Source: Myxococcaceae bacterium (GTDB lineage: Bacteria; Myxococcota; Myxococcia; Myxococcales; Myxococcaceae). Taken from it: DNA of 47,428 nucleotides. The notes under the pieces were generated by a model. That model worked only from the letters and a program-made list of their open reading frames with translations, made no database searches and was not told the DNA's origin. Both the position numbers and the translations under genes were made by a program. Positions 1 to 47,428 of the stretch are shown here, in pieces (the stretch's first letter is position 1; the number at the start of each line of letters is the position of its first letter). Location: contig JADGHL010000028.1 of assembly GCA_019686135.1 (NCBI GenBank), forward strand, positions 1-47,428. Direction: 5' to 3'.

Positions 1-8
1 TCCAGCGA

Positions 9-200
9 ATGACGCCAGCTCAGAGGTCCCGTGCAGCCTCCGAGCTCACCTCGTCGGTTCGCAAGCTGGCCCTCATCGGCCTCCGGAGCCGCTACCCAGC
101 CGCGGGGGAGGACGAGCTTCGCGTGCGCCTTGCTGTTCGGCTCTATGGGCGGGCCATTGCCGAGCGGCTCTACGGGCAGGTACCCGAGGATGCGCGCTGA
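9..200 (+). CDS. 3' end of a small conserved hypothetical gene (5' partial)
   Basis: The reading frame is open back to the left edge of the window, so the true start may lie outside; the ATG at 9 is only the first available start. The visible 63 residues are Arg/Ala/Leu-rich and helical, with a pattern (opening TPAQRSRAASEL, later RLYGRAIAERLYG) that I recall from small genes found just upstream of nucleotidyltransferase-like genes in many bacteria. The next gene at 204 begins 3 bp after this stop, in the same frame, and belongs to that partner family, so the two look like an old gene pair. No catalytic motif is visible. Function unknown; it may be non-functional because its partner is shortened. 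Confidence 0.5.
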   Translation: MTPAQRSRAASELTSSVRKLALIGLRSRYPAAGEDELRVRLAVRLYGRAIAERLYGQVPEDAR

Positions 201-203
201 ATC

Positions 204-557
204 ATGACGGTCGTTGAAGAGGTCGCACACTCCACGCCGATGAAGATTGGCCTCTTCGTCCTGCGTCCCGGCCGCTTCGACCCGAGTGAGTTCCAACGGA
301 GGCGGCGAATTGAGCTCGATCCGGGCCAGTCGCTCTATGTGAAGTCCCCCGAAGACACGGTGGTGAGAAAGCTTCTCTGGTTCAGGGAGGGAGGAGAGGT
401 CTCGACTCAGCAGTGGCGGGACGTCGTGGAAGTGCTCAGAGTGTCCGGACCCTGGATGGACATGGCGTACGTGGAACACTGGAGCGCCGAGTTGAACCTG
501 TCGGACCTGCTCGACCGGGCGAAGGCTCAGGCTTCTACGGGCGAGGAGCAGCGATGA
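204..557 (+). CDS. nucleotidyltransferase-like protein, N-terminally truncated (possible gene remnant)
   Basis: The 117 residues match the C-terminal part of a family of nucleotidyltransferase-fold proteins. They hold a strand ending in KIGLFVLRPGRFD, a downstream Arg-rich stretch, then SPEDTVVRKLLWFREGGEVS and QWRDVVEVL. Intact members are, from memory, about 50-70 residues longer at the N terminus and carry the Gly-Gly/Ser and Asp nucleotide-binding motif there. That part is absent, because the frame meets the stop of the preceding gene at 198-200. The protein would lack its active site. The 3' end overlaps the convergent ABC ATPase gene by 23 bp. Either this is a degenerate domain kept for another role or, more likely, the product of a deletion. 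Confidence 0.55.
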   Translation: MTVVEEVAHSTPMKIGLFVLRPGRFDPSEFQRRRRIELDPGQSLYVKSPEDTVVRKLLWFREGGEVSTQQWRDVVEVLRVSGPWMDMAYVEHWSAELNLSDLLDRAKAQASTGEEQR

Positions 558-1506
558 CCTCCGTGGCAGGCGGCGCCGCCGCGTGCCTCTCCGACTGCTT
601 CAGCACCTGCAGCAGGATGTCCTCCAGCCGCGCGGCGCGGGACTCGACGTCGGTGACCGGGAGCTGCGCCGCGTAGAGCGACCGGAGCACATCGCCACTT
701 CTGGCGCGCCCGGGCTTCTCCGCGTAGGCGAGCGAACGGCGATCGTCCGCCAGCATCGCGCCCGCTGAAACGGCCAGCTCCGGCAGCTGCGTGACCGGCT
801 CGCTGAACTTGACGACCAGGCGCCGCTCGCCCAGCCGATGCATCAGCGTGGTCTTCTCCTCCACCAGCAACAGCCGCCCGCGGTCGATGATGCCGACGCG
901 GTCCGCCAGCTCCTCCGCCTCCTCCAGATAGTGCGTGGTGAGGACGATGGTGGTCCCCTCGGCGCGCAGCTTGCGGACGTACGCCCACAAATCGCGCCGC
1001 AGCTCCACGTCGACGCCGGCGGTGGGCTCGTCGAGGAACACCAGCTGCGGCCGGTGCACCAGCGCCTTGGCGATGAGCAGCCGCCGCTTCATCCCGCCGG
1101 AGAGCGCGCGCGAGGGGACGTGCGCCTTCTCCTGGAGGTTGAGCGCCTCCAGGAGCTCACGGATCCGTGCCTCGTCGCGCGGCCGGCCGAAAAAGCCCTG
1201 CTGGATCTCCAGCTGCTCCCACGCGGTGAAGAAGGGGTCGAAGTTGATCTCCTGCGGCACCAGCCCCACGCGGAACCGCGGGCTGATCGGATCGCGGTCG
1301 AGGTCAATGCCGAAGATCCGGATGGTCCCGCTGGTCTTGCGCACGAGGCCACAGACCGAACCGATCAGCGTGGTCTTCCCGGCGCCGTTGGGGCCGAGCA
1401 GCGCGAAGATCTCCCCCGCGCCGATCTGGAGCGACACGTCGTCGAGCGCGGTGAAGTCGCCGTAGCGTTTCGACACGTTCCGAATGTCCAGCACCGGTTC
1501 GTTCAT
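535..1506 (-). CDS. ABC-2 type transporter ATP-binding protein (YadG-like), orphan
   Basis: A 323-residue ABC ATPase that would power an ABC-2 efflux permease at the inner membrane. Walker A GPNGAGKT is at residues 38-45, the Q-loop at Q85 (VPQEINF), the signature LSGGMKRR at 135-142, Walker B LVFLDEP at 155-161 and the H-loop at H192 in LTTHYLEEAEEL. The run VPQEINFDPF with TAGVDVELRR is typical of the YadG/NatA-like branch. I chose the start at 1506 (MNEPVLDIRN), where the domain begins; an in-frame start at 1593 would add 29 low-complexity residues and run into the divergent P450 leader. The expected permease is not downstream: a truncated gene converges and overlaps there instead. It may act with a permease encoded elsewhere, or be an orphan left by rearrangement. 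Confidence 0.85.
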   Translation of the reverse strand: MNEPVLDIRNVSKRYGDFTALDDVSLQIGAGEIFALLGPNGAGKTTLIGSVCGLVRKTSGTIRIFGIDLDRDPISPRFRVGLVPQEINFDPFFTAWEQLEIQQGFFGRPRDEARIRELLEALNLQEKAHVPSRALSGGMKRRLLIAKALVHRPQLVFLDEPTAGVDVELRRDLWAYVRKLRAEGTTIVLTTHYLEEAEELADRVGIIDRGRLLLVEEKTTLMHRLGERRLVVKFSEPVTQLPELAVSAGAMLADDRRSLAYAEKPGRARSGDVLRSLYAAQLPVTDVESRAARLEDILLQVLKQSERHAAAPPATEVIAAPRP

Positions 1507-1604
1507 CGGGCGCTGGACCATAGCCCTTTGCGCTGCGACGGCCAGCCCGCCCCTCGTGTGGCGCCCGGCCGCGCGGACCGACATAGTCTTCACGGAGGTC
1601 CGCC
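1507..1604. promoter_or_regulatory. divergent intergenic region between ABC ATPase and P450 genes
   Basis: These 98 bp separate two divergent starts and must hold both promoters unless the ATPase starts further upstream. A clear Shine-Dalgarno GGAGGT lies at 1594-1599, five bases before the P450 ATG, and fixes that start. I see no convincing -35/-10 pair or operator palindrome. Confidence 0.45.
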
Positions 1605-3005
1605 ATGTCCGACGCCGTGCCGGTGAACGCTTCCACCCCCGCCGCGGCCCCGCCGTTGCGCGAGGCGCCCCTGCTCCCGGGCGTCCCGCTGCTGGGGCAG
1701 CTGCTTGCGCTCAGGCGCGATCCGATCGGCACCTTCCTCCGCGCGGCGCAGATCCCCTCCGACGTGGTGCGCATGCAGGTGGGCCCGCGCGACGTCTACC
1801 TCGTCCGGCGCCCGGAGCACGTGAAGTACGTCCTCCAGGAGAACGCCGGCCACTTCTCCAAGCAGACCCGCGGCTACGACGCGCTCCGGGCCATCCTCGG
1901 CAACGGCCTGGTCACCAGCGAGGGCGCCTTCTGGTTGCGCCAGCGCCGCCTGGCCCAGCCGGCCTTCCACCGCCAGCGCATCGCGCAGTTCGCCTCGACG
2001 ATGGTGGATCTCACCGGGCAGCTGCTCGAGCGCTGGGAGAAGGAGGCAGCGCGCGGCGGCATCGTCGACCTCTCGCAGGAGATGATGGCGCTCACCCTGC
2101 GCGTCGTCGGGTGGACGCTGCTCTCCACCGAGATCGGCCCCGACAGCCCCGTGGTGGCAGAGGCGCTGAACGAGCTGCTCCATCAGGTGATGCCGCGCAC
2201 CACCCGGCTGCTGCAGCTGCCGTTGTCGGTCCCCACGCCGATGAACCTCGCGCTGGCGCGCGCGCGGCGGCAGCTGGATGGGATCGTGCTGCGCATCATC
2301 GAAGAGCGGCGCCGAAGCGGCCAGCTCGGCGACGACCTGCTCGGGATGCTGATGGCGGCGCGTGACGAGGACACCGGCGAGGCGATGAGCGACGCCCAGC
2401 TCCGCGACGAGGTGATGACCATCTTCCTCGCCGGGCACGAGACCACCGCCAACGCGCTCACGTGGACGCTGTACCTCCTCTCTCAACACCCCTCCGTCCG
2501 CGCGAAGCTCGAGGCGGAGGTGGAGGCGGCGCTGGGGAACCGCACGCCGCGGTTCGAGGACCTGCCCCAACTGGGCTACGTCCTGGCGGTCATCAACGAG
2601 TCGATGCGCCTGTACCCGCCCGTGTGGATGCTCGTGCGCCGCGTGGAGGTGGACGAGGCGGTCGGCGGCTTCCGGCTCCCGCGCGGCTCCTTCGTGGCGG
2701 TATCGCCGCTGGTGATGCACCGCGATCCGGTGCTGTTCCCGGATCCGGAGCGGTTTGATCCGGAGCGGTTCGTGGGCGCGGCCCCGAACGCGCTGCCGCG
2801 GTTCGCCTTCATCCCGTTCTCCGGCGGGCCGCGCATCTGCATCGGCAACGGCTTTGCGTTGATGGAGGCCCAGCTCGTCCTCTCGATGATCGTCCAGCGC
2901 TTCCGGCTCGACCTGGTGCCCGGCCACCGCGTGGAGCGCGATCCCGCGGTGACGCTCCGGCCGAAGTTCGGGATGCGGATGACCATCGCCGCGCGGCGGG
3001 GCTGA
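1605..3005 (+). CDS. cytochrome P450 monooxygenase
   Basis: A 466-residue soluble bacterial P450, full length for the superfamily. The oxygen-binding I-helix motif AGHETT is at 276-281, the K-helix ExxR as ESMR at 332-335, the PERF-type motif in DPERFDPERF near 380-389, and the heme loop FSGGPRICIG at 405-414 with the axial ligand Cys412. There is no N-terminal membrane anchor; the first 20 residues are Ala/Pro-rich. The overall type (AGHETT, long GxRxCxG loop) resembles the CYP4/CYP102-like bacterial group, whose members hydroxylate fatty acids, terpenoids or sterols, but substrate cannot be read from sequence. No ferredoxin or reductase gene is next to it, so redox partners must come from elsewhere. 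The start at 1605 is supported by the strong GGAGGT site. Confidence 0.95.
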   Translation: MSDAVPVNASTPAAAPPLREAPLLPGVPLLGQLLALRRDPIGTFLRAAQIPSDVVRMQVGPRDVYLVRRPEHVKYVLQENAGHFSKQTRGYDALRAILGNGLVTSEGAFWLRQRRLAQPAFHRQRIAQFASTMVDLTGQLLERWEKEAARGGIVDLSQEMMALTLRVVGWTLLSTEIGPDSPVVAEALNELLHQVMPRTTRLLQLPLSVPTPMNLALARARRQLDGIVLRIIEERRRSGQLGDDLLGMLMAARDEDTGEAMSDAQLRDEVMTIFLAGHETTANALTWTLYLLSQHPSVRAKLEAEVEAALGNRTPRFEDLPQLGYVLAVINESMRLYPPVWMLVRRVEVDEAVGGFRLPRGSFVAVSPLVMHRDPVLFPDPERFDPERFVGAAPNALPRFAFIPFSGGPRICIGNGFALMEAQLVLSMIVQRFRLDLVPGHRVERDPAVTLRPKFGMRMTIAARRG

Positions 3006-3366
3006 TCCGTTCGCCCACCGTGGCGTCCATCCGCCCGAAGGCGCATCCGCACCGACCGTCGTGTGCCGCGCGCCTCGACTGCTCAGTACACGGCGAAGCC
3101 TCATCCCGTGTCCGTTGCCGCCGTTGAGTGATGGGCGTTGCCGGCCGCGCGCTCCTGCGCATCCGGCATGCGGCGCCTAAGCCCCGGTTTGCATGAGTGC
3201 GAATGGGCCCTGCCCGGGGGTCGCGGCCGGCGAGGGAGCGTCCGGACCGGCTGGCACCGCGCAGCCCGTCGCTTCCGCGGCGGAGCCCCGGCGCGTGGGA
3301 GTGGCCGAGGACAAGGGAGCGCTACGGAGAGGTTGAAGGATCTGCTGAGGCATCCCAGAGGTACCC
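3006..3366. other. non-coding leader of the poly-HAMP kinase operon
   Basis: This 361-bp stretch has no gene I can support; the open frames across it look like random GC-rich frames. It should contain the promoter of the kinase-cheR-cheB operon. A purine-rich AGAGG at 3357-3361, six bases before the ATG at 3367, is a modest ribosome-binding site. I see no convincing sigma-54 element: the nearest candidate, TGGCACCG in the 3259-3266 region, lacks a proper -12 GC partner. No strong inverted repeat is evident. Confidence 0.4.
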
Positions 3367-9807
<6,441 letters not shown>

Positions 9808-9813
9808 GGCGCC

Positions 9814-10650
9814 ATGAACCCCGCCGCCCACGAGCTCGACGTGGAGGGCCTCGAGCTCGAGCTTTTGCTCGAGGCGATGTTCCGGCGCTACGGCGCCGAC
9901 TTCCGCGGCTACGCCCGCTCGTCGCTGCGGCGGAGGATCCGCAACATGGTGCGCGACGAGAGGCTCGGCTCCATCTCCGCGCTGCAGGAGAAGATCCTCC
10001 GCGAACCCGAGGCGATGGTGCGGCTGCTCGACCATCTCTCGGTGTGCGTGACGTCGATGTTCCGGGACCCGTCCTTCTTCCTCGCCTTCCGGCAGAAGGT
10101 GGTTCCCCACCTGTTCTCCGCGCCCTTCGTGCGGATCTGGTGCGCAGGGGCGGCCACCGGGGAGGAGGTCTACTCGCTCGCCATCCTCCTCAGCGAGGAG
10201 GGGCTGTTCGAGCGCTGCCGCCTGTACGGCACCGACATCAACGCCCACCTGATCGAGAAGGCCAGGCGGGGCGTCTTCGATGCGGCGCTGATGGGTGAGT
10301 ACGAGGCCAACTACCGGGCGGCGGGCGGCAAGGGCAGCTTGAGCGACTACTTCCGCGTTGCGTACGACGGGGCCACGCCGCGGCACGGGCTCAAGCGGAA
10401 CATCCTCTTCGCGCAGCACAACCTGGCGATCGACGGTTCCTTCAACGAGTTCAACGTCATCCTCTGCCGCAACGTGATGATCTACTTCGGCGCGGAGCTG
10501 CAGAATCGCGTGCACGAGCTGTTCTTCCAGAGCCTTCGGCGCAAGGGCTTCCTCTGCCTCGGACGCCGGGAGAGCTTGCCGAGGGCGTTGGCGAAGACGC
10601 GCTACGAGACGGTGGACGCGGAGGAGCGCATCTACCGGAGGCGGTCATGA
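9814..10650 (+). CDS. CheR-family protein-glutamate O-methyltransferase
   Basis: A 278-residue CheR-type enzyme that would transfer a methyl group from S-adenosylmethionine to glutamate side chains of a receptor protein. The N-terminal helical subdomain ends in VTSMFRDPSFF (residues 79-89). The SAM-binding motif WCAGAATGEEVYSLAI is at 109-124, the acidic residue of the second strand is D141 in GTDIN, and the late motif LCRNVMIYF is at 217-225. Length is normal for stand-alone CheR. It sits six bases after the giant kinase stop and overlaps cheB by four bases (ATGA), so the three are translationally linked. No chemoreceptor, CheA or CheW gene is nearby, so its likely substrate is the neighbouring poly-HAMP kinase or a receptor encoded elsewhere; this is inference. 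Confidence 0.92.
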   Translation: MNPAAHELDVEGLELELLLEAMFRRYGADFRGYARSSLRRRIRNMVRDERLGSISALQEKILREPEAMVRLLDHLSVCVTSMFRDPSFFLAFRQKVVPHLFSAPFVRIWCAGAATGEEVYSLAILLSEEGLFERCRLYGTDINAHLIEKARRGVFDAALMGEYEANYRAAGGKGSLSDYFRVAYDGATPRHGLKRNILFAQHNLAIDGSFNEFNVILCRNVMIYFGAELQNRVHELFFQSLRRKGFLCLGRRESLPRALAKTRYETVDAEERIYRRRS

Positions 10651-11243
10651 ACGCGCCCCGGCTCGTCGTGGTGGGCGCGTCGTGGGGTGGCGTGGACGCG
10701 CTGCAGATCGTCCTCGGCGCGCTCCCGGCCACGTTCGATGCGGCGGTGCTGGTGGTGCTCCACCGGGCGCAGGGCGTGCGGGACGTGCTGCAGCACGTGC
10801 TGCAACGGAGCTGTTCATTGCCGGTGGGGGACGTGGAGGACAAACAGCCCATCCTCCCCGGCCGGGTGTACCTCGCGCCCGCCGGCTACCACGTGCACGT
10901 GGAGGACGCCCACTTCGGCCTCAGCGTCGACGATCCGGTCCACCACGCCCGCCCGTCGATCGACGTCGCCATGAGCACGGCCGCGGAGGCGCTGGGCCCG
11001 AAGGTGACCGGCGTGGTGCTGACCGGAGCGGGCCGGGACGGCGCCGAGGGGCTGGCGTTGATCAAACGGCTGGGCGGCTGCGCCATCGTCCAGGAGCCCT
11101 CGGACGCTGCGCGCGCGGATCTGCCGCGGGCGGCGCTGGACGCGGTGCAGCCGGATCGCGTGCTGGCGCTGGAGGAGATCGCCACCTGGCTCGCCGAGAG
11201 AGGCGGAGGCGCGGAGGTGAACGGCGGCGCGTCCCCGGATTGA
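10647..11243 (+). CDS. CheB-type protein-glutamate methylesterase lacking a receiver domain
   Basis: A 198-residue stand-alone CheB catalytic domain that removes methyl esters from (or deamidates) receptor glutamates. The Ser-His-Asp triad can be assigned: S12 in GASWGG, H39 in VVLHR and D131 in GAGRDGAEG. Classical CheB carries an N-terminal receiver that restrains this domain until phosphorylated. It is absent here, so the enzyme is either constitutive or controlled by a partner, perhaps the three receivers of the upstream kinase. The start overlaps the cheR stop (ATGA). It closes the three-gene operon; the next gene starts 37 bp downstream with GTG. Confidence 0.92.
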   Translation: MNAPRLVVVGASWGGVDALQIVLGALPATFDAAVLVVLHRAQGVRDVLQHVLQRSCSLPVGDVEDKQPILPGRVYLAPAGYHVHVEDAHFGLSVDDPVHHARPSIDVAMSTAAEALGPKVTGVVLTGAGRDGAEGLALIKRLGGCAIVQEPSDAARADLPRAALDAVQPDRVLALEEIATWLAERGGGAEVNGGASPD

Positions 11244-11280
11244 GGTAGCCCCCTCCGGCTCGAGCGACTACACAGGCTAG

Positions 11281-13017
11281 GTGTTGGACCTGCGAGTTCA
11301 GCGCACCATCGGGTCGCGCACGAGTTGGATCGTCACGTTCTTTCTGATGGGCGCGGTGGTGTTGTGGGCCGCCCTCCAGGCTCGCTGGCTCGGACTCCAC
11401 AAGGCCTTCAGCATCGACGAGTTCCAGTACGCGCACGCGGCGTGGCTCGTCTCGCACGGCCAGGTTCCGTACCGAGACTTCTTCGAAGTCCATTTCCCGT
11501 TGGTCTACCTGCTGCTGTCGCCGGTCTTCTGGTGGGCGGGCGACGACCCGTTGGCCATCCTGAAGCTGCGGGCGATCATGGTCGGGTTCGCGCTGATCGG
11601 CGCTGTGGCGGCGGCCCGCCTCAACCGCGAGGTGAGCCGGCTGGCGGCGGTCGCGACGGCGCTCTTCGTCCTGCTCAGTCCGTCGCTGATCAGCTTCCTG
11701 ATCGAGATCCGTCCTGACTCGCTCGGGGCCGTCCTCCTCGTGGTGGCCCTGGCGTTGTTGCGCCTTCGCCGCCGCCCGTTTCTCGCGGGGGTCGGGGCAG
11801 GGCTCGCAGCAGTGGGGTGCGCCTTCTCCACGCAGAAGGCGGCGTTCTACGGCGTGGTGCTCCTCATCCCCGTTGCGGCGAACGTGTTCGAGCTGCGGCG
11901 CGGCGAGGCGCTCGTGAAGAGGCGGTGTCTGGGGACTGTCGCGGGCGCGCTGGCCGGGACGACGGCCGTGGCTCTGTACCTCTTCCTTTCCGGTGCCGCT
12001 CCGGCGTTCTGGCAGTGGTGCTTCGTCTGGGCGGCCGAGCACGAACGCCACTACAGCGACTTCCCGGCGACGAAGTATCTCGCCGGGGTGGTCCAGCGCG
12101 ATGTGCCCCTGTTGCTCTTCGCGGCCGTCGGGCTGGGTGGGACGCTCCGGGACCTCGCGTCCGCGCGGATCCGCGCGGTGCTTCACGAGGACTTTCCCCT
12201 CGTGGCGGCCGCCCTCTCGACGTTTGCTTCCATCGTCCTTCAGCGCGCACCGTTTCCGTACAGCTTCGCGGGCTTTCTGATCATCCTCGCGGTCTTCGGC
12301 GGACGGGGAGTCGGCATTCTGGGGCGCAGCCTGTGGGCGCAGGGCAGAACTGCCCGGACCGGGGTCGTCCTGGGGGCCATCGCGGGGTTGATCTGGATGG
12401 GCGCGGCGCTTTCGCAGGCCACTTCGCGCAGCAATGGCGATCAGCTGAAGGTGCTCGCGCAAGTCGCCCGGCTCACGGGCCCCGACATGCCGGTGTATGA
12501 CAACAGCGGCGGGTACGTGGCCAGGCCGCACGTGCGTTACCTCTTCTATACCGACGCGCTCCTCCGCCGTACGCACGCTGCCGAGCTCACGCGCGACGTG
12601 CCTTCGGAGCTGATCCGGTCGGGCTGCGTGGTCCATCTCCGGGATCTCCGGTTCGACGGTCTGCCGCCCGCTCTCAAGGCGTTCCTCTCGGCCCACTATC
12701 AGCCGTACGACGGCGATCTGTTCCTCTGGGGCATGCGCATCCCCCTGCACGAAGGAACGGGCGACCTCGAGTTCATCGCGCCCCGGGCCGGGCGCTACTT
12801 CGTCTCGGACGAGGGCAATCCCGCTCACGCCAACCTGACGGTGGACGGCGCCCCGGCCGATCCCCGGGGCTTCGAGCTTCCAGCCGGTACCCATTCCATC
12901 CACTACGAGGGCGGTTCGGGCGAGGCATACGTCCTCTGGCTTCCCCGCAACGGAGAGACCTGGAGGCCACACAGGGGCGCGCCCCGGTTCTCGCTCCTTT
13001 TCGGCCACGCCACGTGA
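11281..13017 (+). CDS. polytopic membrane protein, probable GT-C (family 39-like) glycosyltransferase
   Basis: A 578-residue inner-membrane protein with roughly nine or ten hydrophobic segments between residues 15 and 385, then a soluble C-terminal region of about 190 residues. The first periplasmic loop contains FSIDEFQYAHAAWLV, whose Asp-Glu pair sits where GT-C transferases keep their catalytic acid. This suggests a lipid-linked sugar transferase acting on the outer face of the inner membrane. The C-terminal tail has a beta-rich portion with LTVDGAP and LPAGTHSIHYEGG, often seen as a sugar-binding or lid domain in such proteins. The start is GTG with only a weak ribosome-binding site, so a slightly later start is possible. 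It follows cheB by 37 bp, but no functional link is evident. Confidence 0.7.
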   Translation: MLDLRVQRTIGSRTSWIVTFFLMGAVVLWAALQARWLGLHKAFSIDEFQYAHAAWLVSHGQVPYRDFFEVHFPLVYLLLSPVFWWAGDDPLAILKLRAIMVGFALIGAVAAARLNREVSRLAAVATALFVLLSPSLISFLIEIRPDSLGAVLLVVALALLRLRRRPFLAGVGAGLAAVGCAFSTQKAAFYGVVLLIPVAANVFELRRGEALVKRRCLGTVAGALAGTTAVALYLFLSGAAPAFWQWCFVWAAEHERHYSDFPATKYLAGVVQRDVPLLLFAAVGLGGTLRDLASARIRAVLHEDFPLVAAALSTFASIVLQRAPFPYSFAGFLIILAVFGGRGVGILGRSLWAQGRTARTGVVLGAIAGLIWMGAALSQATSRSNGDQLKVLAQVARLTGPDMPVYDNSGGYVARPHVRYLFYTDALLRRTHAAELTRDVPSELIRSGCVVHLRDLRFDGLPPALKAFLSAHYQPYDGDLFLWGMRIPLHEGTGDLEFIAPRAGRYFVSDEGNPAHANLTVDGAPADPRGFELPAGTHSIHYEGGSGEAYVLWLPRNGETWRPHRGAPRFSLLFGHAT

Positions 13018-13058
13018 GCCCTTGAGCCCGTGCCCCGCGTCTGGGAGCTTCCCGCGCC

Positions 13059-13532
13059 ATGACCCCCCGACCCTTCCGGATCCTCGGCGTGCAGCAGGTG
13101 GCGATCGGCGGCCGCGACAAGGCGGCGCTGCGCCGGTTGTGGATCGACACGCTCGGCCTGAGCGAGGCCGGCACCTACCGCAGCGAGCGCGAGAACGTCG
13201 ACGAGGACATCACCGTCGCCGGCCGCGGACCCTTCAAGGTGGAGATCGACCTGATGCAGCCGGTCGATCCGGAGAAGATGCCGAAGGTGGACGACCCGCC
13301 GCTCAACCACCTCGGCCTGTGGGTGGACGACCTTCGCGCCGCGGTCAGCTGGCTGGAGCAGCAGGGGATGCGCTTTGCGCCGGGAGGGATCCGCAAGGGC
13401 GCGGCGGGCCACGACGTCGCCTTCATCCATCCGAAAGCCAGCGAACGGTTCCCGCTCAGCGGAGAGGGCGTGCTGATTGAGCTGGTGCAGGCACCGCCCG
13501 AGGTGATCGCCGCGTACGACGCCGCGCACTGA
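13059..13532 (+). CDS. VOC (glyoxalase/methylmalonyl-CoA epimerase fold) family protein
   Basis: A 157-residue single-chain vicinal-oxygen-chelate protein. Its two beta-alpha-beta-beta-beta modules supply candidate metal ligands Q13 (GVQQVAIG), E62 (KVEIDLM), H84 ([10 protein letters not shown]) and E141 (VLIELVQ). Glyoxalase I and methylmalonyl-CoA epimerase usually have His or Glu at the first position, so Gln there is a variation. The C-terminal LIELVQAP is typical of the group. Possible roles are methylmalonyl-CoA epimerase, lactoylglutathione lyase or a resistance-type dioxygenase; the family alone does not decide. It lies between the membrane glycosyltransferase candidate (41 bp) and ettA (79 bp) on the same strand and is probably an independent housekeeping gene. 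Confidence 0.8.
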
Positions 13533-13611
13533 CGCGGACCCGGCAGGTCGACTGCCCGGGGAGGAGGCGGCAGTTGCGCCCAGAAGGGGCACGCGCTATC
13601 GGCGCCCCATC

Positions 13612-15285
<1,674 letters not shown>

Positions 15286-15313
15286 GTTCTTCCGCGCGAA
15301 ACGCGAAAGAAAA

Positions 15314-15342
15314 CGGCGGCGGCCCGAAGAGGACCGCCGCCG
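15314..15342. terminator. GC-rich hairpin between convergent genes, intrinsic terminator for the minus strand
   Basis: A 12-bp stem with one mismatch (arms 15314-15325 and 15331-15342) closes a five-base loop. On the minus strand the hairpin is followed by TTTTCTTTC, the pattern of an intrinsic terminator for the lipoprotein gene ending at 15368. On the plus strand it follows ettA but lacks a U-tract, so it would work poorly for that gene. Confidence 0.75.
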
Positions 15343-15367
15343 CTTCAACGACCCGTGTCGCGCAGGC

Positions 15368-18300
15368 CTACGGCGTCACGCAGAGGAAGAGATCGTACCC
15401 CAGGATCTTTCCGTCGATGCCTGATTCATCGTCCACTGCGTGGAGCGTCCAGTCGCCGGCAGCGGTCTGGCTCGAGACGCTGCTCAGGGGCTGCTCCGGC
15501 TGGAAGCTCCCGGTGAAGGGCGGCGTGCCATTGATGATGCTGTCGGTCGCCCCGTCGGTGAACAGCGTGTCCACGTAGTCGTCTCCGCTTCCCCCGTTGT
15601 CCGTGGACAACTCGACGGTGGTGCCATCCGGCGCAGCGAGGGTGAGGTCGACATCCTCCGTCCAGTTGTGGTCGATGTTCACGCGCACCGCTGCATCCAC
15701 CACGGTCCCGGGCGTGGTGACCTGGATGGTCGACGACGCCGGGGCCATGTCGCTGAACGACAGCGGAAGCGCCGTCGCCTGGTAGGCATGGAAGGTGGAC
15801 CCTGCGGGGCAGCTCACCAGCGGCGTGCAGACCGTCGGTTCGCCGGAGCAGTTGTAGCCGAACTCCAGTTGGCAGGTCGCGCTGCAGCCATCGCCGCTGT
15901 TGGTGTTGCCGTCATCGCATGCCTCGGCGCCGACGATGAGACCGTCGCCGCACACGGCGCACGCGGCGGCGCTGGCGCAGTCCGCGTCGCTGCAGTCGGT
16001 GTCGCCGTCGCCGTCGTTGTCGACGCTGTCGCCGCAGGCCGCGCCGATCTCGCAGTTCGTGCACACGCACACTAGCAGCGTGAACTTCTCGAGCGTGCCG
16101 TCATCCGACGAGAAGGAGTCGGTCGCCGAGAGCGTCCAGTCTCCGTTCGCCGCCGCGCCGAAGTAGGTGGACAGCGGCTGCTCCGGCTTGAACTGGCCGG
16201 TGAAGGGCGCGCTCCCGTCCGTGATGGAGGTGGTGGCCGCGTCGTTGAACCAGGTATCGGTGTAGTTGTCGCCGCTGGACCCGTTCTCCACGGAGAGGTC
16301 CACCGTGGTGCCCGAAGGATCCGTGAGCGTGAGGGTCACGTCGCCGTCATAGGCGTGTGGCAACCTCACGCCCACCGCCACGTCGGTGACCACGCCGCCG
16401 CTGGACACGTTGATGACCGAGCTGGCCGGGCTCGCGTTGCTGACCACCTGCGGCAGATCCGACGCCCCGAGGGCCACGAGGGTCGATCCGGTCTGACAGG
16501 TGAGCTGCGCGTTGCAGATGCTGGGCGTGCCCGAGCACACGTAGCCGAGCTCCACCGCGCACTGAGCGCTGCAGCCATCGCCGCTGTTGGTGTTGCCGTC
16601 ATCGCATTCCTCGGCGCCGACGATGAGACCGTCGCCGCACACGGCGCACGCGGCGGCGCTGGCGCAGTCCGCGTCGCTGCAGTCGGTGTCGCCGTCGCCG
16701 TCGTTGTCGACGCTGTCGCCGCAGGCCGCGCCGATCTCGCAGTTCGTGCACACGCACACTAGCAGCGTGAACTTCTCGAGCGTGCCGTCATCCGACGAGA
16801 AGGAGTCGGTCGCCGAGAGCGTCCAGTCTCCGTTCGCCGCCGCGCCGAAGTAGGTGGACAGCGGCTGCTCCGGCTTGAACTGGCCGGTGAAGGGCGCGCT
16901 CCCGTCCGTGATGGAGGTGGTGGCCGCGTCGTTGAACCAGGTATCGGTGTAGTTGTCGCCGCTGGACCCGTTCTCCACGGAGAGGTCCACCGTGGTGCCC
17001 GAAGGATCCGTGAGCGTGAGGGTCACGTCGCCGTCATAGGCGTGTGGCAACCTCACGCCCACCGCCACGTCGGTGACCACGCCGCCGCTGGACACGTTGA
17101 TGACCGAGCTGGCCGGGCTCGCGTTGCTGACCACCTGCGGCAGATCCGACGCCCCGAGGGCCACGAGGGTCGATCCGGTCTGACAGGTGAGCTGCGCGTT
17201 GCAGATGCTGGGCGTGCCCGAGCACACGTAGCCGAGCTCCACCGCGCACTGAGCGCTGCAGCCATCGCCGCTGGTGGGGTTGCCGTCATCGCATTCCTCG
17301 GCGCCGACGATGAGACCGTCGCCGCACGGAGGCGCGCAGACGCTCGGCGTCCCGCTGCAGGTGAAGCCGGACTCGACGGCGCAGCTGGCGTCGCAGCCGT
17401 CGCCCGCGGTGGTGTTGTTGTCGTCGCACGCCTCGGCGCCGGTGATGACGCCGTCGCCGCACATGGTCTGGCAGGTGCTGGGCATGCCGAAGCACGTGTA
17501 GCCCGCCTCGACGGTGCAGGTGTCGCTGCACCCGTCGTTCGCGTCGGGGTTGCCGTCGTCGCAGGTCTCGATGCCCGCGAGGATCCCGTCACCGCAGGTG
17601 GTCATGCAGGTGCTCGGTTCGCCGGAGCAGCTCCAGCCGTTCTCGATCAAGCAGGTGGTGTCGCAGCCGTCGCCCACCGCGAGGTTGCCGTCGTCACAGG
17701 TCTCGGCGCCGACGATCAGCCCGTCGCCGCACTTCGTGGCGCAGTTGGACGGCGCCCCGGAGCAGGTGTAGCCGGTCTCGACGGCGCAGGTGTCGCTGCA
17801 GCCGTCGCCAGCGTCGGTGTTGCCGTCGTCGCAGGTCTCGGTCCCCGCCGGGATGCCGTCGCCGCAGGTCGTGGTGCAATCGCTCGGAGTGCCGGTGCAG
17901 GTGAAGCCGTTCTCCACCGCGCAGGTGCTGCTGCAGCCATCGCCATTGTCGAGGTTCCCGTCGTCGCAGACTTCGGCGCCGGCAGCCAGGCCATCGCCGC
18001 AGGTGGTGGTGCACACGCTCGGCGCCCCGGAGCAGGTGTAGCCGGTCTCGACGGCGCAGGTGTCGCTGCAGCCGTCGCCGGCGTCCGTGTCGCCGTCGTC
18101 GCAGGTCTCGTCGCCGGCGACGATCGAATCGCCGCAGGTGGTGACGCACGCGCTCGGCTCACCCGAGCACGAGAACCCCTCCTCGATGCCGCAGGACGCG
18201 GAGCAGCCGTCGCCGTTGTCGGTGTTGCCGTCGTCGCAGGCCTCCATGCCGGCAACCACGCCGTCGCCGCACCCGGTGGTGCAGGTGCTCGGCGAGCCCT

Positions 18301-18622
18301 GGCAGGACCAGCCCTTCTCGATCGCGCACGTCGCGTCACAGCCGTCGCCGGGATCGAGGTTCCCGTCGTCGCACGCCTCGATGTCTGCCTTCACGCCGTC
18401 GCCGCACGTCGCCGTGCACGTGCCCGCCTTGCACACGGTTCCGGTTCCGCAGACCTTTCCGCATGCTCCGCAGTTGGCGCCGTCGGTCTGTGTGTCGGTA
18501 CACGCCCCGTCGCACGACGTCTGCCCAGCAGGACACTGCGGTTCCTCTTTTTTCCCGGGACCACACGCGGCGAGCCACACCAGCGCGGGTGCGAGGAATG
18601 CCCACTTCAACGACTGTTGCAT
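15368..18622 (-). CDS. Myxococcus-type disulfide-repeat (DUF4215) lipoprotein with three P-domains
   Basis: A 1084-residue surface or periplasmic lipoprotein. The signal sequence ends in the lipobox LAAC, giving a lipidated Cys20. After a short Cys-rich part come nine repeats of about 42 residues of the form CGDGxxxGxExCDDGNxxxGDGCxxxC...G(Y/F)xCxGxPSxC, the DUF4215 disulfide repeat common in myxobacteria. Then follow a P-domain-like beta module, a short DNDGDGDTDCSDADC Ca-binding-type motif, repeat 10, a second P-domain, the same motif, repeat 11 and a third, diverged P-domain to the end. Repeats 10-11 belong to a 229-residue block duplicated almost perfectly (see the repeat entry). Probably a secreted adhesion or surface structural protein; no enzyme motif is visible. 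The ATG at 18622 has GGGGAG upstream. A strong terminator lies past its stop. Confidence 0.9.
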   Translation of the reverse strand: MQQSLKWAFLAPALVWLAACGPGKKEEPQCPAGQTSCDGACTDTQTDGANCGACGKVCGTGTVCKAGTCTATCGDGVKADIEACDDGNLDPGDGCDATCAIEKGWSCQGSPSTCTTGCGDGVVAGMEACDDGNTDNGDGCSASCGIEEGFSCSGEPSACVTTCGDSIVAGDETCDDGDTDAGDGCSDTCAVETGYTCSGAPSVCTTTCGDGLAAGAEVCDDGNLDNGDGCSSTCAVENGFTCTGTPSDCTTTCGDGIPAGTETCDDGNTDAGDGCSDTCAVETGYTCSGAPSNCATKCGDGLIVGAETCDDGNLAVGDGCDTTCLIENGWSCSGEPSTCMTTCGDGILAGIETCDDGNPDANDGCSDTCTVEAGYTCFGMPSTCQTMCGDGVITGAEACDDNNTTAGDGCDASCAVESGFTCSGTPSVCAPPCGDGLIVGAEECDDGNPTSGDGCSAQCAVELGYVCSGTPSICNAQLTCQTGSTLVALGASDLPQVVSNASPASSVINVSSGGVVTDVAVGVRLPHAYDGDVTLTLTDPSGTTVDLSVENGSSGDNYTDTWFNDAATTSITDGSAPFTGQFKPEQPLSTYFGAAANGDWTLSATDSFSSDDGTLEKFTLLVCVCTNCEIGAACGDSVDNDGDGDTDCSDADCASAAACAVCGDGLIVGAEECDDGNTNSGDGCSAQCAVELGYVCSGTPSICNAQLTCQTGSTLVALGASDLPQVVSNASPASSVINVSSGGVVTDVAVGVRLPHAYDGDVTLTLTDPSGTTVDLSVENGSSGDNYTDTWFNDAATTSITDGSAPFTGQFKPEQPLSTYFGAAANGDWTLSATDSFSSDDGTLEKFTLLVCVCTNCEIGAACGDSVDNDGDGDTDCSDADCASAAACAVCGDGLIVGAEACDDGNTNSGDGCSATCQLEFGYNCSGEPTVCTPLVSCPAGSTFHAYQATALPLSFSDMAPASSTIQVTTPGTVVDAAVRVNIDHNWTEDVDLTLAAPDGTTVELSTDNGGSGDDYVDTLFTDGATDSIINGTPPFTGSFQPEQPLSSVSSQTAAGDWTLHAVDDESGIDGKILGYDLFLCVTP
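15922..17273 (-). repeat. near-perfect 687-bp tandem duplication within the lipoprotein gene
   Basis: Comparing base by base at an offset of 687, I find 15922-16586 identical to 16609-17273 (665 bp, no difference seen by eye). The first mismatches flanking the block are at 15921/16608 (G versus T) and 16587/17274 (T versus G). The unit encodes 229 residues: one P-domain, the DNDGDGDTD motif and one DUF4215 repeat. The third P-domain and the remaining DUF4215 repeats are clearly diverged, so this copy arose recently or is kept uniform by gene conversion. An assembly artefact is possible. Confidence 0.95.
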
Positions 18623-18659
18623 GTCAACTCCCCACCCTTCTTCGGCGCCATTACCGAAG

Positions 18660-18690
18660 ATTTCTGAAGGAGGCGAAATCTATCAGAAAT
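18660..18690. promoter_or_regulatory. inverted repeat in the leader of the disulfide-repeat lipoprotein gene
   Basis: The arms ATTTCTGA (18660-18667) and TCAGAAAT (18683-18690) are perfect reverse complements separated by 15 bp. The element lies 38-68 bp upstream of the lipoprotein ATG (18622, minus strand), in a 113-bp gap. It is AT-rich against a GC-rich background. It could be an operator or a leader hairpin; no known regulator site is recognised. Confidence 0.4.
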
Positions 18691-18735
18691 TCGAGAGGGT
18701 CGTTTCGGCGCGTACACTCGGGTGAAACGGCAGCA

Positions 18736-19395
18736 TTACAGATGGCTCATCGCTGGAGCAGCGACCTGCACGGCTTCGGTGGCGGCGCCCTCGGCACGCA
18801 GGAGCTCCTGATACCAGTTGGACGCGCGCGCTGCGTGACCGTCCGCGGCCTTCGTCCCCCAGATGATGGAGAGCGTCCGCGTGGTGCCGGCGTGCGTCTT
18901 CGTCCGCTGCGAGTCCTTCACCGCGTTCGCGCACGGCCCCTCCGCGTCGAAGAGGCACAACAGCCCCGACAGGTCGATGACCTGCCCCGAGGCGTTGAAG
19001 ACGTACGACGCACCCTCGGGTGCAAGACCGATCCGGAACGGTGGCCGGGCGCGGTCGAGGTCGACGACGCTGATCGGCAGCCCGGAGTGCAGCGAGACCA
19101 CGTTGCACGCGTCCACCGCGAGGTTGATCGACGCAAGCTGTCCCTCGGTGGAGGCGCGGACCAGGTATTCGCTCGCGGGCTTGCCGCGGCCGGTCGGCTT
19201 GTAGCCGCCGTGCCGGAGCAGATCCCGCACCGCGGAACGGATCGCCTCCGAACCCTTCACCGGAGCCGCGAAGTCCAGGCGCAGCCCCGACACCAGCGCG
19301 GCCGGCGAGGGCGATTCGCCCAGCGGGCGAGGGAAGGTGGTGACGAACGCCGCCACATCTAGCAGCGGATGGGGATCGACCTGGAGCGTGAGCAT
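18736..19395 (-). CDS. free-standing B3/B4 (tRNA synthetase editing-like) domain protein
   Basis: A 219-residue protein built around the B3/B4 fold that forms the editing site of the phenylalanyl-tRNA synthetase beta subunit. The diagnostic part is in the middle: NLAVDACNVVSLHSGLPISV, then VDLDR, FNASGQVIDLSGLLCL and the late DSQRTKTHAGTTRTL. Stand-alone B3/B4 proteins are annotated as PheRS beta-related; some may clear mischarged tRNAs, but this is not established for most. I took the start at 19395, 11 bp after the upstream membrane protein stop; the frame stays open further upstream only by overlapping that gene. It is probably cotranscribed with the membrane protein (19407-20531). No signal peptide is present, so it should be cytosolic. 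Confidence 0.8.
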   Translation of the reverse strand: MLTLQVDPHPLLDVAAFVTTFPRPLGESPSPAALVSGLRLDFAAPVKGSEAIRSAVRDLLRHGGYKPTGRGKPASEYLVRASTEGQLASINLAVDACNVVSLHSGLPISVVDLDRARPPFRIGLAPEGASYVFNASGQVIDLSGLLCLFDAEGPCANAVKDSQRTKTHAGTTRTLSIIWGTKAADGHAARASNWYQELLRAEGAATEAVQVAAPAMSHL

Positions 19396-19406
19396 GCGTT
19401 GACCCG

Positions 19407-20531
19407 CTACGCGGCGACGGCGAGCCTTTGGGCGACCTTCGGATCGCGGGAGATCTTCCAGATCACGCCGTCGAGGTAGTAGTGCGAGAACGTGAGCGAG
19501 AGCCAGACCACGCTCCCCCACGTGTAGATGTTCCACGACGTCCCGCGGGTGAGCAGCGAGCCCACGTAGATGACGCCGTAACCGGACGCCGCCAGCGCCC
19601 ACAGCAGCACCGCGAAGCCGAACAACCGCAGCCAGCCGGGTTGGGTGAGCCAGCTCACCAGCCGCGCGTCGGGGTGCACGCCGCCCTTCCACGCGTTGCG
19701 GTGGTAGAAGTGGACGATCCCGATGTACTGCAGCCCGTGCCAGCACGCCGCCGCGGCGAAGCCGGAGGTGTCGTCGGTGGTGATGAGCAGGAACGGGACG
19801 AAGAACCCCAACGCCGCACACGCGAGGAAGCCGCCGCGAAGGAGCGCGCTCGTCGTCCACGCGACCCTGCCTTCGCGCAGCCGCAGGACGATCCACGCCG
19901 CCGCCAGCAGGCAGGAGACGACGAGTAGCACGTTCACCGCCCACAGCGGTATCGGCACGTAATACACCTCGGTGCCGAAGAGCCGCCGCGGCCCGGTCTG
20001 TAGCCGGTGCAGCATGCACCACGCCACGAAGACGTAGAGCATCGGCCGTTCCAGCCGAAGCGCCCACGAACTGTCCGGTTCGCCCGAGCGCTTCTGGTAG
20101 ATGCGGAGCAGCCCCCAGTTCTGCTGCACGAAGTGCCACACCGCCCAATAGAGGAGCGCGGTGTTGAGCACGCGGCTCCCCTTGAAGCCCATCCCCTGCA
20201 GTACGGCGACGACCGCCGCGGTGATGACCACCGGCCCGAGGAAGATCTGCCACGGTCGCTTCCGCCACTCGCGCTTGTCGAAATAGACGCGCGTCCACGT
20301 CGCCACCAGGTGCGGACCGTTGGAGACCACCGCCACCGCGGCGAGCACGTAGAAGCCGTTGACGTGGAACAGCGACGCCGCCGCCCAGGCCATCAACACC
20401 GAGGCGGTGGAGCCGAAGAAGAAGACCGCGTCGAACCCGGGGGAGACGATGTACGGGCTTCGCGCGGCGATGGGCGCAGCGGTGGTGGTCACGACGGGCT
20501 CCAGTGAATGCGGCCGCGCCCTCCTTATCAT
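19407..20531 (-). CDS. polytopic membrane protein with conserved His motifs, function unknown
   Basis: A 374-residue inner-membrane protein with about nine hydrophobic helices. Several His motifs sit at membrane boundaries: SNGPHLVATW, VWHFVQQNWG, CWHGLQYIGIVHFYHRN and, near the end, FSHYYLDGVIWKI. Spaced histidines with an Asp in HYYLDG suggest a metal-binding (possibly di-iron) membrane enzyme. The pattern recalls the Brp/Blh beta-carotene dioxygenase group, but I cannot claim homology. The N terminus before SPYIVSPGFDAVFFFG is not hydrophobic, and an internal GTG codon (position 14) is an alternative start. It is followed 11 bp downstream by the B3/B4 gene. Upstream lies the YCII gene, also on the minus strand, 31 bp away. 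Confidence 0.6.
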   Translation of the reverse strand: MIRRARPHSLEPVVTTTAAPIAARSPYIVSPGFDAVFFFGSTASVLMAWAAASLFHVNGFYVLAAVAVVSNGPHLVATWTRVYFDKREWRKRPWQIFLGPVVITAAVVAVLQGMGFKGSRVLNTALLYWAVWHFVQQNWGLLRIYQKRSGEPDSSWALRLERPMLYVFVAWCMLHRLQTGPRRLFGTEVYYVPIPLWAVNVLLVVSCLLAAAWIVLRLREGRVAWTTSALLRGGFLACAALGFFVPFLLITTDDTSGFAAAACWHGLQYIGIVHFYHRNAWKGGVHPDARLVSWLTQPGWLRLFGFAVLLWALAASGYGVIYVGSLLTRGTSWNIYTWGSVVWLSLTFSHYYLDGVIWKISRDPKVAQRLAVAA

Positions 20532-20562
20532 CCAGAGGACGCGGCCTCATCCGCGGAGCGCC

Positions 20563-20985
20563 TCAGGACCGGTGCGCCTCCACCTGCTGGCGGACCCGCT
20601 CCTCCGCCGCCTTCACCTCGGGCGTGTACGCCTCGCCGAAGTCCGCAGCGTCGAACACCTGGCGCAGCTCGACCTCGGCGCCGTCGTCGAACGGCGCGCG
20701 CTTGAGCCACTCGATCGCCTCCTCGCGCGACTTGACCTGCCAGAGCCAGAAGCCGGCGACCAGCTCCTTGGTCTCCGCGAACGGGCCGTCGATCACCGTG
20801 CGCTTCTTGCCCTCGAAGCGCACCCGCACGCCGCGGGAGCTCGGGTGGAGTCCTTCACCCGCGAGCATGATCCCCGCCTTTGCGAGCTCCTCGTTGTACT
20901 TGTTCATCTCGATGAGCTGCTCGGAGCTGGGCATCTTGCCCGCCTCGGAGTCCTTGTTCGCCTTCACAATCACCATGAACCGCAT
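20563..20985 (-). CDS. YCII-related (DGPF) family protein
   Basis: A 140-residue protein of the YCII superfamily, recognised by the opening MRFMVIVKANKDSEAG, GIMLAGEGLHPSS with H47, and the signature DGPFAETKE at residues 66-74. Such proteins have a ferredoxin-like fold with a conserved His/Asp pair; related domains occur in sigma-factor operons and in dehalogenase-like enzymes, but the reaction of this group is mostly unknown. The start at 20985 is fixed by a strong Shine-Dalgarno (AGAGGAGC) seven bases upstream; the longer open frame to 21300 would overlap the divergent gene and lacks support. It may lead a three-gene minus-strand set with the membrane protein and B3/B4 gene. Confidence 0.85.
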   Translation of the reverse strand: MRFMVIVKANKDSEAGKMPSSEQLIEMNKYNEELAKAGIMLAGEGLHPSSRGVRVRFEGKKRTVIDGPFAETKELVAGFWLWQVKSREEAIEWLKRAPFDDGAEVELRQVFDAADFGEAYTPEVKAAEERVRQQVEAHRS

Positions 20986-20990
20986 GTCTT

Positions 20991-20998
20991 GCTCCTCT
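20991..20998 (-). promoter_or_regulatory. ribosome-binding site deciding the YCII start
   Basis: Read on the minus strand, AGAGGAGC lies five to six bases before the ATG at 20985. It selects this start over the upstream in-frame alternatives. Confidence 0.7.
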
Positions 20999-21145
20999 GA
21001 TATGAGAACCGGCGGGAGTGCCGCTTCCATGACACGTCGAACGAGGCCGCGCGAGATCGACATGTGAATTTCGGCGGATTTCCGGCGTCTCAAGTCCGCG
21101 GAATCAGGACGAAGGCGCGTCCGACCTGAGGTATCAAGGGAGCAC

Positions 21146-22078
21146 ATGGTCGCCGCTCTCCTCGCCGCCGCGCTGTTGACCGCTGCGCCAACGTCCTCCG
21201 TCTCCACCACCTCCGCCGCTCCTTCACCTGCTGTGCTCAAGCTCGCCGCGCCCGGGCTGGAGGCGGTGGACGTCGACCCGAAGAAGGCGCAGTTCCTCAA
21301 CGACTTCCTCTCCGAACAAGCGGGCCGCCGGAGCGAGGGGCGGATTCAGGTCCTCACCCAGAGCGAGGTCGCCGCGCTGCTGGGCCTGGAGCGCACGAAG
21401 CAGCTGCTCGGCTGCAGCGACGAGGCGACCTCGTGTCTCACCGAAATCGCCGGCGCGCTCGGCGCGGACGGACTGGTGGTCGGGAACGTGGCGAAATTCG
21501 GCGACCAGTACGCGATGACCATCAAGGTCCTCGGCCCCGCCGGTGGCGAACCGCTCTTCTCCGCGTCGCGCACCGGGATGACCGAGTCGCAGCTTCTGGA
21601 CTGGGTGCGCACCGTGTCGATCGATCTGGTCCACAAGCTCGATCCGGGCGCGCCGATGGTCGAGCAGGTGACCGCGCCCCGCGTGCCGCTGGAGAACCAC
21701 TCGCTGTGGCTGTCGCTTCTGGGCGCGGACCTCGAGTGGCGGCTGCGCGGCGGGCCGTCGTGGATCGGCGCGCGGGTGGCGGTCTCCGGCGGCAAGCTGC
21801 TCGGGGCGGACGGGTTCTCCGCGAACGGTCAGATGCTGTTCATGGCGCGGTACATGCCGCTGCCGCCGGGACAGAAGTGGGTCTGGAGCGTGTACACCGG
21901 CGTGGGCTTCGGCGGCATCTACGCCGGCCGGGGGTTCCCGGATGCCTTCCCCTTCGCGGCGACGCTCGGCGCGGAGGGCGGCTACCAGGGCCTGCGCGCA
22001 TCCATCGAGCTGATGTACTCGAACGCCGATCAGCTGTTCACCGTCATCCCCGGGCTGTCGGTGGCGCTCACCTTCTGA
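21146..22078 (+). CDS. exported protein with FlgO/TolB-N-like domain and beta-rich C terminus
   Basis: A 310-residue exported protein. A short hydrophobic signal (residues 1-14) is followed by a low-complexity Ser/Thr/Pro stretch. The N-terminal domain (about 28-165) carries ALLGLERTKQLLGCSDE and CLTEIAGALGADGLVVGNV, a pattern shared with the PEGA protein at 27995 in this window, and resembles the periplasmic fold of FlgO/TolB-N-like proteins. The C-terminal half (about 185-310) is Gly/Tyr/aromatic-rich with alternating hydrophobics and ends in VALTF, as outer-membrane beta-barrels do with a terminal Phe. It may be a small barrel or a barrel-associated protein. The ATG at 21146 follows AGGGAG by five bases. 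The phospholipase-D-like gene starts six bases after its stop. Confidence 0.65.
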   Translation: MVAALLAAALLTAAPTSSVSTTSAAPSPAVLKLAAPGLEAVDVDPKKAQFLNDFLSEQAGRRSEGRIQVLTQSEVAALLGLERTKQLLGCSDEATSCLTEIAGALGADGLVVGNVAKFGDQYAMTIKVLGPAGGEPLFSASRTGMTESQLLDWVRTVSIDLVHKLDPGAPMVEQVTAPRVPLENHSLWLSLLGADLEWRLRGGPSWIGARVAVSGGKLLGADGFSANGQMLFMARYMPLPPGQKWVWSVYTGVGFGGIYAGRGFPDAFPFAATLGAEGGYQGLRASIELMYSNADQLFTVIPGLSVALTF

Positions 22079-22084
22079 GGAGCG

Positions 22085-22693
22085 ATGCGGCCGATCGACG
22101 CGGAGCTTCTGTTCGGGGACGCGCTCTACCGGGAGGTGATCCTCGACAAGCTCGCGCACGCCCGCGAGTCCGTGTGGATCGCCACCGCGAACCTCAAGGC
22201 GATGTACGTGGAGCGGCCCGACGGCACGTTCCGCCCGGTGCTCGATCTCTTCTCCGAGCTCGCGCGCCGGGGCGTGGAGCTGCGCATCCTCCACGCCGAG
22301 ATCCCGTCGCGCCCGTTCCGCGCCGCGTTCGACCGAAAGCGCCGGCTGGTGGAGGGCGGCCTCATGCTGAAGATCTGCCCGCGCGTGCACTTCAAGTGCG
22401 TGCTGGTCGACGGCGCGTGGGTCTACCTCGGCAGCGCCAACCTCACCGGCGCGGGGCTGGGCGCGAAGGATAAGGACCGCCGCAACTTCGAGCTGGGCTT
22501 CGTCACCGAAGACTTCGACGTGGTCGACCGCACCACCGCGCTCTTCGAGTCGGTGTGGAGCGGCGCGGAGTGCGCGACCTGCAAGCTGCGCGCGGTGTGT
22601 CCGGATCCGATCGGCAAACCGGCGCCGCGGAAGAAGAAGCCGCGGAACAAAGACAGCATCGAGCTCGGCCGATCGCGCCGCCTCAGGAGATAG
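22085..22693 (+). CDS. phospholipase D-like (single HKD) protein with C-terminal Cys cluster
   Basis: A 202-residue cytosolic protein of the PLD superfamily. The catalytic motif is HFKCVLVDGAWVYLGSANLTG with H102, K104 and D109, and Ser117/Asn119 following. Only one HKD motif is present, so an active enzyme would need to dimerise, as Nuc-type nucleases and BfiI do. The N-terminal half has the expected LDKLAHARESVWIATANL strand-helix. After the domain comes a cluster C163-x2-C166-x5-C172 and a Lys/Arg-rich tail, suggesting a small metal site and nucleic-acid contact. This favours a nuclease or DNA-repair role over lipid hydrolysis; that is inference. Six bases separate it from the upstream exported-protein gene. 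Confidence 0.75.
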   Translation: MRPIDAELLFGDALYREVILDKLAHARESVWIATANLKAMYVERPDGTFRPVLDLFSELARRGVELRILHAEIPSRPFRAAFDRKRRLVEGGLMLKICPRVHFKCVLVDGAWVYLGSANLTGAGLGAKDKDRRNFELGFVTEDFDVVDRTTALFESVWSGAECATCKLRAVCPDPIGKPAPRKKKPRNKDSIELGRSRRLRR

Positions 22694-22710
22694 GTCCCGC
22701 GAGCGCGGAC

Positions 22711-23217
22711 TTATTCCTCCTCTTCCCCGAAGAACGCGGCCGCCCGGAGCTCAATCGCATCGAACGGCTCTGCGCGAACGATCTCGCCCGCTTCTGCCGC
22801 GAGCAGGGTGAGGTACCCGCCGCTTCGTAACGGTGAACGGTCAGCGTCCGCTTCGACGGGTCCACGATCCAGTCGTACGGCACGCCGGCCTGGTGGTTAG
22901 CGGCGGAGCTTCTTCACCGTGTCGGTTCTTGGCGTTCGTCTCCGAGAGGATCTCGCAGATCCAATCCGAGCGGATGGTGACCGGGCGGCCGCGTGGCATC
23001 TCCAGAACACGAGCGCGGCGCCAGCCCGAAAGGTCGTGCCGATAGCCGTCATCCACCAGGGACGGATCTGCTGCGCGAGGTCCAGCTGGGTGCGCCCGTG
23101 CTCGTAGTCGGGGGGAGCCTTCTCGACGAGCTGGCCATCGATGAGTTCGAGGCGTGCCTCGGGCGGCTGCGCCAGCCAGTCCGAGAGGGTCGCAGGCGTG
23201 CCCAGAGTATGAGCGCG
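22711..23217 (-). pseudogene. Uma2/DUF820-family restriction endonuclease-like pseudogene with several frameshifts
   Basis: Read on the minus strand, pieces of a Uma2 (DUF820, PD-(D/E)XK) protein appear in order but in different frames. First comes TPATLSDWLAQPPEARLELI with KAPPDYEHGRTQLDL; then YRHDLSGWRRARV with RSDWICEILSETNAK; then DTVKKLRR; then GVPYDWIVDPSKRTLTVHRY; then GYLTLLAAEAGEIVRAEPFD and a final acidic tail ending in TAA at 22711. Repairing it needs at least one extra A removed before DTVKKLRR, another after LRR (which creates a TAA) and one base restored before GYL. About 25 residues are missing before YRHDLS. No ATG is in place at the 5' end. It is therefore decayed and fills most of the 570-bp gap between the PLD and HAD genes. 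Confidence 0.85.
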
Positions 23218-23262
23218 CGATCCGCCGCTGCCTGCCGCGCCGGGTTCGGTTAAGTCGGGGAA

Positions 23263-23883
23263 ATGGCGCTGCCCCGCATTGACACCCTGCTGCTCGACCT
23301 CGGCAACGTGCTCGTGTTCCACGACAACGCGCTCCTGGTGCGCAACCTCGCCGAGCGCGCGGCCGCGGATCCGGCCCCGCTCACCGAGGCGCTCCGCGGC
23401 GAGCTGTCCGTGATGATCAACGAGGGCGCCCTCAGCCCGAACGCAATCCGCGAGGAGGTGTGCCGGCTGCTCGGCGGCGTGAACATCCCCATGCCCGAGT
23501 TCTTCGAGCTGTGGTCGAGCCACTTCACGTTGAACGAGGCGGTGTTCCCGCGCATCGACCAGCTCGCCGAATCGAAGCGCGTGAAGCTCGTGCTGGTCTC
23601 CAACACCAACGCGCTGCACTGGGAGTGGCTCTTGCCGCGCGTGCCGGTGCTGCGCCACTTCACCGCCTGCGTCGTCTCCCACGAGGTGCATGCCGCCAAG
23701 CCGCGGCCGGAGATCTTCCACGAGGCGCTTTTTCAGGCGCGGACCCCGCCCACCCGCGCGGCGTTCTTCGACGACATCCCGGAATACGTCGCCGCGGCGA
23801 GCGCGCTCGGCATCCACGGCCGGGTCTTCACCACCGCGGAACACTTCGACGTTCAACTCCGCGAGCTGGGGTTCATCCCGTAA
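23263..23883 (+). CDS. HAD-superfamily hydrolase (subfamily IA-like)
   Basis: A 206-residue cytosolic HAD phosphatase or related hydrolase. Motif I is LLLDLGNVLVF with the nucleophile D12; the +2 residue is Gly14 instead of the usual Asp acid/base, as in some DLGNV-type members. The helical cap spans about 20-95. Motif II is LVSNTN with S113, motif III is K146 in HAAKPRPEIF, and motif IV is FFDDIPEY with D170/D171. The family acts on small phosphorylated metabolites such as sugar phosphates; substrate unknown. It stands between the Uma2 pseudogene and the pom locus and ends 178 bp before pomY. The ATG at 23263 follows a purine-rich GGGGAA. Confidence 0.85.
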   Translation: MALPRIDTLLLDLGNVLVFHDNALLVRNLAERAAADPAPLTEALRGELSVMINEGALSPNAIREEVCRLLGGVNIPMPEFFELWSSHFTLNEAVFPRIDQLAESKRVKLVLVSNTNALHWEWLLPRVPVLRHFTACVVSHEVHAAKPRPEIFHEALFQARTPPTRAAFFDDIPEYVAAASALGIHGRVFTTAEHFDVQLRELGFIP

Positions 23884-23978
23884 GGCGGAAACTGCGCTCT
23901 GGAGGCGGTAAATCGGCCCCAGAGGCGTGTCGCCTGAACGGGTGTTCTGCTTGAAGAATTTTCCTGTAACTTCGTGGG

Positions 23979-24008
23979 TTTACGACGCCTCCCCGCCCGT
24001 CGTACATT
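23979..24008 (+). promoter_or_regulatory. candidate sigma-70-type promoter of the pom locus
   Basis: TTTACG at 23979-23984 and TACATT at 24003-24008, separated by 18 bp, are the best -35/-10-like pair in the 178-bp gap before pomY. The match to consensus is only partial and nothing else confirms it. Confidence 0.3.
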
Positions 24009-24049
24009 GGGAGCCGGCTGCGGGGCCTGCTGGCGCGTAGGCTTCCGCA

Positions 24050-24057
24050 GGGAGGGG
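24050..24057 (+). promoter_or_regulatory. ribosome-binding site supporting a TTG start of pomY
   Basis: GGGAGGGG lies four bases before the TTG at 24062. No ATG or GTG is better placed, so it decides the unusual TTG start. Confidence 0.6.
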
Positions 24058-24061
24058 CAGT

Positions 24062-25807
24062 TTGAGCGACGAGCGACCGGAAGCGCTCCTCAAGAGCGCG
24101 CTCGAAAAGATCGTGTACTTCGAGGCCCGCTCGAAGCAGCTCGAGAATGACGTCACCGCTGCGCGCGCGGAGGTGGAGCGGCTCAAGGCCGAGCTCGCCG
24201 CCGCCGGACAGCGGGAGATCGAGCTGCGCCGCTACGTCGCCGGAATCGAGGTCGAGCTGAGTCGTGCGCACCGCGAACGCGACGAGCTGGCGCGGCTGAA
24301 CGCAACGCTGAGGGCGGAGCGCACCTCGGTGCTCGAACAGCTGATCGAATCCGCGCGGCTCCACGCCGCCGGCTCCGAGGACACGCCCATCGACCTCGCC
24401 GCGTTCATCTCCCAGCTGCGCGCCGAGGCGCTCAACGCCGTGCAGGCGCACGCGGAGGTGCGCGCGGAGGCGAAGGTGGAGGCGAAAGTCGAGGCGAAGT
24501 CCATCGAGGACGCCAGCTTCGAGTTCGCGTCCTCGGTGGGGTACGCCGCGCCGGTGCGTCCGCAGCCGGCGTGGGCGGCGCACGTCGTGCCGGGGCCCGC
24601 GGCGCAGGCGGCGACGGCGAAGACGGCGGTGGTGACGGCTGCGCCCGAGGCGAACGGGGTGGCCGCGCACGCGGAGCGGTTCTGGGCCGAGGGACGCCTG
24701 CAGGTCTCCGCCGAGGACGTCGAACGGCTCTCCGCGTCGTCCTCGTTCGCGGGCCGTGCCGAGGAGACGCTTTTCGGCTTCTCGCTGCGCGAGCTCTCCG
24801 CGCCGGACGCATCCGCCCGTGCACGCGCGGCGGAGCGGCTCCGGGCGCTGGGGCAGAGCGCAGCGGCGCCGGCTCTGGCGGCGGCCCTCCACGCCGAGCG
24901 CGAACCTTCCGTGCAGGTGGCGCTCCTGTCTGCCTTCGGCGAGCTGGCGGAGCGGGAGGGCGCCGCAGTGGTGTTGCCGCTGCTCGATGCGCCCTCGCCG
25001 GACGTCCGCGTGGCTGCGCTCAAAGCGCTGCTCAAGCTCGACCCCACCCAGGCCGGTCCGCACCTGTCGGCGGCGATGAGGGACCCGGACCGCGCCGTGC
25101 GGCGCCGCGCGTCGCTCCTGGCGCTGGGGCTGGAGGGCGAGGCGGCGCGCTCGCTCGGCGAACAGGCGGTGCGCGACGAGGACGCCGAAGTCCGCGCGCT
25201 GGGAGCGCGGGTGTTGGGTGCCTCCGGCGGCGAGCACGCGCGGGCGCTGCTGTTGACCGCACTCCGCGACCCCGAGCGCAAGGTGCGCAAGGCGGCGGCG
25301 GAGAGCCTCTCGCGGATCCTCGGCGAGGACCTCTCCGCGGTGGTGGACCTGGACGATCCGCAGCGCCGGCGCGAGGTGCGCCGCCTGGCGTCGCTGCCGG
25401 TCAAGCCGGTGCAGCGCCGCGTGCTCACCGTCCACGTCGATCGCCGCCCTGACGGGCCCACCGCTCCGGTGCCGCCGCGGGCGAACCTGCCGCCGGTTCC
25501 CGCCGTAGAGGGCGCGGCCCGCGCCGACGTACGTGTCGCTGAGCCTCACCGCGGAACAGCGGATGCGGGCGGCGCGGCGTCCGCCACCGCGCCGGCGGAG
25601 GCACCGTCCGTCGCGCGCGCGGATGCGCCCGGCGAACGGCTCTGTGCGCAGCTCGCCAACGAGCTGCGCGTCTCCATACGCGGCCGCACCGTCGCGGAGC
25701 TTGCGTCCATCACCAACGAACCCGCGCCGCAGGTGGTCGAAGCCTGCGAGCTGTTGGTGGCGCGGGGCCAGGCCGTGAAGCGGGGAAAGAAGTTCTTCGC
25801 CGCGTAA
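24062..25807 (+). CDS. pomY: PomY-like division-site positioning protein (coiled coil + HEAT repeats)
   Basis: A 581-residue cytosolic protein. The N terminus (about 10-115) is a coiled coil rich in Glu/Arg/Leu. A low-complexity Ala/Glu/Val region follows, then HEAT-type helical repeats at about 255-430 (for example REPSVQVALLSAFGEL, SPDVRVAALKALLKL, DPERKVRKAAAESL). A Pro/Ala-rich stretch at about 440-530 comes next. Coiled coil, HEAT and Pro-rich tail, next to a PomZ-type ATPase and a PomX-type coiled-coil protein, is the architecture of M. xanthus PomY, which with PomX forms the nucleoid-associated cluster that places FtsZ. The last about 50 residues resemble a small winged helix (RTVAELASITNEPAPQVVEA), which I do not remember from M. 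xanthus PomY. Start is TTG. pomZ begins 18 bp downstream. Confidence 0.82.
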   Translation: MSDERPEALLKSALEKIVYFEARSKQLENDVTAARAEVERLKAELAAAGQREIELRRYVAGIEVELSRAHRERDELARLNATLRAERTSVLEQLIESARLHAAGSEDTPIDLAAFISQLRAEALNAVQAHAEVRAEAKVEAKVEAKSIEDASFEFASSVGYAAPVRPQPAWAAHVVPGPAAQAATAKTAVVTAAPEANGVAAHAERFWAEGRLQVSAEDVERLSASSSFAGRAEETLFGFSLRELSAPDASARARAAERLRALGQSAAAPALAAALHAEREPSVQVALLSAFGELAEREGAAVVLPLLDAPSPDVRVAALKALLKLDPTQAGPHLSAAMRDPDRAVRRRASLLALGLEGEAARSLGEQAVRDEDAEVRALGARVLGASGGEHARALLLTALRDPERKVRKAAAESLSRILGEDLSAVVDLDDPQRRREVRRLASLPVKPVQRRVLTVHVDRRPDGPTAPVPPRANLPPVPAVEGAARADVRVAEPHRGTADAGGAASATAPAEAPSVARADAPGERLCAQLANELRVSIRGRTVAELASITNEPAPQVVEACELLVARGQAVKRGKKFFAA

Positions 25808-25825
25808 CGCGGCACCGAGGCAGCC

Positions 25826-26782
25826 ATGCAGACGCCCACGTACACCGCGAAGCGCGTCGCCGAGATGCTCGGCGTGCCGCTGCGCACCCTTCAGGCGGCG
25901 CTCAAGAAGGATCCGTACACCGCTGCGGATCTGTGGGAGCTGCGCGGCACGCTGCAGAAGTACCCGCGGCCCATCGGCCACCGGAAGCAGCTCTTCCTCA
26001 ACTTCAAGGGCGGCACCGGGAAGACGTCACTCTCCTCGTCCTATGCGTACCGCCTGGCGGAGCTGGGCTACAGCGTCCTCCTCGTCGACCTCGACTCCCA
26101 AGGGCACGCCACCAAGTGCCTCGGCTTCGAAGGCGAGGATTTCGACAAGACGCTGCTGGACGTCCTGGTGCGCAAGACGCCGCTCACCGAGGTGATTCAG
26201 CACACCCCGCTGCCCAACCTGGACTTCATCCCCTCCAACCTCTCGATGAGCACGGTGGACCTCTCGTTGATGCCGATGGCCGGCCGCGAGTTCAAGCTCC
26301 GCAACGCGCTCCGCGAGGTGGAGGCCCGCTACGACGTCATCGTCTTCGACGCGCCGCCGTCCTTCGGGCTGCTCAACCTGAACGCGTTGATGGCCACCGA
26401 CGACCTCTTCGTCCCGGTGCTGGCCGACTTCCTCTCGTTCCACGGCCTCAAGCTCCTCTTCGAGACGGTGCACAGCCTCGAGGAGGACCTCGATCACATG
26501 CTGGCCAACGTGTTCATCGTCATCAACGCCTTCAACGCCACCTTCAAGCTGGCGAAGGAGGCGGTGGAGGCCCTCCGCGAGCACTATCCCGAGTACCTGC
26601 TCCCCACGGTGGTCCGGCAGTGCACCAAGTTCGCGCAGGCCTCGTCCGAAGGCGTGCCGGTGTTCGTCGCCGACCCCGAGTGCAAGGGCGCGCAGGACAT
26701 CGAGGCGATGATCACCGAGGCGCTCGAGCGCATCACCCGTTCCCCCGCCCGCGAGGCCGGCGCCTCGCGCCAGGTCAGCTGA
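25826..26782 (+). CDS. pomZ: PomZ, ParA/MinD-family ATPase of the division-positioning system
   Basis: A 318-residue ParA-family ATPase. An N-terminal MerR-like helix-turn-helix (YTAKRVAEMLGVPLRTLQ, residues 6-23) precedes the deviant Walker A KGGTGKT at 61-67. Walker A' is LLVDLDSQGHAT with D88/D90, and Walker B is VIVFDAPPSFG from 171. G62, K66, D90 and K268 (QCTKFAQ) fall exactly at the numbers of residues I recall being mutated in M. xanthus PomZ to block dimerisation, hydrolysis or DNA binding. That supports orthology. PomZ dimers bind the chromosome and translocate the PomX/PomY cluster to midcell. The gene lies between pomY (18 bp) and pomX (10 bp), probably in one transcript. Confidence 0.92.
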   Translation: MQTPTYTAKRVAEMLGVPLRTLQAALKKDPYTAADLWELRGTLQKYPRPIGHRKQLFLNFKGGTGKTSLSSSYAYRLAELGYSVLLVDLDSQGHATKCLGFEGEDFDKTLLDVLVRKTPLTEVIQHTPLPNLDFIPSNLSMSTVDLSLMPMAGREFKLRNALREVEARYDVIVFDAPPSFGLLNLNALMATDDLFVPVLADFLSFHGLKLLFETVHSLEEDLDHMLANVFIVINAFNATFKLAKEAVEALREHYPEYLLPTVVRQCTKFAQASSEGVPVFVADPECKGAQDIEAMITEALERITRSPAREAGASRQVS

Positions 26783-26792
26783 TGGAGTCGCG

Positions 26793-27983
26793 ATGAAGAA
26801 GGCCTTCGACAACAACGTCTCCCGCGCGCGGCCCCGGCTGCGGCTCGGCGCGCTGGTCGAAGCGGCCGAAGCCGCCGCCGCGGAGGTGAACCAGGCTTCG
26901 GCGCCCGCCGAAGCGCCGGCGGCCGATCTCAAGGCAGCGGTGAAGGCGAAGACCTCGCGCCCGCCCAGGCCCACCGCGGTCGAAGCCGTCCAGCGGGCGA
27001 TCGCCCAGAGCGCGGCGGCCCAGCCCCCGCTGCTGGAGGAATCTCCCGGCGCGCCGCGGACGCTCGCCCCGCGCGCGCAGCAGATCGTCGCGCAGGCCAC
27101 CGCCGCCGTGCTGGGCACGACGGTCGACGAGGCGGCGGTGATTGCACACGCGGAGTCGTTCGTGGAGAACGCCCGCATCCCCGACGCTGCGGCCGGGCCC
27201 GCTGTCCGGGACCCATCGCCCGCCCATCCGGTGGAGGACGCACCACGCGTGCGCGCGTTCGCCGAACCGCCCGACCACGCGGTGGAGGTCCAGACGCCGG
27301 CGCCGGAGCGCCCTGCGCCCGAGCTGTCTGAAGACGCGGCGACCCGGCGCGAGCGCCTCAAGGAGCGCCTGCGCGCGGTGCGCGAGAACCCGCGCCCCGA
27401 GCCGCTCCCGCCGAGCGTGGCGGAGGCGGGCGTGCTCGCGGTGGAGCGGATCGGCTCGCTGCAGGCGGAGCTGGCGAAGCTGCGCGCCATGAACCTGGCC
27501 CTGACCCAGGATCTGGAGAGCGCGCGCCGTCAGGCGGAGAAGGCCACCGAGGAGGCGCGGCTGCGGATGGAGGAGTCGCGGCGCCTCTCCCGGGAGATGG
27601 AAGGGCGGGTGAAGCTGCTCCAGGAGCTGGAGCGCGAGCTCGCCGCGCTGGAGGGCGAACGCGACGACGCTTTGCTCGCGCTGCAGGATGCGCGCGCGCA
27701 GGTGGAGGCGGAGGTGAAGGAGCGCGAGGGGCTGCAGCAGGAGATCGCCCGGCGCGACGCGGCGCTGGCCGAGAGCCTCGCCGAAGAGGAGCGGCTGTGC
27801 AGCGAGCTCGAGAGCGCGCGCGAAGAGGCCGCCACGCTGCGCCGTTCGGTGGACGCGCTCACCTCCGAGCGGGACACGCTGGCGCGCCAGGTCGCGGAGC
27901 TCACCCGCGAGCGTGCGGAGCTGCTCGAGGCGCGCAAGGCGCTGGAGGCGGTGCACCGCGCTCTGCACAAGGCCTCGGTCTAG
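26793..27983 (+). CDS. pomX: PomX-like scaffold protein, activator of PomZ
   Basis: A 396-residue cytosolic protein, close to the 404 I recall for M. xanthus PomX. The N-terminal peptide MKKAFDNNVSRARPRLRLGA is basic and short; in M. xanthus the corresponding first 22 residues stimulate PomZ ATPase activity through positive charges at positions 13 and 15, which here are Arg13 and Arg15. Residues about 25-215 are Ala/Pro-rich and unstructured. From about 225 to the end is a long continuous coiled coil (Glu/Arg/Leu-rich) that would form the filament-building part. PomX recruits PomY and positions division with PomZ. The ATG follows GGAGTC and starts 10 bp after the pomZ stop. Confidence 0.9.
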   Translation: MKKAFDNNVSRARPRLRLGALVEAAEAAAAEVNQASAPAEAPAADLKAAVKAKTSRPPRPTAVEAVQRAIAQSAAAQPPLLEESPGAPRTLAPRAQQIVAQATAAVLGTTVDEAAVIAHAESFVENARIPDAAAGPAVRDPSPAHPVEDAPRVRAFAEPPDHAVEVQTPAPERPAPELSEDAATRRERLKERLRAVRENPRPEPLPPSVAEAGVLAVERIGSLQAELAKLRAMNLALTQDLESARRQAEKATEEARLRMEESRRLSREMEGRVKLLQELERELAALEGERDDALLALQDARAQVEAEVKEREGLQQEIARRDAALAESLAEEERLCSELESAREEAATLRRSVDALTSERDTLARQVAELTRERAELLEARKALEAVHRALHKASV

Positions 27984-27994
27984 TGGCGTGCGCC

Positions 27995-29140
27995 ATGACG
28001 AAGCTCCGATCGCTTCGCCTCCTTGTGGCGCTCGTTCTGCTGGGCGGCACGAGCGCGGCGTCCGCCGCCGAACGGCCCCGGCTGGCCGTCTACGACCTTC
28101 AGGCCAACGGCGCCTCCAGCGAGCTGGCGAAGGCGGCCACCGGCGTGGCCGCGCACGAGCTGCAGTCGCTCGGCGCGTTCGAGGTGATGACCAGCGATGC
28201 GGTCAGCAGCGTGCTCTCGCTGGAGCGCCAGAAGCAACTCCTCGGCTGCGCGGACGACCAATCGGATTGCCTGGTGGAGCTGGCGGGCGCGCTGGGCGTG
28301 GACCACCTCGTCTCCGGTGTGCTGACCCGGGTCGACGGCGGGGCCGAGGGGCCGACGTTCGTGCTGGAGCTGACGTTGATCGACGCGCGGGGCGCGCGCC
28401 GCGAGGCGTCGGTGATTGAACGCGCCGGGTCGGAGACCGAGCTGCTCGCGCGGGTGCCCGCGGCGGTGACGCGGCTGGTGGAGGGCCTCGTGACCGCGAC
28501 GCCGGGCACGCTGGTGCTCAGCGCCACAGAACCGAACGCCACGGTCACCATCGACGGGACGGTGGTGGGGACCACGCCGATGCAGGGACAGCTCCCGCTC
28601 CGCCCCGGGGCGCACCTGGTGGCGGTGGAGAAGGATGGCTTCATCGCGTGGCGGCGCACGGTGCGGCTTGCGCCCGGCGAGGTGAAGGAGGAGGCGGTCA
28701 CGCTGGTCCCCAGCCCGGACTTCATCGCCCGGTACGAGGCGCGGGCGCGGCGCTTTCGGATCGGCGCATGGATCGCCACCGGCGTGGCGGTGGCCGGCGT
28801 GGGCGCGGCGGCGTACTTCCAGCTGCACGCCGACCAGCTCTACGGCCCCGCAGATCGTCCGGGCACCTTTCTGTTCCACCGGGCGCAGGTGACCGACGGC
28901 GTCGACGCGCCCACCGACCGGGACGACTGGCAGAAGGCGAGCGATCTGCGCGCGCGCATCCAGCGCGACGAGACGTTCTCGTGGGTGACGGGCGGCGTGG
29001 CGGCCGCGGCCGGCGTGACCGCCGCCACGCTGTTCCTCCTCGGCGACGATCCAGGGCGGTACGAACGGTTCAAGGCGATCGAGGTCGGCGCGGCGCCTTC
29101 GCCGGGTGGCGCCATGCTCCGCGTCGGAGGGACGTTCTGA
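27995..29140 (+). CDS. exported FlgO-like/PEGA-domain protein with two C-terminal membrane segments
   Basis: A 381-residue envelope protein. A signal peptide covers residues 1-25 (cleavage after ASA). The N-terminal domain (about 28-165) begins RPRLAVYDLQANGA and contains SVLSLERQKQLLGCADD and CLVELAGALGVDHLVSGVL, the same motif as in the exported protein at 21146. A PEGA domain follows at about 169-237 (LSATEPNATVTIDGTVVGTT, LRPGAHLVAVEKDGF). Hydrophobic segments at about 255-276 and 330-349 would anchor the C terminus. I chose the ATG at 27995, where the signal peptide starts, 11 bp after pomX; the frame upstream is only a shadow of pomX. The downstream lipoprotein start overlaps this stop by one base. 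The role is unknown. Confidence 0.75.
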   Translation: MTKLRSLRLLVALVLLGGTSAASAAERPRLAVYDLQANGASSELAKAATGVAAHELQSLGAFEVMTSDAVSSVLSLERQKQLLGCADDQSDCLVELAGALGVDHLVSGVLTRVDGGAEGPTFVLELTLIDARGARREASVIERAGSETELLARVPAAVTRLVEGLVTATPGTLVLSATEPNATVTIDGTVVGTTPMQGQLPLRPGAHLVAVEKDGFIAWRRTVRLAPGEVKEEAVTLVPSPDFIARYEARARRFRIGAWIATGVAVAGVGAAAYFQLHADQLYGPADRPGTFLFHRAQVTDGVDAPTDRDDWQKASDLRARIQRDETFSWVTGGVAAAAGVTAATLFLLGDDPGRYERFKAIEVGAAPSPGGAMLRVGGTF

Positions 29141-30165
29141 TGCGGCCGGTCCACCTCATCGCCCTCGCGCTCGCCGCCCTGGGCGCGCTCGGCTTCGCCT
29201 GCGGGCGCGATCTCGATCTCCCTCCGGAGCCGCTGCCGCCCGTCATCCAGGGTGGCGGCTGCGTCACCGACGACGACTGCGAGGAGGGCATCTGTTCGGC
29301 GGACCACGTGTGCGATCCGACACGCTGCCACCGCGACGACCAGTGCGCCTCCGGCCGCTGCCGCCCGAGCGGTACCTGCGCGGCGCGTTCGTGCAACCAG
29401 GACGCGGACTGCCCCGCCGATAGCTACTGCCATGAGTCGCCGGAGGGAGACAGCCAGTGCGTGACCGGCTGCCGGAACGACGAAAACTGCTCGGCCGGAA
29501 AGACCTGCACGGCCACCACGCAGGTGCCGATCGGCCTCTGCGTCACCCCGGGCTGCCTCCTCGACTCCGACTGCCCGAACTGCACCGCGTGCGTGTTCGA
29601 CGGCGGGATATACGGCACCTGTTCGACGGAGCCCGTCGCTCCGCCGCTTCTGGGCAACCCCGCGGCCCTGACGATGCGCGACAACCTCGAGGCCGCGGTG
29701 AGCTTCGTGCGTTCGCGCGACCCGGACGCGCAGCTGATTCAGATCAACGGCGTCGGGCTCGCCAGCGACGGCACCGTCGACATCACCCGGGAGGGCGATT
29801 ACTTCTCGAGGTGGATCTACGGCTTCCAGATCGGCGACGGCTCGTCGGGCCCGCCGCGGTTCGCCACCGTCAGCTACCAGCTCCAGGGCGGATCGCACTG
29901 CGGCCTGTACGACGGCAACGCCGGCAACCTGAGCGCAAAGCCCTTCATCCCGGACGAGGTGTGGGCGCAGTACCTCGACTCGCCGCAGCTCGTCTCCGCG
30001 TTCCTCGCGCAGTCCGGCTGCGTGGCGCCGATGCGGGACTTCGGGGACTATGTCCTCTACGACCACGACGGGACGCCGCCGGAGTTCCTCCTCGGCAACT
30101 GGAAGAGCCAGTTCGTGATGGGCGATCCCGTCACCGGGACGCTGCGCTACGTGAGCTGTCCCTGA
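29140..30165 (+). CDS. Cys-rich exported lipoprotein of unknown function
   Basis: A 341-residue lipoprotein. The signal sequence ends in GFAC, giving lipidated Cys21. Residues about 35-165 carry many regularly spaced cysteines in DxxC/CxxDxxC modules (for example CVTDDDCEEGICSADHVC, CNQDADCPADSYC, CRNDENCSAGKTC), typical of extracellular disulfide-rich repeats in myxobacteria. The C-terminal half (about 175-341) is a mixed, aromatic-rich globular region with no enzyme motif I recognise. Its ATG at 29140 shares the last base of the upstream stop (TGATG), so the two are translationally coupled and may act together in the envelope. The start replaces a longer frame that runs through the neighbour. 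Confidence 0.75.
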   Translation: MRPVHLIALALAALGALGFACGRDLDLPPEPLPPVIQGGGCVTDDDCEEGICSADHVCDPTRCHRDDQCASGRCRPSGTCAARSCNQDADCPADSYCHESPEGDSQCVTGCRNDENCSAGKTCTATTQVPIGLCVTPGCLLDSDCPNCTACVFDGGIYGTCSTEPVAPPLLGNPAALTMRDNLEAAVSFVRSRDPDAQLIQINGVGLASDGTVDITREGDYFSRWIYGFQIGDGSSGPPRFATVSYQLQGGSHCGLYDGNAGNLSAKPFIPDEVWAQYLDSPQLVSAFLAQSGCVAPMRDFGDYVLYDHDGTPPEFLLGNWKSQFVMGDPVTGTLRYVSCP

Positions 30166-30180
30166 GTCGACGGAGCGGGG

Positions 30181-30690
30181 ATGTACACGATTCGCAAGGC
30201 ACGGACGGAGGACGCCCCGCTGCTCGCAGCGGCGGAGCGCGTCATCGCGCGCGTTCCGGCGATGCTGGCGAAGAGGCCGGAGGAGATCGACGACGCTGCG
30301 TTCGTGGCGACCATCACCCAGCTCAACGGGCACGGCCAAGGCAACTACCTCGTCGCCGAGGAGGCGGGCACCGTCGTCGGGCACGCGTTCCTGGAGCCGC
30401 TTCCTCTCGCCGTGACGGGCCACCTGGCGCGGCTGTCGATCGCCGTCCACGAGGGCCACCAGGGCCGCGGCGTCGGCCGGGCGCTGATGAACGAGCTCAT
30501 CGCCTGGGCGCGTTCGGATCCGCGCGTGGAGAAGATCGAGCTGCACGTGCGCTCGTCGAACCACCGCGCGATCGCGCTGTATCGATCGCTCGGCTTCGTC
30601 GAAGAGGGCCGTAAGACGAGGCGCCTGAAGATCGCGCCCGGCCAATACGTCGACGACCTTTTTATGGCGCTGTGGGTCGGGCCGTCGTAG
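30181..30690 (+). CDS. GNAT-family N-acetyltransferase
   Basis: A 169-residue GNAT enzyme that would acetylate an amine from acetyl-CoA. The pyrophosphate-binding motif A is HQGRGVGRALMNEL with QGRGVG at 94-99. Strand beta5 (VEKIELHVRSSN with N127) and IALYRSLGFVEEG follow, all in the expected order. The N terminus MYTIRKARTEDAP is the normal opening. Its substrate cannot be inferred; many relatives are RimI-like protein or small-molecule acetyltransferases. It follows the lipoprotein by 15 bp with GGAG before the ATG. It is probably cotranscribed but not obviously related in function. Confidence 0.9.
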   Translation: MYTIRKARTEDAPLLAAAERVIARVPAMLAKRPEEIDDAAFVATITQLNGHGQGNYLVAEEAGTVVGHAFLEPLPLAVTGHLARLSIAVHEGHQGRGVGRALMNELIAWARSDPRVEKIELHVRSSNHRAIALYRSLGFVEEGRKTRRLKIAPGQYVDDLFMALWVGPS

Positions 30691-30825
30691 CGGGCCGGGC
30701 TCTCACGATGCACGCGCCGGCGCTGCGCGTCATCCGCTTGTCGCACCGCGGCAAGACGCAGGAAGGCAGGCGACGGAGCGAAACCACGTTGAATTCCGGC
30801 GGCGCGCGTAAGACGGTGCCGCGCC

Positions 30826-32094
30826 ATGAGCGACAAGAAGGACTATCGGCTGCAGACGCGACTCATCCACGGCCAGTTCCGGTCGAAGAAGTGGGACTAC
30901 AACCACCAGGTGGTCCCGCCGATGAGCCAGTCGGCGACGTTCCGGCTGGAGGGAGCGTCCCGCGGCGCGACCGGCTTCTTCCGCTTCGCGTGCGATCGCA
31001 TCAACCCGGACCGCGAGGTCCCCATCTACATCTACGACCGCCTCGACGAACCGACGCGCGGGATGCTGGAGGAGAACCTCGCCGAAGCGGAGGGCGCGGA
31101 GGCCTGCGTGTGCTTCGCCACCGGGATGGCGGCCATCTCCGCTGCGCTCGGCGTGCTCTGTCAGGCGGGCGATGAGATCGTCGCGCACCGCGTGCTGTAC
31201 GGCTGCACGTACTCGTTGATGCAGAACTGGCTCCCGCGGATGGGGATCAAGACCACCTTCGTGGACTTCAACGATCCGGACGCGGTGAAGCGGGCCATCA
31301 CGCCGAAAACGCGGGTGCTCTACGCCGAGTCGCCGGTGAACCCGAACCTCGAGCTGGTCGACCTCGAGCGCGTGCGCGCGCTGCTCGGCGACGCGGAGGA
31401 TCGGCCGCAGTTGGTGGTGGACAACACCTTCGCCACACCCTGGGGACAGCGGCCGATGTCGCTGGGCGCCGACGTGGTGGTGCACTCGCTCACCAAGGGC
31501 CTGGGCGGCTTCGGCACCGACATGGGCGGCGCGGTGCTCACGCGCGAACCGCTGCGCAACCTCCTGTTGATGTACCGCAAGGACTTCGGCGGCGCGCTCA
31601 GTGCCAAGGCGGCGTGGACCTTCCTCGTGCACGGGCTGCCGACGCTCGCCACCCGGATGTCCACGGCGCAGAAGACCGCGGGCGTGGTGGCCGAGTGGCT
31701 GCAGGCGCACCCGCGCGTCAAGCGCGTCTCCTGGCCCGGGCTGGCGTCGTTCCCGCAGCGCGCGCTGGCGGAGAAGCAGCTGCGCACGCCGTCCGGCGAG
31801 TTCGCGCCGGGGACGATGATCTACTTCGAGATTGACGACCCCGAAGGCGATGGCGAGCGCGGCGGGCGGATGATGGACTGGATCGCCCAGTCCGCCTACA
31901 GCATCACGCTCGCGGTGTCGCTGGGACAGGTGAAGACGCTCATCGAGCACCCGTACTCAATGACCCACAGCGCGCTCTCGGACGAGGACAAGCGGAAGGG
32001 CGGGCTGCACCCGGGCGGGATCCGGCTGTCGATCGGCCTCGAGGATCCGGCGGATCTGATCGCAGATCTGGAGGCGGCGCTGGCGCACGCTTGA
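30826..32094 (+). CDS. Cys/Met metabolism PLP-dependent enzyme (cystathionine gamma-synthase / methionine gamma-lyase group)
   Basis: A 422-residue cytosolic fold-type I PLP enzyme. The PLP lysine is K224 in HSLTKGLGGFG; D199 of VDNTFATP contacts the pyridine nitrogen; the cofactor loop is CFATGMAAISA (about 96-106) and the N-terminal Tyr/Arg of YIYDRLDEPTR supply phosphate and substrate contacts. The C-terminal SLGQVKTLIEHPYSMTHS and GGIRLSIGLED are typical of the family. It could make cystathionine, degrade methionine or sulfhydrylate O-acetylhomoserine; sequence alone does not settle which. Relative to the classical members there is an insertion around residues 40-70 (FFRFACDRINPD). It stands alone on the plus strand, after a 135-bp gap. 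Confidence 0.92.
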   Translation: MSDKKDYRLQTRLIHGQFRSKKWDYNHQVVPPMSQSATFRLEGASRGATGFFRFACDRINPDREVPIYIYDRLDEPTRGMLEENLAEAEGAEACVCFATGMAAISAALGVLCQAGDEIVAHRVLYGCTYSLMQNWLPRMGIKTTFVDFNDPDAVKRAITPKTRVLYAESPVNPNLELVDLERVRALLGDAEDRPQLVVDNTFATPWGQRPMSLGADVVVHSLTKGLGGFGTDMGGAVLTREPLRNLLLMYRKDFGGALSAKAAWTFLVHGLPTLATRMSTAQKTAGVVAEWLQAHPRVKRVSWPGLASFPQRALAEKQLRTPSGEFAPGTMIYFEIDDPEGDGERGGRMMDWIAQSAYSITLAVSLGQVKTLIEHPYSMTHSALSDEDKRKGGLHPGGIRLSIGLEDPADLIADLEAALAHA

Positions 32095-32161
32095 GCCGCC
32101 GGCCGGCATGGCATGACCCTGCTCGTCCAGCAGCGCCTGGTGGCGCAGCGTGGGCGGCTCT

Positions 32162-33184
32162 CTAGAGCGCGGCGAGCGCCGGGCTGATCGGATCTGCGGT
32201 GTAGCCCTGCTCCGGCCCATACGGCGCGCCGGGAGAGCGGAGCGGATCCTTCGCGAACTGGTTCAGGATCGACTTCACGTTGGCGATCCGCTCCTGCTTC
32301 GGCGGGTGCGTGTCGTGCTGGAAGGTATCGGGGAGCATGCCGAGGAACTTCGCGTACTCGGCGGGCTGGTATCCGGCCAGCACCAGAAGGCTCATCGCGT
32401 CGTAGTCCGCCTGGGTCTCCTGCTTCGGATCGAACTTCTCGTGCTGCAGCGCGGCCGCCACCGAGGCGCCCATGTTCGCCAGCACGTCCTCGGCGCCGCG
32501 GAAGTCGAGGTGGCCAAGGTCGCTGCCGAACGACGCCGCCAGCTTCGAGGTGACCGCGGACGCCGCCTTCCCGGCGATGCCGGCCGCCACGTAGTTGCGG
32601 CACTGTTCCACCTTCACCTCGCGGTACTTGTTGAGCGCGTGCCGCCCGGTGACGTGGGCGATCTCGTGCGCCAGCACGCCGGCGAGCTGCGCTTCGTTCT
32701 CCACCTTCTTGAGCAGCCCGCGCGTGACGAACACCAGCCCTCCGGGAGTGGACCACGCGTTCACGGTGTCCGAGTCGAGGATGGAGAACGTCCAGGCGAG
32801 GTGGGGGCGCTCGGAGAGGGCGGCGAGCTTTGTGCCCAGCTGGTTGAGCGCGATCGTCGGCGCGTTCGCCGGATCGTCCACGTTCCGGCCGATGAGGATG
32901 CCTCCGTTGGCCGCGGCCAGCTGGATCGCCGCGGCCTCGCCGATCGTGCGCTCCTCGTCCAGGGCGATGTCCTGCGTGCGGAGGCGATCACACCGGTTGA
33001 CCGCGTCGCCCGCAGTGCCGGTCACCGCCTTCAGCTTCTCGGAGGCGTTCGCCACCTCGCGCGCGTCCTCGCGGGTCTCGTTCAGGGAGCGGGCCGCGTC
33101 CCCCAGCGCACCGGGGAGCTGAGGCCCGTTCGCGCACGGCCCCGCGGCGGCGATCACGCCGACCAGCGCCAGGGTGAGCCTCAT
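32162..33184 (-). CDS. M48-family (Ste24/HtpX-like) zinc metalloprotease, exported
   Basis: A 340-residue periplasmic protease candidate. An N-terminal signal (residues 1-16, AAAGPC) is followed by a helical Asp/Glu/Ala-rich part. The zinc motif is HEIAH at 173-177 in VLAHEIAHVTGRHAL, with a probable third ligand E256 in KQETQADYDAM. Single-domain M48 enzymes of this size (BepA/LoiP-like) are envelope quality-control proteases. Cys17 follows Pro, so a lipobox is doubtful. The start overlaps the stop of the SH3-like gene by four bases (ATGA), and the gene ends the four-gene cyclase operon. The tail (after 300) contains HPPKQERIANVKSIL. Confidence 0.9.
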   Translation of the reverse strand: MRLTLALVGVIAAAGPCANGPQLPGALGDAARSLNETREDAREVANASEKLKAVTGTAGDAVNRCDRLRTQDIALDEERTIGEAAAIQLAAANGGILIGRNVDDPANAPTIALNQLGTKLAALSERPHLAWTFSILDSDTVNAWSTPGGLVFVTRGLLKKVENEAQLAGVLAHEIAHVTGRHALNKYREVKVEQCRNYVAAGIAGKAASAVTSKLAASFGSDLGHLDFRGAEDVLANMGASVAAALQHEKFDPKQETQADYDAMSLLVLAGYQPAEYAKFLGMLPDTFQHDTHPPKQERIANVKSILNQFAKDPLRSPGAPYGPEQGYTADPISPALAAL

Positions 33185-33666
33185 CGCCCGCCTCCTTTCA
33201 CCTTCTTCGCGATCACCGCCTCGACCCGCTGCAGATCCTCCACCGCCTTCTGCGCGGCCTCCGGATCGGGCGCGTGCGCGGCGGACTTGCGCGACTCCTC
33301 GGTGAGCCCGCGCGCTGCAGCGCCGTAGGCGGCGGACGCCTGGGCGTCGATGTGGTGCGCGCCGTCCTGCTTCACCACCACCTCGGTCTTCGGCGCGGTC
33401 GCGGAGACGGTGTTGAAGAGGACGTAGCCGACGACTCCCTTCGCGGTCTTCACCTTGTGGAACTTCGTGCCCTTGACCTGCTCGATCCACACGAGCTTGT
33501 CGCCCGGCTGCAGCGGTGCGCCGATGGGTCGCGCGCCATCGGGATCCTTGAACACCCGGGTGTCGCGGGCGCGGACGTAGATGGTGTCGCCGGACCCGAG
33601 CGCCCACGAAGCGCCAGCCCCCAGTGCCACCAGGGCGCCAAGTCCCAGCAGCGTCGATCGCTTCAT
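33181..33666 (-). CDS. exported SH3-like (SH3b) domain protein
   Basis: A 161-residue exported protein: an N-terminal signal or anchor (MKRSTLLGLGALVALGAG), then an SH3b-like beta region (about 25-90, DTIYVRARDTRVFKDPDGAR, PIGAPLQPGDKLVWI, KGVVGYVLFNTVS) and an Ala/Glu-rich helical tail to residue 161. SH3b domains bind peptidoglycan or peptide ligands in the periplasm. I took the ATG at 33666, where the signal sequence starts; a GTG at 33687 would overlap the cyclase stop (GTGA) and add seven residues. The stop overlaps the M48 start by four bases. It may deliver substrates or cell-wall contact for the protease; this is inference. Confidence 0.75.
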   Translation of the reverse strand: MKRSTLLGLGALVALGAGASWALGSGDTIYVRARDTRVFKDPDGARPIGAPLQPGDKLVWIEQVKGTKFHKVKTAKGVVGYVLFNTVSATAPKTEVVVKQDGAHHIDAQASAAYGAAARGLTEESRKSAAHAPDPEAAQKAVEDLQRVEAVIAKKVKGGGR

Positions 33667-33683
33667 GGGCGGCGAGCCTACGT

Positions 33684-36080
33684 TCACTTCTCCAGGTTTG
33701 CCACCCCGTCAAAGTCCGGCGGGAGCGCGCCCCGGTACTTCTCGCAACGCTGTCGCAACGTGTGCGCGGGGCCGTCGTCGGGATCGATCGCCTCGAGCTT
33801 CGCGAGCGTGACCAGCGCCTCGTCGAACTGCCGTGCGCGGTACTGCGCCAGCGCCTCTTCGTAGAGCCGGACGACCGTCCGTTTCGTCTCGCTCAGCTCG
33901 CCTTTGAGGGCGAGCAGCTCGTAGACGACCACCGCCTCCCTTTTGCCGGCGACGCGGACGCGATCGAGCTCGCGGACCTCGATGAAGTCCTTCGCCAGCT
34001 CCCGGGTGCGCGCGCCGATCATAATCGACGTGCCGTACGCCTTGTTGGCGCCCTCCAGCCGCGAGGCGAGGTTCATGTCGTCGCCCATCGCGGTGTAGTC
34101 GAAGAGCTGTTCGCTCCCGAAGTTGCCCACCAGCATCTCGCCGGAGTTGAGGCCGATGCGGGTGTACACGTCGGGGAGGCCCTCCTTGCGGAATTCCTCG
34201 CGCAGCCGTGCCACCTCCGCCTGCGCCGCCAGCGCGGCCCGGCACGCGCGGACCGCGTGATCTGATTGGCGCAGCGGCGCGCCGAACAGGCACACCACCG
34301 CGTCGCCGATGTACTTGTCGAGGCAGCCGCCCTCGCGCACCAGCACCGCGGAGACCCGGGTGAGGTACGTGTTGAGCACGCGCACCAGCTTCTCCGGCTC
34401 GCGCTTGAGGCCCTCGGAGAAGGTGGAGAAGCCGCGGATGTCGGAGAAGAACGCGGTGATCTCCCGGATCTCCCCTTCCAGCCGCGGGAGCTCGTTGGAG
34501 ACGTCGAGCTGTTCGACCAGCGTGCGGTCGAGGTAGCGGACGAAGCTCGCCTTCAGCTTCTCCCGCTTGCGATCGGCGAACAGCCGCGCGAACGCCACCG
34601 AGGTGAGCGACGCCGGGATCCCCGCCCACACCGGCATCGCCGCGGGCAGGTGGACGTGCCAGTGCCGCAGCACGAGGCCGGAGACGACGAAGAAGCCGGC
34701 GTACAGAACGATGGGCCAGCCGACGTTGACGAACAAGTTGCGGAAGATCTTCCCGATCGCGGCGGAGAGGAAGGCGATGAGGAAGGTCACGGCGATCGCC
34801 AGCCACAGGGGCGCGTCGACGATGAAGCGGCCACCGAGCAAGGCGTCGAGGACGGCCGCCTGTTTGACGCAGCCGGGATCCAGCGAAGCGAACGGCGTGG
34901 CCTTGGCGTCCTGGGTCGCCACCGCGAAGCCGCCCACCACCACGACTTTGTCCCGGAACGCGCCTTCGGGGATGTGCCTTGGTCCGTCCGGAGAGAAGTG
35001 GTCGATCAACGCGGCGATCAGCGAGTAATGGTCGAAGCGTTCGGCCAGAGGTCCGCCAAAGTCGATGAGCGCGCTCCCGTCGCGGTTGACCTCGAACCTT
35101 CGCGCACCGAGCCGAAGCACGCCGTCTCCGAGTGCGACCTCGCGCGCCCCAAGGAGATCCGCCGCGGCGGCGATGGGGAGCGTGACGTAGCGGTTCGTCC
35201 CGTCGGTGTACGCAAAGCGCGTGCGGCGGATGACGCCGTCCGGGTCCTGTTCCGGTTCCACCAGCCCGGCGCCGCTCACTGCGCCGAGAAGCTCCGGCGC
35301 GGGTGGCAGCGGTTCGCGCATCAGCTTCTCACGGTGACCGGAGAGATCCGTGTACGTCTGCTCGAGCGTGGGCAGCGCGTCTCCTTGAACCGGGAAGGCG
35401 ACCCGCTCGTAGCTCCAGCGCAAGAGGGCCGCTTCGTGCGCGCGCTGCGCCGCAGGATCGGGCGCCACCTCGCTGTCGATCGCGAAGGCCTCGGCGGGGA
35501 CCACGCCGTCGGGCGGCGGCGGCAACGCCGGTGCCGGAGGGATGGCCTCGCCGGGCAGAAGGTTCCGTGCTTCCACCTTCGGCCGCTCCGCGGGCGGGTG
35601 CGTCGGCTTCTGGAGCGCGAAGCCCAGGTAAACCGGTAGGCGCGTGGCTTCGATGGCGGCGCGCAGGCGGAGATCGCCTCCGTCCTCGGCGGTGGTGTCC
35701 ATCACCAGATCGAAGATCACCGCGCGGGCCCCCTGCACCTTCAGGTACTCGAGGAGGTCCGCCCAGATGCCGCGGTAGTACGGCCACTTTCCGTAGCGAT
35801 CGCGCAGCTCGTGCTGGCCCTGGTCGTTGGTGTAGCCGTCGATGAACTGCAGCGTCTGGTCGTCGACGGCGATCACCGCCACGCGCTCCGACTTGTCGGC
35901 CCGGCGCGTGAACGCCTCGAGCGCCTGGTCGTAGGCCTTGAGTTCGGAGGCGTGGATCCGCAGCCAGTTCATCCGCCAGCACAGGGTGACCGCGGCGGTG
36001 AACACGGTGGCGATGCCGAGGATCTGCCAGATGTTCCGTGAGAAGCGGTACCAGCGGATGAGCCACCACTGCCGCGTCAT
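33684..36080 (-). CDS. CHASE2-domain class III adenylate/guanylate cyclase
   Basis: A 798-residue membrane sensor cyclase. After a first membrane segment (about 15-35) comes a large periplasmic CHASE2 domain (about 50-425, with VAVIAVDDQTL and GARAVIFDLVMDTT and a late DKVVVVGGFA). Three TM helices at about 430-510 (LWLAIAVTFLIAFL, WPIVLYAGFFVVSGLV, WAGIPASLTSVAFARLF) lead to the cyclase domain (about 535-720). Metal ligand D547 lies in FFSDIRGFS, the second in KYIGDAV, and the purine-specifying Lys (DKYIGD) and Asp (YTAMGDDMN), with Asn/Arg of MNLASRLE, fit an adenylate cyclase. A short TPR-like C-tail follows. Translationally coupled to the upstream 361-residue gene (ATGA at 36077-36080) and followed by the SH3-like and M48 genes. 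Confidence 0.93.
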   Translation of the reverse strand: MTRQWWLIRWYRFSRNIWQILGIATVFTAAVTLCWRMNWLRIHASELKAYDQALEAFTRRADKSERVAVIAVDDQTLQFIDGYTNDQGQHELRDRYGKWPYYRGIWADLLEYLKVQGARAVIFDLVMDTTAEDGGDLRLRAAIEATRLPVYLGFALQKPTHPPAERPKVEARNLLPGEAIPPAPALPPPPDGVVPAEAFAIDSEVAPDPAAQRAHEAALLRWSYERVAFPVQGDALPTLEQTYTDLSGHREKLMREPLPPAPELLGAVSGAGLVEPEQDPDGVIRRTRFAYTDGTNRYVTLPIAAAADLLGAREVALGDGVLRLGARRFEVNRDGSALIDFGGPLAERFDHYSLIAALIDHFSPDGPRHIPEGAFRDKVVVVGGFAVATQDAKATPFASLDPGCVKQAAVLDALLGGRFIVDAPLWLAIAVTFLIAFLSAAIGKIFRNLFVNVGWPIVLYAGFFVVSGLVLRHWHVHLPAAMPVWAGIPASLTSVAFARLFADRKREKLKASFVRYLDRTLVEQLDVSNELPRLEGEIREITAFFSDIRGFSTFSEGLKREPEKLVRVLNTYLTRVSAVLVREGGCLDKYIGDAVVCLFGAPLRQSDHAVRACRAALAAQAEVARLREEFRKEGLPDVYTRIGLNSGEMLVGNFGSEQLFDYTAMGDDMNLASRLEGANKAYGTSIMIGARTRELAKDFIEVRELDRVRVAGKREAVVVYELLALKGELSETKRTVVRLYEEALAQYRARQFDEALVTLAKLEAIDPDDGPAHTLRQRCEKYRGALPPDFDGVANLEK

Positions 36081-37162
36081 GGCGCCTCACCCGCGAGCGC
36101 AGTGGCCACGCGTGCGCGGAGCGCGCAGTCGTCCTTCCGGGCCGCGATGAGCTCCGATAGCAGTGTCTGCGCGACCTCTTCGGCGGCGGCGAAGATCCGC
36201 TCCTGTTCGGCGACGTCCTTCCGCGCGGCGGCCGCGTTGAAGTCGCCGGAGAGCTTCACCATCCGGCGCTCGGATCCGGCCAGGTCCAGTCCCGGGATGC
36301 CGTTGGCCGAGCGCAGCAACGCGGCGTGCTGTTCGGTGACCCGGTTCCAGCGCGCCATCACCACCCGCGCGTTGCGCGTCTGCTCCTCGGCGGCGAGCGC
36401 GGCGAGCCGCGCGAGCAACCTGTCCAGCTCGTTCGCATCCGGACCGGTGATGGTCGAAAGCTCGGCGCGCGCCTTCTGGAACGCGACGGCACCGGTCCAC
36501 GTCGCAGCGGCGAGCCGGTGGTAGAGCGTGCCCGTACGCGCCTTCGGAGGAAGGGCGCCCAGCGCGAGCGCCGCCTCCTGCCAGCGGCTCGTCCGCAGCG
36601 CGGCGGCGGCACTCTGCAGGAGCGCGTCCGGAGCGGCCTTCGGGCGCGCCTTCTTCGGGACCGGGAAGGAATCCAGCGGGACCACCGGGGGCTCACAGCT
36701 CGTGCACACCGCGCCCACCTGCACGAGCGTCAGCCCGGCGTCGCCGTCGTCCTCGGCGTGGATCAACACGGGCTGGTAGGGAGAGAAGCGGAGCGTCGCG
36801 GTGATCGGTTCGCGCCCGGGCGCTTCCACGCGCACCTCGTGGCTCCCCGGCGGAAAGCGCTTCGGGGCCTCCGGCGGAGAGAAGGCCGGCTTGCCATCGA
36901 GGAAGAGGCGGACGTCGCCTACGGCCCAGAGGATCACCGGCGGGTTCTCGGCGAACGGCTCGGCGCGGCGGAGCGAGGGCAGGGCGACGGTGCAGCCGGC
37001 GGCGGCCCCTGCGTCGGCGTGCGCCTCGGCGACCGGTCGGCTGGTCTCGCCGCGCGGCAGCGCCGGACGGTGCAGGGACGACAGCCCCACGACGACCGCC
37101 GCCAGGAGCAACGCCGCCCCCGCGCACGCGGCGATCCAGAGGGTGGGCGAACGGCGGGCCAT
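36077..37162 (-). CDS. TM-anchored protein of unknown function, first gene of the CHASE2 cyclase operon
   Basis: A 361-residue protein with an N-terminal membrane anchor (about 8-30) and a periplasmic body. A PEGA-like beta region spans about 75-130 (ILWAVGDVRLFLDGKPAF, PGSHEVRVEAPG); then come a short CTSC pair near residues 152-155, a basic Pro linker and a helical Ala-rich C terminus (about 180-361). It lacks known catalytic motifs. Its stop overlaps the start of the cyclase gene by four bases, so it may be a sensor or partner for CHASE2. The ATG at 37162 faces the divergent J-domain gene across 55 bp. Function is inferred only from position. Confidence 0.7.
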   Translation of the reverse strand: MARRSPTLWIAACAGAALLLAAVVVGLSSLHRPALPRGETSRPVAEAHADAGAAAGCTVALPSLRRAEPFAENPPVILWAVGDVRLFLDGKPAFSPPEAPKRFPPGSHEVRVEAPGREPITATLRFSPYQPVLIHAEDDGDAGLTLVQVGAVCTSCEPPVVPLDSFPVPKKARPKAAPDALLQSAAAALRTSRWQEAALALGALPPKARTGTLYHRLAAATWTGAVAFQKARAELSTITGPDANELDRLLARLAALAAEEQTRNARVVMARWNRVTEQHAALLRSANGIPGLDLAGSERRMVKLSGDFNAAAARKDVAEQERIFAAAEEVAQTLLSELIAARKDDCALRARVATALAGEAP

Positions 37163-37217
37163 CGGGCGTGGGAGGAAATTGCGGAAAGGAGCCGCGCCCC
37201 ATTCTACCCTGCGCGCG
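37163..37217. promoter_or_regulatory. 55-bp divergent promoter region between two cyclase operons
   Basis: Only 55 bp separate the ATG at 37162 (minus) and the GTG at 37218 (plus). Both operons must be controlled from this stretch or from within the neighbours, so co-regulation by a shared site is likely. It contains CGGAAAGGAG near 37183-37192, which could be the plus-strand leader; I see no firm -10/-35 pair. Confidence 0.45.
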
Positions 37218-37985
37218 GTGGTCGACGTCCTCTACTTCTCCGACCGCGACGTGAAGCGGAAGCTCTTCGAGCGCGTGGATGGCGCCAGGCGCCCGCTCAT
37301 CGTCGTGCAGATCCGCACCGATAGGTACGCCCGGCCGCCGCAGCAGCGCGAGCCTTTCGTCTCCATCGAGCGCGAGTTCGGCGATCTGGTCGATCTGATT
37401 GTCGTCGCCGACGAGGGCTCCACCGAGGGGATGTGGCGCGACCCGGTGGGCGACCTCGCCGATCGCTTCTTCCCCAACGACCGCGAAGCCTCCTTCGCGG
37501 CGGCCACGGGCTACATGCTGATCGTCGGCGGAGAGGTCCGGGCCACCATCAAGAAGCGCGGCGTGTCGGCGGAGGACTTCTGGTTGATCCAGGAGGCGCT
37601 GTCGGGCCACATCCCCGGAATTCCGCCGCCGGATCCGGCGCTGCGGCCCGGAAAGCGCAAGCGTTCGGCAGGCCCGACATGGTCTTCGCACGACGAACGC
37701 GCACAGGCCCATCCTGACGCCGACGAAGACACGCAACCGCGCGCACGGATACCGCCACAACGCGCGCAAGCGGGCGCGGACGATCCGTGGAAGCGCCTCG
37801 GGATCGCCCCCGGCACGCCGTTGTCCGAGGCGAAGAAGGCTTTCCGCGCGATGATCGCCCAGTACCACCCGGACAAGGTCGCTCACCTCGCGCCCGAGTT
37901 CCGTGAGCTCGCGGAGCGCCGCACCCGGGAGATCCTCGACGCATGGCGGCAGTTGGAGGCGCTCGCGGAGGAGGAGGGCGGATGA
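37218..37985 (+). CDS. J-domain protein (C-terminal DnaJ domain) with unknown N-terminal domain
   Basis: A 255-residue protein. Residues 1-145 form a globular region of unknown family (opening [19 protein letters not shown], later [12 protein letters not shown] and [11 protein letters not shown]). A charged linker follows, then a J domain at about 195-250 ([33 protein letters not shown]) with the Hsp70-stimulating HPD at 217-219. J domains at the C terminus recruit a DnaK chaperone to a partner bound by the other domain. The GTG start is the only plausible one before the conserved opening. Its stop overlaps the ATG of the downstream cyclase (ATGA), so the pair is translated together. Confidence 0.8.
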
Positions 37986-39511
37986 GCCGCGCCACCCGGT
38001 TCCTCTGGGTCATCCCCACGCTTCACACGCTGGCCAATTGGATCGCCTCGCTGGTCGGCATCCTCTACGGAATCGTCACCTTCCTGCCGACCATGCCGGA
38101 GGCGGCGCGGCCGCGCGCGTTCATCTGGGTGGCCATCTGCATCGTCGGGTCGTCCATGGTGGTGCTGCCCACCATCACGTGGCTCTGCACCCCCATCGCC
38201 CGCGCGCTCCGGCACCTCGATGCGGGGACGCTCACGCCCGAGGAGCGCGTGGTGACCGTCCGCCGCGCGCTGCACGCGCCGGGCGTGTTCGCCGGCATCG
38301 CGCTGGTGGTCTGGATCCTCTCCGCGTTCTCGCTCTTCATCGCGTTCCCTCCGCCCGGGCCGGAGAACGGCCGCACCCTGATGCACGCGTTCACCGCGGT
38401 GCTGGTCGTGGGGTTCATCGCGTTCACCTGCGAGTTCTACGTGCTGGAACAGCACATCACCGAACGCGTGGTGCCGGACCTGCTGGGCGGCTTCCCCGCG
38501 ACGAAGGTGCCCGGCCTGCACTCGCCCACGCTCGGGTTCCGGATGCTGGTGCTGTTGACCACCACCTGCGCGGTGCCGGTGAGCGTGCTGACGGTGGCCA
38601 CGCTGCTGGACGTGGTGAGCCCGCTCGGGACGATCCTGCTCGGGGTCTCCTTTCTGTTCCTCGGCGGTCTGCAGTGGAGCTTCATCGCGCGCACACTCGG
38701 GCGGAGGCTCGCGGACCTCGGCCGGGCGATGGAGCGGATCCGCCGCGACGAGCTCGACGCGCACGTGCCGGTGCTGGCGAACGACGCGCTGGGCCGGCTG
38801 GGCGAAGGGTTCAACAGCATGGTGGAGGGCCTTCGGCGAGGGCACTACGTCAAGGAGACCTTCGGCCGCTATGTCGCGCCGCAGGTGGTGGAGGAGATCC
38901 TCGGCGGGAAGATTGCCCTGGGCGGCGAGGAGCGCTTCGTCACGGTGCTGTTCACGGACATCCGCGGCTTCACCGCGATGAGCGAGGATCTGGCGCCGGC
39001 GGAGGTGGTGCGCTTCCTCAACCAGTTCCTCGACCGGATGGTGGAGGTGCTGGTGCGGCACGGCGGCACCATCGACAAGTTCATCGGTGATTCGGTGATG
39101 GCCACCTTCGGGGTGCCCATCACCCGCAGCCCGGAGGAGGACGCGCGCGCGGCGGTGAGCGCAGCGCTGGACATGGTGGCGGCGCTGGAGGACTGGAACC
39201 GCGAACGCGTGGCGGCCGGAGAGCCGCCGGTGCGGATCGGCATCGGGATGCACAGCGGGGTGGTGGTCGCCGGCAACATCGGTTCGGCGCAAAAGACCGA
39301 GTACACGGTCATCGGCGATACGGTGAACACCGCCTCGCGCATCGAGGCGCTCACCAAGCACTTCGACGCGGAGGTGCTGATCTCCGAGAGGACCCGCGCG
39401 CTGGTGGGCGACGGCTTCGACCTCACCGAGCTCGCGCCCATCGAAGTGCGCGGCAAGAAGGAACCGGTGCGGCTGTTCGCGGCGCGGAGGGCGCGGCGCG
39501 GGGCGGCGTAG
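37982..39511 (+). CDS. six-TM HAMP-linked class III adenylate cyclase
   Basis: A 509-residue membrane cyclase. About six TM helices occupy residues 5-240 (for example [36 protein letters not shown]), then a HAMP domain at about 238-290 ([32 protein letters not shown]). The cyclase domain (about 310-490) has metal ligands D326 (FTDIRGFT) and D370 (KFIGDSV), Lys366 and the Asp of YTVIGDTVN for adenine, and Asn/Arg of TVNTASRIE for the transition state. All catalytic residues are present, so it should make cAMP. It overlaps the J-domain gene by four bases and ends before a perfect seven-base inverted repeat. Confidence 0.93.
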
Positions 39512-39520
39512 CGCCGGAAA

Positions 39521-39540
39521 TGACTCAATGGACTGAGTCA
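39521..39540. repeat. perfect 7-bp inverted repeat (TGACTCA...TGAGTCA)
   Basis: TGACTCA (39521-39527) and TGAGTCA (39534-39540) are reverse complements separated by six bases, nine bases past the cyclase stop and directly before the pseudogene stop. It may be a weak terminator stem or a regulatory site; no T-tract follows. Confidence 0.45.
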
Positions 39541-40258
39541 CTACGCCAGCCACTCCTCCGGGGCGGTGGAGAGGAACTGCTCCACCGGAATGCCCCCGGT
39601 CCCGATCCTGAGGATCCTCATCTTCGGGTACCGCGCCCGGAACGCCTCCAGCCCCGCCGAGCCCGTGCTCCACCACGAAGTCCACCTCGGCGTTGCCCTC
39701 CCGCCAGTAGTAGGTCGAACGCACCAGCCCGTGGCTGAGGAAGTGCGCGCCCACCGCGTTCTCCACCAGCCGTCCCCAGAGGTCTCCACTTCTGCGCGCT
39801 TCTGCGAAGGAGAGCCCCATCATCGACGTGACCGGCGCGTTGTTCCACGCGATGAACTTCGGCTTCGAGGCCCGCTGTCTGAGCGCGCCGTCGGACCACG
39901 CGTTGAGCCCGGTGAGGAGAAACGAACCGGAGAGCAGCTCCATATAGTGGGCGAGCGTGGTGGTGTTCCCCGCGTCCTGGAGCTGCCCGAGCATCTTGTT
40001 GTACGCCAGCACCTGCGCGGGGAGGCGCGAGGCCAGCACGAAGAGCTGCCGCAGCAGCGCCGGCTTGGCGATCGTGGTCATCTGCAGCACGTCCCGCGAC
40101 AGCACCGACTCCACCAGCGAGTCGGTGATGAAGCGCTGCCAGCGGCGGGGTTCCTTCACCAGCGGCGCGGCGCCCGGAAGGCTGCCGCGGACCGGATGGA
40201 TGGAGAAGTCGGACGGCGCTGAGGGGGCGGCGGACGAGAGCGCGGCGGGTTGGGACAT
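39541..40258 (-). pseudogene. AAA-ATPase/DUF4143 gene remnant, N-terminally truncated and frameshifted
   Basis: On the minus strand a frame starting at 40258 encodes DUF4143-type sequence: WQRFITDSLVESVLSRDVLQ, MTTIAKPALLRQLF, LGQLQDAGNTTTLAHYMELL, WGRLVENAVGAHFLSHGL and STYYWREGNAEVDFVVEHG. Full members have an N-terminal AAA ATPase of about 170 residues; only a foreign-looking 40-residue leader is present. After EVDFVVEHG the frame is lost; the expected C-terminal end (LEAFRARYPKMRILRIGTGG, FLSTAPEEWLA) appears in another frame and ends at TAG 39541. About 20 residues (the EVKSG region) are missing at the break near 39650-39670. Such proteins are thought to be ATPases of unknown role. Two lesions make this a pseudogene. 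Confidence 0.8.
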
Positions 40259-40350
40259 CGGGCCCAGCGTAGTCGAGACCGCGGGGCGATTCCCGGCGAC
40301 TGAATCCGGTGCACAGCATGGCGGCCTCTCCGACCCCGAGGTGACGTGCC

Positions 40351-41865
40351 ATGTCCCTGTGTCGTTCCCTGTCGTTGTTCGTCGTCCTCTGCTCGCTGCC
40401 TGCGCTCGCGCAGAGCTCCCCGCGGTCGTTCTGGTACGGCGAGCGGATCGACGAGCCTGCCGCTTCGACACTTCACGCGGATCTGACCCGGCCGAACGGC
40501 GCGCTCGATCAGCTGATCCAATCGATGTTCCAGTTCGACAACAGCAACGGCCAGTCGGGCGTGACCGTGTACGATCCCCAGCGCGCCTGGAACGGCTACA
40601 CGCTGTTGAGCTCGCTCGGCGGACACTGGGCCTCGCCGGCCGGCCCGGTGAACTTCTCGATCCTCATCGACATGAACGGGAACGTGGTGAAGGAGTGGCC
40701 GCTGTTCGGCTTCCCCGCCAAGTTCCTGCCCGGCGGCCACGTCATCGGCGGCGGTAGCGGCGGGCTGCCGAACCATCAGGAGCAGGGCTCACTGGTGGAG
40801 ATGGACTGGTGCGGCAACCCGGTCTGGTCGTGGGCCGGCACCGGCAATCCGGGCGGCGCGCGCTGGCACCACGACTTCCAGCGCGAAGGCAACCCGGTCG
40901 GCTACTTCGCGCCGTTCCAGCCTCCGCTCCCCAACGGCGGCAGGACGCTGGTCCTCTCGCACGACAACCCGCCGCTGTCACAGACCCAGCACATCAGCGA
41001 CTTCCCGCTGGAGGATGACATCCTCTACGAGGTCGACGCCAACGGGAACGTGCTCTGGTCGTGGAACGCGTACCAGGCGTTCGAGCAGATGGGCTTCGAC
41101 GCGGAGGCGAAGGCGGCGATCAAGACGGTGAAGGTGGGTGCGCCCGGCTCCATCGGCGGCGGCTTCACCGAGACCGACTGGCAGCACCTCAACGCCGCGT
41201 CCTGGGTCGGGCCGAACAAGTGGTACGACCTCGGGGACGAGCGCTTCCACCCGGACAACATCATCGTCGACGGGCGCAGCTCGAACCTGATCGCCATCAT
41301 CGCCCGGCACGATCACCCGAAGGGGAAGTGGAAGTCGGGCGACATCGTCTGGCGCGTGGGCCCGAACTACGGGCCGGGCGAACCGGAGCACAAGCTCGGT
41401 CAGCTGATCGGCCAGCACATGGCGCACATCATCCCCAAAGGCCTGCCGGGCGCGGGCAACGTGCTCGTGTTCGACAACGGCGGGCTCGCCGGCTTCGGGC
41501 CGCTGATGCCCGGCCTGCCGCCGTACTGGCCGAACAAGTACCGAAGCTTCACCCGGGTCATCGAGTTCAACCCGCGCACGCTCGAGGTGGAGTGGGAGTA
41601 CGAAGTGCCGGAGGCGACTGCGGGAGAACGGAAGTTCTTCAGCTGGTACATCGGCGGTGCGCAGCGCCTGCTCAACGGCAACACGTTGATCACCGATGGC
41701 GCCAACGGCCGCGTGTTCGAGGTGACGAAGACGGGGAAGGTCGTCTGGGAGTTCATCTCGCCCTTCCAGCCGCCGTTCCCCACCGCGTTCGGCAACGACG
41801 TGTACCGCGCCTACCGGATCCCCGCGTGGTGGCTGCCCTTCAACCGGAACTGCCCGGCGCCGTGA
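40351..41865 (+). CDS. exported arylsulfotransferase-like (ASST) beta-propeller protein
   Basis: A 504-residue exported protein. A signal peptide spans residues 1-20 (ALA-QS cleavage). The body repeats Gly/Trp-rich sheets with VTVYDPQRAWNGYTLL, ILIDMNGNVVKEW, LPGGHVIGGG, LYEVDANGNVLWSW, FHPDNIIVDGRSSNLIAI, GQHMAHIIPKGLPGAGNVLV and VIEFNPRTLEVEWEY. This combination is typical of bacterial aryl sulfate sulfotransferases, six-bladed propellers that transfer sulfate between phenols without PAPS and use a catalytic His. Candidate His residues lie in FHPDN and GQHMAH. It may instead be a non-catalytic relative. A GAGGTGA site lies seven bases before the ATG. No neighbouring DsbA-like partner is seen. 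Confidence 0.7.
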   Translation: MSLCRSLSLFVVLCSLPALAQSSPRSFWYGERIDEPAASTLHADLTRPNGALDQLIQSMFQFDNSNGQSGVTVYDPQRAWNGYTLLSSLGGHWASPAGPVNFSILIDMNGNVVKEWPLFGFPAKFLPGGHVIGGGSGGLPNHQEQGSLVEMDWCGNPVWSWAGTGNPGGARWHHDFQREGNPVGYFAPFQPPLPNGGRTLVLSHDNPPLSQTQHISDFPLEDDILYEVDANGNVLWSWNAYQAFEQMGFDAEAKAAIKTVKVGAPGSIGGGFTETDWQHLNAASWVGPNKWYDLGDERFHPDNIIVDGRSSNLIAIIARHDHPKGKWKSGDIVWRVGPNYGPGEPEHKLGQLIGQHMAHIIPKGLPGAGNVLVFDNGGLAGFGPLMPGLPPYWPNKYRSFTRVIEFNPRTLEVEWEYEVPEATAGERKFFSWYIGGAQRLLNGNTLITDGANGRVFEVTKTGKVVWEFISPFQPPFPTAFGNDVYRAYRIPAWWLPFNRNCPAP

Positions 41866-41943
41866 GCGGCCGGGCGGCCGGCCAGGCTGCCCACGCCGTC
41901 ACGCCTTGACGCCGCGCGGGCCCCGGGCGAAGAGGTCTGCGCG

Positions 41944-44900
41944 GTGGGCGCGTCCCTACAGAAGCTGCTCGTGGCGGACTACCTCCGCGAGCTTGCCGAT
42001 CCGTCCTCCTTCGCCCGCGGCGTCGAGTACGCGCGCAGCGGACGGGTGCAGGAGGTCTCGCTGGGAGACCAGCGGGTCACCGCGCGGGTGCAGGGAGCCG
42101 ACGGTTACCGCGTCGAGCTGGAGGTCCAGCGCGAACGCGAGCTGGTCGGCCGGTGCACCTGCCCGCTCGGTCTGCGCGGCGTATTCTGCAAGCACTGCGT
42201 CGCCACCGCGCTCGCCGCGTCGGCGGACGCCGCGTGGAGGGACGCCGGGGTCGCTGCGCCCACCGCCGCCGCCGACGAGCCGCTCGAGCACGACGCGCAG
42301 CTCGAGGAGCTCATCACTCGCCACCGGCTGGACCACGTCCACCGGCTCGGTGCCGACGTGCTGCTGGGCCTGGTGCCCGAGCGCGAGCGCGCCTCGTTGC
42401 GCTACGTGTTCGGGCGCCAGGGCTTCACCGACTTTGCCACCCTCGAGTCCATCCGCCGCTACGGCTTCGCGCTCGCGCATGCGCCGCGGATCCGTTCGCT
42501 CATCCCGCCCGCCGCGCTGAAGTTCCTGCGCGCGGAGATCGCCGCGGTGGAGGCGGCGCGAGAGGACGTGCCCGCGCGCATCACGCCGCCTGCGCACCTG
42601 CCCGAGCCCGCGCTGAAGCCCTTCTCCGACCTCGTGCAGCTGCGGAGCCGCCATGGGACGGCGCTCGCGCCCCGCCCGCGCGAGACGGTGAACGGCGCGG
42701 GCTTCGCGTATCTCGACGCGCTGCCCGGCTTCGCGTGGACGGACGATCGCAGCTGGCTGGGACCTTCGTCCCACGTCCCGGTCGGGCCGAAGGTGGCGCT
42801 CGTCTTCGGCCCGCGCGGCGCCGAGGCGCGGTGCAGCACCTGCGCCGAGCCGTGCGTCCATTCGCTCGCGGCGGTCGACGCGGCGCTGTTGTGGTTCGCC
42901 GAACCTCTCACCGACGAGCGCCGCGCCATCATCGAAGAGCTGGCGCGGCCGCCGTGGGAGCGCGCGCTGCAGGCCATCGAGCGCGCGGTGGAGGAGGCGA
43001 GCCGCTCGGCGACGCCGACGGTGGTGTCCTGGCGCCTCGAGCTGGACCGCCTCGACCGCGGCGTCTTCGCCGTCGCGTGGCTCCAGCGCGCCAACAAGAA
43101 GGGGTCGCTGAACGCGGGGCATGCGATCGATCCGCGGCGGCTGCTGGAGGACCTCGGCGCGTCCCTCTCGCCACAAGACCAGCGCCTTGCCTCGCTGTGC
43201 CCCGAGTCGACGTTCCGTCCCGCCGGCCGCGCCTTCCTCACCGCGCTGATCGGTCACCCGCGCGTGTTCGACGTCGAGGATCCGGGCAAGCCGCTGCAGG
43301 TGGAGTCGGCGCGGGTGGGGCTGCTCGCGGACGATCGCGGCGGTTCGGTCGTGCTGGTGCCCGCGCTCGATGGCGCGCCGCTGCCGAAGCACATCGCCGA
43401 GGCGCTGACCCGGCCCGACGTCGAGCACTCGCCGCCGGTGCTCTACGACCGGTCCGCCCACCGGCTCACGATTCTCGACGTGCCGGCGGAGGTGCGCTGC
43501 ACCGCGGAAGTGCTGCAGCGCTTCGGCAACGACTTTCCGCCCGAGAGCCACGCCGCGCTGGTGGAGAAGCTGTCGACGCTCTCGGCGCGTGTGCCGGTGG
43601 CGATGCCGCGGTCGGTGATGGGTGAAGCGGTGCCGCCGCAGATCCACCCGGTGCTGCGCCTCGAGGTGCAGCCCGACACGTCCGTGCGGCTCGAGCTGCG
43701 AATCCGCCCGCTGCCGGAGAGCGCGGCGTTCCTGCCGGCGGACGGTGCGCGCGACGTGCACGTCCGCCGCGCCGGCGAGCCGGTTCACGCGCGCCGGGAC
43801 TTCGTCGCCGAGACCGCCGCGGCGGAAGCGCTCGCCGCGCGGCTGCCGCTGGAGGGCGCACAGACGGTGGAGCCCTTCGTGTGGATCCTCCCGGACGCCC
43901 AGCGCGCGCTCGCATTTCTCTCCGCGCTGGACGGGTGGACGGGCGGGCGGCCGGAGCTGGAATGGCGGGGCGAACCGATCCGCCTGGTCGGCCGCGTCGA
44001 CGCCGCTGCGCTCAGGGTGCAGCTGGAGAAGAAGCGCGACTGGTTCGGCGTGCTGGGCGGGCTGTCGGTGCAGGGCGAGCGCGTCTCGCTCGCGGTGGTG
44101 CTGGACGCGGCGCGCAGGCGGCAGCGCTTCGTGCGCGTGGAGAAGGAGCGCTACGTGGAGATCGCGGATGCGCTGCGCCGCCACCTCGAGCGCTTGAGCG
44201 ATCACACCTGGTCCTCTCCCAACGGGCTGGAGATCGGACCCGCCGCGGTGGACGTGGTGCACGCGCTGGAGAACGAGGGCGCGAAGGTCGACACCGACCG
44301 GACGTGGCGCGCGCTCGCCGAGCGCATCTTCGCGGCGAAGGAGCTCACGCCTCAGGTGCCGAGGTCGCTCAAGGCGAAGCTGCGCGACTACCAGGTCGAG
44401 GGCTTCCGCTGGATGACCCGGCTGGCCGCGTGGGGCGCCGGCGCGGTGCTCGCGGACGACATGGGCCTCGGCAAGACGGTGCAAGCGCTGGCGGTGCTCC
44501 TGGACCGCGCGAAGAAGGGGCCCGCGCTGGTGGTGGCGCCCACCTCCGTCGGCTTCAACTGGTTGGAGGAGGCTGCGCGGTTCGCGCCGTCGCTGAAGCT
44601 GCAGCTCTACGCGGAGTCGGACGATCGCGGCGCGACGCTGGAACGGCTCGGGCCGCGCGATGTGCTGGTGCTGAGCTACGGGCTGCTCGCGCGCGACTGG
44701 GAGCGTCTGTCGAAGGTGTCGTTCGCGACGATTGTTTTCGACGAGGCGCAGGCGCTCAAGAACGCCGCCACCCACCGCGCCCGCGCTGCCCGCGAGCTTC
44801 GGGGGGAGTTCAAGATCGCGCTCTCGGGCACGCCGCTGGAGAACCACCTCGGCGAGCTGTGGTCGATCTTCCGCATCGTCTTCCCCGGGCTGCTGGGGAG

Positions 44901-45804
44901 CTGGGAGGCGTTCCGCGACCGCTACGCCCAGCCGATTGAAAAGCGCATCGATCCGACCGCCGCGCCGGCGCTCTCGCGCGTGCTGCAGCCGTTCCTGTTG
45001 CGCCGCACCAAGGCGCAGGTCGCGCAGGAGCTGCCGGCGAAGACCGAGATGCGCGTGCCGGTGGTGCTGTCGAAGGAGGAGTGGGCGCTCTACGAGGACG
45101 CGCGGCTTGCGGCGCTCGCTGAGCTGGAGACGCCGAGGCCGATGCTCCGGGAGCAACAACGGCGCGTGCAGGTGCTGGCCGCGCTCACCCGGCTGCGGCT
45201 GCTCGCGTCGCACCCGCGGCTGTACGACCCGTCATCGAAGCTGTCGTCCTCGAAGCTGGAGCGGCTGCTGGAGCTCATCGACGAGCTCCGCGCCGAAGGC
45301 CACCGCGCGCTGGTGTTCAGCCAGTTCACCTCGCACCTGGCGCTGGTGCGCGAGGTGCTGGACGCGCGCGGCGTCAGCTACGTTTACCTCGACGGGCGCA
45401 CGCCCCGCGCCGAACGCGAGCGCCGGGTGCGCGCCTTCCAGGAGGGCGACGCGCCGTTGTTCCTCATCTCGCTGAAGGCGGGAGGTTTCGGACTGAACCT
45501 CACCGGCGCGGACAATGTGATCCACCTCGACCCGTGGTGGAACCCGGCGGTGGAGGACCAGGCCGCCGATCGCGCGCACCGGATCGGCCAGCACCGCCCG
45601 GTGACCGTGTACCGGCTCGTCGCGAAGGGGACCATCGAAGAGCAGATCCTCGCGCTGCACGAGGACAAGCGCGCGCTGGTCTCGGGAGTGCTGGAAGGGA
45701 AGGACCAGGCGGCGCGGCTGTCCACCAGGGAGCTGCTCGCGTTGTTGTCCAGGCCCGCCGCGTCGTTGGCCGTGATGGACTCACCCAGCGACGCGAAGCA
45801 CTGA
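41944..45804 (+). CDS. SWIM zinc-finger SNF2-family helicase
   Basis: A 1286-residue Swi2/Snf2 DNA translocase. An N-terminal SWIM zinc finger (C71-x-C73-x8-C82-x-H84, CTCPLGLRGVFCKHC) is followed by a long region of unclear fold containing a second cysteine/His cluster (C297-x2-C300-x3-C304-x-H306). The ATPase core begins near 830: DMGLGKT Walker A at 839-845, DEAQ at 933-936, LSGTPLENHLGELWS, then the second RecA lobe with VLAALTRLRLLASHPRL, LVFSQFTSHLALV, LISLKAGGFGLNLT and HRIGQ at 1212-1216. Such proteins remodel nucleoprotein complexes or act in recombination; the SWIM finger may bind DNA or protein. It starts with GTG after an AAGAGGT site. Confidence 0.95.
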   Translation: MGASLQKLLVADYLRELADPSSFARGVEYARSGRVQEVSLGDQRVTARVQGADGYRVELEVQRERELVGRCTCPLGLRGVFCKHCVATALAASADAAWRDAGVAAPTAAADEPLEHDAQLEELITRHRLDHVHRLGADVLLGLVPERERASLRYVFGRQGFTDFATLESIRRYGFALAHAPRIRSLIPPAALKFLRAEIAAVEAAREDVPARITPPAHLPEPALKPFSDLVQLRSRHGTALAPRPRETVNGAGFAYLDALPGFAWTDDRSWLGPSSHVPVGPKVALVFGPRGAEARCSTCAEPCVHSLAAVDAALLWFAEPLTDERRAIIEELARPPWERALQAIERAVEEASRSATPTVVSWRLELDRLDRGVFAVAWLQRANKKGSLNAGHAIDPRRLLEDLGASLSPQDQRLASLCPESTFRPAGRAFLTALIGHPRVFDVEDPGKPLQVESARVGLLADDRGGSVVLVPALDGAPLPKHIAEALTRPDVEHSPPVLYDRSAHRLTILDVPAEVRCTAEVLQRFGNDFPPESHAALVEKLSTLSARVPVAMPRSVMGEAVPPQIHPVLRLEVQPDTSVRLELRIRPLPESAAFLPADGARDVHVRRAGEPVHARRDFVAETAAAEALAARLPLEGAQTVEPFVWILPDAQRALAFLSALDGWTGGRPELEWRGEPIRLVGRVDAAALRVQLEKKRDWFGVLGGLSVQGERVSLAVVLDAARRRQRFVRVEKERYVEIADALRRHLERLSDHTWSSPNGLEIGPAAVDVVHALENEGAKVDTDRTWRALAERIFAAKELTPQVPRSLKAKLRDYQVEGFRWMTRLAAWGAGAVLADDMGLGKTVQALAVLLDRAKKGPALVVAPTSVGFNWLEEAARFAPSLKLQLYAESDDRGATLERLGPRDVLVLSYGLLARDWERLSKVSFATIVFDEAQALKNAATHRARAARELRGEFKIALSGTPLENHLGELWSIFRIVFPGLLGSWEAFRDRYAQPIEKRIDPTAAPALSRVLQPFLLRRTKAQVAQELPAKTEMRVPVVLSKEEWALYEDARLAALAELETPRPMLREQQRRVQVLAALTRLRLLASHPRLYDPSSKLSSSKLERLLELIDELRAEGHRALVFSQFTSHLALVREVLDARGVSYVYLDGRTPRAERERRVRAFQEGDAPLFLISLKAGGFGLNLTGADNVIHLDPWWNPAVEDQAADRAHRIGQHRPVTVYRLVAKGTIEEQILALHEDKRALVSGVLEGKDQAARLSTRELLALLSRPAASLAVMDSPSDAKH

Positions 45805-45879
45805 GAGCGGACGGTGAAACCTCGGAGCGGGTCGCGCATCTAGCGTTCGCACGGGCCGGAACATCGCGACGGGTGCCCC

Positions 45880-46398
45880 ATGTCGGACGCACTTTCCGTG
45901 GGACAGACAATCCCGGTGAACACCGCAGTCGATCCGCAGTCCGGGGCGCCACGCCCCATCGCCGTGCCCGGCCGGCCCACGCTGGTGACGTTCCTGCGCG
46001 GGACCTGGTGCCCGGCCTGCAGGGCCTTCCTCGAACGCGTGAAGCCGGTCTTCGCCGAGGCCCGGGCGCGCGACATCGACGTCGCGGGCGTGGTCTGCCA
46101 GGGCCGGCACTGGGTGGCCTCCTGGTTGGCGGTGAACCCGCTGCCGTTCCCGTTGCTCGCCGACGAGGATCGCGCGGTGGCGAAGGCCTGGGGGGTCTTC
46201 CGGCTGCTCGGGCTGGACGGCATCAACATCGCACGGCCGGCGACGTTCCTGATCGGCGAGGACGGGGTGGTCCGCTGGGCGCACGTCGGGTCGCACCTGC
46301 TGGACCGCCCGGACAACGAGGCGATCCTCGGCGCGCTGAAGCTCGTCGATGGTCAGCGCGGCGCGTTCGGCGCATCGTCCACGGGCACCGAGTCGTAG
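45880..46398 (+). CDS. redoxin (AhpC/TSA, thioredoxin-fold) protein with CxxC
   Basis: A 172-residue thioredoxin-fold protein of the peroxiredoxin-like type. The active-site motif GTWCPACRAFL gives C44-x2-C47, with an extra C73. The LLADEDRAVAKAWGVFRLLGLDG and PATFLIGEDGVVRWAHVG stretches are typical of AhpC/BCP-type redoxins. It probably reduces peroxides or disulfides in the cytosol; no signal peptide is present. It overlaps the convergent methyltransferase gene by 46 bp at the 3' ends (46353-46398). The ATG at 45880 is well placed. Confidence 0.85.
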   Translation: MSDALSVGQTIPVNTAVDPQSGAPRPIAVPGRPTLVTFLRGTWCPACRAFLERVKPVFAEARARDIDVAGVVCQGRHWVASWLAVNPLPFPLLADEDRAVAKAWGVFRLLGLDGINIARPATFLIGEDGVVRWAHVGSHLLDRPDNEAILGALKLVDGQRGAFGASSTGTES

Positions 46399-47015
46399 AG
46401 GCTGAGCCAGGGACTCGAGGTTTCGCGGCGCCGCAGCCAGCCTTCGCTCGCGAGCTCCAGACCGAGCGCGCAGATCCGGATCGGCCGCTTCCGGGCGACC
46501 TCTTCGAGGCGGCGCAGGACGCGCTTGAGCGTCTCTCCATTGAACGGCGCGTAGAGGAAGAAGACCGAACCCTCCAGCTCCGTGTCCGCGGCATTCGCGT
46601 GGACGAAGCTCACCCCGCTCAGCCCGAGCGCGGCGCTCGAAGCGGTGGCGTGTGTCACGAGCAATCCCTGGATCTCCACGCCGACGGCGCGCGCGCCGGT
46701 GAGCAGGTGCGCCAGCATCACGACCCGGCCCGCGCCGGAGCCGAGATCGACGAAGACGTCGTCCGCGCCAAGCGGCGCCTCTTCGACCATGCGGAGGATC
46801 TCGTCGACGCCGCAGGGAAGGTAGGGAATGGATTCGGGCGGAAGGTCGAGCGTGTCCGGCGCCTCCTCTTCGAGCCCGAGCAGCACGTCGGTCCACGCGT
46901 CGCGCTCGAGGAGTGGGACGGCGCGCAGGCGTCGCAGGAGCTCCGTGCCGCGCAGCCCGCCGCTGCGGACCTGCGAGCGCGCTGCGACTGCGTCCTGGCG
47001 GAGGGCTTCGTCCAC
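46353..47015 (-). CDS. class I SAM-dependent methyltransferase
   Basis: A 220-residue protein with the SAM-binding motif FVDLGSGAGRVVMLAHL (residues 88-104) and the post-I acid E114 in AVGVEIQGLL, then a FFLYAPFNGE strand. The N terminus (1-60) is helical. Substrate unknown. Its 3' end overlaps the redoxin gene tail-to-tail by 46 bp. The start at 47015 is 20 bp from the next plus-strand frame, so it has little promoter space. It may be transcribed from within the fragment next to it. Confidence 0.8.
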   Translation of the reverse strand: MDEALRQDAVAARSQVRSGGLRGTELLRRLRAVPLLERDAWTDVLLGLEEEAPDTLDLPPESIPYLPCGVDEILRMVEEAPLGADDVFVDLGSGAGRVVMLAHLLTGARAVGVEIQGLLVTHATASSAALGLSGVSFVHANAADTELEGSVFFLYAPFNGETLKRVLRRLEEVARKRPIRICALGLELASEGWLRRRETSSPWLSLYDSVPVDDAPNAPR

Positions 47016-47035
47016 GCCATCCCATCATCGACGAA

Positions 47036-47428
47036 ATGGGCTGTGCCCGCTCGGCACATTTCGCACGCTGGTCGGATGCCGACCCGGTGAACTCGATCGC
47101 CTGGCGCAAGGACAAGTGGGAGCTCGTCAAGGGGCGCTCGGTGACGGTTCCCTACTTCGAGGGCCACAAGAAGCAGATGCCGGTGGTGCTCCTGAAGAAC
47201 AAGGAGACGGGCCAGAAGGCGTGGTTCATCAACGTCCACAACCCCGCCAGCACGAAGCTCCACCCCCACAACGAGCACTGGCGTGACGTGGCGGCCCAGA
47301 AGGAGATCGCCCTCATCAAGAAGCTGGAGAAGACAGGCCTGCCGGTGATCCTGACCGGCGACATGAACGAGAAGCAGGAGGCCCGCCGGCACATCCTCCG
47401 CGGCACCGACATGAAGGCGGCGATGGAC
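47036..47428 (+). CDS. endonuclease/exonuclease/phosphatase (EEP) family protein fragment, open at right edge
   Basis: The frame from an ATG at 47036 runs off the right edge. It contains NSIAWRKDKWELVKGRSVTV, VVLLKNKETGQKAWFINVHN (the EEP His/Asn strand), HNEHWRDVAAQKEIALIKKL and PVILTGDMNEKQEA, whose GDxN motif is diagnostic of the DNase I-like fold. Related proteins have an N-terminal half of about 150-200 residues before this region, including the catalytic first Asn and Glu. That half is absent: only about 20 unrelated residues lie between the start and the conserved part. The gene is therefore probably a 5'-truncated remnant, although an upstream non-ATG start outside this frame cannot be ruled out. 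Confidence 0.7.
   Translation, partial: MGCARSAHFARWSDADPVNSIAWRKDKWELVKGRSVTVPYFEGHKKQMPVVLLKNKETGQKAWFINVHNPASTKLHPHNEHWRDVAAQKEIALIKKLEKTGLPVILTGDMNEKQEARRHILRGTDMKAAMD

Follow-up and report, generated by a model that had tools for sequence, protein, structure and literature searches.

A conserved CHASE2 adenylate cyclase-SH3-M48 gene unit of Myxococcaceae as a possible envelope sensor

Two class III adenylate cyclases of distinct types, CHASE2 and 6TM-HAMP, lie in neighbouring operons together with a protease, an SH3-like protein, a PEGA-like protein and a J-domain protein, which raises the question of whether the whole locus serves one cAMP response or only a part of it belongs together. 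The window, i.e., the whole stretch of DNA that was analysed (47,428 nucleotides), corresponds to contig C85 in an assembly of 5.5 Mb, and the named relatives with a matching locus are Myxococcaceae.

Layout of the locus and its right half

The interval 32162-39511 holds six genes (Table 1), and not the eight of which the first-pass annotation had spoken. Its description of two divergent operons with 4-bp overlaps is borne out: such overlaps are present between the M48 and SH3 genes (ATGA), between the CHASE2 cyclase and PEGA-like genes, and between the J-domain and 6TM cyclase genes, while the SH3/CHASE2 overlap (GTGA) requires the GTG start, since starting at the ATG (33666) would put a short gap between the two genes. 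The two cyclases had also been described as immediate neighbours, back to back over a distance of 55 bp. The intergenic gap has exactly this length, but the genes flanking it encode the PEGA-like and J-domain proteins, both of which sit between the cyclase genes, the latter being 1.9 kb apart. No sigma-70 consensus was found in the gap, although myxobacterial promoters may differ. The distinction of two cyclase types holds (Table 1); since the source genome gives 13 class III cyclase matches, two neighbouring cyclases alone are unremarkable.

Table 1. Features of the locus, in window coordinates.
Feature	Position	Strand	Basis and remarks
M48 metalloprotease	32162-33184	-	PF01435 E 2.7e-28; signal sequence/probable lipobox Cys17; HEIAH, E256, H293-P294...R299 HP plug
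Exported SH3-like protein	33181-33687 (GTG start) or 33181-33666 (ATG start)	-	Signal-peptide-like N-terminus and orthologues; SH3_3 weak here, clear in fused homologues
CHASE2 class III adenylate cyclase	33684-36080	-	PF05226 E 2.1e-36, PF00211 E 9.9e-19; motifs; hydropathy
Membrane-anchored PEGA-like protein, 361 aa	36077-37162	-	No Pfam or NCBIfam match; model pLDDT 68; outside the conserved core
Divergent intergenic gap, 55 bp	37163-37217	.	Sequence
J-domain protein	37218-37985	+	Cys-less thioredoxin-like domain, then C-terminal J domain (HPDK)
6TM-HAMP class III adenylate cyclase, lineage-specific	37982-39511	+	PF00211 E 6.3e-31, HAMP E 1.5e-8; 6 hydrophobic segments

The 6TM cyclase has six transmembrane segments, a HAMP domain and an intact catalytic domain (Pfam and hydropathy), as expected for a 6TM-HAMP adenylate cyclase. 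Its N-terminal 288 residues (membrane part and HAMP) have one other match in 195 Myxococcota (30%), and a separate search with this cyclase gave, elsewhere, short HAMP-region matches only. The J-domain gene is more widespread, with orthologues in about a dozen genomes. Its assignment as DnaJ-type can be retained, as HPDK is present in 13 of 13 proteins checked and the orthologues are conserved, though the PF00226 score of 27.2 bits is just under the cut-off of 27.8. The N-terminal domain is thioredoxin-like by model, with weak fold matches (E 0.02-0.3); identity as a redox thioredoxin was rejected because CxxC is absent and the window protein has no Cys at all.

The first-pass annotation had combined both operons (two cyclases, J-domain and PEGA-like protein) into a single cAMP stress system. 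The adjacency and the 55-bp divergent gap in the source genome speak in its favour, as does the J-domain gene lying divergent from the CHASE2 unit, 6-14 kb off, in seven relatives with both on one contig. However, no second cyclase adjoins the J gene at any orthologous J locus, the next gene, where checked, being a convergent Exo_endo_phos gene (endonuclease/exonuclease/phosphatase family); the 6TM part has the one distant relative mentioned above; the J-domain/6TM-cyclase pair was found in the source genome only; and most relatives either lack the PEGA-like gene or carry it away from the unit. A gene order unique to the strain is what the first-pass annotation had itself named as refuting its model, and these distributions are such a result. 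We therefore regard the single system as improbable, and rejected the two-cyclase arrangement as a conserved unit. Judging by these distributions, the J-domain/6TM-cyclase operon is a lineage-specific neighbour, which may or may not share regulation with the CHASE2 unit. Downstream of the 6TM cyclase, at 39541-40471 on the minus strand, lies an apparent frameshifted remnant of a larger gene with open pieces in two frames, by eye possibly an AAA/DUF4143 ATPase, of which an 82-aa piece had no Pfam match.

As for the PEGA-like protein, the model (moderate confidence) combines a transmembrane helix with a transthyretin/PEGA-like beta sandwich and a helical C-terminal part; membership of the PEGA family was rejected, because there is no Pfam PEGA match and the beta-sandwich fold matches are weak. 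The gene is present in 12 of 60 relatives, and among the genomes examined no more than four or five have it directly upstream of the cyclase (the source genome, G002, G008, G009 and probably G005). On this distribution, it encodes a membrane protein that joined the operon in the source genome, and is not part of the conserved core.

The three core proteins and their conservation

The CHASE2 cyclase consists of TM1, a periplasmic CHASE2 domain (residues 32-436), three further transmembrane segments and the catalytic domain (Pfam and hydropathy). Its motifs FFSDIRGF, DKYIGD and YTAMGDDMNLASRLE, which carry the two metal Asp, the substrate Lys/Thr and the transition-state Asn/Arg, are intact, as are the catalytic motifs in the great majority of Myxococcaceae CHASE2 cyclases; by these features the gene encodes a class III adenylate cyclase, for which cAMP synthesis is predicted.

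The SH3-like protein is short and predicted to be exported. In the window the SH3_3 match (E 0.04) is below the Pfam cut-off, which left the earlier SH3-like call doubtful when taken alone; the orthologues (E 4.9e-4 at the M. xanthus locus) and the fused homologues described below (36-49 bits, above the cut-off) back it.

In the M48 protein, H173-E174-H177, E256, H293-P294 and R299 are each conserved in at least 90% of 55 orthologues, and the protein begins with a signal sequence, which in most relatives includes a lipobox-like Cys. An HExxH motif, a third-ligand Glu and a His-Pro plug with Arg at +6 define the BepA, LoiP, YcaL and HtpX type (PMC7950410). The nearest solved relatives are BepA and 3c37, an M48-family peptidase from Geobacter sulfurreducens (PMC7950410). 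By its residues, the protein is an HP-plug metalloprotease of the BepA/LoiP quality-control type. Orthology to BepA or LoiP was rejected, as the scores reach 87.8 of 570 and 28.6 of 365 bits against the NCBIfam equivalog cut-offs, i.e., the protein belongs to the same broad family only.

The surroundings of the cyclase orthologues, which are found in nearly every Myxococcaceae member, were searched with profiles made from the window proteins and from related sequences. CHASE2 cyclase, SH3 and M48 follow each other in the same order and on the same strand in 48/48 Myxococcaceae genomes with a long enough contig (short contigs are left out of this count, and one further contig stops within SH3). 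For the two-cyclase arrangement, whose neighbourhood the first-pass annotation had suggested surveying, no conservation was found. At the SH3/M48 junction the two genes share 4 bp in 44 of the 48 genomes and 1 bp in the other 4. Holders of the unit include Myxococcus (with the M. xanthus lineage), Corallococcus, Archangium, Hyalangium and Citreicoccus. Identity to the window proteins is 44-52% for the cyclases (five aligned) and about 29-37% for SH3 and M48, or about 30-55% for the proteins as a whole; at such low identity, the conserved order does not reflect recent descent of an unchanged stretch. The conservation of this operon exceeds chance. Gene order inside one family is nevertheless partly inherited, and this counts against the mechanism that we favour below.

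Absence is also shared. The genomes without the cyclase (G020, G033, G156, G021, G012, G171, G184, G039, G045, G054), which include three small genomes of one genus and three members of family f5, have neither SH3 nor an orthologous M48, their background M48 matches reaching at most 112 bits vs 224-431 bits in five of six holders tested; in the sixth (G005, 151 bits) the locus is split across contigs. The three genes are thus acquired or lost jointly. Several of the genomes with altered units are draft metagenome assemblies, so caution is needed over losses in single genomes. A domain-level contig scan for CHASE2 gave only Myxococcota-type loci, and a plasmid search for the module returned partial matches only (<60% coverage), the best being mostly alphaproteobacterial cyclases.

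Some further variation around the unit was observed. A ParA-type ATPase gene followed by a gene with weak coiled-coil-type similarity (25826-27983 in the window) show synteny: genomes of the Myxococcus type, as at L086 45-2299, have this pair in convergent orientation directly behind M48, with extra genes between in the window. The SH3-M48 pair is tandemly duplicated in G014 (L082 15249-18295), and second M48 copies are present in L088, L099, L103 and L106, those of L088 and L099 being without HExxH. Second, close copies of the CHASE2 cyclase without adjoining SH3 or M48 occur in L120 (G011) and L170 (Archangium violaceum).

Altered units and a possible mechanism

Outside Myxococcaceae, the unit is found as three separate genes with a 4-bp overlap (G068, G076, G037), and in four genomes of another family (G095, G092, G086, G077) SH3 and M48 form one polypeptide downstream of a CHASE2 cyclase, with a gap of about 0.7 kb in G092. 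Gene fusion is a classic sign of two proteins working together. In the G077 fusion, Pfam detects the SH3 part alone, and the M48 part is so degenerate that it shows up only with the profile made for this analysis. The fused M48 of G095, G086 and G077 has lost at least its catalytic Glu, which is retained in G092, while the cyclases of this group keep intact catalytic motifs. The reverse is seen in G002, where the catalytic Asn/Arg of the cyclase are lost, and in G068 and G076, where several motifs are lost, while M48 keeps its HExxH. Taken together, the degenerate cyclases and proteases indicate that neither activity is needed in every lineage, a point against the mechanism proposed below, and pseudoenzymes kept in the unit suggest that binding matters, and not catalysis alone.

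We tentatively propose, with somewhat less than even confidence, that the three-gene unit is an envelope sensor in which the SH3/M48 pair and the CHASE2 ectodomain report envelope protein quality as cAMP. The SH3-like protein would be the periplasmic adaptor of the M48 protease, and the pair would bind or condition the periplasmic CHASE2 domain, so that the condition of the envelope (outer-membrane proteins that are misfolded or stalled, or the status of the wall) may alter cAMP synthesis, a change probably read by Crp-family regulators. What we infer here is the physical contact with the cyclase, together with the stimulus, the output and the direction in which control runs; gene order, overlaps, co-inheritance, the SH3-M48 fusion, predicted export and active sites intact in nearly all family members are read from the sequences themselves. 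A more specific form, which we hold to be possible though doubtful, is a protease-coupled receptor cyclase, where the SH3 adaptor and M48 (or its inactive remnant) would join the CHASE2 domain in a periplasmic complex that gates cAMP synthesis, with pseudoenzyme parts in some lineages.

The same genes could also make up a shared stress operon, in which the genes are co-transcribed because the cyclase senses the very envelope stress that M48/SH3 repairs and the proteins never touch; conserved overlaps show co-translation only, and the M48 is of quality-control type. We consider this rather unlikely, since the 4-bp coupling, the co-loss of three genes and the retention of degenerate enzymes favour a fixed assembly. 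The degenerate cyclases in G002, G068 and G076, retained together with SH3-M48, could also mean that the cyclase serves the periplasmic pair mainly as a scaffold in the membrane or as an allosteric regulator, with cAMP secondary; this is quite unlikely, as by far most family genomes, and the fused group too, have intact cyclase motifs. As regards the envelope sensor that we prefer, the link between cAMP and envelope quality, which had been suggested for the whole locus, finds support in the left operon (conserved, overlapping, co-lost, partly fused, and with a BepA/LoiP-type protease).

Unlike the genome's other CHASE2 cyclase, the CHASE2 cyclase-SH3-M48 operon contains no gene for a Crp or phosphodiesterase effector, which counts against the envelope sensor. 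Behind that second cyclase (G000 contig C21 39054-41162; L003 1-1200) lie genes for a Crp-type regulator (cNMP_binding, HTH_Crp_2) and for a class II cAMP phosphodiesterase (PDEase_II). This cAMP circuit is apparently complete and provides the genome with a cAMP read-out. Similar orders of a cyclase and then a cNMP-binding-like gene are found at other Myxococcota loci.

Comparison with known systems

Mycobacterial Rv1318c-type cyclases have six transmembrane segments, HAMP and a class III catalytic domain, and the 6TM-HAMP cyclase of the window, likened to them by architecture alone, differs by its adjoining J-domain gene. For the left operon, a literature search for CHASE2 combined with M48 or SH3 found no description; the theme itself is not new, since CHASE2 sensors with an envelope partner are known from S. 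meliloti and Burkholderia. The S. meliloti CHASE2 cyclases CyaD1/CyaD2/CyaK act via the outer-membrane protein NsrA, with Clr (PMC13001267). Like the window protein, they are CHASE2 receptor cyclases, and their cAMP output depends on an envelope protein, but that partner is a barrel of the outer membrane by which a plant protein is sensed (PMC13001267), while here SH3-like and M48 proteins are encoded with overlaps. In the BiofilmReg operon of Burkholderiales, a CHASE2 histidine kinase occurs with a LysM/FecR periplasmic protein (PMC5192318), so that a CHASE2 sensor likewise adjoins an exported protein of wall-binding type; the difference is the histidine kinase output with a response regulator, and the lack of a protease. 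CHASE2 stimuli are described as not known (PMC5192318), with one case given (PMC13001267), and the conserved, overlapping pair of exported protease and adaptor is a concrete candidate for a CHASE2 signal. Through this pair, a connection from the quality control of outer-membrane proteins to cAMP also becomes testable in Myxococcus, a genetically tractable genus. In M. xanthus, CyaA and CyaB are osmosensing receptor adenylyl cyclases by the description given in PMC7643160 (citing Kimura 2002, 2005), and by that description alone they are comparable, as membrane-bound adenylate cyclases of myxobacteria with a role in the sensing of stress. Finally, the window M48 shares HExxH, the third-ligand Glu, the HP plug and export with E. 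coli BepA, LoiP and YcaL (PMC7950410), from which it differs by scoring far below the BepA/LoiP equivalog cut-offs and by its genetic coupling to a cyclase.
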